Shown in pieces: positions 1 to 64,000 of a DNA stretch of 64,000 nucleotides. Position 1 is the stretch's first letter, and every line of letters begins with the position of its first letter. The notes beneath the pieces were generated by a model that was not told the DNA's origin, searched no databases, and saw nothing but the letters and a program-made list of their open reading frames with translations. Source of the stretch: Campylobacteraceae bacterium. GTDB lineage: Bacteria; Campylobacterota; Campylobacteria; Campylobacterales; Sulfurospirillaceae. The DNA lies in NCBI GenBank assembly GCA_027050775.1, contig JALUBH010000025.1, positions 1-64,000 of the forward strand, in the 5' to 3' direction. Both the position numbers and the translations under genes were made by a program.

Positions 1-114
1 TAATTGTTTTTTTAACTCTTTGTGGTTGATTAAGCTCATGTGTAAATCCTTTGAAATAATTCACTTGGTTAGTTTATCAAATGAATCTAGTTTTTAAGGT
101 TTACACAGTTAGAT

Positions 115-2052
115 TTACAGTCTCACTATAAGCTCCACCTTTTCTTCAATCTCAAGATATCTTTCTATAAGTATGTCAAGTTGTGTTTGTTTCTGTTCTA
201 AGTCTTCGCTCAACCTTGAGAAACCAATCTTTTCATAACATTCAGGATTTGTTAGACAGTTATTTATCTCTTTGAGTTTGGTTTCTAGTTTTTCTATGTC
301 TGCTGGGAGTGTTTTATACTCTTGTTGCTCTTTGTAAGTTAGTTTTATAGGATTGATTAGTTTCTCTTTTTTGCCGGACTCTTTTTTTGTATTATTGCTA
401 TAATCTTGAAGCTCATCAAGCTCTTTTTCAATCTCTAGATATTCACTGTATGCTCTGTGGCTCTCTTCAATAACACCATCCCCTTTAAATATAAGCAATT
501 TTTTAGCTATTTTATCTACAAAATATCTGTCATGGCTTACAAAGATGATAGCCCCCTCAAAACTTTGAATATACTCTTCAAGGATATTGATGGTCGGGAT
601 ATCTAAGTCATTTGTTGGCTCATCTAAAATGAGGCAGTCAACTTCTTTTGTAAATAACAATGCTAGGGCTATTCTGTTTTTTTCTCCACCACTTAGGATA
701 CCTATCTTTTTGTTTAAGTGTTCTTTTGGAAAGAGGAAGTTTTTAAGGTATCCATATACATGCATATTTTTCCCCTTAACATCTACTCTATCTCCACCAT
801 TGGGACAAAATGTATCTAATATATTTTTGTCATCATCTAGCATATCTCTTTGTTGGTCAAAGTATCCTATTTTAAAATCTCCTTTTTTGAAAACTCCTTC
901 ATCGACACTTATCTCACCAAGTAAGAGTCTTAAAAATGTAGATTTTCCCGAACCATTTTTTCCGACTACCGCTATCGCGTCTTTTTGTAATATTCTTGTT
1001 GAAAAGTTTTTTATCAGGAGTTTCTCTCCAAGTGATTTTTCTACATCATACATTTCAAAAAGCATTTTTTGCTTGTTTAATGATTTTGTTTGGTCTGAAT
1101 TTTTCTGTTCTCTTTGTAATTCTACTTGCATTTTATGTATGAGTGTAGGGTTTGTTTTCGCTCTTTCTCTGAGTTCAAAGACTCTTTGCTTTCTTCCTTC
1201 GTTTCTTTTTAGTCTAGCTTTTACACCTCTATTCAGCCACTCCTCCTCTTTTTTCAAGAGTTTGAGTGTGTTTTCATGTTCTTTATTTATGGAGTTTAGT
1301 AGCATCTCTTTCGCGCTAAGATAATCTCTATAACCACCTTTATACATTCTTAGTTTATAGTTATCAATTTCAACAGTTTTGGTAGCTAAAGCATCTATAA
1401 AATATCTGTCGTGAGAGACAAAAACAAGAGTAAACTTCTCTTTTAGAAGCATCTCTTCTAAAAATTTTACCATATATACATCAAGATGATTTGTTGGTTC
1501 ATCCAAGAGTAAGATATCAGGTTTTTCTAAAATCAATCCAGCTAGTGTTACTCTTCTCTGTTCTCCTCCGCTGAGCAGATTTACGATCTTGTTTTCATAC
1601 TCTTTTAAGTCAAACTTTTGCAATACTCTTTGTATCTTATCGTCTAAATTCCAGGCATTATGTGTATCTAAAAAATTGTTTAGCTCCTCTTGCCTTTTGC
1701 GTAAACGCGGATTTTCAAAATCGCTTTCAAGCTCTAAGATTGTCTTGTCATACTCTTTTTTTGCAGATTTTAATCTTTCTAATTTATTTTCTATTGCATC
1801 TCTTACACTTATGTTGTCTTCAAATGTGGGAGATTGGTCGAGCATATCTACTCTTATAAATTTTTGTATTACCCTTCTTCCTTCATTACTTGTTAAGGTG
1901 CCATTTATGATTTTCATCAATGTTGATTTTCCACCACCATTTCTGCCGAGGATACAGATTCTCTCGCCTTTTTCTATAAAAAAATCTATATTTGAAAGAA
2001 TCTGTTGTGATTCATAAGCTTTGCTGATAGCAAGTAAGTCTAATAGTGCCAA
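115..2052 (-). CDS. uup: ABC-F family ATPase, Uup-like
   Basis: Soluble duplicated ABC ATPase of the ABC-F family, which acts on ribosomes or on branched DNA rather than in membrane transport. Two nucleotide-binding domains are visible: Walker A GRNGGGKST with LSGGEQRR and DEPTNHLD in the first half, and GKNGSGKST with LSGGEKNR and DEPTNDLD in the second. A charged coiled-coil tail of about 100 residues follows, as in Uup. I chose the TTG start at 2052 because GAGGT lies four bases upstream and the ABC domain begins at once (645 aa). The frame stays open to an ATG at 2091, but those 13 residues look non-native. No transmembrane segments are present. Confidence 0.9.
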   Translation of the reverse strand: MALLDLLAISKAYESQQILSNIDFFIEKGERICILGRNGGGKSTLMKIINGTLTSNEGRRVIQKFIRVDMLDQSPTFEDNISVRDAIENKLERLKSAKKEYDKTILELESDFENPRLRKRQEELNNFLDTHNAWNLDDKIQRVLQKFDLKEYENKIVNLLSGGEQRRVTLAGLILEKPDILLLDEPTNHLDVYMVKFLEEMLLKEKFTLVFVSHDRYFIDALATKTVEIDNYKLRMYKGGYRDYLSAKEMLLNSINKEHENTLKLLKKEEEWLNRGVKARLKRNEGRKQRVFELRERAKTNPTLIHKMQVELQREQKNSDQTKSLNKQKMLFEMYDVEKSLGEKLLIKNFSTRILQKDAIAVVGKNGSGKSTFLRLLLGEISVDEGVFKKGDFKIGYFDQQRDMLDDDKNILDTFCPNGGDRVDVKGKNMHVYGYLKNFLFPKEHLNKKIGILSGGEKNRIALALLFTKEVDCLILDEPTNDLDIPTINILEEYIQSFEGAIIFVSHDRYFVDKIAKKLLIFKGDGVIEESHRAYSEYLEIEKELDELQDYSNNTKKESGKKEKLINPIKLTYKEQQEYKTLPADIEKLETKLKEINNCLTNPECYEKIGFSRLSEDLEQKQTQLDILIERYLEIEEKVELIVRL

Positions 2053-2141
2053 TTTTACCTCATTCTTGTCCGGATATAGAAATTTTAACAAGATTTAGCT
2101 AGAATATTGATAAAGAACCCTAAAAAAGATAAAGGTATCTC

Positions 2142-3410
2142 TTGGAAAATATTGAAAATCTAAAGAAAGAGTTGGGCTTGGCCAGAAATGAATTGTTGTT
2201 GCAGTATTATACTGACAATCTCACCTCTTTGCCAAATTTATATAAATTAAGATACGATATAGAGGAGAGTTTGGATTTTACCTTGATAGTTTTAAATATA
2301 GATAATTTTAAAATTTTAAATGATTTTTATGGGTTTATTGTTGGCGATTTTATACTTGAAGCAGTTGGAAAAAAACTGAATGGAGCTTTAGAAAATGAAA
2401 AGATTTATAGAATCGCAAGTGATGAATTTGCAATACTGTTAGACGAGAGATTGAAATTTTATGAGCTCAAGAGATATCTTATGAACATAGTAGAGAGATT
2501 TTCTCACCTAAGCTTTGCTTATGCCGAGACAAAGATATTTGTCGATTTGACTTTTGCAAGTGCTTCTACTACAAGTATCGACAATATCTTTTCAAAAGTC
2601 AATATGGCATTAAAATATGCCAAGGAGAAGTTGTTAAAATTTTGGATTTACGAAGATGATATGGATATGGGTGATGAATATGAAAAAAATCTTAAATTTG
2701 CAATAAAAATTAGAGAGGCCCTAAATAACTCCAGACTTATACCGTATTTTCAGCCTATCTTAGACAATAAAACAAATAAGATAGTAAAATACGAAGCCCT
2801 TTCGAGACTTATGGATAGTGAAGGGCTTATATATGCTCCTCAAAGTTTTATACCTGCTGCAAAAAAGATAAAAGTATATGATAAAATTACAAAGATTGTT
2901 ATAGCCAAAACATTTGATATGTTTAGAGATATAAATCTTGAATTCAGTATAAATCTCTCTTTTGAGGATATCATAAATCAAGATATTTATAATTTTATTT
3001 TAGAAATGCTTGAAGACACAAAGATGGGCAACAGGGTAACTTTTGAACTCTTGGAATCTGAAAAAGTAGATGATTTTGAAAAGGTATTGCATTTTTTTAG
3101 TGAGATTAAGAGATATGGTGGTAAGATTGCAATAGATGACTTTGGGAGTGGCTTTTCAAACTTTTCTTATTTAACGAGAATCAAACCGGATTTTATAAAG
3201 ATAGATGGCTCCTTAATAAAAAATATAGATACAGATAAAAACTCCTATATAGTTGTTGAAACCATTGTGGATTTTGCAAAAAAAATGGGAATCGAAACTG
3301 TGGCAGAGTATGTTCACTCAAGTACCGTACTTTCGACTGTTAAGAGTATGGGCATTGACTATTCGCAAGGTTTTTTTATAGACAAGCCGACACCAACCAT
3401 AGAAATGTAG
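2142..3410 (+). CDS. GGDEF/EAL domain protein with degenerate GGDEF; probable c-di-GMP phosphodiesterase
   Basis: The protein has an N-terminal GGDEF fold (about residues 20-170) and a C-terminal EAL domain (about 195-420), with no transmembrane or sensor region. The cyclase signature is ASDEF rather than GGDEF, so diguanylate cyclase activity is unlikely. The EAL half keeps YEALSRL, NLSFED, ELLESE, the IDDFGSG loop, KIDGSLI and SQGF, the residues needed for metal and c-di-GMP binding. The inferred role is hydrolysis of c-di-GMP, perhaps with the GGDEF half as a GTP-binding regulatory domain. The start is TTG with AAAGG six bases upstream. It is divergent from uup, and a shared promoter region of about 90 bp separates them. 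Confidence 0.88.
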   Translation: MENIENLKKELGLARNELLLQYYTDNLTSLPNLYKLRYDIEESLDFTLIVLNIDNFKILNDFYGFIVGDFILEAVGKKLNGALENEKIYRIASDEFAILLDERLKFYELKRYLMNIVERFSHLSFAYAETKIFVDLTFASASTTSIDNIFSKVNMALKYAKEKLLKFWIYEDDMDMGDEYEKNLKFAIKIREALNNSRLIPYFQPILDNKTNKIVKYEALSRLMDSEGLIYAPQSFIPAAKKIKVYDKITKIVIAKTFDMFRDINLEFSINLSFEDIINQDIYNFILEMLEDTKMGNRVTFELLESEKVDDFEKVLHFFSEIKRYGGKIAIDDFGSGFSNFSYLTRIKPDFIKIDGSLIKNIDTDKNSYIVVETIVDFAKKMGIETVAEYVHSSTVLSTVKSMGIDYSQGFFIDKPTPTIEM

Positions 3411-3471
3411 ACACACTATGCCTAATATTAATCTCTTTAGGATACAATTTCATAAAAAAATAAGGTAAAAA

Positions 3472-4710
3472 ATGTTGATGATGATAAGTGCGTTATATAC
3501 GCTGTATGCCCTCATAAAGTTCTATGCAACAGTTATGGAAATAGGTTTTGTGGTTAAAGCTAAAAAAACAGAAGCTGTTATACTAGATCCAGCCAATTTT
3601 ATAAAGGCGGCAAACTATAAAATAGCAAATTCAAAGATGGAATTACTAAGCATCTTGTATGATCTATTGATTTTTGTTTGGTGGCTAGGATATGGTTTAA
3701 ATATGCTTGATGGACAGATAGGTACGCAAAATGAGATACTTAGATCTGTTATTTATATAGATGTTTTTATAGTTATAAATTATATTTTTTCACTTCCGTT
3801 TGATTTGTATAAAACTTTTTTGCTTGATGAAGAGTATGGGTTTTCAAATATTGATGTTAAAACATATGCGATTGATCAGATCAAGGCAGGAGCTCTATTT
3901 TTTGTGTTTGGTTCTCTTGTAGTCGCCTTGATAGCATGGATAATGCTCTCTTTTGCCAATTGGTGGATATGGGGATTTGTTGCAGTCTTTATCATAATCT
4001 TGTTTGTAAATATGATATACCCGACTCTCATAGCTCCTATATTTAACAAATTTACTCCACTCCAAAATGATGATTTAAGAGTCTCTATTGAAGAGTTGTT
4101 GCAAAAAGCCGGTCTTAAAAGTAGCGGAGTCTTTAGCTTGGATGCAAGTAAAAGGGACAACAGATTAAATGCATATTTTGGCGGACTTGGTAAATCAAAA
4201 AGAGTTGTTTTGTTTGATACACTCATAGAAAAACTTGAAAAAAGAGAGCTTCTTGCAGTGCTGGGACACGAATTGGGACATTTTAAACATAAAGATATAA
4301 TCAAAAATATACTCTCAAGTGGCTTGATGCTTTTCATCATGTTTGCTATTTTTGGAAATCTTCCAAAAGATCTTTTCTTGGAACTTGGAGTTAGCAATAA
4401 AATCTATATGAATATCATCATGTTTTTGCTTTTCTCTCCGGTACTTTCATTTTTATTTATGCCGATATTTGGAATGATAAGTAGAAAAAATGAGTATGCA
4501 GCCGATGAGTATGGAAGTGAATGTGAAAGCAAAGAGGCACTAAGCTCCGCACTGATGAAATTAGCAAATGAAAACAAAAGTTTTCCTCTGTCTCATCCAT
4601 TAACTATCTTTTTGTATTTTACTCATCCTCCTTTGGTTGAAAGACTAAGAAAGTTAGGCGTTGATATAAAATCTACGATGGATTGCACAAAAGAAAAATG
4701 CCAAGCATAA
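3472..4710 (+). CDS. M48 family membrane metalloprotease (Ste24/HtpX-type)
   Basis: Integral-membrane zinc protease of 412 aa, resembling CAAX prenyl protease 1 and HtpX quality-control proteases. The zinc motif HELGH lies at about residues 265-269 and a third-ligand region NEYAADEYG at about 339. Several hydrophobic segments flank the catalytic domain, including near residues 70, 100, 150, 180, 285 and 325. Bacteria lack CAAX prenylation, so turnover of membrane proteins is the more likely role (inference). The ATG has AAGG six bases upstream. The 3' end overlaps the start of prmC, so the two are probably co-transcribed. Confidence 0.9.
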   Translation: MLMMISALYTLYALIKFYATVMEIGFVVKAKKTEAVILDPANFIKAANYKIANSKMELLSILYDLLIFVWWLGYGLNMLDGQIGTQNEILRSVIYIDVFIVINYIFSLPFDLYKTFLLDEEYGFSNIDVKTYAIDQIKAGALFFVFGSLVVALIAWIMLSFANWWIWGFVAVFIIILFVNMIYPTLIAPIFNKFTPLQNDDLRVSIEELLQKAGLKSSGVFSLDASKRDNRLNAYFGGLGKSKRVVLFDTLIEKLEKRELLAVLGHELGHFKHKDIIKNILSSGLMLFIMFAIFGNLPKDLFLELGVSNKIYMNIIMFLLFSPVLSFLFMPIFGMISRKNEYAADEYGSECESKEALSSALMKLANENKSFPLSHPLTIFLYFTHPPLVERLRKLGVDIKSTMDCTKEKCQA

Positions 4711-5528
4711 AGGAATTGCTTGGGCTTGGAGCTAAGAAGCTAAGAGGTGTAACACAAAACCCTCAAAAAGAGGCTTTAAGGCTTCTTGCCTTCTCCTTGC
4801 AAGTTGAATATTTATGGCTTATAAGTCATGATGATTTTATCGTAGATGAACCAAAAGATTTTTTAGAAAATTTAGACAAGAGAGCAAACTTTTATCCACT
4901 AGAGTACATACTCAAAGAGACTTCATTTTACTCAAAAATGTTTTATACAGATGAGAGAGTTTTGATACCAAGACCAGAGACAGAGATACTCATAGATAAA
5001 ATAAGCTCTACATGTAGAGGTATAAAAAAGCCTACAATTGTCGAGGTGGGTACCGGTAGCGGTATTATATCTGTTATGCTTGCTACTCTTATGGGTGGTG
5101 CTAAAATCATTGCTACGGATATAAGCCAAGACGCGCTAGAAGTTGCGCAAATCAATGCAAAAAAACATAAAGTAGATGATATAATCACATTTGTAAACTG
5201 TAATTTACTAGATGAAGTAGATGATAAAATTGATATTTTAGTCTCAAATCCTCCTTATATAAAAAAAGGTGAAAAATTGGAAAAAAATCTATCTTATGAG
5301 CCACAGATTGCACTTTTTGGTGGTGAAAAAGGAGATGAGATACTAAGGGAGATTATAGATGAAGCTATAAAAAGAGATGTTAAATTTTTGGCCTGCGAGA
5401 TGGGTTATGACCAAAGATGGAAGATAGACAATCATCTTAAGAATTATAATTTAAAAGCAGAGTTTTATAAGGATTTGGCAGGAATTGACAGAGGTTTTAT
5501 TTTAAAAAATACAAAAATGAATATATAA
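4698..5528 (+). CDS. prmC: Peptide chain release factor N5-glutamine methyltransferase
   Basis: SAM-dependent methyltransferase that modifies the GGQ glutamine of release factors RF1 and RF2. The LIPRPETE segment, the SAM motif VEVGTGSG (about residue 115) and the catalytic SNPPY motif (about 183) are all present, and the length (276 aa) is normal for PrmC. I prefer the ATG at 4698 to the upstream TTG at 4683 because the family N-terminus starts close to MPSIKELL. The gene overlaps the end of the M48 protease gene. A perfect 14-bp palindrome in the linker before motif I encodes S-S-T-C-R-G and recurs in rsmD (see 38404). Confidence 0.93.
   Translation: MPSIKELLGLGAKKLRGVTQNPQKEALRLLAFSLQVEYLWLISHDDFIVDEPKDFLENLDKRANFYPLEYILKETSFYSKMFYTDERVLIPRPETEILIDKISSTCRGIKKPTIVEVGTGSGIISVMLATLMGGAKIIATDISQDALEVAQINAKKHKVDDIITFVNCNLLDEVDDKIDILVSNPPYIKKGEKLEKNLSYEPQIALFGGEKGDEILREIIDEAIKRDVKFLACEMGYDQRWKIDNHLKNYNLKAEFYKDLAGIDRGFILKNTKMNI
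5006..5019. repeat. Perfect palindrome CTCTACATGTAGAG inside prmC
   Basis: A 14-bp perfect inverted repeat lies in the prmC coding sequence between the LIPRPETE segment and SAM motif I. The same core is found as a longer palindrome in rsmD (38404-38425) and, shortened, at the ACT gene/paaK junction (26438-26449). In prmC and rsmD it is read in the same frame and encodes S-T-C-R. Confidence 0.7.
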
Positions 5529-5534
5529 CATGTA

Positions 5535-5558
5535 AGTCTCACTATCTCTTGTGAGACT
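5535..5558. terminator. Stem-loop between convergent prmC and ftsZ
   Basis: Perfect 8-bp arms AGTCTCAC and GTGAGACT enclose an 8-nt loop. It lies in the short gap between the prmC stop and the ftsZ stop, which read towards each other. No strong T-run follows on either side, so a bidirectional terminator is plausible but not proved. Confidence 0.55.
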
Positions 5559-5591
5559 ATATTAACTTTAAGTTTTTATCTATTGAGATAT

Positions 5592-6710
5592 CTAATCCAT
5601 CTGGTTTCGCATGAATGTAGGGATATCTAGGTAGTCTTCTTGTCCCTCGTATCCTCCAACTACCTTTTTCATTCTGCTGATTCTCTCTTGCATGTTTATT
5701 TGATTTACATTTGCTTCTATATTTTCAGGCTCTAGCTTTTTGTCAAATCCAGTTGCAACGATGGTAATTTTTACTCGATTGTTTTCCATCTCTTCATCAG
5801 TTGTTGTTCCAAATATGACATCAGCATCCTCATCAGCACTATCATAAACTATACTCATAGCATCACTTATTTCGGTAATTGGGCAGTTTGGATTGATGTG
5901 AAAATGAACCAAGACTCCAAGAGCACCATCTATGGACATGTTGTCAAGAAGTGGCGATTCGATAGCGCTTTTTATGGCCTCTACTGCAGCTCCTTCTCCG
6001 CTGCTTTCTCCGACACCCATCAGCGCCATTCCTCTGTGGCTCATAACCGTTCTTACATCGGCAAAGTCAAGATTTATATCGCTCTGTCCTGACGATAACA
6101 CGACCAAGCTCATGCCGCCAACTGCACGACTGAGGACATCGTCAACTATTTTAAAACTCTCTTTGATACCGAGGCTTTTGTCTACTATCGAGAGTAGTTT
6201 ATCATTTGGAATAACTACTATAGAGTCACTCTCTTTTTTTAGTTCATTTAAACCTGCTTCTGCTAGTTTTCCTCTTTTTCTTCCTTCAAACTGGAATGGT
6301 TTTGTTATCACGGAAACGGTAAGTGCTCCAATCTCTTTTGCTGCTTGAGCTATCACAGGTGCAGCGCCAGTTCCCGTGCCGCCTCCGAAACCAGAAGCGA
6401 CAAATACAATATCAGCATTTTCAAGTGCACTTTTTATCTCTTCATAACTTTCTAATGCCGATTCTCTTCCTATCTCCGGAAGCATGCCGGCACCTAGTCC
6501 TTTTGTCTTTTTTTCACCGAGTTGTATCTTTGTAGTTGCATTTGAGTGGTCCAATGCTTGAGCATCCGTATTGGCAACAATAAGATCGATTCCGCTGATA
6601 CCTTCACTTATCATGTGGTTTACCATATTTCCACCACCGCCACCAACTCCGATAACTTTTATTTTTGCACCATATGTATATCTTGTTTCTTCAACGCTAA
6701 AGCCACTCAT
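5592..6710 (-). CDS. ftsZ: Cell division GTPase FtsZ
   Basis: Tubulin-like GTPase that polymerises into the division ring. The glycine-rich IGVGGGGGNMV near residue 20, the GTP signature GGGTGTG at residues 109-115 and the synergy-loop NLDFADV are present. The tail ends in a conserved acidic/hydrophobic peptide containing DIPTFMR, the usual docking site for FtsA. At 372 aa the length is normal. AGGAG lies eight bases before the ATG. It is last in a leftward unit after the PpiD-like gene and ftsA, converging on prmC. Confidence 0.97.
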   Translation of the reverse strand: MSGFSVEETRYTYGAKIKVIGVGGGGGNMVNHMISEGISGIDLIVANTDAQALDHSNATTKIQLGEKKTKGLGAGMLPEIGRESALESYEEIKSALENADIVFVASGFGGGTGTGAAPVIAQAAKEIGALTVSVITKPFQFEGRKRGKLAEAGLNELKKESDSIVVIPNDKLLSIVDKSLGIKESFKIVDDVLSRAVGGMSLVVLSSGQSDINLDFADVRTVMSHRGMALMGVGESSGEGAAVEAIKSAIESPLLDNMSIDGALGVLVHFHINPNCPITEISDAMSIVYDSADEDADVIFGTTTDEEMENNRVKITIVATGFDKKLEPENIEANVNQINMQERISRMKKVVGGYEGQEDYLDIPTFMRNQMD

Positions 6711-6723
6711 GCTTTTTCTCCTC

Positions 6724-8088
6724 TTAAAATAGTTGTGTTAAACGGTTCCATAAACTTGTGAAAAAACCATTTGTTTTACTGCTGTCATCCATAATAGCCA
6801 ATTGGGCTAATTTGTCTTTCGGACTCAATATCTCATCTTTTTTTGAAATCTTTTCTACACCCTCATCTATGAAACTCTCTTCTATATTTTTTTGTGCTTC
6901 TATAATCTCATTTTTATATCTTAATTTTTTATTTGAATCTATTTCATAAGGAGTGAAGTGTCCACCACCATAAAGAACAAGTCCTATAGCCGTAGAATAA
7001 CTAGGATCTCTTAGGGTTTCAAATAATCCATCCATCTCTTTGGGTTTTGCAACTCTAGCAGGAAGGTTGTCAAAAACAGCTGTTGCCAAATCTCTTATTC
7101 CACCTATCTTAGTGAGTCCCCCGGTAAGTACTATTCCGGCTCCTATTTGATCTTTAAATCCACTGTCTTCAAGCATCTTTGCTAGTATCATAAGTGTCTC
7201 TTCTACTCTTGCATAGATAACATTTGAGACTATATCCAAAGAGACTTCGTGAGTAGAGCCGTCATCTCCTATGATAGGAAGCTCTATGAGTTCACTTGAG
7301 TTGTTATTTAATGCCCCATAATTTATTTTTATTTTTGATGCAGCACTTAGAGGTGTGTGTAAGGCTGTTGAGAGGTCATTTGTGATGTTATTTGAGCCGA
7401 TTCCTAAAAAGTCATTGTATCTTAGTGAATTGCCTGCGTGTATAATCATGTTGCATGTAGCACCGCCTATGTCTATTACTACGACACCTAGCTCTTTTTC
7501 ATCATCATTTACAACAGCAATCTCAGATGCATAGCCCGTAAGAACAACATTGTCTATGCTTACACCTGCGAGTTTAACTGCCTTTTCCAGATTGCTTAAA
7601 GAGGTTTTTTGTACAGTAATTATATGTACTTGAACCTCTAGTCTAGAGCCATTCATCCCCAATGGATCTTCTATGTACTCTTGACCGTCAACTTTAAAAT
7701 TATATGGCAATATGTGCAATTTTTCATATTCGTTTGGTATGTTTGCATTATGATCTGCCATTTGCATGGCACGATTTATCTCTCTTATACCTATATCATG
7801 ATTTGGTACATTGACAACACCTATGCTCTCTACGCTTTTGGTGTATGCGCCGGAAATTGATACCACGACACTTTCGTATTGTGTTCCCGCGACTCTTTTT
7901 GCATCATTTAAAGCATTTTTAATTGAACTTGATGCCAGTTCAATGTTTGTTATAATGCCTTTTTTTAAACCTTGGGATTTTGCGATTCCTGCACCAAGTA
8001 TTTTAAGATTACCATCAATGTTTTTTTGGGCAATGATGGCACATATTTTAGTAGATCCAATATCGATGCCTAATATTGTTGTATTCAA
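6724..8088 (-). CDS. ftsA: Cell division protein FtsA
   Basis: Actin-fold ATPase that tethers FtsZ to the membrane. Visible motifs are GIDIGSTKICAII (phosphate 1), VVIDIGGATCNMII (phosphate 2) and the adenosine motif GIVLTGGLTKIGG. The C-terminus ends in an amphipathic segment, SLWNRLTQLF, consistent with the FtsA membrane-targeting sequence. The start is TTG, with AAGGA six bases upstream and directly abutting the stop of the upstream foldase gene. A short gap separates it from ftsZ. The length of 454 aa is slightly longer than E. coli FtsA. Confidence 0.95.
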   Translation of the reverse strand: MNTTILGIDIGSTKICAIIAQKNIDGNLKILGAGIAKSQGLKKGIITNIELASSSIKNALNDAKRVAGTQYESVVVSISGAYTKSVESIGVVNVPNHDIGIREINRAMQMADHNANIPNEYEKLHILPYNFKVDGQEYIEDPLGMNGSRLEVQVHIITVQKTSLSNLEKAVKLAGVSIDNVVLTGYASEIAVVNDDEKELGVVVIDIGGATCNMIIHAGNSLRYNDFLGIGSNNITNDLSTALHTPLSAASKIKINYGALNNNSSELIELPIIGDDGSTHEVSLDIVSNVIYARVEETLMILAKMLEDSGFKDQIGAGIVLTGGLTKIGGIRDLATAVFDNLPARVAKPKEMDGLFETLRDPSYSTAIGLVLYGGGHFTPYEIDSNKKLRYKNEIIEAQKNIEESFIDEGVEKISKKDEILSPKDKLAQLAIMDDSSKTNGFFTSLWNRLTQLF

Positions 8089-9549
8089 CTACTTTCCTTT
8101 ATAATATTTCTCTATGCTATATATTTTTTTAAGTCTTACTAACAAGTTTCTATTTAACTCACTCTGTTTGCTTGAAACTATGCTTTGAGTTATGATATTT
8201 TTGTACACCTTAAACTTATTGTTATTAAGCAATTTCTGTTCCAAAATCCTATACATAGCAGCCTTGTTTCCAAATATTTTAAAGCCTTTTATAGTGCTTT
8301 GGTCAAAAATAAAGTTTATAAATTCCGAGCTTTGTGCATCACTTAAACCATCTATCTTTTTAACTGAGTCCCTGCTAACAAAACCTAGATTTTGACCATT
8401 GAAGATGTCTAATCTAGCTTTTGCTTTTTTATCTAGTGCTAACACTAACGCATGTTTTTTATATTCTTCCAAAACTCTAGGCTTTGCTTCATCAAATGTC
8501 ATTGTTCTTGGCATAACAACATTGGTAAGTTTCACTATAAGATATCCATCTTCTCTTGGGATAGGCTTAAGAACTTGTCCTTTATTTGCTGTTTTTAATT
8601 TTATAACAGGAAAATTCTTGTTGTTCTCGTATATAGTCATTTTTTTAGTGGCAGTGATTTCGCCCTTTTTTAATTTAAGGTATGTCATTAATGCTTGTTT
8701 TTTACTTTTTTTCAACTTATAATCAAGCAGGACACGATTTTTTGCATCAGCGAATGGTAAAATCTTTCCGTCTTTGTCTTTGTAGTTATACTTTTTTCCT
8801 TCCCAGAATTTTTTTAGTACATCGTCTTTTACCCACTCTTTGCTAAGTCCTACTTTAACAATCTGTAATTCATATTTTTTTCTTGTCTGAAAGCTATTCT
8901 TTTTAGCTTCCCAGAATTTTTCTAGTCCCTTTTCGTCAATTTTTATATCTGTAGGATTGACCGAAATAGTCGAGACTTGAAGTTTGTCTTGCATGAAAAG
9001 TGAAGATGTAAAAACTTCTATCTCTCTCTTGCTAGGAGGTAGTTTTAATATTTTTTGCAGTTTATTTAAAAGCAACTCTTTTCTTAGCTCGTTTTCATAA
9101 TTTTTTGCCGTGATATCTTGGTCTCTTAAGAGCGTGAAATATCTATTTTTATTAAATACACCGTTGACTTGAAAGTCTTTGTTGTTTATGAGCTTTCTTT
9201 CGAGATCTGTTTTTAAAACAGTAAATCCTAAGTCATCTGCTAAATTTAAAAATAGTGTTTCGTTTATGATGTTTTGCATTACCACTTTTTTAAGACCCAT
9301 TTTATCTGCATCTTCTTTTGTTAGTTTTCCACCTAACTGTTGATTGTAATAACTAAAAGTGTTAGCATAAGCTTGCTGAAACTCAAAAACACTTATGCTT
9401 CTATGTCCAACTTTAGCAACAGATGTGGCACGATCTGTATTCATATTATAAGCTCCCCAGCCCATAAAACCTGCACCTATAAACGCTATCGTAGCAATCC
9501 AAATAGTTATAACCAGATACTTATTATGTCTTTGCATCCAAGTAATCAT
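8089..9549 (-). CDS. PpiD/SurA-like membrane-anchored periplasmic foldase
   Basis: Single-pass protein with an N-terminal inner-membrane anchor (about residues 12-33) and a periplasmic body of about 450 residues. The region after the anchor, with the pattern VGHRSISVFEFQQAY and conserved INETLFLNLA, matches the SurA N-terminal chaperone domain found in PpiD. A clear parvulin catalytic motif was not identified, so isomerase activity is uncertain. The likely role is folding of outer-membrane or periplasmic proteins. It is first in the leftward unit with ftsA and ftsZ and abuts ftsA. The ATG has AAGGA upstream. Confidence 0.8.
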   Translation of the reverse strand: MITWMQRHNKYLVITIWIATIAFIGAGFMGWGAYNMNTDRATSVAKVGHRSISVFEFQQAYANTFSYYNQQLGGKLTKEDADKMGLKKVVMQNIINETLFLNLADDLGFTVLKTDLERKLINNKDFQVNGVFNKNRYFTLLRDQDITAKNYENELRKELLLNKLQKILKLPPSKREIEVFTSSLFMQDKLQVSTISVNPTDIKIDEKGLEKFWEAKKNSFQTRKKYELQIVKVGLSKEWVKDDVLKKFWEGKKYNYKDKDGKILPFADAKNRVLLDYKLKKSKKQALMTYLKLKKGEITATKKMTIYENNKNFPVIKLKTANKGQVLKPIPREDGYLIVKLTNVVMPRTMTFDEAKPRVLEEYKKHALVLALDKKAKARLDIFNGQNLGFVSRDSVKKIDGLSDAQSSEFINFIFDQSTIKGFKIFGNKAAMYRILEQKLLNNNKFKVYKNIITQSIVSSKQSELNRNLLVRLKKIYSIEKYYKGK

Positions 9550-9593
9550 TCTTTTCCTTCAATTGGCACTCAAACAAGTACCTAAAAATTTGG

Positions 9594-9599
9594 TATAAT
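9594..9599 (+). promoter_or_regulatory. -10 element TATAAT upstream of bioA
   Basis: A perfect TATAAT, preceded by GG, lies about 42 bp before the bioA ATG in the divergent gap with the foldase gene. No good -35 hexamer is seen, as is common for vegetative promoters in Campylobacterota. Confidence 0.55.
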
Positions 9600-9640
9600 T
9601 CTACCTTTAAAGTTATTAAATATCGCTAAGGATAAGAGTT

Positions 9641-10927
9641 ATGAGCAACAAAAAGCTGATGGAAGAGGATTTAAAATATATTTTTCACCCATGTACACAG
9701 ATGAAAGACCATGAGAAGATTCCGTTGATACCTATAAGAAAGGGGAGAGGTGCATATATATATGATTTTGACGGAAATATTTATTTGGACTGCATAAGTA
9801 GTTGGTGGGTAAATCTTTTTGGACATAGTAATAAATATATTAACTCAAAGATAAAAGAACAAATTGAAGAGTTAGAGCATGTGATTTTTGCCGGCTTTAC
9901 GCACAAACCGGCTATAGATTTGGCAAGGAGGCTGATTGCTATCACTCCCAAAGAGTTAAAAAAACTATTTTTTGCCGATAACGGTTCGAGTGCGATAGAG
10001 ATAGCTTTGAAGATGTCTTTTCAATACTTTAAAAACAGAGGTGAAACAAGAGCAATTTTCGTCTCTTTGGAAAATTCATACCATGGGGAAACGATGGGGG
10101 CATTGGCTATCAGTGATACAGGTCTTTATAAGGATATATACAGTGATATACTTTTAAAAACAGTCCATGCAAAATCCCCATCTTTAGTTTGTGAGAGTGA
10201 AGCCTTGAATGATATGAGGGCAGTTTTAAGAAGATATAAGGGTAAAGTTGCATCTGTTGTTATTGAACCGTTAGTTCAATGTGCAGGCAGTATGCAGATG
10301 TATGATCCTAGTTATATCACAAAACTAAGAGAGATTTGCGATGAAGAAGGAGTTTTTTTGATTGCAGATGAGATTGCAGTAGGATTTGGAAGAACAGGAA
10401 GTATGTTTGCTTGTGAACAAGCCGGTATCAGTCCGGACTTTCTATGTCTCTCAAAAGGTATAACAGGTGGTTATATGCCTCTTTCCATTGTGCTTTTTAC
10501 TCAAGATATATATGATGCTTTTTATTGTGACTATAGCGAAGGAAAATCCTTTTTGGATTCACACTCTTATACAGGAAATACCCTTGCTTGCGCAGTAGCA
10601 AATGCTGTTTTGGATATCTTCGAAAATGAGAATATTATCGAAAAGAACAGGGAAAAGATAGAGTTGATGAAGAGTCTCACAAAGCCACTCGAAAAATTGC
10701 CAAATGTAAAAGAGGTAAGACAAAGAGGAATGATTTGTGCGATTGAGTTGCAAGGATATGATGCAAAGCAAAGAGTGGGGCTTACATTTTTCCAAAAAGC
10801 CCTTAAAGAGGGTATATATATCAGGCCATTAGGTGATATTATCTATTTTATGCCACCGTATATCATAACAAATGAAGAGATAAAAAAGATGGTTGGAGTA
10901 GTTGAAAAACTTTTACATGTAGTGTAG
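9641..10927 (+). CDS. bioA: Adenosylmethionine-8-amino-7-oxononanoate aminotransferase
   Basis: PLP enzyme that makes 7,8-diaminopelargonate from KAPA in biotin synthesis, using SAM as amino donor. FHPCTQMKDH near the N-terminus and the CISSWWVNLFGH segment are typical of BioA rather than other class III aminotransferases. SYHGETMGAL, the ADEIAVGFGRTG motif and the PLP lysine in LSKGITGG (Lys272) are present. The length (428 aa) is normal. No other bio genes are adjacent. The ATG has AAGGA upstream and a TATAAT further upstream. Confidence 0.93.
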   Translation: MSNKKLMEEDLKYIFHPCTQMKDHEKIPLIPIRKGRGAYIYDFDGNIYLDCISSWWVNLFGHSNKYINSKIKEQIEELEHVIFAGFTHKPAIDLARRLIAITPKELKKLFFADNGSSAIEIALKMSFQYFKNRGETRAIFVSLENSYHGETMGALAISDTGLYKDIYSDILLKTVHAKSPSLVCESEALNDMRAVLRRYKGKVASVVIEPLVQCAGSMQMYDPSYITKLREICDEEGVFLIADEIAVGFGRTGSMFACEQAGISPDFLCLSKGITGGYMPLSIVLFTQDIYDAFYCDYSEGKSFLDSHSYTGNTLACAVANAVLDIFENENIIEKNREKIELMKSLTKPLEKLPNVKEVRQRGMICAIELQGYDAKQRVGLTFFQKALKEGIYIRPLGDIIYFMPPYIITNEEIKKMVGVVEKLLHVV

Positions 10928-10930
10928 AAT

Positions 10931-10979
10931 TTTACAACTGTTTTCGATGATGGCTATCGTTTTTGCTATTTGTTGTAAA
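10931..10979. terminator. Stem-loop after bioA
   Basis: Arms TTTACAAC and GTTGTAAA (8 bp, perfect) enclose a 33-nt interior that itself contains CGAT/ATCG. It lies immediately after the bioA stop, in the convergent gap with the class II aldolase-like gene. It is AT-rich and lacks a classic T-run, so a terminator role is tentative. A second small hairpin follows at about 10980-10998. Confidence 0.35.
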
Positions 10980-11019
10980 TCTCTGTCAAAGAGATATATG
11001 CCATATCCTTTTATAATTA

Positions 11020-11472
11020 TTATGTTTGTAGAATTTTTTTCATATAGTTGTATATCTCTATATCAGCTCTTTCATACCAGTCATCAAACTGTTTGGGGTC
11101 ATAAACCCAAATTTCCTTGATGATTTTATATCCAAAATAATCGAGTGGTTTTATGCTTTGGTGAGTTAGGGCGTAGGATGTTGTAAATGGAGGCATAACA
11201 TAAGCTATGTATTTTGCTTCACTGATGTTTTTGTAGATATTCAAATGTATGTCGGCGTCCATGCTAGCTTCATTCCATCTGTAGTCTTTTTTTGAGTATA
11301 ATTTTATGAAATCTCTGTTTTCAAGATTGTCAAATATGGCATTTTTCTTATTGATGATAAATTGATCTTTTTCTATTCTCGCAGATATAGATCCGTGAAA
11401 AATACCAAAAAAGTTTTTTCTAAACATCGACAGAGCTACACTTTTCATCTCATTTTTCAAATAATCATTCAC
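11020..11472 (-). CDS. Class II aldolase/adducin-like protein lacking metal-binding histidines
   Basis: A 150-aa protein with the class II aldolase/adducin N-terminal fold. GIFHGSISARIEKDQFIIN matches the usual GNxSxR...FLIT region, and SMDADIHLNIY matches the SSE..LH..IY region. The family's metal-binding HTHP segment is replaced by YVMPP, so canonical aldolase or dehydratase chemistry is unlikely. The function is unknown and may be structural or regulatory. The start is GTG with AAGG about eight bases upstream. It is divergent from rsmH, with about 60 bp between them. Confidence 0.65.
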   Translation of the reverse strand: MNDYLKNEMKSVALSMFRKNFFGIFHGSISARIEKDQFIINKKNAIFDNLENRDFIKLYSKKDYRWNEASMDADIHLNIYKNISEAKYIAYVMPPFTTSYALTHQSIKPLDYFGYKIIKEIWVYDPKQFDDWYERADIEIYNYMKKILQT

Positions 11473-11534
11473 AATTTAGCCTTTGTTTACCCATTATTTG
11501 GTATTATATCCAAAACAATTAAAGGTGTCATAAA

Positions 11535-12446
11535 GTGAAAATTCCACATATTCCTGTTTTGATAGATGAGGTTAAAGAGGTATTTAAAGATATAAAAGAT
11601 GGGTATATTGTGGATTGTACCGTTGGATATGGGGGGCATAGTGAGGCACTTTTGGAACAAAATCAGGATATTAGACTTATATGTTGCGATCAAGATATAA
11701 TTGCTATAAATTTCAGCAAAAAAAGATTGAAAAGATATGGTGATAGGGTGATATTTGAAAATGATAAATTTTCCAATATCATAGGCAAGTATTCAAACTA
11801 TCCTATAAGAGGAATTTTAGCGGATATAGGAGTATCTTCCTTGCAACTTGATGATGAGAGTAGGGGCTTTGGGTTTGGTAGCGAAGTGCTTGATATGAGG
11901 ATGGACAGAAATAATCCTCTAAGTGCTTATGAAATTGTAAATGAGTATTCCCAAGAAAAGCTAGAAGATATATTAAGAGATTATGGCGAGGTAAGAGACT
12001 TTAAGCGAGCGGCTAAAATGATTTGTAAAGCTAGAGAGCTTGGAGATATTAAAAGTTCTAAGCAACTAGCTGGTATATTTAAGAAATTTTCATCAAAAAA
12101 AGGCATAAATCCTGCAACACTTGTGTTCCAAGCAATAAGGATAGAGGTAAATGATGAATTAGGAGAGCTTGCAAAATTGTTTGATGCAATTGAAAATGCT
12201 GATTTAAGTAACTGCCTGATAGCTATTGTATCTTTTCATTCTTTAGAAGACAGAATCGTCAAGAGGGTTTTTAAAGAGTTTGCGAGGAGTTGTATCTGTC
12301 CTGTTGGAGTTATGAAGTGTGAATGTGGAAATAATCACTCCTTAGGAAAGATTTTGACTAAAAAACCAATCACCCCAAGCACAGAAGAGATAAAGAAGAA
12401 CCCAAGAAGCAGAAGCTCCAAGATGAGAGTATTTAAAATCAAATGA
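11535..12446 (+). CDS. rsmH: 16S rRNA (cytosine1402-N4)-methyltransferase RsmH (MraW)
   Basis: SAM-dependent methyltransferase for C1402 in the ribosomal P site. HIPVLIDEV at the N-terminus, the SAM motif VDCTVGYGGHSEALL, the GILADIGVSSLQLDDESRGF block and the C-terminal SFHSLEDRIVK are all diagnostic. The length of 303 aa is typical. The start is GTG with AAGG upstream. Its stop overlaps the ATG of the FtsL-like gene by 4 bp, matching the mraW-ftsL order of division clusters, although the rest of the dcw cluster is absent here. Confidence 0.96.
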   Translation: MKIPHIPVLIDEVKEVFKDIKDGYIVDCTVGYGGHSEALLEQNQDIRLICCDQDIIAINFSKKRLKRYGDRVIFENDKFSNIIGKYSNYPIRGILADIGVSSLQLDDESRGFGFGSEVLDMRMDRNNPLSAYEIVNEYSQEKLEDILRDYGEVRDFKRAAKMICKARELGDIKSSKQLAGIFKKFSSKKGINPATLVFQAIRIEVNDELGELAKLFDAIENADLSNCLIAIVSFHSLEDRIVKRVFKEFARSCICPVGVMKCECGNNHSLGKILTKKPITPSTEEIKKNPRSRSSKMRVFKIK

Positions 12447-12757
12447 AAAATAAAAATCATAAAAAAATCGTTAAGAAAGCTAGTGATAAAAAACAACTTT
12501 TAGACAAGATAGATGAAACCATAGATGAAGAGAAAAATCTAGATTTTAAACTTTTGGCTATAGTCTATCTCTCTATGATAGTAGGATTGCTCATCATCTT
12601 GCCAAAGATATATATAAAAAATGAGATTTACTATACAAGCCGACAGATAAGTAAAATTTCCAGCGAATACTCCGTCTTGAAAGAAGAAAATAGATTCTTA
12701 AAGCAAAAAGTAGAATCTATAAAATTTAAAAATCAAGTCCTAGACACGGTATTTTAA
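12443..12757 (+). CDS. Small single-pass coiled-coil membrane protein, FtsL-like
   Basis: A 104-aa protein with a charged N-terminus (residues 1-33), one hydrophobic segment (about 36-55) and a C-terminal heptad-like region (about 65-98). This is the FtsL/FtsB topology. Its position directly after rsmH, with a 4-bp overlap, is where ftsL normally sits. Sequence similarity to FtsL cannot be judged by eye because the family is very divergent. The inferred role is a bitopic divisome subunit. Its stop codon overlaps the ATG that opens the repeat-encoded ORF. Confidence 0.6.
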   Translation: MKNKNHKKIVKKASDKKQLLDKIDETIDEEKNLDFKLLAIVYLSMIVGLLIILPKIYIKNEIYYTSRQISKISSEYSVLKEENRFLKQKVESIKFKNQVLDTVF

Positions 12758-13014
12758 TGATGAAATCATACAGAGCGTCAGCTCGTGCTTCAGTAGAGCG
12801 TGAATTGGCAAGGAATTCACTTCCTTGCCAAGATGACAATAATAAAAAATCATACAGAGCGTCAGCTCGTGCTTCAGTAGAGCGTGAATTGGCAAGGAAT
12901 TCACTTCCTTGCCAAGATGACAATAATAAAAAATCATACAGAGCGTCAGCTCGTGCTTCAGTCGCGAGGAATTTTTGCGGAATTTACTTCCGCAAAAAGG
13001 GGACAGCTAAATGA
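12757..13014 (+). CDS. Repeat-encoded open frame of 85 codons (translation uncertain)
   Basis: The tandem array forms an uninterrupted frame from an ATG overlapping the FtsL-like stop (TAATG) to a TGA overlapping the RND transporter ATG (ATGA). Because 84 is divisible by three, the product carries a 28-residue repeat beginning K-S-Y-R-A-S-A-R-A-S. The Shine-Dalgarno signal is weak. It may be only a passenger frame of the repeat, or it may carry translation through to the transporter. No known protein domain is recognised. Confidence 0.3.
   Translation: MMKSYRASARASVERELARNSLPCQDDNNKKSYRASARASVERELARNSLPCQDDNNKKSYRASARASVARNFCGIYFRKKGTAK
12763..13005 (+). repeat. Tandem 84-bp palindromic repeats, two full copies and a divergent third
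   Basis: Two identical 84-bp units (12763-12846 and 12847-12930) are followed by a third (12931-13005) that matches for about 32 bp and then diverges. Each carries a 23-nt hairpin in the same place: 12807-12829 and 12891-12913 have arms GGCAAGGAA/TTCCTTGCC, and 12974-12996 has core arms TTTGCGGAA/TTCCGCAAA. The loop is TTCAC or TTTAC. The sequences beside the hairpin (GAATT before, AAG..GACA after) are conserved although the stem is not. An inverted relative lies at 26952-27016. It is not a CRISPR, since no unique spacers exist. Confidence 0.9.
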
Positions 13015-16000
13015 TAAAGAGATTTATAACATTTGCAGTGGAGAAGTCTATACTTAACCACATTTTTTTACTTTTTATGATTGTCTTAGCCTTCTTTTCA
13101 TACCAAAAAATCCCAAAAGAGATTTTTCCCCCATCAAATTTGGAAACTATATCCGTAACCGGTTATTACGCAGGGGCAAGCCCTGATATATTGGACAAAA
13201 TAGCTGTAAAACCACTTGAAGACGAACTTAGAAATCTAAATGATATGGATAGGATGGAGAGCAGCGTCAAAAACGGTTTTTTTAAGATACTCATATATCT
13301 AAGAGAGGGTTCAAATCAGTCAGAAGTTCTTGATGATGTAAAAGATGTAATATCTGCAGTCAAAAAAGATTTTCCAAGTGACATGGACGAGCCTGTTGCA
13401 AAAATTTTAAAAACTTCATATCCGCTGGCAACTATAGCCATAGCATCAGATCAACCCAAAGAGAAGATGCTAAAAGTTGCGGATGAGTTAAAAACCAGAC
13501 TCTCAAAGATAAAAAACCTAAGCGATATAAGCATAAGAGGTGATGCAGACGAAGAGCTATTGATAAAGATAGAAGATAGAAAACTAGATGCTTATGGCTT
13601 GAGCGCAGATGAGGTTGCTTCAAAGCTGAGCTCCATCAGTAGCATCTATCCTATAGGACTCATCAAACAAAGAGGGGGGCATCTCTTCGTAAGTACTATT
13701 TCGGGTGAAAAAAATATTCAAAAGATAAGAGATATGCTTTTGAAATTTGGAACTAAAACTCTTAGACTAAAAGATATAGCAACAGCCAGTTTTCAACTAG
13801 CAGAGCCAAATGAAATTTCACATTTTAATGGAAAGCCAAACATATCCGTAAACACAAATAAGGCAAAAGAGGGAAATGCTATAACTTTGGTAAAAGATAT
13901 AAAAAAAGTCCTTAAAAGTTTTGGTAGAAGATACAAAAAGTATGATTTTGAGGTCTATACAGATACCTCTATATGGATAAGAAATCGTCTAAACACAGTT
14001 ATATCAAATATCATTTTTGGGCTAATCCTAGTCTCCTTGTCGGTTTATATATTTATCAGCGGAAGAATAGCTTTTATAGTGGGGCTTGGTATTCCTGTGA
14101 GCTTTTTTATCGGTTTGATTGCTATGGATTTGATGGGGTTTAGTCTAAATATGCTCTCTTTACTTGGCGCCTTGATAGCTCTTGGTATGCTGGTAGATGA
14201 GGCCATAGTGGTGGCTGAAAACATCTATAAGCATCTTGAACGAGGAGATAGCCCGAAAATGGCTGCTATAAACGGAGCTACTGAAATGTTTCCAGCGGTT
14301 ATTACATCAACTTCTACTACGATATTTGCTTTTTTACCTCTGCTCATTATGTCAGGTGACATGGGCGTGTTTATGAGGGTTTTGCCTATAGTTATATCCA
14401 TTTTGCTTCTAAGTTCGCTATTTGAAGCGTTTTTCTTTTTGCCTCTACACGCAAAAGATTTTCTCAAAGCAAAAACAAAAGAGCAAAAAAATGAGTCTTG
14501 GTGGAATAGCTGGAATAAGTTTTACAAAGTTACGCTCTCTTTCTTGCTTAGATACAAAAAAACTTTTTTGATTGGATTTTTGATTTTTAATGTAGGCTCC
14601 ACAATATATCTTCTAAAAAGATCAAATTTCCAGCTTTTCCCTGACTTTGACAATACGCAGATATATGTGAGTGGAAAGGTAAACATCAACTTTAAATTAC
14701 AAGAGACTCAAAAACTTGTAACTAAAGTAGAGAAGGTGCTTTTGGATAAATTGCCAAAAAGTGAAGTCTCTTCTGTTACTTCTATATCAGGTTTTATGCT
14801 TGATGCAAAGTTTCAACCACACATGGCAGAAAATAATTTTCAAATTTTTATAAATCTGCACGAGAGAAAGCCTGAGAATTTTTATAATAAATACATCAAC
14901 CCTTATCTGTCACCATCATACGATAGCAGTGATATGAAAAGAGTAATGAGTGCAAGAGAACTGTTAAAAGAGATAAAAAAATATACCAAACAATTTGCAA
15001 AAAGTAAAGATTTTAATGAATTTAAGGTGATAGTCCCGGGAGCCGGTATAGTTAAAAGTGATGTCGAACTTGCTTTTAGCTCCAAAGATAATAACTCTAT
15101 AAAAAAAGCTCTTCATATAGTGGAAAATAAAATGAAAAAAATAAAAGGTGTTTTCAATATATACGATGACAAAGAAGCAGGTGAAAAAGAGGTAAAACTT
15201 AGAGTAAATGAGTATGGTTTTGTTTTGGGTTTTAGCGAGAGATACATAGCTTCACTTTTGAGACCTTACTTTTTTGCCTCAGATGTTAATAAGATGACAT
15301 ACAACAAAGAGCTTATAGATATAGTTACTCAAGATATAAATAAAGACAAAAAAGAGACTTTGGAGAATTTTTATGTTGACATTCCGGGAACTCTAAAAAA
15401 AGTTCGACTTAGTGAAGTTGTTGATTTTGAGTATAAAAACAGTGATGCAAATATATATAAGGACGATGGCGTCAGAGTTAGCACGATATATGCATCTTTG
15501 CATAAAAAAAGGATAACATCAACAAAGCTTTTAGAAAAATTGAAATCGACTTTTGAAAAAGTGAAAAAGATGGGGGTAAAAATCAAAATCAAAGGTGAAG
15601 AAAAAGAGAATAAAAAGATACAAAAAGAGATGGCGGAAGCTGGTGTTATAGCCATATTTTTGATCTTTATCGCTCTTGTCTGGATGTTTGATTCGATAAT
15701 TCTTTCAGTGGTTGTGCTCACATCCATACCTCTTTCACTTTTAGGTGTCTTAATTGGGCACTTAGTGATGGGTATGAATCTTAGTATGCCATCACTTTTG
15801 GGTATAGTCGGTCTTAGCGGAGTTGTTGTAAATGATGGGATTATCATGATTGATTCGCTAAAGAGAGCTAAAAATATGCAAGAGATTTTATCTTTAGCAA
15901 CAGGAAGACTTAGGCCTATATTATTAACATCTATAACTACCGTACTTGGTCTGTCAACTCTGATGTTTTTTGCTGCAGGTCAATCAGTCATACTTCAACC

Positions 16001-16097
16001 TATGGCCATAGCTTTAGGCTTTGGTATAGCATGGGCTACGGTTTTAAATCTTTTTTATATTCCATTGCTGTTTGTGTTGATTAAAAATTTTAAATAG
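13011..16097 (+). CDS. RND family efflux transporter permease subunit
   Basis: A 1028-aa AcrB-superfamily inner-membrane transporter, with twelve expected transmembrane helices and two large periplasmic loops. Visible landmarks are FPPSNLETISVTGYY near the N-terminus, GMLVDEAIVVAENIYKHLERG in TM4 (about residue 395), and SLPS/GLSGVVVNDGIIMID in TM10 (about 940). The TM4 acidic pair is Asp-Glu rather than Asp-Asp, and TM10 lacks the AcrB-type lysine, so it belongs to a divergent branch. No periplasmic adaptor or outer-membrane factor gene is adjacent. AAGGGG lies nine bases before the ATG, just after the third repeat hairpin. Confidence 0.88.
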   Translation: MIKRFITFAVEKSILNHIFLLFMIVLAFFSYQKIPKEIFPPSNLETISVTGYYAGASPDILDKIAVKPLEDELRNLNDMDRMESSVKNGFFKILIYLREGSNQSEVLDDVKDVISAVKKDFPSDMDEPVAKILKTSYPLATIAIASDQPKEKMLKVADELKTRLSKIKNLSDISIRGDADEELLIKIEDRKLDAYGLSADEVASKLSSISSIYPIGLIKQRGGHLFVSTISGEKNIQKIRDMLLKFGTKTLRLKDIATASFQLAEPNEISHFNGKPNISVNTNKAKEGNAITLVKDIKKVLKSFGRRYKKYDFEVYTDTSIWIRNRLNTVISNIIFGLILVSLSVYIFISGRIAFIVGLGIPVSFFIGLIAMDLMGFSLNMLSLLGALIALGMLVDEAIVVAENIYKHLERGDSPKMAAINGATEMFPAVITSTSTTIFAFLPLLIMSGDMGVFMRVLPIVISILLLSSLFEAFFFLPLHAKDFLKAKTKEQKNESWWNSWNKFYKVTLSFLLRYKKTFLIGFLIFNVGSTIYLLKRSNFQLFPDFDNTQIYVSGKVNINFKLQETQKLVTKVEKVLLDKLPKSEVSSVTSISGFMLDAKFQPHMAENNFQIFINLHERKPENFYNKYINPYLSPSYDSSDMKRVMSARELLKEIKKYTKQFAKSKDFNEFKVIVPGAGIVKSDVELAFSSKDNNSIKKALHIVENKMKKIKGVFNIYDDKEAGEKEVKLRVNEYGFVLGFSERYIASLLRPYFFASDVNKMTYNKELIDIVTQDINKDKKETLENFYVDIPGTLKKVRLSEVVDFEYKNSDANIYKDDGVRVSTIYASLHKKRITSTKLLEKLKSTFEKVKKMGVKIKIKGEEKENKKIQKEMAEAGVIAIFLIFIALVWMFDSIILSVVVLTSIPLSLLGVLIGHLVMGMNLSMPSLLGIVGLSGVVVNDGIIMIDSLKRAKNMQEILSLATGRLRPILLTSITTVLGLSTLMFFAAGQSVILQPMAIALGFGIAWATVLNLFYIPLLFVLIKNFK

Positions 16098-16151
16098 AGT
16101 ATAATATAAGATCATATAATATCTATAAAAATATATCTCAAGGAGAAGGTT

Positions 16152-18095
16152 ATGTCGATAGCGAAGAAGATGTTTATACCCATGTTTTTACTTTTACTGC
16201 TTTTAGTCGCAGTATTGGTTGGGGATTTTTATATATCCTCATCAAAAGAGAAGAGTAAAGTGAGAAATGAAGAGGTTAAAAATTATATCAACTTTTTTAA
16301 TGATGAGTATAAAGTAAAAAAAGACTTTGGCTTGGTAGGTTCATTGTTGTTAAGTGACAATAAGTATGTAACTTCTTTGGTTTTGGGCGGTGATAGAATG
16401 TATGCCGAAAAAGGCTTGATGAAGTTAGATACAAGATTTAAAAGAGACACGGATTATAAAAATATAAAAATTCACATACATGATGCAAATGTGCATAGCT
16501 TGCTTAGGGTTTGGAAACCAAAGAAATGGGGTGATGACCTCTCTTCGTTTAGAAAAACTCTTGTAAGGGTAAAAGAGACGAAAGAGCCTCTTGTGGCTAT
16601 TGAGCTTGGTCGTGCAGGTTTGGTTCTAAGAGGAGTATCTCCTATCATAGAGCAAGGCAAATATCTTGGATCGGTAGAGTTTATGCAAGGCTTTAACTCT
16701 ATGGTTAAAGATGGTAGAAAATCAAAGTATGATGTACTTGTAGTTTTGAAAAAAGAGTATCTTAAAGTAGCCACACTTTTGAAAAAATCAAAAACTATCG
16801 GAGATTATGTATTGGCAGTTAGTGGAAATAGTGCTAACATGGAATTTTTCAATGAGTTAAATAGTGTAAATATCACAAAAACAAAAACTATGCTAAAAAC
16901 TAAAGATTATGTCTTTGCATCTATACCTATGAGGGATTTTAGTGGCAATATCGTAGCTTATGCACTTGTAGGTCAAAATAAAAAGATAGCATATAGTGCG
17001 GTTGACAAAGCAATATCTGTTGTAAAAAAACAGATGCTTATATCTGTTTTTGCATTTTTAATTTTATTTGTGATATTGTATTTGATGATTAGGTTTGCTG
17101 TGCTGAAACCTATAAATGATTTAACAGTAAGAGCAGCCGATCTCTCTAGGGGAGATGGTGATTTAACTAGACAATTAGAGATAAATGGCAATGATGAGAT
17201 AGCAAAGGCTAGTACAGAGATAAATAATTTTATAGAAAAAGTGAGGGTTATGACAGAGGAAGCCAAGCATATATCTGCAGAAAACTCTTCTATTGCAAAC
17301 CAATTATCTTCTACAGCTCTAGAAGTTGGTAGGATGGCAGAAAATTCTACTGAGGCCACTAACGAGGCGAGTGCTAAATCTATGGAGATTAAATCAAATT
17401 TAGAAATTTCAGTTCAAGAAGCAAAAGATGCTAAAGACGAGCTAGAAAAGGTAAATGTCCACATGCACGAAGCCAATAAATCAATCTTAGCGCTAGCAGA
17501 GGATATACAGCAAAGTGCTACAGTTGAGATAGAATTGGCAGATAAAATACAGCAACTCAGCTCAGATGCAGCTCAGGTAAAAGATGTTTTGACGGTGATT
17601 TCTGATATCGCAGATCAAACAAACTTACTAGCCTTAAATGCTGCTATAGAGGCAGCTCGTGCGGGTGAGCATGGAAGAGGTTTTGCAGTTGTTGCGGATG
17701 AAGTAAGGAAGTTAGCTGAGAGAACTCAAAAGTCATTGGTAGAGATAAATGCTACCATAAATGTCATAGTGCAATCTATAGTAGAAGGTAGTGAAGAGAT
17801 GAGTACAAACTCTAAAAAAGTTGAACAGTTATCCCAAAGTGCTTCAAGCGTAGAAGAAAAGATCAATGATATGACAGATATATTGCAAAAAGCAGCAACA
17901 AAAACATCAGAAACTATAGAAAAAAGCAATACAGAAACACAAAAAGATGTAGATGAAATAGCAGATCAAGTCTCTCTAGTTAATGAGATATCTTCTAAAA
18001 ATGCAAGAAGTATGGAAGAGATAGCAAGTGCTGCCGAGCATCTAAATGATATGACAGAGACATTAAACAATAAATTAAATGAGTTTAAAACTTGA
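16152..18095 (+). CDS. Methyl-accepting chemotaxis protein with periplasmic Cache-like sensor
   Basis: A 647-aa transmembrane chemoreceptor. TM1 is at about residues 7-28 and TM2 at about 296-316. The periplasmic region between them includes [16 protein letters not shown] and LVLRGVSPI, resembling double-Cache domains of the dCache_3 type. HAMP follows TM2 (AVLKPINDL...). The cytoplasmic hairpin tip is [20 protein letters not shown] at about 488-508. The tail has no CheR-binding pentapeptide. The ligand cannot be inferred. AAGGAG precedes the ATG, and a TATAAT-like stretch lies in the 54-bp gap after the RND gene. Confidence 0.93.
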
Positions 18096-18128
18096 TAGCT
18101 TCAAGAAGTCCGTTATATAATAGTGAGG

Positions 18129-18152
18129 AAAGCCCTAGTTTATAGGGCTTTT
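18129..18152 (+). terminator. Rho-independent terminator after the chemoreceptor gene
   Basis: Perfect 9-bp arms AAAGCCCTA and TAGGGCTTT with the loop GTTTA are followed by a T-rich stretch on the plus strand. It sits 34 bp after the chemoreceptor stop and directly before the stop of the convergent superoxide reductase gene, and could serve both. Confidence 0.85.
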
Positions 18153-18156
18153 ATGT

Positions 18157-18549
18157 TTATTGTTCTACAGTTACAACTACTGGAGTTGATTCCCAAACTC
18201 CGTGTTTTGTACAGTATGCTTGGGCTACTAAATTTAGTTTTTTAGTAGTTGGTATGATGTTAAATGTGACTTCAACATGTCCTTTTGCACCTTGTCCACC
18301 AAGGGTTCCCGGAACAAAATCAGCTCTTCCTAAAAGAGTTTCTCCGTTGTAAAGTGCAATATTTGCTATAAAATGATCAAAATCATCAGGGTGAGTATAT
18401 TCATTTCCAACTTTTACTGTTACAGGAAAAGACTCACCGTTTTTTGCATTGTCACTACAATGAACAAATGGAGAGTGTCTATCTATATAATCTTTTTTAG
18501 ATTCTCTTTCAACTGTGTCTATATCGACATAACGATTAATCTTTGGCAT
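18157..18549 (-). CDS. Superoxide reductase (neelaredoxin/desulfoferrodoxin family)
   Basis: A 130-aa class II superoxide reductase that reduces superoxide to peroxide with a mononuclear iron centre, used by anaerobes and microaerophiles. The iron ligands are visible: His in DRHSPFV, two His six residues apart in HPDDFDHF, and Cys/His in YCTKHGVWES near the C-terminus. The N-terminal rubredoxin-like desulforedoxin domain is absent, so this is the short type. The glutamate-lysine motif near the active site is changed (KKDYIDRH). AAGGAG precedes the ATG. It is a single gene converging with the chemoreceptor. Confidence 0.85.
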   Translation of the reverse strand: MPKINRYVDIDTVERESKKDYIDRHSPFVHCSDNAKNGESFPVTVKVGNEYTHPDDFDHFIANIALYNGETLLGRADFVPGTLGGQGAKGHVEVTFNIIPTTKKLNLVAQAYCTKHGVWESTPVVVTVEQ

Positions 18550-18613
18550 AATTTCTCCTTGAAATTTTTTTTATAATGTCATTTTAGTATAAATAAGATT
18601 AAATTTGTCTTAT

Positions 18614-19459
18614 TTAGATAATATCTGTCTTTATCGCGTGGTTATCAAGACCTACTCTCTTTTTGTCTGTTATCCCTAATGAGAGTAGAAGTATCTCCGC
18701 TAGACTAAAAATACTTAGTTTTATCTCTCTGCCTACAACCTTTTCTAGCTCTTTTTGGTGCTCATCAAACATAACAAAACTTCTAGCATCATTTACTACT
18801 ACAAAATCAGCAGCATTGTCAAACATGTCGAGCATCAAAGTTCCGGCAATTTTATATGAGAGTTTCTCATTTACATCATATAGGGCATGCCCATTCACTT
18901 GGTTCTTTAAGTTGTAATCCACCAATTTCAACCCGGTAGCTTTAAGTAAATTTTCATAGGAATTGGTATCGGAGTATCTCTCTATCTGACATCGATAGGA
19001 ACCAAGGTATAGTGCGGCAAAGAATTTTTCAAAATTTTTATTTACATTTTTCTTGAGTTTTGATATGCCGAACTCTTTTACTATAAAATCAGCCAGTGTT
19101 AAAATTTCTATATCAAGATTTAGTTCTAAATTATCTTTTTTTAATCCAAGAGTGATTTTATTTGCTAGATTTTTGTCGTTTTTTAACTCTTCTAGTGTAG
19201 CTTTCAGAGACAAAAATGAACTGTCTTCAACACAGACTATACTGCTTTTTTCTTTTGAAGCTAGAGCTAATGTTCTTGCATTTTCTTTGTAAAAAGTCTC
19301 GATATCTTCACCGATTGATTCAACTCCACAGTCTCTAGTTGCGCCACTTAAAACCGGAATTTCCAAATTTAAAACTTTCAGTAACTCTTTTGCGGAAGTA
19401 ACAAGAGGCAGTGTATGATTTATATCTATAATCGCATCAAAAAGTATATATTTTTTCAT
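18614..19459 (-). CDS. HdrB C-terminal-domain-like protein lacking the cysteine clusters
   Basis: A 281-aa cytoplasmic protein. The C-terminal half (NQVNGHALYDV, then ADFVVVNDARSFVMFDEHQKEL and LSIFSLAEILLLSLGI) resembles the heterodisulfide reductase subunit B layout, in which a cysteine-rich CCG repeat is followed by a conserved helix LxQLLGLALG. Only three cysteines are present (about residues 44, 76 and 157) and no CCG motif, so an HdrB-type iron-sulphur centre is unlikely. It is paired with the next gene upstream (stop TAA, 1-bp gap), suggesting a fixed two-gene unit of unknown role. The HdrB link is by eye only. Confidence 0.45.
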   Translation of the reverse strand: MKKYILFDAIIDINHTLPLVTSAKELLKVLNLEIPVLSGATRDCGVESIGEDIETFYKENARTLALASKEKSSIVCVEDSSFLSLKATLEELKNDKNLANKITLGLKKDNLELNLDIEILTLADFIVKEFGISKLKKNVNKNFEKFFAALYLGSYRCQIERYSDTNSYENLLKATGLKLVDYNLKNQVNGHALYDVNEKLSYKIAGTLMLDMFDNAADFVVVNDARSFVMFDEHQKELEKVVGREIKLSIFSLAEILLLSLGITDKKRVGLDNHAIKTDII

Positions 19460-19460
19460 C

Positions 19461-20090
19461 TTATTTCCTTGCTCTTAATACTACATTTTTTAGTTCGTCT
19501 ATTTTCTTTTCTACTTCGTAGTCTGCAGGGAAAACTTTCCCACAGATATTTGTATGCAACCAAATACCACTGTCTTCTCTATCTATGACATCAAGTATTT
19601 TATGTTTTTGAGATGGATATTTGTCTATCATGTCGTAGGCAAAGAGCAAGAGAGCATCCCCATCAAATTCATCATAAAATTTGTATGTATCAGAAGCATA
19701 GTGATATATAATGAGTTCATCAAATCTTTTTTTATCGCTAGAGTCCACATATGGATCAAGCATATCAAATTTTTTATAAAAATCATCGCTGTTTACTATC
19801 AAATCTTTCAAAGCCCTCTTTTCACTCATGGGCATAAGTGTAAATTCATCTCCAAAGTTTTTAACAATATCGCCAATTTTAACATCAGTAAAAAGATTCC
19901 TGTCAGCTATTTTTACAGCCGCATTTTTACCGATTGGATAGTCAAAGAACCTGTCTTCTTCTTTTATTATTGCCAACAAATCATCCAAAGTCTTCTCTTC
20001 ATCTATCTTAATGATATGCTTTTTGTAAAAAGGAAGATAGTCGATTTTTGCATCAAATCTAAAAACACTCAACCTAAGCTTGTATGTCAT
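19461..20090 (-). CDS. Conserved hypothetical protein, possibly DUF5644 family
   Basis: A 209-aa cytoplasmic protein with no membrane segments. The N-terminus (YKLRLSVFRFDAKIDYLPFYKKH) followed by KTLDDLLAII recalls the ubiquitin-like/2Fe-2S-type N-terminus of succinate dehydrogenase iron-sulphur subunits, but the cysteines are absent. I believe it matches a Campylobacterota-specific domain (DUF5644), which I cannot confirm. The ATG at 20090 is chosen because AGGAG lies seven bases upstream, although the frame extends to 20108. It is translationally coupled to the HdrB-like gene and divergent from truD. Confidence 0.5.
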   Translation of the reverse strand: MTYKLRLSVFRFDAKIDYLPFYKKHIIKIDEEKTLDDLLAIIKEEDRFFDYPIGKNAAVKIADRNLFTDVKIGDIVKNFGDEFTLMPMSEKRALKDLIVNSDDFYKKFDMLDPYVDSSDKKRFDELIIYHYASDTYKFYDEFDGDALLLFAYDMIDKYPSQKHKILDVIDREDSGIWLHTNICGKVFPADYEVEKKIDELKNVVLRARK

Positions 20091-20187
20091 AACGCTTACT
20101 CCTAACATAATTTTCCATTAGTCTACTCTAAAAAAGCTTAAAAAGCATAAAATTGGTATAATACAAAAAAAATATAAGGAATTTAAA

Positions 20188-21282
20188 ATCAAACGATTAT
20201 TTTATCTAAAACATTCACCCATAGATATTCTTTTTACTAAAAATTCTAGTGATTTTGTAGTAAATGAATTACCTTTGTATGAGTTTAGTGCAGAGGGAGA
20301 ACACTTAGTTCTACATGTAAGAAAAAAAGATATGACAACTTGGCAGATGGTACAAGCTCTCAGCGAAGCATGCGGTGCAAAGACGAGAGATTTTGGATAT
20401 GCCGGACTAAAAGATAAAGATGGTATGACAACACAGTATATATCTGTCCATAAAAATTTTGAGAGTAAATTGGAAAATTTTTCGCATGAAAATATCAAAA
20501 TTATCTCAAAAACTTACCATAACAATAAGATAAGAATAGGGCACTTAAAAGGAAACAGATTTTTTATAAGATTAAAACGAGTAAATAAAATAGATGCCCA
20601 AAAACTTCAAAATGCACTTAAGATTTTGGCAAAAGAGGGCTTTCCTAACTTTTTTGGCTATCAACGATTTGGAAGAGATGGAGATAACTATATCTTGGGA
20701 AAAGAGATATTGGAAGGAAAAAGAAGAGAGCGAAAGAGAAAGATGAAAAATTTCTTTATAAGTGCTTATCAGAGCTATCTTTTCAATACTTGGTTATCAA
20801 ATCGCCTAAAAATTGGACATATTTTGGATGGGTTTAATCTCAAAGAGGCTAGTGAGTCTTTGGGCTTTTCAAAAGAGTTAGTCAAAGAGTTAAAAAAACA
20901 GAAGAGATTTTTTAAAATTTTTAAGGGAGATGTGGCACATCATTATCCTGCAGGGAGAGCTTTCATATGTGAAGACCTAGAAGAAGAGCTTGAAAGATTT
21001 GAAAAAGAAGAGATAACGATAACAGGTTGGTTGCCCGGTGGTAGGAGCATGAGATGTGAGGGCTTTGCTAAAGAGTTAGAAGATGAAGTTTGTGATGAGG
21101 CCGAGCCATATCTAAAGCAGATGGACGGTGCTAGAAGATTTGCATGGGTATTTTTAAAAGATGTGGAGTATGAATATAAAGAGGAAGAAAATTGGTTTGA
21201 GATGCATTTTTCCCTGCCAAAAGGCTCCTATGCTACGGTAGTTTTGGAAGAGTTAACTCATAAGCTAAAAGAAATGGTATAA
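20188..21282 (+). CDS. truD: tRNA pseudouridine(13) synthase TruD, apparently starting at ATC
   Basis: Pseudouridine synthase for U13 in tRNA-Glu. Catalytic-region motifs FGYAGLKDKDG, NFFGYQRFGRDG and the C-terminal WLPGGRSM are present. The conserved N-terminal strand reads KRLFYLKHSPIDILFTKNSS and then DFVVNELPLYEF, and continues upstream of the first canonical start (TTG at 20275). No ATG, GTG or TTG exists in frame between the upstream stop (20149-20151) and 20275. An ATC at 20188 has AAGGA seven bases upstream and sits where the family's initiator Met is expected. The length from ATC is 364 aa. An ATG-to-ATC sequence error is the alternative. Confidence 0.88.
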   Translation: MKRLFYLKHSPIDILFTKNSSDFVVNELPLYEFSAEGEHLVLHVRKKDMTTWQMVQALSEACGAKTRDFGYAGLKDKDGMTTQYISVHKNFESKLENFSHENIKIISKTYHNNKIRIGHLKGNRFFIRLKRVNKIDAQKLQNALKILAKEGFPNFFGYQRFGRDGDNYILGKEILEGKRRERKRKMKNFFISAYQSYLFNTWLSNRLKIGHILDGFNLKEASESLGFSKELVKELKKQKRFFKIFKGDVAHHYPAGRAFICEDLEEELERFEKEEITITGWLPGGRSMRCEGFAKELEDEVCDEAEPYLKQMDGARRFAWVFLKDVEYEYKEEENWFEMHFSLPKGSYATVVLEELTHKLKEMV

Positions 21283-21283
21283 T
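21278..21283 (+). promoter_or_regulatory. rnpB: -10 element TATAAT for rnpB inside the truD 3' end
   Basis: A perfect TATAAT preceded by GG overlaps the last codon and stop of truD and lies seven bases before the first nucleotide of the predicted RNase P RNA. Confidence 0.7.
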
Positions 21284-21290
21284 TTCATCT

Positions 21291-21630
21291 AAAGGTACGA
21301 TGAGTGATTGCTTGAGTTTTTTAAAAATTTAAGAGGAAAGTCCGGGCTGCATTGAAGCGTGGTTCCGTCTAACGGACGGCTGGGGCAACCCAAGGGATAG
21401 TGCAACAGAGAGAAGACTTCCTTAGCGAGAAATTTGCTAAGGTAAAGGTGAAACGGCGGGGCAAGAGCCCACCAGGGTTTAGAGTAATCTAAACTGCTTT
21501 GTAAACCCAACCTGCAGCAAGAATGGATTGGTTTTGCTTCATATTTTGACCATTCGCTAGAGTGTTATCGTAAGATAACAAGTAGATAAATAATCACTCG
21601 CGACAGAACCCGGCTTATAGTCGTACCTTT
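21291..21630 (+). ncRNA. rnpB: RNase P RNA (bacterial type A)
   Basis: Catalytic RNA that matures tRNA 5' ends. Terminal helix P1 is AAAGGTACGA at 21291-21300 paired with TCGTACCTTT at 21621-21630. Conserved segments are in order: GAGGAAAGTCCGGGC, the ACAGAGAGAAGAC block, GGTAAAGGTGAAACGG, GGGGCAAGAGCCCACC (which pairs with the tRNA 3' end region) and ACAGAACCCGGCTTA. The length is about 340 nt. The 3' end coincides with the stop codon of the convergent methyltransferase gene, leaving no separate terminator. This explains the gene-free stretch of about 350 bp. Confidence 0.96.
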
Positions 21631-22370
21631 TACCAGACTATTAAATCCATCTTATTTATGGTTTGCTCCCTTATGTTGCCATCCTCATCTCTTAACGATT
21701 CTAGAATCTTTTTAATCTTCTTCGTGTCCGGTTCTAATCCTCTTACATTTAAGTGCCAGGTGTAGTTTTCTACTGCTTCTTTGAAACTTCTTATCTTTAT
21801 CTTTAGCTCTTCAAAGTTTTCGAGTTGATATTTTATATCCTCAGTTTGAAGCCATTTTTTAACTCTTTTTGCACCATTTGGCGGAGTATATACGGAATTA
21901 TGAGCTAAAAAAAGGTCATCTAAAATCGTGTTATCTCTCACTCCTGCCCATCCTAGATATATCTTTATACTAGCACTTGAATGAAATTTTTCTAACTCTT
22001 TTTCTGATTTCACGGCAGGACTCATGGTACACAGAGCTATGTCATAAATTCTGTTTTTCATATCAAAATCGCTCCATGTTGTATGGTGTGTTTTGATATT
22101 TTCTATACCTAAATCAAGGGCATCATCCCTTAAAATTTGGAGCATATTTTGTGAAAAGTCAAGCCCGTCAACACTTTTGGCAACCTTTGCAACCCTGATG
22201 GTATATACTCCGGTACCACATCCCACATCAAGTATAGTTTTGTCTTCGAAACTGATACCCATCTTTTTCACAGCCTCAAGCACATTTGCTTCAAAACTGT
22301 TTTTACATGGTGAGTATCTGGCATAATTTTTTGCTTTTTCATCCCATTTGTTTGTCTTTTTGTTATTCAT
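21630..22370 (-). CDS. Class I SAM-dependent methyltransferase, substrate unknown
   Basis: A 246-aa Rossmann-fold methyltransferase. Motif I is ILDVGCGTGVYTIRVA, followed by VDGLDFSQNML (motif II) and IALCTMSPAV (motif IV). The C-terminal 100 residues do not match a methyltransferase subclass I recognise. Its ATG overlaps the stop of the DMT transporter gene by 4 bp, so the pair is co-transcribed, which may mean the transporter moves a substrate or product. Its stop codon meets the 3' end of rnpB. Confidence 0.8.
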   Translation of the reverse strand: MNNKKTNKWDEKAKNYARYSPCKNSFEANVLEAVKKMGISFEDKTILDVGCGTGVYTIRVAKVAKSVDGLDFSQNMLQILRDDALDLGIENIKTHHTTWSDFDMKNRIYDIALCTMSPAVKSEKELEKFHSSASIKIYLGWAGVRDNTILDDLFLAHNSVYTPPNGAKRVKKWLQTEDIKYQLENFEELKIKIRSFKEAVENYTWHLNVRGLEPDTKKIKKILESLRDEDGNIREQTINKMDLIVW

Positions 22371-23224
22371 TTTGCTTTTTCCTTTGCAAGTATTATAGCA
22401 GCTATCAATATAAAAATAGAGCCTATCACTTGGAGATAGTCCATCTTTTCACCTAAGAGTAGGTAAGATAAAAAGAGAGTGACTACCAACTCAAGAGTGG
22501 AAATCATAGATGCTTTGAGAGGACCTATGAGCTTTAGTCCTGCAAAAAATGTGATTATGGCTATAAGTGTAGAGACTATGGTTATGGCAGATATCCAGCC
22601 CCATTGTTCTGGTGTATTTGGTATAGCGATATTGTATGCTAGAGCATAAATAAGATATACCGATGCGGAGCCTGCCATAATCACACCTGTTGCTATGATG
22701 GGCGTTGTTCCCCTCATCGCTTTTGTGCCGACTATTATATATACAGAGTAGATTAAAGCGGCTGCCAAGCCAAATATGATACCGATTAAATCTATATTTT
22801 CAAATTTTAATCCTACTACGAAAATAGCTCCCACTGTAGTAAAAAAGAGAGCTATGATGTCGAGCTTATAGACTTTTGTCTTTAACAATATAACAGAAAG
22901 AAGCAGAACTATACTCGGATATAAATATAGCAGAATAGATGTTAGTGATGAGCCTATGAGACTCACGGCACTAAAATATGAAAATGCCTGAGCAGAGTAT
23001 AAAACCGCACCCATAAAGATGAGCATCACTAAGAGCTTTCCTCTTGGATATGTGTACTTTTTGAAAGTGATGTATATATTTATGATGACAGCAGCACTAA
23101 CAAAACGAAAGAGCAAAATAGTCTTTATGTCAAGTCCGCTCTTGTAGGCAAATGTAGCAAAGATAGGCATCAATCCAAAAGAGATGGCAGATATAATGAT
23201 AAGAAAAAAACCTAAAAATTTCAT
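22367..23224 (-). CDS. EamA/DMT superfamily permease
   Basis: A 285-aa integral membrane protein with about ten hydrophobic segments and two repeated EamA domains (GLMPIFATFAYKSG...TSILLYLYPSIVLL, and later ...TLELVVTLFLSYLLLGEKMDY). Members export metabolites or amino acids; the substrate is not predictable. Operonic with the downstream methyltransferase (ATGA overlap). Upstream lies a 155-bp gap holding a large inverted-repeat element. Confidence 0.85.
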   Translation of the reverse strand: MKFLGFFLIIISAISFGLMPIFATFAYKSGLDIKTILLFRFVSAAVIINIYITFKKYTYPRGKLLVMLIFMGAVLYSAQAFSYFSAVSLIGSSLTSILLYLYPSIVLLLSVILLKTKVYKLDIIALFFTTVGAIFVVGLKFENIDLIGIIFGLAAALIYSVYIIVGTKAMRGTTPIIATGVIMAGSASVYLIYALAYNIAIPNTPEQWGWISAITIVSTLIAIITFFAGLKLIGPLKASMISTLELVVTLFLSYLLLGEKMDYLQVIGSIFILIAAIILAKEKAK

Positions 23225-23261
23225 TTTGGATATATGCCTTTAATATAAAATAGATATAATT

Positions 23262-23377
23262 AGATTTTTTGTAAGACTTATATCATTGCTAAGGCTTCAC
23301 ACGACGGGTACCCCAAAATCAAAGATTTTGACCCATCGGTTGCAGAGTCGCTCAAATACAAGTCTTACAAAAAGTCT
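23262..23377. repeat. MITE-like element of about 116 bp with 20-bp terminal inverted repeats
   Basis: The left end (23262-23281) and right end (23358-23377) are inverted copies matching at 18 of 20 positions, with an uninterrupted 14-bp core (TTTTTGTAAGACTT). The interior has a second hairpin: CGACGGGT (23302-23309) with ACCCATCG (23331-23338), and CAAAATC-AAA-GATTTTG (23314-23330). There is no ORF of its own. No convincing target duplication is visible. It could be a non-autonomous element or a structured 5' region of the next gene. Confidence 0.5.
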
Positions 23378-23378
23378 T

Positions 23379-23762
23379 ATGATACAAAATTTTTCTTTAA
23401 AAGGTGTTTTCTTGAGTGGTAAAAATAGAGTAAGATTGAGAACTTCCGAGCTTTTTGGAAATTATAACTATCCTGAACAGAGTTGGAATATTCCTGCTTG
23501 GGTGGCAAAAAATGAGAATTTTATAGAAGTTTTAAAAGATGTAGTTTCATTTGATATAACAAGTGAAAAGTATGAAGTGCCGGAGTCGTTTAAAGATCTG
23601 TTTTCCTACCTAAGAGGGCAGAATTATGCAGTATTTGAAGAGAGGTTTGTGGTCTGTCTGACGCAAGGCAGACTTGCTTATCTGACAAGTTCAGGTTTTA
23701 CAAAAGTGTCGGCAAGTGAAGATGTATTTGAGCTCTCAAACTGGATGATTAGAATCCAATAA
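23379..23762 (+). CDS. Hypothetical protein
   Basis: A small soluble protein (127 aa from ATG 23379, or 116 aa from TTG 23412, which has AAGG upstream). I do not recognise the family. Visible features are TSELFGNYNYPEQSWNIP, an acidic middle and a hydrophobic C-terminal part ending LSNWMIRIQ. There are no membrane segments or cysteine clusters. The coding region starts directly after the right inverted repeat of the 116-bp element. Its 3' end overlaps the DUF805 gene tail-to-tail by 27 bp. Confidence 0.55.
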   Translation: MIQNFSLKGVFLSGKNRVRLRTSELFGNYNYPEQSWNIPAWVAKNENFIEVLKDVVSFDITSEKYEVPESFKDLFSYLRGQNYAVFEERFVVCLTQGRLAYLTSSGFTKVSASEDVFELSNWMIRIQ

Positions 23763-24101
23763 CTCTTTTGGGTTTGAGCCATATAAATTATCAAATGGCA
23801 TACTGTCTTTTGTCAGGAAAATTATCAAAATAATAATACCTAAGATTGGCATAAAGAGTAGCAGTTGCCACCAGCCGCTTTTGCCTATGTCATGCAATCT
23901 TCTTGCTGTTACTGCTAAGGTTGGGATAAATACACTAAGAGAGTAAACAGTATCCAAAAGATTACTTCCGATACTGTTTCCAATGGCAACTAGTATAAAA
24001 GTTATGATTGTATTGATAAGTACAAAGTACCAATACTCGCTCCTAGTAGCTCTTCCGCTAAAAACAGCATATTTTTTTAAAACATCTATATACCAATTCA
24101 T
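23736..24101 (-). CDS. DUF805 family small membrane protein
   Basis: A 121-aa protein with the DUF805 signature: WYIDVLKKYAVFSGRATRSEYWYF at the N-terminus, then three or four transmembrane segments with TARRLHDIGKSGWWQLL between them. The molecular function is unknown. AAGGAG precedes the ATG. It follows the aldo/keto reductase gene by 9 bp and is probably the last gene of that leftward unit. It overlaps the convergent hypothetical gene by 27 bp. Confidence 0.85.
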   Translation of the reverse strand: MNWYIDVLKKYAVFSGRATRSEYWYFVLINTIITFILVAIGNSIGSNLLDTVYSLSVFIPTLAVTARRLHDIGKSGWWQLLLFMPILGIIILIIFLTKDSMPFDNLYGSNPKELLDSNHPV

Positions 24102-24110
24102 CTTTTCTCC

Positions 24111-25130
24111 TTATCCCATAGGATATAAAATCTCCTGATGTACCTGGTCTAGTTTTTGATTTAACTCATCACTTATATCATAATCCAATGCGTCAAATAT
24201 GACATCAAGTTGCTCTGCCATGCTCGCTCCTATGATAGTTGAAGCTATAAAATCAAATTGTTTACTCCAAGCAGTCGCCAGGGTAGTTAGATTTACACCA
24301 TATTCATTTGCAATTTCTAGGTATTTTTCTGTAGAATTTAGAGTTTTAGCGTTGACAAATCTTTTGGCTTGAGTTTGCATCCTAGGATTTGGATCATTTA
24401 GGTATTGTGTAAATCTTGCTTTTGGAGGTAGAATTTTTTGATTATATTTTCCGCTCAATACACCACCGGCCAAAGGAGAGTAGGGTAAAAGAGATATACT
24501 CTCTTTTTGACAAACAGTTGCCAGCTCGTCCAAAAATCTTCGATTTAGCATGGAAAAGTTGTTTTGGATTGACTGAAATCTTGCTAGATCTTTAAACTTT
24601 GAGACTTCATTTGCCTTTGTTAAGCCATAAGCGCTATCATTTGAAGTACCGATATATCTAATCTTGCCGGCTTTTACAAACTCATCTAAAACATATAGTG
24701 ACTCTTCTATAGGCACACTCATATCCGGCCAATGTACTTGATAAAGGTCTATATAGTCAGTTTTGAGTCTTTTTAGTGTGCCATCAAGCGCCTTTGTGAT
24801 ATGAAATCTGTCTATCGCAGTAAGCCCATGCCTGATAGGTGGAACAAACCACCCGTTTGCTGCACCTGCTACTTTTGAGGCGATGATGATAGAGTCTCTT
24901 GGTTTGTCCTTAAGCCACTCACCTACTATCTCTTCAGTCAAGCCAGCATAATGAGCAGACGGAGGTACAGGATAGAGTTCGGCAGTATCAAAAAAGTTTA
25001 TACCTCGCTCATACGCTTTATCCATAATCTTAAAAGACTCTTTTTTATCGCAAAAACTTCCAAAAGTCATAGTTCCTAAGCAAATAGGTGTGACCCTTAG
25101 TCCACTTTTTCCTATATATCTATACTCCAT
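24111..25130 (-). CDS. Aldo/keto reductase
   Basis: A 339-aa NAD(P)H-dependent oxidoreductase of the AKR superfamily (YajO/Tas-like group). The N-terminus MEYRYIGKSGLRVTPICLGTM, the catalytic region FFDTAELYP with Tyr, SIIIASKV with Lys, and YQVHWPD with His are present. A C-terminal NADP-binding stretch with IIGAS follows. The physiological substrate is unknown; reduction of an aromatic aldehyde made in the neighbouring pathway is possible (inference). It starts 1 bp after the paaK stop and is the next gene in the leftward aromatic unit. Confidence 0.9.
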   Translation of the reverse strand: MEYRYIGKSGLRVTPICLGTMTFGSFCDKKESFKIMDKAYERGINFFDTAELYPVPPSAHYAGLTEEIVGEWLKDKPRDSIIIASKVAGAANGWFVPPIRHGLTAIDRFHITKALDGTLKRLKTDYIDLYQVHWPDMSVPIEESLYVLDEFVKAGKIRYIGTSNDSAYGLTKANEVSKFKDLARFQSIQNNFSMLNRRFLDELATVCQKESISLLPYSPLAGGVLSGKYNQKILPPKARFTQYLNDPNPRMQTQAKRFVNAKTLNSTEKYLEIANEYGVNLTTLATAWSKQFDFIASTIIGASMAEQLDVIFDALDYDISDELNQKLDQVHQEILYPMG

Positions 25131-25131
25131 A

Positions 25132-26430
25132 TCATCCCTTTCTTTTATCTATTACTCTTATCGCTTTTCCCTCGCTTCTTATGATTGATTTTGGAGCGAC
25201 GAGTTTGACATCTACATTTATGTAGAGGTTGTTTAACATTTCGTGCTGTATATGTTTTTGAAGATTTTCCAATTCACTCACATTTTCACTCATTATATCT
25301 TCATTTAACTCTATATCTATCTGGAGTTTATCGAGGTAGCCCTTCTTGTGTGCAATTATTTGATAATTGAGCGTTATGCCCTTTATCAAAGAGAGAACAT
25401 GCTCGATTTGGGATGGAAATACATTTACACCGTTTATCACTAGCATATCATCAGCTCTACCGACGATACTCTCTATGCGAGCTAGTGTTCTGCCACATTT
25501 ACAAGGGATTCTAGTCAAACTTGTTATATCTCCAGTCCTGTATCTGATGATAGGGAGTGCCTGCTTTGTTAGAGATGTCACTACTAGTTCACCTCTTTGA
25601 CCCTCGGGTAGAACTTTTAGAGTTTTTGGGTCTATGATTTCAGGATAGAAGTGATCCTCGTTTATATGCAGTAGATGAGAATGTCTGCAACTAGATGCGA
25701 CTCCTGGACCTATGATTTCAGAGAGTCCGTAAACCTCTACATACTCTATCCCCCACACTTTTGCTATCTCGTTTTTAAGCCCTTCACTAGCAGGCTCAGC
25801 TCCAAAAAATCCTACTTTCAGGTTAAAATCTTTTTTTATATCATACCCTTCAGACTTTGCCTTTTCTGCCATATGAAGTGCAAATGACGGAGTTCCTGTT
25901 ATAGCTGTTGCTTTAAAATCTTTTAAGAGCAAAAGCTGTCTTGAAGTGAAACCGGTTGAGCTTGGTATGACCGCTATCTTCATGCGTTCAGCCGCCGTAT
26001 GAAAACCAAGACCGCCGGTAAATAGTCCGTATCCTGTTGAATTTTGAAGTATATCTCTGCTTGTAAGTCCACCCATCGTAAAGACTCTAGCCATCACTTC
26101 ACTCCAGACATCCATATCATGTTCAGTATATCCCACGACCGTTGGTTTGCCTGTAGTTCCGCTAGAGCTGTGAATTCTCACTACTTGATCCATATCGACC
26201 GCAAAAAGCCCATACGGATAGTTGTCTCTTAAGTCCTGTTTTTTAGTAAAAGATAGCTTTGATATATCTTCCAAACTCTTTATGTCGGTTGGTTTTATAT
26301 TTAGAGCATTAAACTTCTCTTTATAAAATGGCACAAGATTATATACTCGCTCAAGTGTCTCTTTTAACCTTTGAAGTTGCAGGGCTTCTAGCTCATCCTT
26401 GCTTAGACTCTCGTTTTTACTGTATGTCAT
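25132..26430 (-). CDS. paaK: Phenylacetate-CoA ligase paralogue 1 (aryl-CoA ligase)
   Basis: A 432-aa AMP-forming adenylate-forming enzyme of the PaaK group, ligating CoA to an arylacetate. SSSGTTGKPTVVGYT (phosphate loop), YGLSEIIGPGV, YRTGDIT and the C-terminal GRADDMLVINGVNVFPSQIE are clear. The substrate-pocket stretch reads NSTGYGLFTGGLGFHTAAERMK and departs from the usual NAYGYGLFTGG.G.H.GA seen in the paralogue at 27033, hinting at another aryl acid. Its ribosome site AGAGG overlaps the palindrome that also contains the ACT gene stop. Confidence 0.9.
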   Translation of the reverse strand: MTYSKNESLSKDELEALQLQRLKETLERVYNLVPFYKEKFNALNIKPTDIKSLEDISKLSFTKKQDLRDNYPYGLFAVDMDQVVRIHSSSGTTGKPTVVGYTEHDMDVWSEVMARVFTMGGLTSRDILQNSTGYGLFTGGLGFHTAAERMKIAVIPSSTGFTSRQLLLLKDFKATAITGTPSFALHMAEKAKSEGYDIKKDFNLKVGFFGAEPASEGLKNEIAKVWGIEYVEVYGLSEIIGPGVASSCRHSHLLHINEDHFYPEIIDPKTLKVLPEGQRGELVVTSLTKQALPIIRYRTGDITSLTRIPCKCGRTLARIESIVGRADDMLVINGVNVFPSQIEHVLSLIKGITLNYQIIAHKKGYLDKLQIDIELNEDIMSENVSELENLQKHIQHEMLNNLYINVDVKLVAPKSIIRSEGKAIRVIDKRKG

Positions 26431-26437
26431 AATAACC

Positions 26438-26449
26438 TCTACATGTAGA
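26438..26449. repeat. Palindrome TCTACATGTAGA at the ACT gene/paaK junction
   Basis: A 12-bp perfect palindrome that contains the stop codon of the ACT-domain gene (TAG, 26441-26439) and runs into the Shine-Dalgarno sequence of paaK paralogue 1. It has the same core as the palindromes in prmC and rsmD. Confidence 0.65.
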
Positions 26450-26867
26450 AGTGTTTGGCTTCTACGATTTGGACACCATTGTTTTGTAGAGATTCGACTG
26501 CTTTAGTGATGTTATCTACACTAAATATAAATATGCCGGTTTGTGACTCATAAAAACTATAAGTATAGTATATGTTTATATTCTCTTTAGCAAGTGTCTC
26601 TATGACTTTGTCAAAACTTCCTACATAATCCTCTATCTTAACACCAAAAACTTCACTAAATCTTATACTAAAACCTGCATCTTCGAGCACAGCTTTTGCT
26701 TTTTGGGGATTGTCAACGATGGAGCGAACCAGTCCAAAATCACTTGAATCTGCCAAGATTATAGACTTGATAGATACTCCATTTTCGGACAATACTTTTG
26801 TAAAATCTGCCAACTCTCCCATTCTGTTTTCTAAAAAAACTGATAATTGTTGAATTTTGTATTTCAT
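26439..26867 (-). CDS. ACT domain protein, probable amino-acid-binding regulator
   Basis: A 142-aa protein made of two ACT domains (about 1-70 and 70-142), beginning KIQQLSVFLENRMGELADFTKVL, the usual ACT ligand-binding start. No catalytic domain is attached. Free-standing ACT pairs of this type often lie beside paaK and ior genes, where they are thought to bind an aromatic amino acid and modulate the pathway (inference). The ATG at 26867 is favoured by AGGAG eight bases upstream; the frame runs on to 26900. It is followed by paaK paralogue 1. Confidence 0.87.
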   Translation of the reverse strand: MKYKIQQLSVFLENRMGELADFTKVLSENGVSIKSIILADSSDFGLVRSIVDNPQKAKAVLEDAGFSIRFSEVFGVKIEDYVGSFDKVIETLAKENINIYYTYSFYESQTGIFIFSVDNITKAVESLQNNGVQIVEAKHFYM

Positions 26868-26951
26868 TTCATTTTCTCCTTTTTTCTGAGCAGAGCTCAT
26901 TAATAATTCCTCTCACTAAAGCTACTCCTTCGGAGAGAATTTGTCATTTAA

Positions 26952-27016
26952 CTGTCATCTTTTATAAGGGCAAAGCCCCTATAAAATTCACACTCTACTA
27001 AAGCCAATGCTGACGC
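26952..27016 (-). repeat. Solitary inverted copy of the palindromic element seen at 12.76-13.0 kb
   Basis: Read on the minus strand, this matches the 84-bp unit: GCGTCAGC, then GCTTTAGTAGAGTGTGAATT, a 23-nt hairpin (26962-26984) and AAGATGACAG. By eye about 35 of 42 flank positions agree (9/10 on one side, 26/32 on the other). The hairpin arms are unrelated to the tandem copies (TTATAGGGGC with GCCCTTATAA, one mismatch) yet keep length and position. It occupies the gap between paaK paralogue 2 and the ACT gene. A degenerate further copy may lie at 26911-26935. Confidence 0.75.
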
Positions 27017-27032
27017 ATAGAAATTTATGCAG

Positions 27033-28328
27033 TTACTTTCTTTTGTCTATAACTCGTACTGCTTTGCCCATGCTTCTCTCTATGCTTCTTGGCTCTACGA
27101 GTTTGATTTTTGCATTTATATATAGGTTATTTAAAAGCTCACTTTGGATTTTCTTTTTGAGGTTTTCTAGTGCTCCTATACTGTCCATCGGCATTTGGTC
27201 ATTTACTTCGACCATGATTTCCAAGCTGTCAAGATAACCTTTTTTGTCTGCTATGATTTGATAATTTAGTGTTATCTCTTCGACATTTGCCAAGACATGC
27301 TCGACTTGAGATGGAAAAACATTAACACCATTTACGATAAGCATATCATCTGCTCTTCCCATCACACTTTTCATCCTTACATGTGTTCGTCCACATCTGC
27401 AAGGTGTCTGATCCAAGCTTGTGATATCGCCTGTTCTGTACCTGATGATAGGAAATGCCTGTTTTGTCAAAGATGTGATAACTAGTTCACCTTTTTCACC
27501 ATAAGGCAAAACCTCACCAGTTTTGGAATCTATGATTTCAGGGTAGAAGTGGTCTTCAAATATATGTAATCCATCGTGTTGGCTACAACTATTGGATACA
27601 CCAGGTCCTATGATTTCACTCATGCCATATATCTCATAATACTCTATGCCCCATACTTTTGCGACTTCTGCTTTTAGGCCTTCACTTGTCGGTTCTGCTC
27701 CAAAGATACCACATTTTAGTTTGAAATCTTTTTTGAGGTCATACCCCTCTTTTAGCGCAACTTCGGCAAGGTGTAGTGCAAATGATGGAGTAGAAGCAAG
27801 TACGGTTGAGCTAAAGTCTTTCATCAAAAGAAGTTGTCTTGAAGTAAAACCACCAGAGCTTGGAACGACCGCAGCACCAACTGTTTGCGCGCCGTCATGA
27901 AGTCCGAGTCCTCCTGTGAAAAGTCCGTATCCATAAGCATTGTGTACCGTATCTTCTGAGTTTACTCCACTCATGGTATAGCATCTCGCCATCACTTCAT
28001 TCCAGACATCCATATCGCTTTTTGTGTATCCTACGACAGTCGGTTTTCCTGTCGTTCCGCTAGAGCTATGGATTCTCACAACAGCATCCTGCTCTACTGC
28101 GAAGAGTCCAAAAGGGTAATTGTCTCTTAAGTCTTGCTTTTTTGTAAAAGGTAGTTTTGAGATATCGTGGATTGATTTTATATCCTCGGGCACCAATCCT
28201 AACTCTTCAAATCTCTTTTTGTAAAAAGGAACAGCACCATAAACTCTAGCAACCGTCTCTTTCAATCTTTTTGTCTGTAATTTTTCCAGCTCATCTCTGC
28301 TTAGTGTCTCATCTTTTGACCATATCAT
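27033..28328 (-). CDS. paaK: Phenylacetate-CoA ligase paralogue 2
   Basis: A 431-aa aryl-CoA ligase, roughly two-thirds identical by eye to the paralogue at 25132. SSSGTTGKPTVVGYT, YGMSEIIGPGV, YRTGDIT and GRADDMLIVNGVNVFPSQVE are present. The pocket region NAYGYGLFTGGLGLHDGAQ matches classical PaaK, so phenylacetate or hydroxyphenylacetate is the likely substrate. It starts directly after the iorB stop (TAG-ATG), tying it to the arylpyruvate oxidoreductase, whose products are arylacetyl-CoA thioesters. Confidence 0.92.
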   Translation of the reverse strand: MIWSKDETLSRDELEKLQTKRLKETVARVYGAVPFYKKRFEELGLVPEDIKSIHDISKLPFTKKQDLRDNYPFGLFAVEQDAVVRIHSSSGTTGKPTVVGYTKSDMDVWNEVMARCYTMSGVNSEDTVHNAYGYGLFTGGLGLHDGAQTVGAAVVPSSGGFTSRQLLLMKDFSSTVLASTPSFALHLAEVALKEGYDLKKDFKLKCGIFGAEPTSEGLKAEVAKVWGIEYYEIYGMSEIIGPGVSNSCSQHDGLHIFEDHFYPEIIDSKTGEVLPYGEKGELVITSLTKQAFPIIRYRTGDITSLDQTPCRCGRTHVRMKSVMGRADDMLIVNGVNVFPSQVEHVLANVEEITLNYQIIADKKGYLDSLEIMVEVNDQMPMDSIGALENLKKKIQSELLNNLYINAKIKLVEPRSIERSMGKAVRVIDKRK

Positions 28329-28862
28329 CTACACACTCCTGCTATCTTCTATCGCTTTGTGAAGTACAGCTATATTTTTGTCTGCCATTTTGGCATTCAT
28401 CACTTTTATGGCTTCTTCTATATCTCCTAAGTTAAAAGGAAAGTTTGGATCTTTTGCAAGTGTTACACCTAACATATAGACATTTAGCGCTTGAATAGGT
28501 ATCTCGCCATTTGTTGCTTTTTCAAAAGCGTCAATCTTGACTGTTTTATACTCTATATTTGGAAATTTTTCATCAGCATTTACGATGATAGTCCCACCAT
28601 CTTTTTTTAGATACTGTATGTTTCTTAAACCCTCATTCCCCTCAAGTGCGATAAGTAGATCCGCTTGTCCTTCATCTATAGCAGGAGAGTAAAAATCTCC
28701 AACCTTAACATAGCAAGATACTGAACCGCCTCTTTGGCTCATGCCATGATTTTCAGTACCTAAACACTTTTGATCTTTTAATCCCGCTGCAATACTCAAA
28801 ACTTTTACCAAAAATACAGCTCCTTGACCGCCAATTCCAGCAATTACAACTTGATATTTCAT
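28329..28862 (-). CDS. iorB: Indolepyruvate:ferredoxin oxidoreductase, beta subunit
   Basis: A 178-aa gamma-type domain subunit of the 2-oxoacid:ferredoxin oxidoreductase family. KYQVVIAGIGGQGAVFLVKVLS and TENHGMSQRGGSV are characteristic of IorB. Together with IorA it decarboxylates arylpyruvates from Trp, Phe and Tyr to arylacetyl-CoA and reduces ferredoxin. I chose ATG 28862 because AAAGGA precedes it; the frame is open to 28898. The start overlaps the iorA stop by 4 bp and the stop abuts paaK paralogue 2. Confidence 0.94.
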   Translation of the reverse strand: MKYQVVIAGIGGQGAVFLVKVLSIAAGLKDQKCLGTENHGMSQRGGSVSCYVKVGDFYSPAIDEGQADLLIALEGNEGLRNIQYLKKDGGTIIVNADEKFPNIEYKTVKIDAFEKATNGEIPIQALNVYMLGVTLAKDPNFPFNLGDIEEAIKVMNAKMADKNIAVLHKAIEDSRSV

Positions 28863-30670
28863 TTCAATTTCCTTTCTATAAATGCATCTGTTGGACATAA
28901 ATCATCTATGCATGCATCACAGCCTATACATAAAAATGGGTCTATCTCTATCTTATGATCTTCATTGTAGTGCATTGGTGGGCATTTGTATTGGGTGGTG
29001 CATATATCACATGCTACACATTTGTCAGGATCTACCTCTGCATAGATGCCCGGAAGCATAGCAGGAGCTCTCTCTTTGTCAAGTACACAAAACTCCCTCA
29101 TAATCACTACCAAAGGACCATCCATATCTTCAAATTTTTTCTTCACTTCTTTCATAAAAGCTACGCTTTCATCTATATCAGGAGTGTAGATATGCTCCAT
29201 ACATACCGCACCACAACCCTCTACTATGTGTTTGAGGTTTATCACTCCCGGATTTGCTCTCTCGGGTGTTTTTTGGCGACCTGTCATGGCAGTGACTGAA
29301 TTATCCATAATCACAAGTATAAATCTGTGTTTTTGATAGACGGCATTTATGAGAGGTGCGACACCCGAATGAGTAAAGGTACTATCTCCGATACTTGCTA
29401 TGACGGTTTTGCTTTTATCTGCTATGGAAAATCCACTTGCCATAGCGACACTTGCACCCATACACAAAACAGTATCTATAGCACCTTGGTTTAGTGCTAG
29501 AGTATAGCATCCTATGTCTGATGAATATATGGATTTTTTCTTTTTAAATACTTTCATGATAGAGTAGTAAACATCTCTGTGAGGACATCCAGGGCAGAGA
29601 TTTGGTGGACGAACAGGAAGTTCATCTTCAAATTTTTTATTTTGATATGGACTCTGTTTATCTGTAAGTCCGACATTGTTAAAGGCTTGTATAACTTTGT
29701 CTTTTGAAAACTCGTCTATCTTGTGTACATCATTTGTGAGTTTTCCATGTAGTTTTGGAGAGCTTAACTGCTCTTCTATACAAGGATAAGTCTCTTCAAA
29801 CACTATAACGGTTTTGTAATCATCAAATAGTTTCTCAAGTTTCTCTTTTGGCAATGGATAAGGCATATCGAGTTTTAAAATATCAGCTTCAAGTCCTAAC
29901 TCTTCTGTAGCTTCTTTGACATAACCATCACCTGTTCCGCTTGTCAAGCAGAGTGTTTGGCCTCCTTTTAACTCTTTTACTCTTGGTTCTATAAAATTTT
30001 CCCAGTTATACTGAGCTATGGTATCTACTCTTCTTAACTGTTCTAACCCTTGGGCAAATCTTCCTTTTGGAGGAACTGCTGCCCATCTACCCATATCTCT
30101 TTTGAATTCACCCTTGTTTGGTTGGAAATTTACTTCATCATCAACTTCACAAATCTCTCTGGCATGTGAAACTCTCATGACGGGACGAAGCATCACAGGG
30201 GTTTCAAATTTTTGCGAAAGATCAAGTGCAATTTTTACCATGTCATAAGCCTCTTGCGGAGTTGCAGGGTCAAATACAGGTATTTTAGCAAATTTGGCAA
30301 AACTTCTACTGTCTTGTTCGGTTTGCGAAGAGTGAAAACCGGGATCATCGGCACTCACTAAAAGCATGGCACCCAAATGACCTATATATGAAGCACTCAT
30401 CAAGGCATCACTTGCTACATTTAAGCCCACTTGTTTAAGAGTAGTACAGGTTCTTTTACCAGCGATCGCTCCGGCGTATGCCACTTCAAAGCCGACTTTT
30501 TCATTTGTTGCCCATTGTGCATATGTTTCACAGTCAAATTTCTTTGAAAATTTTTCAAAATTTCCTAAAATTTCACTAGAAGGTGTTCCGGGATACCCTG
30601 AAACCATATCTACATTGGCATGTACTAAACCCAATGCAATAGCCTCGTTTCCCATTAAGATTTGTTTCAT
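28859..30670 (-). CDS. iorA: Indolepyruvate:ferredoxin oxidoreductase, alpha subunit
   Basis: A 603-aa thiamine-diphosphate and iron-sulphur subunit. The pyruvate-binding N-terminal domain has GYPGTPSSEIL, and the TPP region has SSDIGCYTL and GDSTFTHSGV with NSVTAMTGRQ. A C-terminal ferredoxin-like domain (about residues 550-600) carries CVACDIC....C and CIGCDACIDDLCP for two 4Fe-4S clusters. It is the first gene of the leftward unit iorA-iorB-paaK-ACT-paaK-AKR and is divergent from livK. A TATAAT lies about 29 bp before the ATG. Confidence 0.96.
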   Translation of the reverse strand: MKQILMGNEAIALGLVHANVDMVSGYPGTPSSEILGNFEKFSKKFDCETYAQWATNEKVGFEVAYAGAIAGKRTCTTLKQVGLNVASDALMSASYIGHLGAMLLVSADDPGFHSSQTEQDSRSFAKFAKIPVFDPATPQEAYDMVKIALDLSQKFETPVMLRPVMRVSHAREICEVDDEVNFQPNKGEFKRDMGRWAAVPPKGRFAQGLEQLRRVDTIAQYNWENFIEPRVKELKGGQTLCLTSGTGDGYVKEATEELGLEADILKLDMPYPLPKEKLEKLFDDYKTVIVFEETYPCIEEQLSSPKLHGKLTNDVHKIDEFSKDKVIQAFNNVGLTDKQSPYQNKKFEDELPVRPPNLCPGCPHRDVYYSIMKVFKKKKSIYSSDIGCYTLALNQGAIDTVLCMGASVAMASGFSIADKSKTVIASIGDSTFTHSGVAPLINAVYQKHRFILVIMDNSVTAMTGRQKTPERANPGVINLKHIVEGCGAVCMEHIYTPDIDESVAFMKEVKKKFEDMDGPLVVIMREFCVLDKERAPAMLPGIYAEVDPDKCVACDICTTQYKCPPMHYNEDHKIEIDPFLCIGCDACIDDLCPTDAFIERKLK

Positions 30671-30698
30671 ATTTTCTCCAAATGTATAAAATTTGATT

Positions 30699-30704
30699 AT
30701 TATA
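30699..30704 (-). promoter_or_regulatory. -10 element TATAAT for the iorA unit
   Basis: On the minus strand a perfect TATAAT lies 29 bp before the iorA ATG in the 123-bp divergent gap with livK. The gap may hold a shared regulatory site, but no clear operator palindrome was seen. Confidence 0.55.
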
Positions 30705-30759
30705 CTTTATCTTTGTTTAATCTTTTCTACAAGTAAAACTATTTTTAACTTAATTTTGC

Positions 30760-30765
30760 TACAAT
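30760..30765 (+). promoter_or_regulatory. -10 element TACAAT for livKHMGF
   Basis: TACAAT, preceded by TTGC, lies about 29 bp before the livK ATG on the plus strand, in the divergent gap with iorA. Confidence 0.5.
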
Positions 30766-30793
30766 AACAAAATTTAATTTTAGGAGTTTTGGT

Positions 30794-31939
30794 ATGCTTA
30801 AGAAAATAGGTTTGAGTATTTTAGCGTTTTTGTTTGTTTCTAGCTTTATGATACTTAGTGCGGGAACTATAAGGATAGGGGCGATCGTTTCTGCTACCGG
30901 TCCGGCATCATTTTTGGGAGACCCTGAGCTTAAAACTTTGCAGCATTATGTTAAAAAGATAAATGATGCAGGTGGAGTTGATGGGCAAAAGATTAAGCTT
31001 ATAGCTTATGATACAAGTGGAAGCCCTAAAAAGGCTGTGACATTTGTCAAAAGACTTATCAGTCAGGACAAAGTTGTAGCAATCATAGGTCCTTCAACTA
31101 CGGGTGAGACTATGGCTGTCATCAAATTTGTGCAAAGAGCCAAAATTCCTTTGATATCTATGGCGGGAGCTGTTGCGATTATAAAACCTGTTAAAAAGTA
31201 TGTCTTTAAGATGGTGGCAACCGATAGAATGGCTTGCAAAAGAATCATGCAAGACCTCAAAAAGAGAAAATTGACAAATTTAGCTTTGATTTCAGGAAGT
31301 GGTGGCTTTGGAAGGTCTATGAGAAAACAGTGTAAAGTAGTAGCTCCAAGTTATGGTATAAAGATAGTTGCAGATGAGACTTATGGTAAAAAAGATACAG
31401 ATATGACTACCCAGCTTCTTAAGATAAAAAATAACAAAAAAGTACAGGCTGTGTTAAATCCGGGATTTGGACAGGGTCCTGCTATTGTGACAAAAAATTA
31501 TAGACAATTAAAGATAAAACAGCCTCTATATCAGTCCCATGGCGTAGCTTCTAAAAAGTTTATAGAGATGGCAGGCAAAGCGGCAAATGGCGTTAGACTT
31601 GTTTCACCTCCTGTTATAGTGGCAGATAAGTTACCTGATTCAAATCCTATAAAAAAAGTAGCACTAGCATATAAAAATGAATATGAAAAGACATTTCACA
31701 CACAAGTTGCAAGTTTCGGTGGACACGCTTATGACTCATTATATGCGATAGTTACAGCGATAAAAGCGGAAAAATCAACAAATCCACAAAAGATAAGAGA
31801 TGGCATAGAAAATCTCAAAAACTTTCAAGGAGTTGATGGAATAGTCAATATGAGCCCGACTGATCACTTGGGTTTAGATACTAAAACAGGTATGGTTATG
31901 TTGGATATAAAAAATGGTGATTGGGTTATCGTCAAATAG
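30794..31939 (+). CDS. livK: Branched-chain/aromatic amino-acid ABC transporter, periplasmic binding protein
   Basis: A 381-aa type I periplasmic binding protein (Peripla_BP_6 family). The signal peptide spans about residues 1-23 (hydrophobic SILAFLFVSSFMILSAG). The mature part begins TIRIGAIVSATGPASFLGDPE, with VDGQKIKLIAYDTSG and VVAIIGPSTTGETMA as in LivK proteins. The substrate may be branched-chain or aromatic amino acids, or arylacetates; divergence from the ior/paaK genes supports the aromatic option (inference). AGGAG lies eight bases before the ATG, and it heads the five-gene liv unit. Confidence 0.9.
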   Translation: MLKKIGLSILAFLFVSSFMILSAGTIRIGAIVSATGPASFLGDPELKTLQHYVKKINDAGGVDGQKIKLIAYDTSGSPKKAVTFVKRLISQDKVVAIIGPSTTGETMAVIKFVQRAKIPLISMAGAVAIIKPVKKYVFKMVATDRMACKRIMQDLKKRKLTNLALISGSGGFGRSMRKQCKVVAPSYGIKIVADETYGKKDTDMTTQLLKIKNNKKVQAVLNPGFGQGPAIVTKNYRQLKIKQPLYQSHGVASKKFIEMAGKAANGVRLVSPPVIVADKLPDSNPIKKVALAYKNEYEKTFHTQVASFGGHAYDSLYAIVTAIKAEKSTNPQKIRDGIENLKNFQGVDGIVNMSPTDHLGLDTKTGMVMLDIKNGDWVIVK

Positions 31940-32809
31940 ATGAGCGAATTTTTTGGATTTTTACTCTCGGGAGTGACAGTCGGTTTTATATATGCACTTG
32001 TGGGCATAGGTTTTACTGTTATATATAACAGCAGTGGCATCATAAACTTTTCGCAAGGGGAGTTTGTGATGGCAGGGGGAATGTCCACGGTTTTTCTTTT
32101 AAAGGCCGGGCTCCCTCTTGGAGTCTCTTTTATTTTGGCGATTATGATAACATCTATGATAGGCATAGTTTTGTATAAACTCATCTCTTTTTCAAAAGAG
32201 AGTTCTCAGATTTCGCTTATCATATTGACTTTGGGTTTTGCTATTTTTCTAAGAGGTTTGGCTGAGGTTGTTTTTGACAAAGAGCTTCATACTATTCCGT
32301 CATTTGTAGGTGATGGCTCTTTTGATATGTTTGGCACAACTCTTACTTACCAATCTATACTCATCATGATAGTGTCCATTGTTATAGTTACACTTCTATA
32401 CTTTTTCTTTAAAAAAACAAAGACAGGACAGGCCATGATGGCTGCATCCATAAATGTAGATGCAGCTAGATTGATGGGGATAAATATCAAAAAAATCTTA
32501 ATGATAAACTTTGCACTCTCTGCTACTATAGCTGCTATCGGGGGAATACTTTTGACACCTATAACTTCAACTAATTACGAAGTTGGAATTATGCTTGGAC
32601 TCAAAGGTTTTGCAGCAGCTATTATAGGAGGATTAAGCAATCCTTTCGGTGCAGTTGTCGGTGGTTTGGTGCTTGGTATTTTAGAATCTTTGATAGCCGG
32701 ATATGTATCTAGTGAGTACAAAGATGCTGTTGCATTTGTGGTGATGTTAGGAATCTTGTTCTTTATGCCGGGTGGAATTTTTGGCAATACAAAAGCACAA
32801 AGAGTTTAG
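31940..32809 (+). CDS. livH: Branched-chain amino-acid-type ABC transporter permease LivH
   Basis: A 289-aa inner-membrane permease with about eight hydrophobic segments. FSQGEFVMAGG near the N-terminus and the C-terminal GLKGFAAAIIGGLSNPFGAVVGGLVLGILE block are LivH signatures. The ATG follows the livK stop with no spacing and no clear Shine-Dalgarno, so translation is probably coupled. It forms the transport pore with LivM. Confidence 0.93.
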   Translation: MSEFFGFLLSGVTVGFIYALVGIGFTVIYNSSGIINFSQGEFVMAGGMSTVFLLKAGLPLGVSFILAIMITSMIGIVLYKLISFSKESSQISLIILTLGFAIFLRGLAEVVFDKELHTIPSFVGDGSFDMFGTTLTYQSILIMIVSIVIVTLLYFFFKKTKTGQAMMAASINVDAARLMGINIKKILMINFALSATIAAIGGILLTPITSTNYEVGIMLGLKGFAAAIIGGLSNPFGAVVGGLVLGILESLIAGYVSSEYKDAVAFVVMLGILFFMPGGIFGNTKAQRV

Positions 32810-33760
32810 ATGTTAAAAAGATACAATATAAATAGAGATATTTTAACTTTGAGTGCGATTTTAATCGTAGCTCCATTTTTCTTTCAAAATGATTTTTACT
32901 ATGAGATTGCTATAGTTTCGCTTCTTAATGCTTTGATTTGTGTAGGGCTAAATATGCTTATGGGTTATGCCGGGCAAGTTAGTTTGGGTCATGGAGCATT
33001 TGCAGGACTTGGTGGATATATAGCTGTGATTTTAGGCTCAAGATATGGAATATCACCTCTTTTTAGTATATTTATAGCGATTGTTACTATGGCAATTTTT
33101 GCTTTTTTAATTTCTAAACCGATACTTAGACTTAAAGGGCACTATCTTGCCATGGCTACTTTGGGAGTCGGTATCATCATAAGTATCGTACTAAATGTGG
33201 AAGATGAGCTGACAGGCGGAAGTGATGGTATGAGCGTGGACAGTTTTACCATGTTTGGTTATGAATTTACCGATAGTCTGCAGTGGTATATACTTTGTGC
33301 TTTCTTGTTGGTTTTAACAATTTGGATGTTTACAAATCTCATAGACTCGCCTTTTGGGAGGGTTTTAAAATCCATAGAGGGAAGTGAAAAGGCAGCAAAT
33401 AGTGTGGGCATAAATGTCTCTCATTATAAAAGTATAGTTTTTGTCATATCTGTTGTCATAGCTACAATCGCCGGTAGTTTGTATGCCTTTTTTTCAGGTT
33501 TTATCTCTCCAATTGAAGCTAGTTTTTCTCACTCAATTGAACTTGTTGTCATGGTTGTTCTTGGTGGTCTTGGTAGGATTTACGGGGCTTTCATAGGTGC
33601 TGTTATATTGACAATTCTGCCCCAACTTTTGACCTCTTTTGAAGACTATCAGACTTTGATATACGGCTCTATCATCATATTTGTTATGATTTTTATGCCA
33701 AAGGGTATAGCATCTGTTTATGAAGATGTAAAAGGGAGAGTGTTTGCTTCAAATAAATAG
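32810..33760 (+). CDS. livM: Branched-chain amino-acid-type ABC transporter permease LivM
   Basis: A 316-aa inner-membrane permease. NMLMGYAGQVSLGHGAFAGLGGY and LRLKGHYLAMATLGVG are diagnostic of LivM, and the C-terminal IELVVMVVLGGLGRIYGAFIGA matches the LivH/LivM core. The start directly follows the livH stop (TAG-ATG). The last 17 bp overlap livG. Confidence 0.93.
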   Translation: MLKRYNINRDILTLSAILIVAPFFFQNDFYYEIAIVSLLNALICVGLNMLMGYAGQVSLGHGAFAGLGGYIAVILGSRYGISPLFSIFIAIVTMAIFAFLISKPILRLKGHYLAMATLGVGIIISIVLNVEDELTGGSDGMSVDSFTMFGYEFTDSLQWYILCAFLLVLTIWMFTNLIDSPFGRVLKSIEGSEKAANSVGINVSHYKSIVFVISVVIATIAGSLYAFFSGFISPIEASFSHSIELVVMVVLGGLGRIYGAFIGAVILTILPQLLTSFEDYQTLIYGSIIIFVMIFMPKGIASVYEDVKGRVFASNK

Positions 33761-34505
33761 TGTTACTAAGCAGTTTGGTGGTATTAAAGCAGTCGATGAT
33801 TTGAGTTTTAGAGTAAAAAAAGGGAGTATCCATTCGATTATTGGACCAAATGGAGCAGGTAAGACTACATTGGTAAATATGATAACAGGTGTTTATAGAG
33901 TTGATAATGGAACTATATTTTTAGATGGAGCAGACATCACAAATATTTCTACAAATAAGTTGGTCTACAGAGGGATTTGTAGAACTTTCCAAAATTTGGA
34001 AATTTGTGAAAATTTAACTGTTTTGGAAAATGTACTTTTAGGATTTGATAAATATATGGACAAAGGTCTACTAAAATCATGTTTTAGGGCAAAATCCATA
34101 CTTGATGATGAGAAAAGGTATAAAGATAGAGCGAGACATCTCTTAGGACTCATAGGTTTGGAAAAACTTGCCGATCAAAAAGCCCAAAATCTCTCTTATG
34201 GGATACTAAAAAAACTTGAAATTATCAGAGCGCTCGGTACTTCTCCTGAGCTTATTTTGTTGGATGAGCCAGTTGCCGGCTTGAATCCAAAAGAGACGCA
34301 AGAAGTCTCAGAGTTGATTAAAACTGTTGTGGCAGATGAGGTTACCATAGTGTTGGTCGAACATGATATGAAGATGGTTATGCAGGTTTCTGATTATATC
34401 ACGGTGATGAATTTCGGAAAAAAATTAGCCGAGGGTACTCCCGCAGAAATAATAAAAAATAAAGATGTCATAAGAGCATACTTAGGAAGTGGTGTGGTTT
34501 GTTAA
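33744..34505 (+). CDS. livG: ABC transporter ATPase LivG
   Basis: A 253-aa ATPase of the branched-chain amino-acid importer. Walker A is GPNGAGKTT, the signature region is NLSYGILKKLEI (LSYG rather than LSGG, as is usual in LivG), Walker B is LILLDEPVAGLNP and the switch is VEHDM. The start is TTG inside the livM 3' end with AGGGAG upstream. Confidence 0.93.
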   Translation: MLQINSVTKQFGGIKAVDDLSFRVKKGSIHSIIGPNGAGKTTLVNMITGVYRVDNGTIFLDGADITNISTNKLVYRGICRTFQNLEICENLTVLENVLLGFDKYMDKGLLKSCFRAKSILDDEKRYKDRARHLLGLIGLEKLADQKAQNLSYGILKKLEIIRALGTSPELILLDEPVAGLNPKETQEVSELIKTVVADEVTIVLVEHDMKMVMQVSDYITVMNFGKKLAEGTPAEIIKNKDVIRAYLGSGVVC

Positions 34506-35200
34506 AAATAGATAATTTGAGTTGCAATTATAAACAGATCATAGCACTGAGTGATGTAAGTTTGCATATAAATAGAGGTGAAATAGTTTCTTTGATAGGT
34601 GCAAATGGTGCTGGAAAAACTACACTTCTTAGAGCTATCAGCGGGCTTCAAAAGATAAGAGATGGAAAGATATATTTTGATGAAAATGATATTACAAAAC
34701 TAGAATCACACGATGTCGCAAAGTTAGGTATCGCTCAAATTCCAGAGGGCAGGGGGCTTTTTTCCATACTTAGCGTTGAAGAAAATCTTAGACTAGGAGC
34801 CTATGTGAGAGATGATGGTGAAGTGCGAAGCGATATAGAAAAAATATACGCACAATTTCCCACATTGAGAGAGAAGTCACAAGAGTACGCAGGTACACTT
34901 TCAGGTGGTCAACAACAAATGGTAGCAGTTGGACGAGCTTTGATGAGCAGACCAAAACTTTTACTTTTGGATGAACCTAGTATGGGTTTAGCTCCAATCA
35001 TAGTAGAGGAAATTTTTGAAGTTATAAAAACTCTCAGAGATAGCGGAACTACTATATTTATTGTGGAGCAAAATGCTTTCTTAGCTCTTAGTGTAACTGA
35101 TAGAGCGTATGTTTTGGAAAATGGAAAGATAGTTATGAGTGGAGATTCGCTTGAACTTTTGAAAGATGAGAGAGTAAAAGAGGCGTATTTAGGGGCATAG
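34499..35200 (+). CDS. livF: ABC transporter ATPase LivF
   Basis: A 233-aa ATPase that pairs with LivG. Walker A is GANGAGKTT, the LivF motif GIAQIPEGRGLFSILSVEENL, the signature LSGGQQQMVA and Walker B LLLLDEPSMGLAP are present. The start is TTG overlapping the livG end. Last gene of the liv unit; its stop is only 6 bp from the stop of the convergent small flagellar ORF, with no terminator visible between them. Confidence 0.94.
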   Translation: MLKIDNLSCNYKQIIALSDVSLHINRGEIVSLIGANGAGKTTLLRAISGLQKIRDGKIYFDENDITKLESHDVAKLGIAQIPEGRGLFSILSVEENLRLGAYVRDDGEVRSDIEKIYAQFPTLREKSQEYAGTLSGGQQQMVAVGRALMSRPKLLLLDEPSMGLAPIIVEEIFEVIKTLRDSGTTIFIVEQNAFLALSVTDRAYVLENGKIVMSGDSLELLKDERVKEAYLGA

Positions 35201-35206
35201 GTCTAG

Positions 35207-35425
35207 TTAATAATTTAAAAACTCTTTTGTTTTTTTGATTTTATTCATAGTTTCCAGTACTTCTTGTTTCTTTTTTTTTACTAAATCTAAAGCAGTTTGG
35301 ATTAGAGACAAAGCCTCTTTGGCTTCGTCTAAATCCTTGAAATTTGGCAATCTATCCAGTACTTTTGAGATATTGTCTGTATCTTCTTCGATGATTGCTA
35401 TTTTTAGATTATTCACCCATTTCAT
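35207..35425 (-). CDS. Small helical protein after fliS, FliT-like by position
   Basis: A 72-aa charged, probably all-helical protein with no membrane segment (KALDLVKKKKQEVLETMNKIKKT at the C-terminal part, given here only as an approximate motif region). It overlaps the 3' end of fliS by 17 bp and ends the flaG-fliD-fliS unit, the place where fliT lies in enterics. FliT is too variable to recognise by eye, so a chaperone role is inferred from position and helical content only. Confidence 0.5.
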   Translation of the reverse strand: MKWVNNLKIAIIEEDTDNISKVLDRLPNFKDLDEAKEALSLIQTALDLVKKKKQEVLETMNKIKKTKEFLNY

Positions 35426-35789
35426 AGTTTGTTTCTTCTCTCCAAGCTATCAATAACTCTTTAGTTACATGTAAAACTTCATCAATTTTTTTACTGTCAT
35501 TTTTTATATTTACTATACTGAGTGTCTTGATTTGATGGAGATATAAACCTGTGAGATAGTATGATATATCGCCTGCTTCATAGTCTATAGAGTTGATAAG
35601 TTCAGAAAAAATTGCAACAGTTCTATTGATCCAATAAGACTTTTTTTCTAGATTATTTGTCTCTATTGCTCTTTTAGCAAGAGAGGCAAATCTTAAAACT
35701 CCCTCATATAACATCTCGATTAATTTTTCAGATGATTCTACTGATATATTATTTTGTGAATATGTTGCGTATGCTAAGTTCGGACTCAT
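35409..35789 (-). CDS. fliS: Flagellin export chaperone FliS
   Basis: A 126-aa helical chaperone that binds the C-terminus of flagellin before export. AYATYSQNNISVESSEKLIEMLYEG at the N-terminus and ELINSIDYEAGDISYYLTGLY are typical of FliS. I chose ATG 35789, since AAGGAGG lies four bases upstream; the frame is open to 35819, inside the fliD 3' end. It follows fliD and overlaps the FliT-like ORF. Confidence 0.93.
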   Translation of the reverse strand: MSPNLAYATYSQNNISVESSEKLIEMLYEGVLRFASLAKRAIETNNLEKKSYWINRTVAIFSELINSIDYEAGDISYYLTGLYLHQIKTLSIVNIKNDSKKIDEVLHVTKELLIAWREETNYEMGE

Positions 35790-35802
35790 AGTGCCTCCTT
35801 TA

Positions 35803-37173
35803 TTATTTATTTGTTCCATTTGTCATGCTACTAATTTGCATTGATAAGGATTGAAATGATGAATTAAACTTGCTGATCATTGCATCATAAGCACCGAATT
35901 TTTTTGTTAATATGTCATATTTGGTATCTAGCCTTGTTATCGCATTTGCTTTCTTCTCAGCTAGAGATTTTGTGTTGTCTGTTAGATCTGTATTAAATCT
36001 AGTTAGAATACCGGTTCCCGGATTTATATAGCTAGAGAGCATATCATTGTAGTTAGTGAAAAAACCGTTTGTATTAGTATCCCCACGAAAATAATTTTCA
36101 ACATCTGAACTATCACTTTGCATTTTAGAGTCAAACACAGAGCTATTAAATTCTAGGAGACCAGCACTATTTAGAGTGATGCCATAATCCTCTAATGATC
36201 TTCCTTTTGAGTCAACACTAAAAAGATTTGTATTTATGTCGCTTTTTAATGATCTTATCTGTGAAGAACCCTGAAATGTTCCTGCTGTTTTAGTGTTTGC
36301 ATCATATTTTGTTGATTCATTTAAATTATTTATCAAGTCATTGTATTTATCTACAAAGCTTTTTAAAGCATCACTAATAGCACTGTTGTCTTGTTTGATT
36401 GAAATGTTTGAACTGACTGCATCATTTGCAACTATATTGACGCCTGTTATTAAATCATCAATGGTATTAGAAGATCTTGTTATTGATACGCCGTTAAAAG
36501 TAGCATCTAAATCTCCAGCTTTTTGTATGTTTGTCATTGTCAAGTTGGTGTCATTGCTATCGTCGCTATCACTATTGTTATCGGTTGTTACTGTTATGGC
36601 ATTATCTGCTCCAGTATCCGTTGATTTTAAAACGAGTTTATAGGGATTGTCCCCCCCTACATTTAATAAAGAAGCTGTTATTTTACCGTCGGTTGCACCG
36701 TAAACCTCATTTTTGAATTCATTAATTGTTGTATCAGATGTTACCGCTATATCGTATGTGTTTCCATCTATTGCAAGGTGTATCGTATCATCAGCAGTTG
36801 CAAAGGTATCCGTTGTTTTATTGAAAGCTTGGCTCTCATTGATATCTCTTTTTGCTAATGTTGAGACATCAAATGTAAAGTCTTGAGGTTCTGTACCATC
36901 CTCGGCACTAACAGATATCCCAGTATTTGAAGATGTAACAGTTCTTTTTAAATAGCTTGTTTCATCTGACAAGGTACTTGTGGCAGATTTTAAAGATGCC
37001 GTCATTGTTGTTAAAATTGATAAATCGTTTAATTTTGTTTTGTTTTGTGCGATTTGGTTATCAATCGGTTTTATGATTACGCTTTCATCGGCTTTTCTTA
37101 ATTTGTCGATTACACTATAGCTAAGCACACCATTGCTTCCGATTCCAAGCGAGCTTATAGGGGGAGTTGCCAT
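35803..37173 (-). CDS. fliD: Flagellar filament cap protein FliD (HAP2)
   Basis: A 456-aa filament cap protein that promotes flagellin polymerisation at the tip. The N-terminal GIGSNGVLSYSVIDKLRKADE region and the C-terminal coiled part (AITRLDTKYDILTKKFGAYDAMISKFNSS, a heptad region) match FliD. The centre is rich in Asp, Asn, Ser and Thr, as expected for the surface-exposed domains. AAAGGA precedes the ATG. It is 4 bp after flaG and 13 bp before fliS, so all are one unit from the sigma-28 promoter at 37568. Confidence 0.93.
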   Translation of the reverse strand: MATPPISSLGIGSNGVLSYSVIDKLRKADESVIIKPIDNQIAQNKTKLNDLSILTTMTASLKSATSTLSDETSYLKRTVTSSNTGISVSAEDGTEPQDFTFDVSTLAKRDINESQAFNKTTDTFATADDTIHLAIDGNTYDIAVTSDTTINEFKNEVYGATDGKITASLLNVGGDNPYKLVLKSTDTGADNAITVTTDNNSDSDDSNDTNLTMTNIQKAGDLDATFNGVSITRSSNTIDDLITGVNIVANDAVSSNISIKQDNSAISDALKSFVDKYNDLINNLNESTKYDANTKTAGTFQGSSQIRSLKSDINTNLFSVDSKGRSLEDYGITLNSAGLLEFNSSVFDSKMQSDSSDVENYFRGDTNTNGFFTNYNDMLSSYINPGTGILTRFNTDLTDNTKSLAEKKANAITRLDTKYDILTKKFGAYDAMISKFNSSFQSLSMQISSMTNGTNK

Positions 37174-37177
37174 TTAT

Positions 37178-37537
37178 TTATCCTTTCTTATCAAAAATCA
37201 TACCAACTATCTCTTTCATTTTTTCAGAAAGCTTCATGGCTTCCTCTGTTGGTATTTTTCTTATTACTTTTCCGGTGCTTTTTTCGATAACATTTACAAA
37301 CATGATATCAATCTTGTCATTAAAACCAAATTTGATATTTGTATCCAATGATTTCATATGTTCATTTAGATGTTTAATAGTATTATCTAGTTTTAGTTTC
37401 ATATCTTTTGGATTTAAAGATTGTTTTTTATTTACATCTGCATTTTGCTCTACTTTCTCAACTGATCTTCTTGTGTGCATTGAAGTATCGATTGTAGGTT
37501 GAGTAACTTGTTTATTTGTAGCACTAAATACATCCAT
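37178..37537 (-). CDS. flaG: FlaG family flagellar protein
   Basis: A 119-aa FlaG protein, which limits filament length in Campylobacter. The N-terminal half is low-complexity and polar. The conserved C-terminal domain reads VNVIEKSTGKVIRKIP and then EAMKLSEKMKEIVGMIFD, typical of FlaG. AAGGAGG lies five bases before the ATG. First gene of flaG-fliD-fliS. Confidence 0.92.
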   Translation of the reverse strand: MDVFSATNKQVTQPTIDTSMHTRRSVEKVEQNADVNKKQSLNPKDMKLKLDNTIKHLNEHMKSLDTNIKFGFNDKIDIMFVNVIEKSTGKVIRKIPTEEAMKLSEKMKEIVGMIFDKKG

Positions 37538-37567
37538 TTTGTCCTCCTTGACATTTATCTAATATGT

Positions 37568-37594
37568 AAATCGGCTAGATAATTTATTTATTTA
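37568..37594 (-). promoter_or_regulatory. Sigma-28 (FliA) promoter for flaG-fliD-fliS
   Basis: On the minus strand it reads TAAATAAA-N11-GCCGATTT, matching the FliA consensus TAAAGTTT-N11-GCCGATAA in spacing and in the GCCGAT core. It lies about 30 bp before the flaG ATG. The spacing rule and the gene behind it agree. Confidence 0.85.
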
Positions 37595-37714
37595 GAGCAA
37601 TATTATGATAAAATAACCAACCTTAAACACTTTTTCTCGAAAAGTTTTACTTTTTTGTAGCTTTTAAGAGGTTATAAGGATAGAAAATAACAAAAAATTA
37701 GAGTGAGTTTCGAA

Positions 37715-38074
37715 ATGAAAATAGCATTAGCTTGTAATTCTTTGCTTTTAACCAAGTCTTTAGAGATTTTTTTGAAAAAAAATCTTACTTCTTATAAAAA
37801 ATGTGATTTTGTTATAAGTGATCAAAAAATGGAGATAGAAAAACCTCTGTTTTTGATTTCTGATGATATGTCAAATTTGCAAGTTCCATTTTCCGAGTCT
37901 TCTTTGATGATAGAATTAGATAAATTTTATGTTTCTTTAACATCAGACAAGGTACCGCAGAATGAAAATTCAAAAATTATAGGTGATGAGGTAAAAGAGA
38001 AGATAGATTTTCTAACAAAAAAGTTTAGAGACGACTTGATTGAGGTCATGCAAGAATATTATGAAAAAAAATGA
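37715..38074 (+). CDS. Conserved hypothetical protein upstream of rsmD
   Basis: A 119-aa soluble protein, not recognised. The N-terminus has KIALACNSLLLTKSLEIFLKKNL and the C-terminal third is charged and helical, ending MQEYYEKK. The frame extends 4 codons to a GTG at 37703, and ATG 37715 is the more likely start. The 3' end overlaps the rsmD region, so it is probably co-transcribed with it. No domain or catalytic motif is seen. Confidence 0.65.
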   Translation: MKIALACNSLLLTKSLEIFLKKNLTSYKKCDFVISDQKMEIEKPLFLISDDMSNLQVPFSESSLMIELDKFYVSLTSDKVPQNENSKIIGDEVKEKIDFLTKKFRDDLIEVMQEYYEKK

Positions 38075-38636
38075 AATATATGCAACTGTAACGGCAGGAA
38101 AATATAAGGGCAAAAAACTTAAACTCCCCTCCCTTGAAAGTACGAGAAGTACAAAATCAATCCTAAAAGAGTCATATTTCAATACGGTGCAGTTTGATAT
38201 CATTGATGAAGCTTTTGTAGAAGTATTTGCAGGAAGTGGTTCCATGGGATTGGAGGCACTAAGTAGAGGCGCATCTCATGCCTATTTTATAGAAAAAGAC
38301 AGTAAAGCATTTGCAATTTTAAAGAAAAATTGTGATTTTATAGATGCTAAGAGTACAACTTGTAAAAGAGCAGATAGTTTTGAGTATTTCGCGGAGTTTC
38401 TACAAGGCTCTACATGTAGAGCCTTTTTTTACTTTGATCCACCGTTTTGTATAAGAGACGGAATGGATGAGATATATGAAAAAGTCTATCACCTTATAGA
38501 ACAAATTCCTAAAAATAGAGCAAATCTTATCACCATAGAGCATATGAGCTCTTATAAACTCCCTGAAAGTTTAGGTATATATTTGTTACGCAAAACAAAG
38601 AAATTTGGAAAAAGTTCACTATCATACTATGGCTAA
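38061..38636 (+). CDS. rsmD: 16S rRNA (guanine966-N2)-methyltransferase RsmD
   Basis: A 191-aa SAM-dependent methyltransferase for G966 of 16S rRNA. AGKYKGKKLKLP, RSTKSILKESYFN, the SAM motif VEVFAGSGSMGLEALSRGAS and the catalytic FDPPF are present. ATG 38061 gives the family N-terminus; a TTG at 38040 is in frame. Just before FDPPF the gene carries a perfect 22-bp palindrome plus seven T residues, encoding G-S-T-C-R-A-F-F, which looks like an intrinsic terminator inside the reading frame. Confidence 0.9.
   Translation: MKKNEIYATVTAGKYKGKKLKLPSLESTRSTKSILKESYFNTVQFDIIDEAFVEVFAGSGSMGLEALSRGASHAYFIEKDSKAFAILKKNCDFIDAKSTTCKRADSFEYFAEFLQGSTCRAFFYFDPPFCIRDGMDEIYEKVYHLIEQIPKNRANLITIEHMSSYKLPESLGIYLLRKTKKFGKSSLSYYG
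38404..38430 (+). repeat. Perfect 22-bp palindrome with a following T7 run inside rsmD
   Basis: Arms AAGGCTCTACA and TGTAGAGCCTT are exact reverse complements over 38404-38425, and the right arm runs into T at 38424-38430. The structure has the form of a Rho-independent terminator on the plus strand, yet lies in frame within rsmD. The centre CTCTACATGTAGAG is identical to the prmC palindrome. Confidence 0.8.
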
Positions 38637-38640
38637 TTTT

Positions 38641-38674
38641 TTGTAACCATTTTGTTATCAAGTTTTTATACAAT
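38641..38674 (+). promoter_or_regulatory. Pho-box-like direct repeat and -10 before pstS
   Basis: Two 7-mers, TTGTAAC (38641-38647) and TTGTTAT (38652-38658), are spaced by 11 bp, which is the period of PhoB-type direct repeats. A -10-like TACAAT is at 38669-38674, placing the repeat where the -35 would be. The phoB-like regulator encoded downstream in the same cluster is the natural candidate binder (inference). Confidence 0.55.
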
Positions 38675-38704
38675 TTCATCGTAATCTTTAAAAGGAGAAT
38701 TTTG

Positions 38705-39712
38705 ATGAGAAAAATAGTTTCGATAACAGTTGCAAGTGCTTTATGTACTGCAACTTTGATGGCAGGAGGCCTTATAAAAGGCGATGGTTCTAGTTTTGTA
38801 CTTCCTATAAACCAAGCATGGTCAAAAGCTTACTATAAAGCCACAGGAAAACAAGTACAATATAATGGCGGAGGAAGCGGAAAAGGTATCAAAGATGCGA
38901 CTGCTAGATTGGTTGACTTTGGTGGAACTGATGCTCCTTTGACTCCAAGACGACAAGCAAGCAAAAAAATGCTACAATTTCCAGCTATCATAGGTGCCAC
39001 TGTTATGGCATATAACTTACCGGGTATTAAGAGTGGAGAGCTAAAACTAAGTGATAAGGCTATAGTGGCTATCGCAAATGGAAATGTAAAGTATTGGGAT
39101 AATCCAATGCTAAAAGTTACAAATGAAAACTTAAATCTTCCACATAAAAAGATAGTTTTTGCAAGGAGAAGTGATGCTTCGGGAACAACTTGGAACTTTA
39201 CATTTTTTCTCTCAAGCGTAAGTACAAAGTGGAGAAGACAATATGGCGTCAAAAAGACAATCAACTGGCCAAGTAACAATGTCGGTGGCAAAGGAAACCC
39301 GGGTGTAAGCTCAATCATAAAGCAGACTCCCTACTCAATCGGTTATATAGAGTATGCTTATGCAGTAGAGTCAAATGCAAAAGTAGCAACTGTTGAAAAC
39401 AGAGATGGATACTTTGTAAAACCAAGCATGAAGACATTTCAAGCGGCAGCTGCCGGAGCTGATTTTGATCCTGCCAAAGGTTTCTATGCAGTTATAGGCT
39501 ATCCTAGCGGAAAAAATTCTTATCCATTGGTAGCTAGCACATTTATCATCATGCCAAAAGAGAAAATCGCAAAAGACAAACAAATCACAGCATTTTATAG
39601 TTGGGCATTTGATAATGGTGCAAATATAGCAAGTAAGCTGTTTTATGTTCCACTTCCAAAGAGTTTAACAGATAAAATCAAAAAGTACTGGAAAGCTAAC
39701 GGAGTATATTAG
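38705..39712 (+). CDS. pstS: Phosphate ABC transporter, periplasmic binding protein
   Basis: A 335-aa phosphate-binding protein. The signal peptide is about residues 1-21 (ITVASALCTATLMAGG). The mature N-terminus GDGSSFVLPINQAW, then GGGSGKGIKDATA and DFGGTDAPLTP, and FARRSDASGTTWNFTFFLS are typical PstS phosphate-binding regions. AGGAG lies eight bases before the ATG at 38705; a TTG one codon earlier is also in frame. It heads the pst-pho unit. Confidence 0.95.
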   Translation: MRKIVSITVASALCTATLMAGGLIKGDGSSFVLPINQAWSKAYYKATGKQVQYNGGGSGKGIKDATARLVDFGGTDAPLTPRRQASKKMLQFPAIIGATVMAYNLPGIKSGELKLSDKAIVAIANGNVKYWDNPMLKVTNENLNLPHKKIVFARRSDASGTTWNFTFFLSSVSTKWRRQYGVKKTINWPSNNVGGKGNPGVSSIIKQTPYSIGYIEYAYAVESNAKVATVENRDGYFVKPSMKTFQAAAAGADFDPAKGFYAVIGYPSGKNSYPLVASTFIIMPKEKIAKDKQITAFYSWAFDNGANIASKLFYVPLPKSLTDKIKKYWKANGVY

Positions 39713-39714
39713 TC

Positions 39715-40710
39715 TTGAATAGAGAACTTATATTTAAAAGGGTTGCATTTTCGAGTGCAACCCTTATCTTGGTTTTACTCCTCTCTATCTTCATTATGCT
39801 TTTTGTTTCGGCAAAACCTGCTATGAGCGAGTATGGACTCCATTTCTTGGTTGAAAGTAACTGGGGAAAGATAGTTAAGATCAAATCTGACAAATCAAAA
39901 GCAATCTCCCAAAAGACAAAACGGAGTGCAGATAAGAGTGATGATCTTTTTGCAGATGAAGATTCACCTATGTTCTCAGACCAAACGATGCCTGGCAACG
40001 ACCAATCCGAACAAGTTGTTAAAACTAAAACCATATATGGAGGATTTGTTCCTATTATGGGAACTATACTCTCCACTCTCATCGCTATGGTATTTTCTAT
40101 GCCGATAGCCATGGGAATAGCTGTATTTTTATCTGAAATTGCACCAAAGATCATCGTCAAACCAGTAGGTATCGCCATAGAGTTGCTAGCAGCGATTCCT
40201 AGTATTATCTACGGCATGTGGGGACTGTTCTATTTTGCACCGTTGATACAAAAAGTTATAGGAGGCTCGCAAATATCGCTCTTAACAGCCGGTTTAGTTT
40301 TGGGGATTATGATTTTGCCATTTATGGCAGCCATCACTAGAGACGCTATGAATACAACTCCTGATGTTCTGAAAGAGTCGGCATATTCACTTGGAGCTAC
40401 AAAGTTTGAAGTCGTCAAAGATATCATATTTCCTTATGCAAAAGTAGGCATCATAGGCTCTGTGATTTTATCGCTAGGAAGGGCTCTTGGAGAGACTATG
40501 GCAGTTGCATTTTTGATAGGCAGCGTATTTAAGATTTCAGGTTCACTCACTAGTCCTAGTATTTCGATTCCTGTTGTACTTGCAAATAACTTTGGTGAGG
40601 CTGATCCACAGATGATGAGCGCACTCTTTTATCTAGCTTTTATACTCTTCATACTTAGCTTTGGCATTATAGCTTTGGCAAAATTTTACTTTTTAAGAGG
40701 TAGAAGATGA
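39715..40710 (+). CDS. pstC: Phosphate ABC transporter permease PstC with a large periplasmic insertion
   Basis: A 331-aa inner-membrane permease with about six transmembrane segments. GIAVFLSEIAP, LAAIPSIIYGMWGLF and LGATKFEVVKDIIFPYAK are conserved PstC regions. Between TM1 and TM2 (about residues 52-105) it has a hydrophilic Lys/Asp/Ser-rich segment about 45 residues longer than usual, where PstC normally has only a short link. The start is TTG with GGAG about ten bases upstream. It overlaps pstA by 4 bp. Confidence 0.92.
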   Translation: MNRELIFKRVAFSSATLILVLLLSIFIMLFVSAKPAMSEYGLHFLVESNWGKIVKIKSDKSKAISQKTKRSADKSDDLFADEDSPMFSDQTMPGNDQSEQVVKTKTIYGGFVPIMGTILSTLIAMVFSMPIAMGIAVFLSEIAPKIIVKPVGIAIELLAAIPSIIYGMWGLFYFAPLIQKVIGGSQISLLTAGLVLGIMILPFMAAITRDAMNTTPDVLKESAYSLGATKFEVVKDIIFPYAKVGIIGSVILSLGRALGETMAVAFLIGSVFKISGSLTSPSISIPVVLANNFGEADPQMMSALFYLAFILFILSFGIIALAKFYFLRGRR

Positions 40711-41513
40711 AGAGATTGATGATAAACAAGATAGTGCTTCTACTCTCAACTTTTGCAGCGATTATAGGGTTGGTTTTTCTAGCTTGGATTTTGACGACAC
40801 TATTTTTAAAAGGAATTGATGCTATAAATTGGACGCTTTTTACAAAAGATTTGATAGATGGTGGACTTAGAAACTTGATATTCGGTCAGTTTGTGATGGC
40901 TCTTGTAGCTACGATTATAGGAGTTCCTCTAGGCATGCTCGCAGGTATATATCTAAGAGAGTATGGTAGGGGCGTGTATGTAAATATCATAAGAGATTTA
41001 AATGACATTATGATGAGTGCACCCTCTATCGTCATCGGTTCTTTTGTTTTTGTCGTTGTTGTTGTGCCAAGCGGAGGCATAAATGGCTGGGCAGGCTCAA
41101 TCGCACTTGCTATTATGCTTATACCCATCGTTGTGAGCACGACTGACAATATGCTCTCGCTAGTTCCAACTGAGCTAAGAGAGGCTGGAATTGCACTTGG
41201 TGGAAGTAAACATAAGGTAGTTCTCGATATTGTATTAAAAGCCGCAAAAGTTGGTTTAATGACAGGTATTTTACTAGCATTTGCAAGAATTATAGGTGAG
41301 ACTGCACCACTTCTTTTTACTTCAGGAACAAATAGCTTCTGGACGACAAATTTGAACAATGCTTTTCCATCTTTGACTGTGAGTATATACGATTTGGCAA
41401 ACTTTCCGACGGATAAAGCGAGAAATTTGGCATGGGCAGCATCGTTTATATTGACGATAACGGTTTTGATTATAAATTTAGTTGGAAGATTTATTACAAG
41501 AGATAAAGGATAA
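40707..41513 (+). CDS. pstA: Phosphate ABC transporter permease PstA
   Basis: A 268-aa inner-membrane permease with about six hydrophobic segments. MLAGIYLREYGRG, MMSAPSIVIGSFVF and LREAGIALGGSKHKVVLDIVL (the cytoplasmic EAA-type loop contacting PstB) are present, and FARIIGETAPLLFTSG is diagnostic. It overlaps pstC by 4 bp and precedes pstB by 3 bp. Confidence 0.94.
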   Translation: MKRLMINKIVLLLSTFAAIIGLVFLAWILTTLFLKGIDAINWTLFTKDLIDGGLRNLIFGQFVMALVATIIGVPLGMLAGIYLREYGRGVYVNIIRDLNDIMMSAPSIVIGSFVFVVVVVPSGGINGWAGSIALAIMLIPIVVSTTDNMLSLVPTELREAGIALGGSKHKVVLDIVLKAAKVGLMTGILLAFARIIGETAPLLFTSGTNSFWTTNLNNAFPSLTVSIYDLANFPTDKARNLAWAASFILTITVLIINLVGRFITRDKG

Positions 41514-41516
41514 GAG

Positions 41517-42308
41517 ATGGCAAAAGAGTTGATAATGGATATAAAAGATTTTTCTTTTAAGTACGCAGGAGCACCAAAACCTTCCTTAATGAATATAAAT
41601 CTACCCGTATATAAAAATAAAATAACAGCGATGATTGGACCTAGTGGATGTGGTAAATCCACACTTTTAAGGTCAATAAACAGAATACATGATCTCTATC
41701 CGAACAACGAATATACAGGAGAGATAAATCTTTTGAATATCCAAAAAAATGAATTTGAAAATATACTTGATATAAAAAAAGAGAATGAGTTTATCAAGCT
41801 AAGACAAAGAGTCGGTATGATTTTCCAAAAACCGACACCATTTCCTATGAGCATATATGACAATGTAGCCTATGGTTTGAGATTGTCAGGTTTAAAAGAT
41901 AAAAATATATTGGACGAAAAAGTTGAGAAAGCGCTAAAGGGTGCTGCTATCTGGGATGAAACCAAGGACAGGCTCAAAGAGAGTGCCATGGGCATGAGTG
42001 GCGGACAACAACAAAGACTCTGTATAGCAAGAGCAGTTGCGCTGAAGCCTGAGGTGATACTTTTTGATGAGCCTACAAGTGCACTTGACCCGATATCCAC
42101 TAAAGCGATAGAGGAGTTGATAAGTGAACTAAAAGAGTTTGTATCTATCGTCATAGTTACGCACAATATGCAACAAGCCAGCCGCTTGAGTGATTTTACG
42201 GCTTTTATGTATATTGGAGAGTTGATAGAGTATAATAAAACCGATAAAATTTTTCTAAATCCAAAAGAGAAACTAACAGAAGACTACATAACAGGGAGAT
42301 TTGGATAA
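41517..42308 (+). CDS. pstB: Phosphate ABC transporter ATPase PstB
   Basis: A 263-aa ATPase for phosphate import. Walker A is GPSGCGKST, followed by [14 protein letters not shown] (a PstB-specific stretch), [17 protein letters not shown] (Q-loop region), signature [10 protein letters not shown] and Walker [14 protein letters not shown]. Its stop overlaps the phoU ATG (TAATG). Confidence 0.96.
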
Positions 42309-42973
42309 TGTTAAAAAATTACAAAGAGATACTAGATAAATCAAGAAAGAGAGTTTTGGATTTTGCATCTATGATTTTAGATGCTTGTGAATTAACAATG
42401 GATGCTTTTAAAAATGGAGATATTCAAAAGGCAAATGATGCAAGAGAGATGCTGAAAAACGCTCATTCCATAAATAGTAAAATAGACAATGAAATTATAA
42501 AAACTCTAGCACTATTTTCGCCCGAAGCAAGAGATCTTAGGATCGTTATAGCCCACTTAAAAATAGCAAGTGAGTTAACCCGTATAAGTGATTATGTAAG
42601 AAGTTGTGCAAAAAGTATAAAGATGCAAATAAGCGGTGAGTTTGACTTGAGCACTTTGAGAGATGATACTATAGCATATATGTCAAGTACACAAAAATCT
42701 CTATATTCAGCCATAGAGTCTCTTAAAACAGACTCAAATAGTAGGCTTGAAGAGTTATATAGGGCAGTAAATGTTGAAGAGTCAAAATGTGATGATATAC
42801 ATTCTATATTGGAGCAAAATACTCTTGAGCAGATATGTTTAACGCCTGAAATGGCAAAAGATTTTATCGTTTTTTTAAAGAGCATGAGAAAATTGGAGCG
42901 CATAAGTGATAGAAGTCTAAATATAGTCAAACTCTCATTTTTTGCACAAAAGGGTGGAAAGTTAAAACTATAA
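42308..42973 (+). CDS. phoU: Phosphate signalling protein PhoU
   Basis: A 221-aa all-helical protein made of two three-helix repeats that connects PstSCAB to the PhoR kinase. HLKIASELTRISDYVRSCAKSIK in the first half and LKSMRKLERISDRSLNIVKLSFF in the second match the PhoU metal-binding motifs (ERxxDxxxN and E..D..). The start is coupled to the pstB stop. It sits before the two-component pair. Confidence 0.93.
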   Translation: MLKNYKEILDKSRKRVLDFASMILDACELTMDAFKNGDIQKANDAREMLKNAHSINSKIDNEIIKTLALFSPEARDLRIVIAHLKIASELTRISDYVRSCAKSIKMQISGEFDLSTLRDDTIAYMSSTQKSLYSAIESLKTDSNSRLEELYRAVNVEESKCDDIHSILEQNTLEQICLTPEMAKDFIVFLKSMRKLERISDRSLNIVKLSFFAQKGGKLKL

Positions 42974-42982
42974 GGTTATTAG

Positions 42983-43654
42983 ATGAGTACATTGATTGTT
43001 GTTATAGAAGATGAAGAGGATTTGCTCGAACTTTTAGAATACAGATTGACAAAAGAGGGTTATGAAGTGGTCGGCTTCTTGTCTGCTAAAAAAGTAGAAG
43101 ATTTTTTAGAACAAGAGGAGCCTGATTTGCTTATGGTCGATAGAAATCTTCCTGGTGTTGAGGGGAGTGAATTTGTCAAGCAGATGAGAGAGAAGGGATA
43201 TCGAATGCCTGTGATTTTTGTCTCTGCCAAAGATGCTAATAGTGATATAGAAGAGGGTTTCCTTAGAGGTGGTGACGACTATATAACAAAACCTTACAAC
43301 ATAAATGAACTATTACTTAGAATAAAAGCGATACTAAGAAGAACAAAAACTGCAAACAAAGGAAAAATAGTTTATAAAGATATCTTGATCGATTTGGATT
43401 TAAGAGAAGTTTTCGTTTGTAAAAATAGAGTCAAACTTAGTAAATTAGAGTTTAACCTTTTAAAATTTTTCATGGAAAATAAAAATATAGTCTTAAGTAG
43501 AGATGAAATTTTGGATAATGTCTGGAGAGATAAAGATGCAAGAAATGAAAAAACACTGAATGTTACGGTAAACAGATTGAAAAAAAGAGTGGAGTTGATA
43601 AAAAACAGCAATTATATTTCCCCTATCAGAGGTGTAGGATATAAATTTTGTTGA
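42983..43654 (+). CDS. phoB: PhoB-like response regulator (OmpR family)
   Basis: A 223-aa regulator. The receiver domain (1-118) has the acidic pair EDEED near residue 10, the phospho-acceptor Asp in LLMVDRNLPG (about 53) and Lys in YITKPYN. The OmpR-type winged-helix DNA-binding domain (about 125-223) has LSKLEFNLLKFF and a VTVNRLKKRV recognition region. Its place after phoU and before a kinase supports a PhoB role (PhosR in Campylobacter). It overlaps the kinase gene. Confidence 0.9.
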   Translation: MSTLIVVIEDEEDLLELLEYRLTKEGYEVVGFLSAKKVEDFLEQEEPDLLMVDRNLPGVEGSEFVKQMREKGYRMPVIFVSAKDANSDIEEGFLRGGDDYITKPYNINELLLRIKAILRRTKTANKGKIVYKDILIDLDLREVFVCKNRVKLSKLEFNLLKFFMENKNIVLSRDEILDNVWRDKDARNEKTLNVTVNRLKKRVELIKNSNYISPIRGVGYKFC

Positions 43655-45039
43655 AATTAAACCAAATATATTTTCGTAAATTTTTTCTTCTCTTTTTTGC
43701 TACGGCGATTGTTGTTTCTGTAGTCGGATACTATCTGTTTGATAAAATCGAGATAAATAACTATAAATTGATGCTTCAAAATATGATAAATCAGTTTGAT
43801 ACGACATATAAAAGTTTGCCAAATATCGATAAGGCCATCAAATTAATAAATAAAAAAACCGGAGTCAGGGTTACGCTTATTGCATTTGATGGAGGTGTGA
43901 AATACGAAAGTAACAGAGAGATAAAAGGTATGGGAAACCATATAAAGAGACCTGAAATCATACTTTCAAATCGGGAAAATTTTGGCTCAAGTGTGAGACA
44001 TTCCAAGAGTATTGACAAAGATTTACTTTATGTTGCAAAGAAGACCGATAATTACTATGTAAGGATGGCTTATCCTTTAAAAAATATAAAAGAGAAGTTT
44101 TTTAGATTTTGGATATATGCAATTTTGATATTTTTAACTGCTATGATTTTGGCTTTTTGGATAACTCTAAAGATAAATGCAAAAGTTTCTTATGATTTGC
44201 AAAAGATAAAAGAGGGATTAGATAGCATAATAGATAAAAAATACGATACTATATTTGACGGCGCAAAGTGTTGCAAAGAGTTTGATATAATCGCAAAACA
44301 GATAAATAGAGTCTCAAAAAGATTGGAAAAAAGAAATAGACAAAAAAATAAGCACACAAGGAAACTAAAAGAGTTAAATAAACAACAAGGTGATATCATC
44401 TCAGCCATCAGCCATGAATTTAAAAATCCAGTTGCAGCTATAATGGGATATGCAAGCACAGTGTTAGAGGATAGTGATTTAAGTCAAAATATAAGAGATA
44501 AATTTTTAGATAAAGTGATTAAAAACGCACAAAAAATATCCTATATGATAGATAGGCTCTCTATGGCCATCAAGTTAGAAAACGATAACTTTACACCTAA
44601 CATAACATCGTTTGATATCTTGGATACGCTTAACTACGCAAAAGATATACTTTTGCAAAAATATAAAAACCGTGAGATAAAGATAGATGTTTTAAATACA
44701 AAAATATCGGCAGATGAAGTTATGTTTGAAAATTTGTTTATAAATTTACTGGAAAATGCTCTTAAATACTCTGAGGATGAAGTTGTCATTAGGCTAGAAG
44801 ATGGTACTGTAAAAGTCATGGATAAGGGTGTCGGCATAAGCGAAGAAGACATAGAAAACTTAACAAAAAGATTCTTTAGAGTAGAAAAACTAAGCTGGGA
44901 CAACTCCATAGGAGTAGGATTGTATATCGTTAAATATATATTGAAATTTCATAATACCACTCTACATGTACGGAGTAAATTAGGCGTAGGCTCAACATTC
45001 TCTTTTAGTGTAGAAAATTTGCTAAGTGCTAAACCGTAA
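43648..45039 (+). CDS. phoR: PhoR-like sensor histidine kinase
   Basis: A 463-aa membrane kinase. TM1 is about residues 10-28 and TM2 about 150-172, with a periplasmic loop of about 120 residues between them. A coiled region leads to the H-box ISAISHEFKNPVAAIMGYAS, then the N-box LFINLLENALKYSE and G-boxes VMDKGVGISEED and GVGLYIVKYI. The periplasmic domain is larger than in E. coli PhoR, as in Campylobacter PhosS. The start is TTG (43648 or 43651) overlapping phoB. Last gene of the pst-pho unit. Confidence 0.9.
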   Translation: MLKLNQIYFRKFFLLFFATAIVVSVVGYYLFDKIEINNYKLMLQNMINQFDTTYKSLPNIDKAIKLINKKTGVRVTLIAFDGGVKYESNREIKGMGNHIKRPEIILSNRENFGSSVRHSKSIDKDLLYVAKKTDNYYVRMAYPLKNIKEKFFRFWIYAILIFLTAMILAFWITLKINAKVSYDLQKIKEGLDSIIDKKYDTIFDGAKCCKEFDIIAKQINRVSKRLEKRNRQKNKHTRKLKELNKQQGDIISAISHEFKNPVAAIMGYASTVLEDSDLSQNIRDKFLDKVIKNAQKISYMIDRLSMAIKLENDNFTPNITSFDILDTLNYAKDILLQKYKNREIKIDVLNTKISADEVMFENLFINLLENALKYSEDEVVIRLEDGTVKVMDKGVGISEEDIENLTKRFFRVEKLSWDNSIGVGLYIVKYILKFHNTTLHVRSKLGVGSTFSFSVENLLSAKP

Positions 45040-45043
45040 TAAT

Positions 45044-45060
45044 TTGGAACATAAATTGCT
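45044..45060 (+). promoter_or_regulatory. Sigma-54 (-24/-12) promoter for flgI-flgJ
   Basis: TTGGAAC-N5-TTGCT has the obligatory GG and GC ten bases apart and agrees with the consensus TTGGCAC-N5-TTGCT except at one position. It lies 30 bp before the flgI ATG, directly after the phoR stop. RpoN control of rod and ring genes is established for Campylobacterota. Confidence 0.85.
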
Positions 45061-45089
45061 TTATCTCTAGCAATACATACGAAGGGATA

Positions 45090-46148
45090 ATGATGAAATT
45101 AATCATCGCATCTATATTTTTACTACTAAATGTATCTTATCTTCAAGCGGAAAAGATAAAAGATATAGCGAATATAATCGGAGTAAGAGATAATCAACTT
45201 ATAGGTTATGGTTTGGTTGTAGGATTAAATGGTACGGGTGATGGATCTTCTTCAAAATTTACACTCCAATCTCTATCGAATCTTTTGCAAACAGTAAATG
45301 TCAAGATTAAGCCAGCAGACATAAAATCAAAAAATATCGCAGCGGTCATAGTCACAGCAAAGTTGCCTCCATTTGCAAGACAGGGCGATAAGCTAGATGT
45401 TACTATATCCTCTATAGGTGATGCAAAATCCCTTCAAGGCGGCACACTTCTCATGACAGCACTTAAAGGTGTGGATGGAAAAATCTATGCTCTCTCTCAA
45501 GGTTCTGTTACAATTGGTGGGATGAATAGCAAGGGCGGTGGACGGCTAAATCATTCAACAAATGGTTCGATTTTTAGCGGCGCTTTAGTTGAAAGAGATG
45601 TTGTATATGATATTTACGATAAAAAATATGCAGATTTAAGCTTGAAAAGATCAGATTTTAATACCGCTGTAAATATACAAAAAGCATTAAATTCATTTTT
45701 TAAACAAAAAGTTGCAACTGCTATAGACCCTAGAACTATAAAGCTTAAAAAACCTCAAGACATGTCCATGGTAGAATTTTTGGCAAAAACACAAAATGTC
45801 GAAGTCAAGTATCAAAAAGAGGAAAAAATCGTCATAGATGAGCGAACAGGAACTATCGTGAGTGGTGTAGATATACATGTAAGTCCTGTCGTGATAACAC
45901 ACGGAGATATAACCATAAAGATAGAGCCAAGAAAAGTTATGCCAAAAGGTAAGGCAGAAGTAAATATGGGAGATGGTGTAAAAATAGCTGTAAATCAAAA
46001 TCAATTAAATATAAAAAATGGTGAGATAACAATCGCAAATATCACAAGAGCTTTGCATAAACTAGGAGCAAAACCAAAAGACATAATTTCTATCATAGAA
46101 AATATAAAAAGAGCTGGTGCGATAAATGCAAAACTGGAGGTAATATGA
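45090..46148 (+). CDS. flgI: Flagellar P-ring protein FlgI
   Basis: A 352-aa periplasmic P-ring subunit. The signal peptide is about 1-20 (LIIASIFLLLNVSYLQA). EKIKDIANIIGVRDNQLIGYGLVVGLNGTGD, RQGDKLDVTISSIGDA and the C-terminal LGAKPKDIISIIENIKRAGAINAKLEV are diagnostic FlgI regions, quoted as separate motifs. AAGGGAT precedes the ATG pair (45090 or 45093). It overlaps flgJ by 4 bp. Confidence 0.96.
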   Translation: MMKLIIASIFLLLNVSYLQAEKIKDIANIIGVRDNQLIGYGLVVGLNGTGDGSSSKFTLQSLSNLLQTVNVKIKPADIKSKNIAAVIVTAKLPPFARQGDKLDVTISSIGDAKSLQGGTLLMTALKGVDGKIYALSQGSVTIGGMNSKGGGRLNHSTNGSIFSGALVERDVVYDIYDKKYADLSLKRSDFNTAVNIQKALNSFFKQKVATAIDPRTIKLKKPQDMSMVEFLAKTQNVEVKYQKEEKIVIDERTGTIVSGVDIHVSPVVITHGDITIKIEPRKVMPKGKAEVNMGDGVKIAVNQNQLNIKNGEITIANITRALHKLGAKPKDIISIIENIKRAGAINAKLEVI

Positions 46149-46441
46149 TGACAAATTCAATAGACAATTCAATTGCTTTTTCTTATGCTAACTCTCTTAA
46201 AACTCCAAAAAATTTGGATAAATTAAATGATAAAAAACTAAAAGAAGTGACAGATAAATTTGAAGCATTTTTTATCAAGAAGATACTTGATGTTTCACTC
46301 AAGCATGATAACTCTCTTTACTCTAAAGATGCGGGAGATAAGATATATAATTCTATGTATAATGATGCCATAAGCAAGGCAATGAGTGGAAAATTTGGCT
46401 TTAGTCAAATGTTGTTTGATTTTTTAAAAAGTAGGGATTAA
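46145..46441 (+). CDS. flgJ: Flagellar rod-binding protein FlgJ, N-terminal domain only
   Basis: A 98-aa rod-capping protein equivalent to the N-terminal half of enteric FlgJ. KFEAFFIKKILDVSLKH, and DKIYNSMYNDAISKAMS are typical of this domain. The muramidase domain is absent, as is usual in Campylobacterota. GGAGG lies three bases before the ATG. Its stop codon overlaps the -35 of the flgM sigma-28 promoter. Confidence 0.9.
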   Translation: MMTNSIDNSIAFSYANSLKTPKNLDKLNDKKLKEVTDKFEAFFIKKILDVSLKHDNSLYSKDAGDKIYNSMYNDAISKAMSGKFGFSQMLFDFLKSRD

Positions 46442-46465
46442 AGTTTTACTATTTTATACCGATGT
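46439..46465 (+). promoter_or_regulatory. Sigma-28 (FliA) promoter for flgM-flgK
   Basis: TAAAGTTT (46439-46446), N11, ACCGATGT (46458-46465). The -35 is identical to the consensus TAAAGTTT and the -10 keeps the CCGAT core. It starts in the flgJ stop codon and lies 53 bp before the flgM ATG, giving the usual feedback loop in which FliA drives its own anti-sigma factor. Confidence 0.88.
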
Positions 46466-46517
46466 ACATACTAAGAATAAAGTGATACTCTAGCTAGTAT
46501 CCACAAAAGGTTTTAAA

Positions 46518-46715
46518 ATGGTTTCAAATATCAGAACCGGCAGTACAGCTTACTTGCAAAATATGCAAGATGTTAAAGACAAAAAGGGCGTGGAGCCTGC
46601 TAAAAAAAGTAAAGAGTTGGATAAAGTCGATACTATTAAAGATCAGATAAAAAGTGGTAATTATAAATTGGATATGGAAAAAACCGCAAAATCTATCTTG
46701 GATGAACTTATCTAA
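46518..46715 (+). CDS. flgM: Anti-sigma-28 factor FlgM
   Basis: A 65-aa protein, unstructured and charged at the N-terminus. The C-terminal FliA-binding segment is VDTIKDQIKSGNYKLDMEKT followed by AKSILDEL, which matches FlgM well. It is shorter than the enteric protein (about 97 aa), as in Campylobacterota. AAAAGG lies before the ATG, and it has its own sigma-28 promoter. Confidence 0.88.
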   Translation: MVSNIRTGSTAYLQNMQDVKDKKGVEPAKKSKELDKVDTIKDQIKSGNYKLDMEKTAKSILDELI

Positions 46716-46736
46716 CCCTTATAAAAAAGGGAAAAA

Positions 46737-47165
46737 ATGCTATTGCACTATCTTTCAAGTTCGATTAATGATGTAGAAAATTTGATTGAATTAACAAAAA
46801 AAGACATAAAAGACATAAAAGAAGCAAATCACGAACTTGTTTTTGAGAGAACAAAGATAAAAAATGATTTGGTTAAGTCATTTGAAAATAAAAAATCTCT
46901 TTTGGACAATGAACTCATAAAACTTGTAGGAGATAAAAAAGATTCTAAATTAGAAGATATGTTAGGAGACAAAGAGAAAGATCTGCTAGAAAAGATGAAA
47001 ATAAAATTAAGTGAATTAAAAGAGACAAATAAACAATATGCAAAATTTGTAGTGATAATAAGTGAGTTTTACAATACTTTGCTCGATAGGATATTTCCTT
47101 GTGAGATGGAAGGTTATCACAAAACACACCATAAACCGGCAAGCATACTAAAGGTCAGAGCATAA
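46737..47165 (+). CDS. FlgN-like export chaperone for hook-associated proteins
   Basis: A 142-aa helical protein located between flgM and flgK, the place of flgN in most flagellar operons. It is rich in charged residues with heptad-like stretches (e.g. ENLIELTKKDIKDIKEAN and LLEKMKIKLSELKETNKQY), as FlgN proteins are. Direct recognition of the family is weak, so the call rests on position, size and helical nature. AAGGG lies before the ATG. Its stop overlaps the flgK ATG. Confidence 0.7.
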   Translation: MLLHYLSSSINDVENLIELTKKDIKDIKEANHELVFERTKIKNDLVKSFENKKSLLDNELIKLVGDKKDSKLEDMLGDKEKDLLEKMKIKLSELKETNKQYAKFVVIISEFYNTLLDRIFPCEMEGYHKTHHKPASILKVRA

Positions 47166-49009
47166 TGAGTCTTTTTAGTACACTTGGTACTGGCTATTCC
47201 GGTCTGTCTGCAGCAGAAGTGGCAACAGCCACCACAGGACACAATATAGCAAATGCAAATAATGACTACTATACAAGGCAAAGGGTTGTAACTACAGCGT
47301 CTGCGCCTTTCCACTCTACTCCTGGAGATATTGGCACTGGTGTTCAGATTTCAGAGATAACAAGAATACATGATGAATTTGTCTATTCTAGGTATAAAGA
47401 TAGCTCAAACACATTGTCTCACGATGATTATATGCAACAAAGTCTAGAAGAAGTTGCAAAAGATTTTCCTGATTTACAAAATTTGGGTATCTCAAATGAT
47501 TTAAAAAATTACTTTGATTCGTGGAATAATTTGGCTTCCAATGCAAATGAAGGTTCTCAAAAAATTGCACTTGTTCAAAACGCTTCTACTCTCTCAGAAG
47601 ATATAAATAGTACTAGAAAAACATTAAGAGACCAACAAGATTCTATAAATGATCAGCTAAAATCAAATATTGATGAAGTGAATTCTCTAGGAGAGAGAAT
47701 AGCTGATATAAACAAAGAGATAAACAAGGTTGAGAGTACCAAACCAAATCAGGCAAATGATTTAAAAGATCAAAGAGATAGTCTTGAATTGACTCTATCA
47801 AAAATATTAGATGTTTCGGCATCTAAGTCAGATATATCTTCTCAAAATACAATAGATGCAAATGCCACAGATGAAGGCAAGGATTATCATCTAAACATAG
47901 GTGGTAGTTCATTTGTTGACGGTACAAGTTTTCATCCTTTGGTGATTGATAATACAGGAAATAAGAGTAGCTATTATTCTATATATTCAGAATTTCAAGA
48001 TGGGACGAGATATGATATAACAGATAAGATACAAGGTGGAAAAGCTGGAGCTATGCTTGATCTTAGGGGGAGAACAATAGATAAGACATCGAATAGTGGT
48101 TTTCCTGTAGATGGAGCTATTCAAGGATATATAGATGATTTAGATACTTTTGCAAATTCGCTTATATCGCAAACAAACAATACATATGCAAAAAGTGCAA
48201 GTGCGAGTATGGAATCCCCTGCGCATAAAGATTTGCCTTCAGATAGAGCACTATCAAACTCAGATCTAAATATAAAAAATGGTTCGTTTGATTTGGTTAT
48301 GTATGACAGTGATGGTGTTGAAGCAGGAAGAAAACAGATTACAATAAATCAATCAACAAGTATGAGTGATAATACTACAACAGACAGCATAGTAAAGCAG
48401 ATAAATAGCAATAGTGATGACAATAGTGACAATAACTCAACAAACGATATAGATGATTATTTTAAGGCAAAATACGACTCAAATGGTGTTTTTTCTATAA
48501 CCCCAAAATCTTCCCAAAACTATACTATTTCTTTTGAAGACAATGGTACAAACTTTCCGGGTGCTATTGGTATAAATCGGTTTTTTACAGGAGATAGTGC
48601 AAAAAATATATCTGTAAAAAGTGATTTTTTGAAAGATCCAAGTTTAATGCGAGGTTATAAGGCACCTGTTGAGGGGAATAATGATGTGGCAAATAATATG
48701 GTTCAACTTCAGTATGACGATATAGATTTTTTTAAAAAAAATGGTACTATCAATCAAGATACTTTAAATGGATTTTATAACTCTATGACAACAAAAATAG
48801 CAACAGATGGAGAGGATGCGGGAAGACAGAAAGAGACTTCGCAAGCCCTTTTTAATACGGTTCAAGCAGAATTTCAATCCATAAGTGGGGTAAGTACTGA
48901 CGAGGAACTAACAAATTTGATAAAATTTCAAACAGCATATAGTGCAAATGCAAAAGTGATTACAACAGTAGATCAAATGTTAAATACTCTCTTAGGAATT
49001 AAACAGTAA
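47165..49009 (+). CDS. flgK: Flagellar hook-associated protein FlgK (HAP1)
   Basis: A 614-aa hook-filament junction protein. The N-terminal rod-type domain STLGTGYSGLSAAEVATATT and GHNIANANNDYYTRQRV is diagnostic, and the C-terminal helical domain ends LIKFQTAYSANAKVITTVDQ then MLNTLLGIK, the typical coiled-coil end of axial proteins. The central region is polar and low-complexity with repeated Asp/Asn/Ser. It is coupled to the FlgN-like gene and under the flgM sigma-28 promoter. Confidence 0.94.
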   Translation: MSLFSTLGTGYSGLSAAEVATATTGHNIANANNDYYTRQRVVTTASAPFHSTPGDIGTGVQISEITRIHDEFVYSRYKDSSNTLSHDDYMQQSLEEVAKDFPDLQNLGISNDLKNYFDSWNNLASNANEGSQKIALVQNASTLSEDINSTRKTLRDQQDSINDQLKSNIDEVNSLGERIADINKEINKVESTKPNQANDLKDQRDSLELTLSKILDVSASKSDISSQNTIDANATDEGKDYHLNIGGSSFVDGTSFHPLVIDNTGNKSSYYSIYSEFQDGTRYDITDKIQGGKAGAMLDLRGRTIDKTSNSGFPVDGAIQGYIDDLDTFANSLISQTNNTYAKSASASMESPAHKDLPSDRALSNSDLNIKNGSFDLVMYDSDGVEAGRKQITINQSTSMSDNTTTDSIVKQINSNSDDNSDNNSTNDIDDYFKAKYDSNGVFSITPKSSQNYTISFEDNGTNFPGAIGINRFFTGDSAKNISVKSDFLKDPSLMRGYKAPVEGNNDVANNMVQLQYDDIDFFKKNGTINQDTLNGFYNSMTTKIATDGEDAGRQKETSQALFNTVQAEFQSISGVSTDEELTNLIKFQTAYSANAKVITTVDQMLNTLLGIKQ

Positions 49010-49010
49010 G

Positions 49011-49820
49011 TTGAAAAAAACTCCCTATATCAGCATATTTATTCTATGTTTTATATTTTTCTTCTCTTTTTTGCTACCATATTTTTATAGAGTTTCACCT
49101 TATGAGTTAAATCCGAATGCGATACTTTTGCCACCCTCTCTTAAACATATATTTGGTACTGACAGATTAGGTCGTGACCTTTTCGCAAGGCTTATGCAAG
49201 GAGGTCAGGTCTCGCTTATTATCGGAGTATTGAGTGCTTTTATAGCTAGTTTTACGGGCTTGATTATCGGTGTAAGTGCTGGTTATTTTAAAGGTTTGGT
49301 CGATAAAAGTATAGTAGTTTTGATAGACTTATTTCTCACCTTTCCTACTTTTTTCCTACTTTTGGCTCTTATCAGTTATGTAAATGCTTCCATAATGGTT
49401 TTAATTATTGTGATCTCCGTGACTGGTTGGATGGGGATGGCTAGGATGATTAGAAGTGAGAGTTTTTCTATATCACAGATGCCTTTTATAAAAATTTTAA
49501 AGATAGCAAAAGTCAGCACTGTTAAGATAATTTTAAAATACTACACACCTCTTATAGCTCCTATATTTTTTATCAGTTTTACTTTTGGTGTGAGTGGGGC
49601 GATACTAGCTGAGAGCGGACTTAGCTTTTTGGGCATTGGCATAACTCCTCCTCAAATCAGCTGGGGTACTATCATCAGTGAGGGAAAAGAGGTTATAGAT
49701 ATAGCTTGGTGGCTTAGTTTTTTTCCAGGATTCTTTATATTTTTGGTAACATTTTCACTTATTAATATCTCAGATTATCTACAAACAAAAACAAATGAAA
49801 AAGAGATTATAAGTGTTTGA
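49011..49820 (+). CDS. DppC/OppC-type ABC transporter permease
   Basis: A 269-aa inner-membrane permease of the dipeptide/nickel type. FGTDRLGRDLFARLMQGGQVSL is a DppC/OppC signature (given in two parts: FGTDRLGRDLF and RLMQGGQVSL). The C-terminal EAA loop reads ILAESGLSFLGIGI. Partners (DppB-type permease, ATPases, binding protein) are not adjacent. The start is TTG, one base after the flgK stop, so it may be read through from flgK. It overlaps the next gene by 8 bp. Confidence 0.85.
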   Translation: MKKTPYISIFILCFIFFFSFLLPYFYRVSPYELNPNAILLPPSLKHIFGTDRLGRDLFARLMQGGQVSLIIGVLSAFIASFTGLIIGVSAGYFKGLVDKSIVVLIDLFLTFPTFFLLLALISYVNASIMVLIIVISVTGWMGMARMIRSESFSISQMPFIKILKIAKVSTVKIILKYYTPLIAPIFFISFTFGVSGAILAESGLSFLGIGITPPQISWGTIISEGKEVIDIAWWLSFFPGFFIFLVTFSLINISDYLQTKTNEKEIISV

Positions 49821-50565
49821 CATAAAAGCAGTATCAAAGCTGTTGAATGATGAAGCAGACAAAAGAGATAGCCAACAAGAGCTTACACTTCAAAAGGCAG
49901 ATCCGCTATTGGTAGCATCCAGATATAGGGATGAATTTGTATCTCTGATTTGTGCTATGTATGCTTATGGAAATGCAAATTTGATAGTTAAGTTTCTATC
50001 TTCTCTAGATTTTTCACTGCTAGATGCGAGTAAGGAAGTTATACAGAGTAGATTGGTAGATAAATATTATAGATTTCAATCTTGCATCGATACAAAAGAG
50101 ATATTTATAACATTGAGCAAAATTAAAAAAATCACAACTTTAGAGAATATTTTTATGGAGGGGTATGAAAGAAACTTGAATGTTATGGAAGGCCTATACA
50201 AACTAATAGAGGCAATTTATGATATAAATCCTTATAGATCAAGAGGATATGAATTTTTAATAGGAAAGATACCGAAAAAAACTCCAAAGTCTCCATATAA
50301 AAGATGGCACATGTATCTAAGATGGATGGCAAGAAACGACAGCTTGGATCTTGGTCTTTGGAGAGGAGTTAGAAGCGAAGATTTATTGATGCCACTAGAT
50401 ACTCATACATTTAATATAGGACAAAAACTAGGACTCATAGAGAGAAAAACATATGATTTTAAATCAGTCATTGAACTCACTAATTCACTAAAAAAATTAG
50501 ATCCAAAAGACCCGGTGAGATATGATTTTGCTCTGTATAGAATAGGGCAGGAAAAACTGCTATGA
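49813..50565 (+). CDS. TIGR02757 (DUF2400) family protein
   Basis: A 250-aa protein of the TIGR02757 family. The pattern DPLLVASRYRDEF, LICAMYAYGNAN and the C-terminal RMHMYLRWMAR-like block (here RWHMYLRWMARND) with LIMPLDTHTF-like (LLMPLDTHTFNIGQ) is characteristic. The fold resembles helix-hairpin-helix glycosylases and a nucleic-acid role has been suggested, but no activity is established. The start is GTG overlapping the permease. Its stop lies 10 bp from the stop of the convergent AraC regulator. Confidence 0.85.
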   Translation: MFDIKAVSKLLNDEADKRDSQQELTLQKADPLLVASRYRDEFVSLICAMYAYGNANLIVKFLSSLDFSLLDASKEVIQSRLVDKYYRFQSCIDTKEIFITLSKIKKITTLENIFMEGYERNLNVMEGLYKLIEAIYDINPYRSRGYEFLIGKIPKKTPKSPYKRWHMYLRWMARNDSLDLGLWRGVRSEDLLMPLDTHTFNIGQKLGLIERKTYDFKSVIELTNSLKKLDPKDPVRYDFALYRIGQEKLL

Positions 50566-50575
50566 AGCCATAAAT

Positions 50576-51457
50576 CTATATAAATCTAACAGGAATATTA
50601 TAGATAAAATTTAAATTTTCTTTGCTCTCCCAAAAATATTCTTTCCCTAAAGTTATATAAGATGGATTCGGAGTAGTTTCAAATCCGCTTTTTGGCAGCC
50701 ATTTGTGATATACCCATTGTATCAACTCCAAGATATCATCATATTTGCAAAAAACTTCAAAAGAAGCACAAATATCCGGTTTTGTTTCAAAATATGGAAG
50801 TGAAGTTTTGATTATTTTGCTATTGAGAGCTTGAGATATGCTAGCCACATAAAAACATTTGTTCAATGGCGTGATGATCGGATTGTCATGATATACAGCT
50901 ATCTGTTCATAATCTTTGAGTTCATTGGTGTATATCCAAGTTTTAAGTTTTTGCCATGTCTGAATGGTTGATTTCTTGCTATAACCTTTTTGCCTTATAT
51001 AATAAAATCTTTTTGCTTCTGTTTTTATGATTTTGGGTTCTAGATTTGAAAAATCAATATTTGATATACAGCCACTTTTAAAAGCTTCTAGTATCCAGTC
51101 CGAATACTCTTTGTAGCCGCCATTTCTCCATGTGGTTGGTGTTTGATTAAAGCGATTTTTAAATGCTCTTATGAAAGATGACTGAGAGTGATAGCCACAC
51201 ATATTAGCAATTTCGGTTATAGTGGAGAGTTTGTTTGTGATGAGTAGATTTGAAGCTTTTTGTAATCTTATTGATTTGATAATTTCGTAGATATTCATAC
51301 CCATCTGCTCTTTAAAAATCCTGTGAAAATGAAACTTGCTTATGCCAAACTCTTTTGAGAGTTCATCTATATTTATATCTGTATCTATATACTCATAGAT
51401 ATAAAACATCAAATTATTCGCCAATTGATTATGCTTATTTAGTGTCTGTTTTTTCAT
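50576..51457 (-). CDS. AraC family regulator with GyrI-like effector domain
   Basis: A 293-aa transcriptional regulator. The N-terminal AraC-type DNA-binding domain (about 1-110) has two helix-turn-helix units, INIDELSKEFGISKFHFHRIF and STITEIANMCGYHSQSSFIRAF. The C-terminal part (about 135-293) resembles the GyrI-like/BmrR-type small-molecule domain (FYYIRQKGYSK... CASFEVFCKYDDILELIQW). It is divergent from tnaA with about 100 bp between them, so control of tnaA by an aromatic effector is a natural guess. The start at 51457 fits the domain boundary, with little room for a 5' leader. Confidence 0.87.
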   Translation of the reverse strand: MKKQTLNKHNQLANNLMFYIYEYIDTDINIDELSKEFGISKFHFHRIFKEQMGMNIYEIIKSIRLQKASNLLITNKLSTITEIANMCGYHSQSSFIRAFKNRFNQTPTTWRNGGYKEYSDWILEAFKSGCISNIDFSNLEPKIIKTEAKRFYYIRQKGYSKKSTIQTWQKLKTWIYTNELKDYEQIAVYHDNPIITPLNKCFYVASISQALNSKIIKTSLPYFETKPDICASFEVFCKYDDILELIQWVYHKWLPKSGFETTPNPSYITLGKEYFWESKENLNFIYNIPVRFI

Positions 51458-51464
51458 GTCTCTG

Positions 51465-51470
51465 ATTATA
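51465..51470 (-). promoter_or_regulatory. -10 element TATAAT very close to the AraC-type gene start
   Basis: On the minus strand TATAAT ends seven bases before the ATG at 51457, so a transcript from it would begin at or beside the start codon. This would make a leaderless mRNA if the promoter is real. Confidence 0.35.
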
Positions 51471-51561
51471 ACAAAAATAGACAATGAAAAGAGCAATAAA
51501 TGAAGAGAATAAATTTTTTCATAGTTGTATCATTTCTCAAAATAAACAATAGGGGTGAAAT

Positions 51562-52947
51562 ATGATTTCAAATGCACACTTAGCAGAGCCATTTAAAATA
51601 AAAATGGTTGAGCCACTTAAAAAAATCTTGAAAGAAGAGAGAATAACTGCTATAAAAAGAGCAGGGTATAATCCCTTTTTGCTAAAATCAGATGAAGTTT
51701 ACATCGACCTTTTGACTGATTCTGGAACGGGTGCCATGAGTGATAAGCAATGGTCTGGTTTGATGCTTGGTGATGAATCATATGCAGGAAGCAGGAACTA
51801 CTACAGTCTTGCAAAAAGTGTACAGAGCGTTTTTGGTTATAAGCAAGTTATTCCTACGCATCAAGGCAGAGGTGCTGAGCAGATTTTATTTCCGCAGTTG
51901 ATTAAAAAAGGTGAGTTTGTCTTGGGAAATATGCACTTTGATACTACAAAAGCACATATAGAGTTAAATGGTGGTATAGCCAAAAATTTTGTCATTAAAG
52001 AAGCTTTTGATACTCAAACCCCACACCCTTTTAAGGGAAATTTTGATGTACCTAAAATGGATGCTTTCATCAGAGAAAAAGGAGCAGACAATATTGCTTT
52101 TATTCTTATAACTGTTACATGTAACTCAGCAGGGGGGCAGCCTGTATCGATGGCAAATATAAAAGAAGTTTCAAAATGTGCAAAGAAATACGGTATAAGA
52201 GTCTTTTTTGATTCAGCTCGTTATGCAGAAAATGCCTATTTTATAAAACAAAGAGAAGATGATTACAAGGGTGTCTCCATACCTCAAATCATCAAAGAGA
52301 TGTTCTCTTATGGAGATGGTACGACAGTGAGTGCAAAAAAAGATGGATTGGTCAATATCGGTGGATTACTTTGCTTTAAAGATGATGAAACGCTATATAA
52401 AAGATGCCAAGCTATGTGTGTGGTGATGGAGGGTTTTCCGACTTATGGTGGACTTGCAGGTCGGGATATGGAGGCGCTTGCTCAAGGGCTAAAAGAGGGC
52501 ATTGATGAGGAATATCTGAAATATCGAATTAATCAAGTGGCTTACTTGGGAGAGCGACTTAGTGAAGCAGGAGTTCCGGTACAGTTGCCAATCGGTGGCC
52601 ATGCTGTATTTGTGGATGCCGCCAAAATGTTACCTCATATACCAAAAGAGCAATTCCCGGCTCATGCACTTGCAAACGAACTGTATATACAAAGCGGTGT
52701 AAGAGCTGTAGAGATAGGCTCATTGCTTTTAGGTAGGGACCCACAAACAAACAAACAGCAAGAATCCCCTATGGAATTATTAAGACTTACGATACCAAGG
52801 CGTGTTTACACATATAATCATATGGATTTTGTTGCAGATGCTTTGATAAAGATAAATAGATTAGCCAAAAATATAAAAGGTGTTGAGTTTACTTATGAGC
52901 CAGAAATACTAAGACACTTTACAGCTAGGTTTAAGTTGGCGGAGTAG
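51562..52947 (+). CDS. tnaA: Tryptophanase (tryptophan indole-lyase)
   Basis: A 461-aa PLP enzyme converting tryptophan to indole, pyruvate and ammonia. [20 protein letters not shown]-like [27 protein letters not shown] and the PLP lysine in SAKKDG (about residue 260) are present. Tryptophanase is favoured over the paralogous tyrosine phenol-lyase because the pocket has Asp in FDTT (about 127) and Ile in VEIGS where phenol-lyase has Thr and Arg. There is no tnaC-like leader with a Trp codon upstream and no tnaB beside it. AGGGG precedes the ATG. Confidence 0.93.
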
Positions 52948-53043
52948 CAAGTTGCTTGTATTGCTGTTTTTTGGTGATGTTTAATCAACTATTAAATGAA
53001 CTTTAGATAAAATCATCAAAAATATATTTAAAGGAAAAGTGTA

Positions 53044-53721
53044 ATGAATGAAGTTTTTACATTTTTAGGTCTTTTTAGCCATAATCATAGCTATCTATTT
53101 GTTTCACATATAACTTTGGCGGCAGTTCTTGCTTTTATTGTCGCAAAGTTGGCTACATCTTCTATGCAACTCGTGCCAAAGGGCTGTCAAAATGTGATGG
53201 AAGCATTTTTAGACGGTGTACTCTTTATGGGTAAAGATGTCATAGGTGAAAAATTGGCAAGAAAATATCTTCCTCTCGTTGCAACTCTTGGCATGCTTAT
53301 CTTCTTTGCAAATATTATGGAGATTATACCTGGATTTGAGCCGCCATCTGGCAATATAAACATGACTCTACCTTTGGCTGTAATGGTATTTTTATATTAT
53401 AATTTTGAAGGTATCAGAGTAAATGGTTTTATAAAATATTTTGGACATTTTATGGGTCCTTTAAAAATTTTGGCTCCTTTGATGTTTCCAGTCGAAATAG
53501 TTTCACACCTCTCAAGGATTATATCTTTATCATTTCGACTTTTTGGAAATATAAAAGGAGATGATCTTTTTGTTGCAGTTTTACTGATGTTGGCACCTTG
53601 GATTGCGCCACTTCCGGGTTTTGCTTTGATGACATTTTCTGCCTTGCTTCAAACATTTATCTTTATGATACTTACTTATGTTTACCTTGCAGGCGCAGTT
53701 TTAATTAGCGAAGATCATTAA
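53044..53721 (+). CDS. atpB: ATP synthase F0 subunit a
   Basis: A 225-aa membrane subunit forming the proton half-channels. The essential Arg lies in SLSFRLFGN (about residue 165). [23 protein letters not shown] (two motifs, NIMEIIPGF and [13 protein letters not shown]) and the C-terminal [18 protein letters not shown] are typical. No other atp genes are near, as in other Campylobacterota where atpB is separate. AAAGGA precedes the ATG. Confidence 0.95.
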
Positions 53722-53730
53722 GTTATAGCA

Positions 53731-54012
53731 TTGAGTAAAAATCAAAGCTTGTTTGAAAAACTTTTGAGTCTACTTCAGGGTGCTGCTTGGGCACTTGTGA
53801 TTGTGGGCTCTGTTTCATTCTTTTTTACATTTTATCATTTGGGTCTTTTTATCGCACTCCTTTGTGCTTTTATAGGTGCTTTATTAGGACTCTTTTTTGT
53901 TGTTGTATTTGAGATTGCACAGGTACAGATCGACAAGCTAAAAGAGTTGAAAAAGCAGACAAAACTACTAGAAAAACTTGCTAGCAAATATAATGAAACT
54001 ACGGAGATTTAG
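53731..54012 (+). CDS. Small two-helix membrane protein of unknown function
   Basis: A 93-aa protein with two hydrophobic segments (about 15-35 and 38-62) followed by a charged coiled tail (QIDKLKELKKQTKLLEKLASK). It follows atpB by 9 bp, so it is probably co-transcribed. The tail is reminiscent of small accessory membrane proteins, but no family is recognised. The start is TTG with a weak Shine-Dalgarno. Confidence 0.6.
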   Translation: MSKNQSLFEKLLSLLQGAAWALVIVGSVSFFFTFYHLGLFIALLCAFIGALLGLFFVVVFEIAQVQIDKLKELKKQTKLLEKLASKYNETTEI

Positions 54013-54072
54013 AGAACTTAAAAGAAATAAATGATAAAATAAAATAATTTAAAGAACAAAAGGTTTTATATA

Positions 54073-55497
54073 ATGTTTGAAGTTGTCATTGGTTTAGAAG
54101 TTCATACCCAGTTAAATACAAAAACAAAGATATTTTGCTCCTGTCCTACAAGCTTTGGTGATGAACCAAATACAAATGTCTGTCCTGTATGTTTAGCACT
54201 CCCGGGGGCATTACCCGTATTAAATATTGAAGCTGTCAAAAAAGCAATTGCATTTGGAACAGCTATCAATGCAACTGTTCACAAAAAATCGATATTTAAT
54301 AGAAAAAACTACTTTTACCCGGATCTGCCGAAGGGCTATCAAATCAGTCAGTTTGAGATTCCTATCGTTGAGGGTGGAGAGATAGTGATAGATTTTGAAG
54401 ATGGAAGTAAAAAAACAATAGGTGTTACGAGAGCTCACCTTGAAGAAGATGCCGGGAAAAATACTCACCAAGGAAGTGTAAGCCATGTAGATTTGAACCG
54501 TGCAGGAACTCCTTTGTTGGAGATTGTCAGTGAGCCCGACATGAGAAGTGCTGATGAGGCTATACGATACTTAAAAAAGCTACACGCAATCGTCAGATAT
54601 CTGGATATAAGTGATGCAAATATGCAAGAAGGTAGTTTTAGGTGTGATGTAAATATATCTATAAGACCAAAAGGTGATAAAAAATTATATACTAGAGCCG
54701 AGATAAAAAATCTAAATTCATTTAGATTTATACAAAAAGCTATCGAGTACGAGATAGAAAGGCAAAGTAGTGCATGGGAAGATGGAATTTATGAACAAGA
54801 AGTAGTGCAGGAAACAAGACTTTTTGATACTGCAAAAGGTATAACCAAAAGTATGAGAAGCAAAGAGGATAGTGCTGAGTATAGATATTTCCCGGATCCT
54901 GACCTTCTTCCTGTGATTATTCCTGATGACATGATGGAAGAGTGCAAAAAGATACCAGAACTGCCGGATGCTAAAAAAATTAGACTTATAAAAGAGTTTG
55001 GTTTGAAAGAGTATGATGCCGCTGTTATCACCAATACAGTTGAAATGGCAAGATTTTTTGAAGATATGATAGAAAGAGGTGCCAATGCAAAGTTAAGCAC
55101 AGTTTGGTTGAGTGTTGAACTTCCAGGAAGATTTCATGACGGAATGACACTTTTAACTTCTCCTGTGAATTCTGAAAAATTGGCAAGTTTAGTAAAAAGA
55201 ATTCAAGACTCTACGATAAGTGGAAAAGCGGCAAAGGATGTTTTGGATTATTTGATGAAAAATGATGTAAATGTTGATGAGGCTATAGATAAATTAGGAT
55301 TAAAACAAGTAAGTGATGATGGTGCTATACAAGAGATTATAGATAAGATTATAGCTGCAAACAGTGATAAAGTAGAGGAGTATAAAAATGGAAAGGACAA
55401 GTTGTTTGGATTTTTTGTAGGCCAAGTTATGAAGGCGAGTCGTGGAAAGGCAAATCCGGCAAAAGTCAATGAATTACTTAAAAAACAACTCGGATAA
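54073..55497 (+). CDS. gatB: Aspartyl/glutamyl-tRNA amidotransferase subunit B
   Basis: A 474-aa subunit of GatCAB, which amidates misacylated Glu-tRNA-Gln and Asp-tRNA-Asn. [53 protein letters not shown] (the tRNA and kinase-active region), and the C-terminal YqeY-like domain ending [15 protein letters not shown] are diagnostic. AAAGG precedes the ATG. gatA and gatC are not in the window. Confidence 0.97.
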
Positions 55498-55503
55498 TAT
55501 TCA

Positions 55504-57057
55504 ATGCTAGCGAGGTGGATTGTCTCTTTTTCGTATTTTTTGGAATCAAGCAAAAGATATAAAAGGGTAAAAACCTCGATATATAATTTATTGGAAAATC
55601 CAAGATCAAAGATAAAACCGTTTTTTGATTTCTTTATTATTTTTTTAGTTGTTTTGACAGTTTCCATACTGATATATGATGTCAAAAATAGGTTACCATA
55701 CCATTTTGAAGTGATTGAAAATATAGCTGTTTTTGTTTTTATATTTGAGTGGCTCGGTAGATTTTGGATTAGTGATAATTTAAGACTGAGAATTATTAGC
55801 TATTATGAGAGAAAATTAGAGCTCGGAGAGAAACCAAAACTATTTACAATTTTAAAAATTATAACTTTGCAAAAAATACAATATACCTTTTCACCGATGT
55901 CAATTATCGATTTATTGGCGATACTGCCTGCGTACAGGTCATTTAGGATACTGAGGATATTTTTAATATTCAGACTGTTCAAGATGTTTAGATATACGAA
56001 AAGTTTAAATTCATTTTTAAAAATCTTAAAAGATAAAAAATTTGAACTAAACTTTCTTCTTATTCTTGGCATATTTGCTGTTTTACTGTCATCTACAATT
56101 ATGTATGTATTTGAAGGTGGTGGTGAAAATCCGAAAATCCATTCGTTTTTGGATGCAATTTACTGGGCTGTCATAACTATTTCAACTATTGGTTATGGTG
56201 ATATAACTCCAGTTACTATCGCTGGTAGAGTTATCACTGTTTTTTTGGTTGGCGGCGGTTTTTTAATCCTTGTTTTATCAACTTCTGTTGTTACAAATGC
56301 ACTTTCGGAAAAGATATCTATCCTCAGAGAAGAAAAGGTATTGTCCCATATTGGAAAATTGACAAATTTAATAGTGATATTTGGTTTTGGCAGAATGGGG
56401 CAAGTTTTAGCTGCCCAACTAAAGAAGAGTCATAAAAAATTTATAGTAGTGGATATTTCAAAGGAAAATCTAGCAAAGGCTAGGGAATATGACTATAATT
56501 ATATGCATGCAGATGCTTCAAGTTATGATACTATAGATTCAGTTGTCTTTAAAAATGATGTTAAAAAAGTTGTTTTAACTACAAACAATGATGCTTTAAA
56601 TCTTTCAATTCTTTTAACGATAAAAGCTAGATATAAAGATTTGGCTGTCATAGCTAGAGCAAATAGTTATGAGAATATTAAAAAATTTCATATTGCCAAA
56701 GCTGATCATGTGATATTTCCATATCAAACAGTTGCCGAAGTAGCGGTTGAATATATTGGAAATTCAGTTAGGTTTGATGCAATTGATAGTATTTTGGTAC
56801 AAAAAGATACTATTACGATTGACGAGATATTGATTTCCAAAGGAAGTAGCTATATAGGAAGAAGTATAGATGAAATTGGAATAAACAAATTTAGCGTTAC
56901 CATTATTTCAGTATTAAAAGAGGGTGCCAAGGATGAATTTATTTTCAATCCTGATCATTATACATATAAATTTAAAGAGAATGATTCACTTGTTTTGATT
57001 GGTGAGGAAAAAGATATTTTTAAGATAAAAGACGATATTTCAAGGCAAATGATATGA
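55504..57057 (+). CDS. Six-helix voltage-gated-type potassium channel with RCK (TrkA-N) domain
   Basis: A 517-aa channel. A six-helix membrane part (about residues 40-275) contains an Arg-rich S4-like segment (AYRSFRILRIFLIFRLFKMFR) and the selectivity filter TIGYGD (about 229-234). A cytoplasmic RCK domain follows: LIVIFGFGRMGQVLAAQLKK (NAD-binding fold, about 285) and a TrkA-C region near the C-terminus. The role is regulated K+ flux. Its ATG follows gatB by 6 bp, and its stop overlaps the TrkA-N partner by 4 bp, so the two probably act together. Confidence 0.9.
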   Translation: MLARWIVSFSYFLESSKRYKRVKTSIYNLLENPRSKIKPFFDFFIIFLVVLTVSILIYDVKNRLPYHFEVIENIAVFVFIFEWLGRFWISDNLRLRIISYYERKLELGEKPKLFTILKIITLQKIQYTFSPMSIIDLLAILPAYRSFRILRIFLIFRLFKMFRYTKSLNSFLKILKDKKFELNFLLILGIFAVLLSSTIMYVFEGGGENPKIHSFLDAIYWAVITISTIGYGDITPVTIAGRVITVFLVGGGFLILVLSTSVVTNALSEKISILREEKVLSHIGKLTNLIVIFGFGRMGQVLAAQLKKSHKKFIVVDISKENLAKAREYDYNYMHADASSYDTIDSVVFKNDVKKVVLTTNNDALNLSILLTIKARYKDLAVIARANSYENIKKFHIAKADHVIFPYQTVAEVAVEYIGNSVRFDAIDSILVQKDTITIDEILISKGSSYIGRSIDEIGINKFSVTIISVLKEGAKDEFIFNPDHYTYKFKENDSLVLIGEEKDIFKIKDDISRQMI

Positions 57058-57743
57058 GAAAAATAGTTTTGTTTGGATACACTAAAACAGGACGAGAAAT
57101 AGCAAAATTGTTGTTAACGGATGAATATGAAGTTACGATAATAGATGAAAATCCTATGCAAGTAGCTTTAGCGAATGAAGAGGGTTTTTTTGGAAGACAT
57201 ACAACTTTGAAAGATGATAAAGTTTTGATTGAGGTTGGAATCGGTGGCGAAGCAGAAGTTCTTTTTTGCGTAAGTGATGATGATAGTCTAAATCTTTTTG
57301 TTACACTTTCGGCTAGAAACCTAGATAAGAATCTAAAAATATTAACAAAAATATTGAAAAAAGAAGATGGCAAAAAGATGATTTTAGCAGGTGCAAATCG
57401 TACTATAAGCCCATATGATGTTGGTGCTGCCAAAGCATATAGAATCATACAAAAACCAAAAGTATCAAAGGTTTTAAATCAACTCTCATCTCTAAGAAAT
57501 AGTATATCGATATCTGAAATTGAGATACCAAAAGGATCGTTTTTAGATGGAGTGCATCTGAATGACATAGATATGACAAAAGAGACTAATTTGATTTTTT
57601 TAGGTATGCTGGATAAAGAACTAGGTGAAAAATTTATCTTTTTTGCAAAAGGGATAAATCACAAAATTGATGCAAGAGATATATTGGTTGTTCTAGGTAG
57701 CAGAAAAGATATAAGATTGTTTGAGGAAAAGATATGGACTTAG
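57054..57743 (+). CDS. TrkA-N/TrkA-C domain protein, potassium channel partner
   Basis: A 229-aa soluble RCK protein. RKIVLFGYTKTGREIAKLLL (nucleotide-binding loop) and VTIIDENPMQVALANEEGFF form the TrkA-N Rossmann half; a TrkA-C-like region (ISEIEIPKGSFLDGVHL) follows. It lacks a membrane part. The 4-bp overlap with the channel gene indicates that it forms or modulates the gating ring. It overlaps gpsA by 10 bp. Confidence 0.87.
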   Translation: MRKIVLFGYTKTGREIAKLLLTDEYEVTIIDENPMQVALANEEGFFGRHTTLKDDKVLIEVGIGGEAEVLFCVSDDDSLNLFVTLSARNLDKNLKILTKILKKEDGKKMILAGANRTISPYDVGAAKAYRIIQKPKVSKVLNQLSSLRNSISISEIEIPKGSFLDGVHLNDIDMTKETNLIFLGMLDKELGEKFIFFAKGINHKIDARDILVVLGSRKDIRLFEEKIWT

Positions 57744-58618
57744 CAGTGATAGGTGCTGGCAAGTGGGGCAGTGCATTACATTTTGCATTTTCAAAGAATT
57801 TTACATGCAAGATTACATCGAGAACGCAGAGAGATATAGATAATTTTGTCTCAACCAAAGAGGCTCTAGGGTGTGAGTATTTGGTATTTGCTATTTCTGC
57901 CCAAGTTGTTGGCACATGGCTAAAAGAGAATTTTATATATAATTCTCAAAAAATTCTTGTTGTGGCAAAGGGAATTGAACAAGAGAGTGGAAAATTTCTT
58001 AATGAAATTTTTTCATACTATATTCCAGAAGAAAATTTGGCTTTTTTATCCGGTCCATCTTTTGCAAGTGAAGTACTTAAATCACTCCCTACAGCAGTTG
58101 TCATTAACTCTAAAAATGAGAAATTATCTTTAGAATTTTCCAAATTTTTTCCAAATTTTATGAAAACTTATATGAGCAGCGATGTTATAGGTGCTGAGAT
58201 TTGTGGAGCTTACAAAAATGTACTTGCTATTGCAAGCGGCATCTGTACAGGTTTAGAGCTTGGAAATAATGCAAGAGCTAGTTTGATGGCTAGAGGCTTA
58301 GTTGAGATGAGTAGATTTGGAAATTATTTTGGAGCACAAGAAGATACTTTTTTAGGGCTTAGTGGGGCAGGAGATCTGTTTTTGACTGCTTCTAGTGAGC
58401 TTTCAAGAAATTTTAGAGTTGGTTTGGGCTTGGCTCAAGAGAAAAATATTAGTGATATATTGGATGAACTAGGAGAAGTGGCAGAGGGTGTTTTTACTAC
58501 TGATGCCATTTTAATGTTGAGTGAAAAAAAAGGTATTTATACACCTATCGCAAGCGAAGTTCAAAAGATACTTCAAGGAAAAAATCCAAAAGAGAGTTTA
58601 AGGGATTTATTAAAATGA
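57734..58618 (+). CDS. gpsA: Glycerol-3-phosphate dehydrogenase (NAD(P)+)
   Basis: A 294-aa dehydrogenase that makes sn-glycerol-3-phosphate for phospholipids. The N-terminal AVIGAGKWGSALH binds NAD(P). VAKGIEQESG, LSGPSFASEV, and the catalytic Lys region ICGAYKNVLAIASGI with GNNARASLMARGLVEM are conserved. The length is a little short for the family (about 330) but all motifs are present. It overlaps the flanking genes on both sides. Confidence 0.95.
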   Translation: MDLAVIGAGKWGSALHFAFSKNFTCKITSRTQRDIDNFVSTKEALGCEYLVFAISAQVVGTWLKENFIYNSQKILVVAKGIEQESGKFLNEIFSYYIPEENLAFLSGPSFASEVLKSLPTAVVINSKNEKLSLEFSKFFPNFMKTYMSSDVIGAEICGAYKNVLAIASGICTGLELGNNARASLMARGLVEMSRFGNYFGAQEDTFLGLSGAGDLFLTASSELSRNFRVGLGLAQEKNISDILDELGEVAEGVFTTDAILMLSEKKGIYTPIASEVQKILQGKNPKESLRDLLK

Positions 58619-59835
58619 GATTGATAAAAGATGCAATGATAATAGATGGTAAAGATACACTTAAAAGAGATGTGCTTTTTGATGATACTAAGATTTTAAA
58701 AATAGAAAAATCGATAGAAATTCTCGATGAATACGATATTTATGATGCCCAAGGATGCTACTTGCTGCCAGGTTTGATAGATATGAATGTAAGACTAGCA
58801 AATAGTGTTTTGAGCAAGTCAAATCTTGATAAACTTTCAAAAAGTGCAAGAAAAGGCGGTGTGACAACAGCTGTCATACTGTCTGATTTTACACCTAGGC
58901 TTGATAGTTCAACTCTCCTTGATTTTTTAAAACCAACATTTGATGAATCTATTATAAATTTAAAAGTTACTGCTCCTTTAACTAGTGAAGATGGCGATAA
59001 ACTAAATAATATCGCTACTTTGATTAACAATGGGGCAACGGCGATATGGACTAATTCCAATGTAAATTCAAATTTACTAAAAAGAGGCATGCAGTATGCA
59101 CACATGAAAAACAGACCTCTTTTTTGTTTTTGTTATGACCCGGACTTGGATGATTTGGGGCTTGTAAATGAAGGTGAAATCTCTTCAAAACTTGGGCTCT
59201 CTGGTATATCAAAATTTTCAGAAAGTGCGGAAGTTGCAAAAGTAGCAGAGCTCTCGATGGAGTTGGACTCGTCTGTTGTTTTTCAGAGCGTTTCAACAAA
59301 TAGATCACTTGAAATCATACATAGTGCAAAAAAGTATTCTAAAAATATATACAGTGAAGTCAGTATCCACCATCTCTTAAAAAATGACACAAGTTGTGAC
59401 GGTTTTAACACTTATGCAAAAATTCTCCCACCTTTACGAGAAGAAAAAGAGAGAAGAAAATTATCACAGGCGTTAAAAGATGGATATGTAGATATTTTGA
59501 CATCTTTTCACTCGCCAAAGTCAGTTTTGTATAAAGATGTTGCATTTTGGGATGCGCATTTTGGGATGGGTTCAATCGAAGAATTTTTTAAACTTGCATA
59601 TACCTTTTTAATTAAAAAAGAGGGAATTTCCTTTGAAAAAATTATGGAGGTATGCTCTGTAAATCCGGCAAAAGTATTGAATTTGAAAAGCAAAGGAAAG
59701 ATAGATGTTGGATATGATGCAGATATGTTTATATTTGATCCAAATCATAAAGAAATTGTGAAAAATAAAACTACCATATATAATCATGATGAATTGTTTG
59801 GAGAGATAAGGGAAGTGTTTACGGTTGGTGCGTAA
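58615..59835 (+). CDS. Pseudo-dihydroorotase (PyrC-like, metal ligands lost)
   Basis: A 406-aa amidohydrolase-fold protein of the dihydroorotase group. The fold landmarks are YDAQGCYLLPGLIDMNVRLA, IHHLLKND, and C-terminal VNPAKVLNLKSKGKIDVGYDADMFIFDP. The metal-binding HxH of the active family is DMNVRL here, and the C-terminal catalytic Asp region DxxxTDHAPH reads DILTSFHSPKS, so it is probably inactive. Such homologues act as structural partners of aspartate carbamoyltransferase PyrB (known for the family). Overlaps gpsA by 4 bp. Confidence 0.85.
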   Translation: MRLIKDAMIIDGKDTLKRDVLFDDTKILKIEKSIEILDEYDIYDAQGCYLLPGLIDMNVRLANSVLSKSNLDKLSKSARKGGVTTAVILSDFTPRLDSSTLLDFLKPTFDESIINLKVTAPLTSEDGDKLNNIATLINNGATAIWTNSNVNSNLLKRGMQYAHMKNRPLFCFCYDPDLDDLGLVNEGEISSKLGLSGISKFSESAEVAKVAELSMELDSSVVFQSVSTNRSLEIIHSAKKYSKNIYSEVSIHHLLKNDTSCDGFNTYAKILPPLREEKERRKLSQALKDGYVDILTSFHSPKSVLYKDVAFWDAHFGMGSIEEFFKLAYTFLIKKEGISFEKIMEVCSVNPAKVLNLKSKGKIDVGYDADMFIFDPNHKEIVKNKTTIYNHDELFGEIREVFTVGA

Positions 59836-59845
59836 GACCAAGATT

Positions 59846-60580
59846 CTAATAAAAAATCCTAGAGAGATAAAGCCCTTGGGGCGGAGCAGGAGTAGTGCAG
59901 ATTTGCTGTTTTAGACTTAGTTGTTTTTTTAAATCTTCAATTCCTAATTTTCCTTTCTCTATTTCAAATAAAAAACCACACATGAGTCTTATTTGGCTTC
60001 TGAGAAAACTGTTTCCAATAAAATTTATAACAGTTTGGTGCCTGTATCTGTATGCATAAGCTTTGTGTATAATTCTTGTATCACTCGATGTATTACTACC
60101 TTGTTTTTTGAAATAGGCAAAATTGTGAATCCCTTCAAACTCTTTTATGCCGGAATTCAAGATATCCATATCAAGTTTTGGCATAAATATGGTATAGTTT
60201 GTCTGCATAGGATTATATGCAGAGTGTGTAATTATATACCTGTAAAGTCTCTTTTTAGCGCTAAATCTAGCATGAAAGTCTGATTTTACAAATTTTATCT
60301 CTTTTATAAAAATATGAGGCTTTAAATGATGGTTTAAGATTTTTTTAAATCTATCTAAATCATAAAAGTATTTAGGTATGTCCAAATGACAGACTTGGTT
60401 GCAAGCATGAACACTTTTATCTGTCCTGCCACTGGGTTGTGCTATGCTTTTTACGCCTAGAGTATTTAGAGTTGTTTGAAAAAAACCCATTACAGTAGGA
60501 GCACTGCTTTTATTTTGGATTTGAGAACCAAAAAATGATGCTCCATCATAGCTCAAAGTGATTTTAACTCTTCTTTTCAC
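59846..60580 (-). CDS. truA: tRNA pseudouridine(38-40) synthase TruA
   Basis: A 244-aa pseudouridine synthase acting on positions 38-40 of the tRNA anticodon arm. YDGASFFGSQIQ and the catalytic Asp in GRTDKSVHA (Asp54) are present, with FHARFSAKKRLYRYII and the C-terminal FLRSQIRLMCGFL. The start is GTG. Its stop is 10 bp from the stop of the convergent pseudo-dihydroorotase. It is last in a leftward unit of lptG-like and pilD. Confidence 0.95.
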   Translation of the reverse strand: MKRRVKITLSYDGASFFGSQIQNKSSAPTVMGFFQTTLNTLGVKSIAQPSGRTDKSVHACNQVCHLDIPKYFYDLDRFKKILNHHLKPHIFIKEIKFVKSDFHARFSAKKRLYRYIITHSAYNPMQTNYTIFMPKLDMDILNSGIKEFEGIHNFAYFKKQGSNTSSDTRIIHKAYAYRYRHQTVINFIGNSFLRSQIRLMCGFLFEIEKGKLGIEDLKKQLSLKQQICTTPAPPQGLYLSRIFY

Positions 60581-60594
60581 TGCATAAACCCAGT

Positions 60595-61620
60595 TTAAAA
60601 TCTCTCCAATACTCTTTTTTTATATACGGAAAAAGAAGATAAAAGAGTGATGAGAGAGACAATTATGATAGAGCTGAAAGGTTCTAAATTTGCCACTATA
60701 ATTGTTAGTGCAAAATATATAATAGTAAATAAGAACATATATAGATATATATTGTTATTACTATATCTTGAAGCAACAGTAGAGAGTCCAATTGCAAAAT
60801 ACACACTACTTAGTGGAAATAGGGCGATTAGTACAAAAAAAGCGAAATCATAAGCTCTTTTTTTATCTTTTAAAGATGCCTTCCAGTAGTCATATATGGT
60901 TTGCATATATCCTATATTTTCTCTGTGCTTTGAATTTATATACATTTTTTGAAAGTCAACTTGTGCTATTTGATTTTTTTTGATTTCAAATGCTTTGCCG
61001 TTTTCAAGTGACAACCTAAGGGAGCCGTTGTTGTGCTCAATAGATGCCTTTTTTGCTATTACAAGTTTTGGTGCCTTTTTGTTAATACTTTTTTGATATA
61101 GAGTGATATTTTCATATACTTGCTTTTTATTGGATCTATTTATGTAAACAAGCCAGTTTGAAAATTTTTGACCAAATTTACTCTCTTGAATATTGAATTT
61201 TGCCTGAGCTTTTTTATACTCTAAAAAATTATTGTTTAATTGTTTTGAAAGAGGTATTAATATGACAATGTTTATAATCATTAAAAAAGAAAAAAGAGAA
61301 GCTAACAATAGAAAAAAATTTGATACTTTTTTTGGAGAATATCCTAAAGTAAAGAGCACTATAAGCTCATTTTCTCTAGATAGATTAAAAAGTGCAATAC
61401 AAAGCGATATAAAAAATGATATTGGCATTGTATAGAGCAAAAGTTTTGGTATGAGGTATATATATAAGGTTACCAGTTCAATAAAATTTATCTGTATAAC
61501 AGAAGTTACACTAGCTATTTTTATAAAAAATATGATAGATATTATTGAAAAAAGTATAAAAAACAGGGAGCTAAATATGGTTATAAAGTTGCTAAAAAGA
61601 TAACTATTTACTCTAGCCAT
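60595..61620 (-). CDS. LptF/LptG family permease (YjgP/YjgQ)
   Basis: A 341-aa permease with three N-terminal and three C-terminal hydrophobic segments around a periplasmic beta-rich domain of about 150 residues (NWLVYINRSNKKQVYENITLY... KKASIEHNNGSLRLSLENG). This is the LptF/LptG layout, forming the LPS extraction channel with LptB. PISFFISLCIALFNLSRENEL and FSSIIIV-type features fit YjgP/YjgQ. Its ATG overlaps pilD by 8 bp; truA follows after 14 bp. Confidence 0.88.
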   Translation of the reverse strand: MARVNSYLFSNFITIFSSLFFILFSIISIIFFIKIASVTSVIQINFIELVTLYIYLIPKLLLYTMPISFFISLCIALFNLSRENELIVLFTLGYSPKKVSNFFLLLASLFSFLMIINIVILIPLSKQLNNNFLEYKKAQAKFNIQESKFGQKFSNWLVYINRSNKKQVYENITLYQKSINKKAPKLVIAKKASIEHNNGSLRLSLENGKAFEIKKNQIAQVDFQKMYINSKHRENIGYMQTIYDYWKASLKDKKRAYDFAFFVLIALFPLSSVYFAIGLSTVASRYSNNNIYLYMFLFTIIYFALTIIVANLEPFSSIIIVSLITLLSSFSVYKKRVLERF

Positions 61621-62356
61621 AGATTCTATCCAGTATATTTAGTATATCTTTGTCCAGCATCCATGTGATAAAAAGACCTAGTGTTAAAAATGGTATAAAT
61701 GGAAGATGAAATCCTTTTTTCCCTATTATCAAAAATACCGGCAATGCGATGAGCGCAGATATATATATTGCACTGAGTCCCAAATTTATACCCAGCACAG
61801 CTCCAATAATAGCAGCTATAATGATGTCTGCTTCGCCCATAGCCTCTTTTTTGATGACCCAAGATACTACCATTCTAAGAAGTGTAAAACCACCTGCAAA
61901 AAGTAGTGCATCTTGAAAACTGCTTAGAAAATCTCTTGCAAAAAAAGATATGAAAAGAGCAGGCATGCTGATGGCATCAGGTACAGCTTTGTATCTCAAA
62001 TCAATGATGCTAAGTGCCAAAAGAAGTGCAAACAACAACCCCAAAATGGCACCTTGTATCATATCAGCACTTTTGATATATGATAAGACAAAAATTATAG
62101 CAACTAAAAACTCTATTAGCGGATATTGCAAAGATATTTTTTCTTTGCAATATGCGCATTTGCCACCTAAAAACAACCAAGAAAGAATCGGTATGTTGTG
62201 GTAAAATTTCAATTTTTTCTTGCATTTTGGGCAGTGCGATGCTGGAAATGAGATGCTTTCTCCCTTGGGAACCCTTAAGATAAGAACATTTAAAAAAGAG
62301 CCTATCGCTAAGCCTAAAATCACAAATAAAATTATATTAAAATCAAATGCCTCCAT
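61613..62356 (-). CDS. pilD: Type IV prepilin peptidase/N-methyltransferase (A24 family)
   Basis: A 247-aa membrane peptidase that cleaves and methylates prepilins and pseudopilins. The N-terminal cysteine cluster CPKCKK...CAYCKE and RVPKGESISFPASHCP are in the usual order. The first catalytic Asp is in IIDLRYKAVPD; the second motif reads GEAD where most family members have GxGD. About eight hydrophobic segments follow. The start overlaps uppS and the end overlaps the lptG-like gene. Confidence 0.9.
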   Translation of the reverse strand: MEAFDFNIILFVILGLAIGSFLNVLILRVPKGESISFPASHCPKCKKKLKFYHNIPILSWLFLGGKCAYCKEKISLQYPLIEFLVAIIFVLSYIKSADMIQGAILGLLFALLLALSIIDLRYKAVPDAISMPALFISFFARDFLSSFQDALLFAGGFTLLRMVVSWVIKKEAMGEADIIIAAIIGAVLGINLGLSAIYISALIALPVFLIIGKKGFHLPFIPFLTLGLFITWMLDKDILNILDRIYG

Positions 62357-63014
62357 ATCTTCTCTCCCTTTGTTTGTACTCTTCTATAGTATTTCTAAAT
62401 TCTTCTCTAGAGAAATCAGGCCAAAGTGTGTCTGTAAAAAACAGTTCAGCATAGGCACTCTGCCAAAGTAAAAAATTTGAGAGTCTTTTTTCACCACCAG
62501 TTCTTATGAGCATATCCACATTTGGAAAATCTCTCGTATCAAGAGCTTTTGAGAGAGAGTTTTCGTTTATATTATCAAACTGTATTTTTTTTATACCTCT
62601 TATTATTTCGTCTTTTGAGCCATAGTTGATAGCTAAGATTTGTGTTAGCCCATCATTATCTTTTGTTTTTTCTATAGTCTTAGTTATAACATCTTGTAGG
62701 CTTTTTGAAAATTTAGATATGTCTCCTATAACTCTAAATTTTACACTATTTTCTATTAAAGTTTTTAGTTCATTTTTCAAAAATTGAGATAAAAGTTTCA
62801 TCAAAAAATCAACTTCGCTCTTCTCCCTTTTCCAGTTTTCAGTACTAAAGGCATAAAGTGTTAGATATTTTAATCCAAGATTTGAAGCTTCTTTTGTTAT
62901 TTCTATAACCTTTCTAGCTCCAGTTTTGTGGCCAAATGTGCGAATTTTGCCTCTATTTTTTGCCCATCTACCATTTCCATCCATAATAATTGCTATATGT
63001 TGCAGATTATTCAC
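62343..63014 (-). CDS. uppS: Undecaprenyl diphosphate synthase
   Basis: A 223-aa cis-prenyltransferase that makes the C55 lipid carrier for peptidoglycan. IAIIMDGNGRWAK (Asp12, the Mg/pyrophosphate site), GHKTGARKV, LTLYAFSTENWKR and the C-terminal RTGGEKRLSNFLLWQSAYAEL and WPDF motifs are present. The start is GTG with AAGGA upstream. It is 15 bp after the coaBC stop. Confidence 0.96.
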   Translation of the reverse strand: MNNLQHIAIIMDGNGRWAKNRGKIRTFGHKTGARKVIEITKEASNLGLKYLTLYAFSTENWKREKSEVDFLMKLLSQFLKNELKTLIENSVKFRVIGDISKFSKSLQDVITKTIEKTKDNDGLTQILAINYGSKDEIIRGIKKIQFDNINENSLSKALDTRDFPNVDMLIRTGGEKRLSNFLLWQSAYAELFFTDTLWPDFSREEFRNTIEEYKQRERRYGGI

Positions 63015-63029
63015 TAATTTCCTTGTATT

Positions 63030-64000
63030 TCATATTTCTTTGAGTTCTTTAAAAATTTGAAATGAAATGTTTAATTTTGTATCCAAAGAGATATTTTTTT
63101 CACCCTTTTTACTGATAAGTGTTATTTCATTTCGTTCACTTCCAAAGCTATTATATTGATTTAGTATATTTAGACAAACTGCATCAAGATTTTTATCTCT
63201 TAGCATATTTTTTGCGTTTTTTAGAGCATTACTTTCATCAAACTCGGCTTTAAAACCTATGGCTTTTATCCCGTTTTTTTCTATATCTTTTAAAATATCT
63301 CTATTTTTTATGAGTTCTAGAGAAAAACTATCTCCTAGCTTCTCTTTTTTTAATTTTCCGCTAAATTCTTTCTTGCAGATATAGTCACTTACAGCCGCAA
63401 CCATCAGCAAGTAACTCCCTTTCTTTAGATTCTTCTTTAGTGCAATATATATATCATTTGAATTTTGAGCAGGTATAATTTTTATCTCATTTGGAAGATC
63501 TTCCATCTCTTTGGTGCTGATAAAAGTTACTTTTGCACCATTATAATAAGCTGCCAAAGCAAGGGATTTTGCCATTTTCCCACTTGAGTTGTTGCTTATA
63601 TATCTGACATCATCTATCTTCTCCTTTGTTCCACCGCCAGTTATAACAATGTCTCTATTTTTCCAGAAATCATCACTTAAAAGAGATGAACAAATTTTGA
63701 AATATATTTGCTTTGGATCTGCCATCGCCCCTATGCCTTTGTCATTGCAAGCTAAAAGTTTATTTTCTGCCTCTATGACTTCATATCCAAAACTTTTAAG
63801 CTTTTGCATTGACTCCTGAGTCCCAGGATGCAACAGCATGTTTGTATTTGCGGATGGGGCTATGAGAATTTTTTTATTGAAAGCCAAAAGAGTTTGTAGT
63901 AAAAGATTGTCTGCTATTCCATTTGCTATCTTATTTATACTGTTCGCGGTAATTGGCGCTATTATAAAGATATCAGCCCACTTGCCTATATGTATATGAT
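63030..64000 (-). CDS. coaBC: CoaBC: phosphopantothenoylcysteine decarboxylase/synthetase (partial, 5' end outside window)
   Basis: Bifunctional coenzyme A enzyme. The part seen begins in the CoaC (decarboxylase) half: HIHIGKWADIFIIAPITANS and INKIANGIADNLL at 64000-63900. A CoaB (synthetase) half follows, with ITGGGTKEKIDDVRYISNNSSG and VAAVSDY. About 320 residues are in the window, and the N-terminus lies past position 64000. A TTG at 63887 is not the true start because the reading frame and homology continue upstream. It precedes uppS. Confidence 0.93.
   Translation of the reverse strand, partial: HIHIGKWADIFIIAPITANSINKIANGIADNLLLQTLLAFNKKILIAPSANTNMLLHPGTQESMQKLKSFGYEVIEAENKLLACNDKGIGAMADPKQIYFKICSSLLSDDFWKNRDIVITGGGTKEKIDDVRYISNNSSGKMAKSLALAAYYNGAKVTFISTKEMEDLPNEIKIIPAQNSNDIYIALKKNLKKGSYLLMVAAVSDYICKKEFSGKLKKEKLGDSFSLELIKNRDILKDIEKNGIKAIGFKAEFDESNALKNAKNMLRDKNLDAVCLNILNQYNSFGSERNEITLISKKGEKNISLDTKLNISFQIFKELKEI

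Follow-up and report, generated by a model that had tools for sequence, protein, structure and literature searches.

A very likely AUC start of truD in a Campylobacteraceae bacterium, and apparent AUH starts of ftsK in Campylobacterales

Among bacterial genes with an AUH initiation codon (AUU, AUC or AUA) is pcnB of E. coli, which reportedly starts with AUU. For infC, the gene of initiation factor IF3, the start is described as ATT in E. coli and as ATC in Streptomyces (PMC5472188), and as AUA with an extended Shine-Dalgarno (SD) sequence in S. aureus (PMC13009471). In the latter organism AUA is the start of ccpN and AUU that of cvfC1. For these two genes and citZ, reporters are described as giving about 10% of the AUG level in poor medium, a figure that goes up to 30% for ccpN when the medium is rich (PMC13009471). 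Streptomyces sigR has a GTC start with a regulatory role, and its repression by IF3 was shown by experiment; the non-canonical start is kept in most species examined and was missed by annotation (PMC5472188). Expression from non-canonical starts is reported to go up 3- to 15-fold in IF3 fidelity mutants (PMC5472188). Initiation profiling of C. jejuni was carried out with peak detection at ATG, GTG and TTG, and its main text holds no match for ftsK, ATT or ATC (PMC11955535). How does the truD gene of a Campylobacteraceae bacterium, with ATC at its apparent start, compare with these cases?

The truD frame and its proposed start

The window is the whole stretch of DNA that was analysed, 64,000 nucleotides of contig JALUBH010000025.1 (here C25; assembly GCA_027050775.1) from a relative of Sulfurospirillum. 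The features around truD are as follows.

19461..20108, minus strand, divergent upstream open reading frame of 215 aa, from the ORF list
20119..20121, plus strand, in-frame upstream stop TAG, the frame being open from 20122
20157..20162, plus strand, TATAAT with TGG before it, putative -10 element, found by eye
20175..20180, plus strand, Shine-Dalgarno TAAGGA, 7 nt ahead of ATC
20188..20190, plus strand, ATC, proposed initiation codon of truD, aligned with ATG, TTG or ATC of relatives; no canonical in-frame codon in 20122-20274
20188..21282, plus strand, truD, tRNA pseudouridine(13) synthase, 364 codons plus stop, with proposed start ATC 20188-20190 (NF002154, PF01142)
20275..20277, plus strand, TTG, first canonical in-frame codon (codon 30), not a likely start; no SD, and CTG or CTT in relatives
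21292..21633, plus strand, rnpB, the RNase P RNA gene, directly downstream of truD (Rfam RF00010, 267.2 bits)

The truD product is the sole TruD match in the genome. It scores 540.5 bits against NCBIfam NF002154, above the curated cutoff of 469, and 226.7 against Pfam PF01142, where the cutoff is 27. The NF002154 match begins one residue ahead of the ATC codon, so the N-terminal stretch is TruD sequence. The gene ends with TAA at 21280-21282. At its other end the original prediction had placed an in-frame stop at 20149-20151, but the codon there is AAA; the TAA at 20148-20150 belongs to another frame, and the real stop is the TAG at 20119-20121. The misplaced stop leaves the conclusion of an ATC start unchanged. 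The open frame indeed has no ATG, GTG or TTG ahead of the TTG at 20275, as had been stated, and that TTG lies 29 codons past the ATC. The claim of AAGGA at ideal spacing is likewise correct, in that the 7-nt gap between TAAGGA and ATC is a productive one.

The TATAAT at 20157..20162, presumably of the extended -10 type in view of the preceding TGG, would make the leader about 20 nt long. A promoter scan of the window did not have this TATAAT among the elements it listed, and the pattern TGnTATAAT is also present 5' of the ATC in all three of the other ATC species described below (L004, L010 and L016). The neighbouring upstream frame is divergent, and truD is therefore probably the first gene of its transcription unit. 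Folding of 63 nt around the start leaves the SD open (-2.8 kcal/mol); in an 88-nt fold GGAAUUU, whose GGA belongs to the SD, pairs weakly with a stretch inside truD (-5.5 kcal/mol).

At the other end of the gene, a TATAAT seen by eye (window 21270-21300) overlaps the stop of truD and the codon before it, immediately 5' of rnpB, which suggests that rnpB has its own promoter. Could rnpB downstream, with strong transcription set against weak translation, be the cause of the ATC? This was considered and dropped. The rnpB gene is present in 9 of the 11 sources scanned, and it does not explain the ATC, because it occurs with ATG or TTG truD genes and is missing from L003 and L016.

Are the codons between ATC and TTG translated? 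Pooled over all pairs of the eight genus sequences, pS is 0.630 and pN 0.091 for codons 2-29, and 0.703 and 0.113, respectively, for codons 30-280. Purifying selection acts on codons 2-29 as it does on the remainder of truD. The other two frames of this stretch carry a stop in 15 of 16 cases. The original prediction that conserved TruD sequence continues 29 codons upstream of the first canonical start thus agrees with both the selection and the extent of the NF002154 match. The same two observations bear on the notion that translation starts at the TTG at 20275 and that the 29 codons before it are untranslated. This TTG is the first canonical codon in frame, but the codons that it would leave out are selected and lie inside the TruD profile match, none of the SD motifs scanned for was found before it, and the three other ATC species have CTG, CTT and CTT in its place. 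A start at TTG 20275 is extremely unlikely. Nor do the ATC species share a canonical alternative, since the first downstream canonical codon differs in each (codon 30 in the window, 28 in G003, 14 in G008 and 24 in G001).

The start codon of truD in relatives

Relatives of truD are encoded at 124 loci, and the best 80 of these were aligned at the start. Among these best 80, a canonical ATG or TTG occupies the place equivalent to the ATC in 76 named loci: ATG in 71 and TTG in five (L002 and L024-L027). Three have ATC (L004, L010 and L016), and in one (L040) the alignment is misplaced, with TTG one codon before. The ATC had been said to sit at the expected methionine, and the codon at 20188 is where the homologues' ATG aligns in the 71 loci.

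A genus search covered 10 genomes, of which eight have truD and two gave no truD match. The eight genes begin at the same alignment position, with ATC in G000 (the present genome), G001, G003 and G008, ATG in G005, G006 and G009, and TTG in G002. From -40 to +880 G001, G003 and G008 do not differ from L016, L004 and L010, respectively, so the independent ATC count is four genomes. Half of the genus genomes with truD have ATG or TTG, and ATC is therefore not required.

It may be asked if ATC is an ATG altered by an error of sequencing or assembly. The three named ATC records, L004, L010 and L016, are MAG records and not isolates, and relatives carry ATG at the codon. The names of these records, however, point to different samples, and ATC is found in four species, the other three having TruD proteins 82.5% (L010), 84.8% (L016) and 91.7% (L004) identical to that of the window and different flanking bases. 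A comparison of close strains had been proposed as a check, and it shows that three further species of the genus have ATC at this position. Given these three genomes, it is very unlikely that an error produced the ATC and that a corrected read would give ATG.

Another thought is that the N-terminus comes from a different non-canonical codon, or by frameshift from an upstream ATG. An ATG adjoins the -10 box in L002, L003, L010 and L016; in G001 it is in frame, 8 codons upstream of the ATC, and abuts a TATAAT box. L010 (G008) has a second ATC two codons upstream. But the window and G003 are without ATG in the leader, and the SD spacing suits the ATC at 20188. In L010 an in-frame TAA lies only three codons upstream, with GGA ATC ACT between this stop and the start ATC, and the earlier ATC abuts the SD. 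Little credence can be given to such an origin of the N-terminus.

It is very likely that truD is translated from AUC at 20188, because ATC recurs across species, codons 2-29 are selected and no downstream canonical codon is common to these genes. The presence of the codon in four of eight genus genomes, the ATG or TTG at this place in the others and the position of the SD are also grounds for this reading. The short leader would set UAAGGA 7 nt 5' of the AUC, and the initiator tRNA (CAU) would pair with the A and U and be mismatched at the C in the third position. The step that we infer is initiation at AUC in the cell; the TruD protein would then begin with formyl-methionine. AUC is expected to be weaker than AUG, and hence to limit TruD, and may be subject to IF3 discrimination. 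The original prediction of low and possibly IF3-sensitive expression can be derived from what has been published about other non-canonical starts. On that footing it is rather probable that the AUC start lowers the TruD level and depends on IF3.

How did the truD start codons come to alternate? In a tree of concatenated TruD, IF3 and FtsK sequences, G000 joins G003 (support 53) and then G008 (63), and G001 stands apart, beside G006 (80). The supports are too weak to choose between two histories: ATC may have arisen twice from ATG, with TTG arising once, or ATC may have arisen once in the clade without G009, to be followed by ATG twice and TTG once.

Apparent AUH starts elsewhere in the genome and in the order

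An AUH start on infC, the classical partner in IF3 self-regulation, was not encountered in the 10 genus genomes (loci L111-L120); in all 10 the apparent start of infC is a TTG preceded by GAGGT, and self-regulation of IF3 via an AUH start is thus not evident. Thirty loci examined for tRNA genes gave 36 matches, three of them with a CAT anticodon. One of the three shows the marks of an initiator, namely a mismatch of C1 with A72 and an anticodon stem with three G-C pairs. With infC apparently at TTG and an initiator tRNA that looks normal, there is no support for tracing the ATC to something unusual in either.

A census of AUH starts set 457 kb of the present genome (the 80 kb of C25 that contain the window and a number of further stretches) against 800 kb of G009, a relative with a complete genome. 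A first pass gave mostly artefacts from antisense and overlapping genes; with stricter filters 162 ortholog pairs were kept, 71 on C25, 76 on contig C7 and 15 elsewhere. Clear AUH starts among the 162 pairs number three, in a census that compares two genomes of one genus and that misses genes having an AUH start and a canonical codon nearby. These are truD (ATC here, ATG in G009) and, with ATT in each of the two genomes, ftsK and a gene for an amino-acid ABC permease; all are on C25.

Several other candidates were set aside. At C7:68829 the ATC of G009 sits directly before ATG, at C7:10890 the ATH codon is internal, and at C20:179112 ATG in G000 corresponds to ATA adjoining ATG in G009; these were judged ordinary. 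At C7:32730 both genomes have ATT, but TTG (G000) and ATG (G009) one codon apart fit equally, and the case is ambiguous. From this point onward (plus strand; L182:12730) there is similar sequence 5' of the first canonical start in both genomes, and the ATT stands behind a GAGG-type SD.

The ABC permease gene appears to start with ATT at C25:71429-71431 on the minus strand (L186:7429-7431), outside the window. By eye, 17 of the 18 loci L221-L238 have an ATT, ATC or ATA start with no canonical codon after the upstream stop; L226 has ATG two codons earlier. The SD seems, also by eye, to overlap the stop of the preceding gene, so translational coupling is possible. With ftsK (AUU) and this gene (AUU/AUC) sharing the arrangement, AUH starts are, to judge from the sequences, a stable feature of the lineage and not a single accident.

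The ftsK gene extends the picture beyond the genus. Here it appears to start with the ATT at C25:74907 (plus strand; L186:10907-10909, outside the window), which stands behind AAAGGA; the ATG 5 codons upstream of it has no SD. A set of 85 ftsK loci was assembled from 45 gathered first and 40 genomes chosen from 91 to cover families. Left out were L203 and L280 (N-terminus outside the locus), second fragments of one gene, and loci from genomes that the set already contained; in G017 and G007 the matches were partial and gave no usable locus. Starts were called by a mechanical rule that sets SD-preceded ATT, ATC or ATA against a canonical codon within 7 codons. By this rule 46 of the 85 have an SD-preceded AUH codon and no canonical codon within 7 codons, and 10 more have an AUH codon with SD and a nearby canonical codon without one, which makes 56 of 85. 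The remainder consists of canonical codons with SD (15), both kinds (5), canonical codons without SD (4) and no call (5); among the last, at least L335 and L337 look by eye like ATC and ATT, respectively. ATT accounts for 36 of the 56 AUH codons, ATC for 11 and ATA for nine, the last codon being taken when several fit; in some loci two adjacent ATH codons are indistinguishable.

The aligned place can be taken as the ftsK start, because 13 of the 15 SD-bearing canonical codons lie there or at the next codon. Some loci leave almost no other choice, as between the preceding stop and the ATT there is only CAG in L282 and only GCT in L217. Families with AUH (under anonymous labels) are f1, f2, f4, f7, f9-f14, f16, f18, f19, f20 and f22, and AUH is also found in the named records Sulfurospirillum cavolei and a Sulfuricurvum. 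The AUH start is not universal. Family f14 is canonical or without call in 8 of 10 loci, and the f17, f15, f3 and f6 loci together with three named Sulfurimonas are canonical or, in two cases, have both kinds.

It can tentatively be proposed that Campylobacterales hold a small set of genes under AUH codons over long evolutionary times, with ftsK as the core and truD as a recent recruit in part of the genus. The AUU, AUC or AUA of ftsK would then go back to an early stage of the order and have given way to canonical codons in some families. If true, chromosome segregation and tRNA modification would be tied to initiation fidelity, through the level or activity of IF3.

Comparison with known systems

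Among the papers listed in searches of the open-access literature, none reports an AUH start of truD or of ftsK in its title or the opening of its abstract. AUH starts are known as a kind; within the scope of these searches truD is a new member, and the alternation of ATC, ATG and TTG within one genus is new. The widespread AUH start of ftsK is also new within the same reach, and is more surprising than that of truD. It raises the question of why a cell-division gene stays on a weak codon. Start callers confined to ATG, GTG and TTG would misplace the truD start in this genome and the ftsK start in many others of the order. Sister species with a natural AUC, an ATG or a TTG at one and the same start also offer a ready comparative test of the effect of weak codons.

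In so far as the cited sources describe them, the known systems resemble truD in different ways. infC shares an AUH start with truD but is a different gene, and infC of this genus itself appears to start at TTG. Closer are pcnB, cvfC1 and ccpN, which are ordinary non-IF3 genes with AUH; truD has AUC, and in part of the genus only. The start of sigR is non-canonical too, but with G in the first position, and that of truD is known here from sequence.
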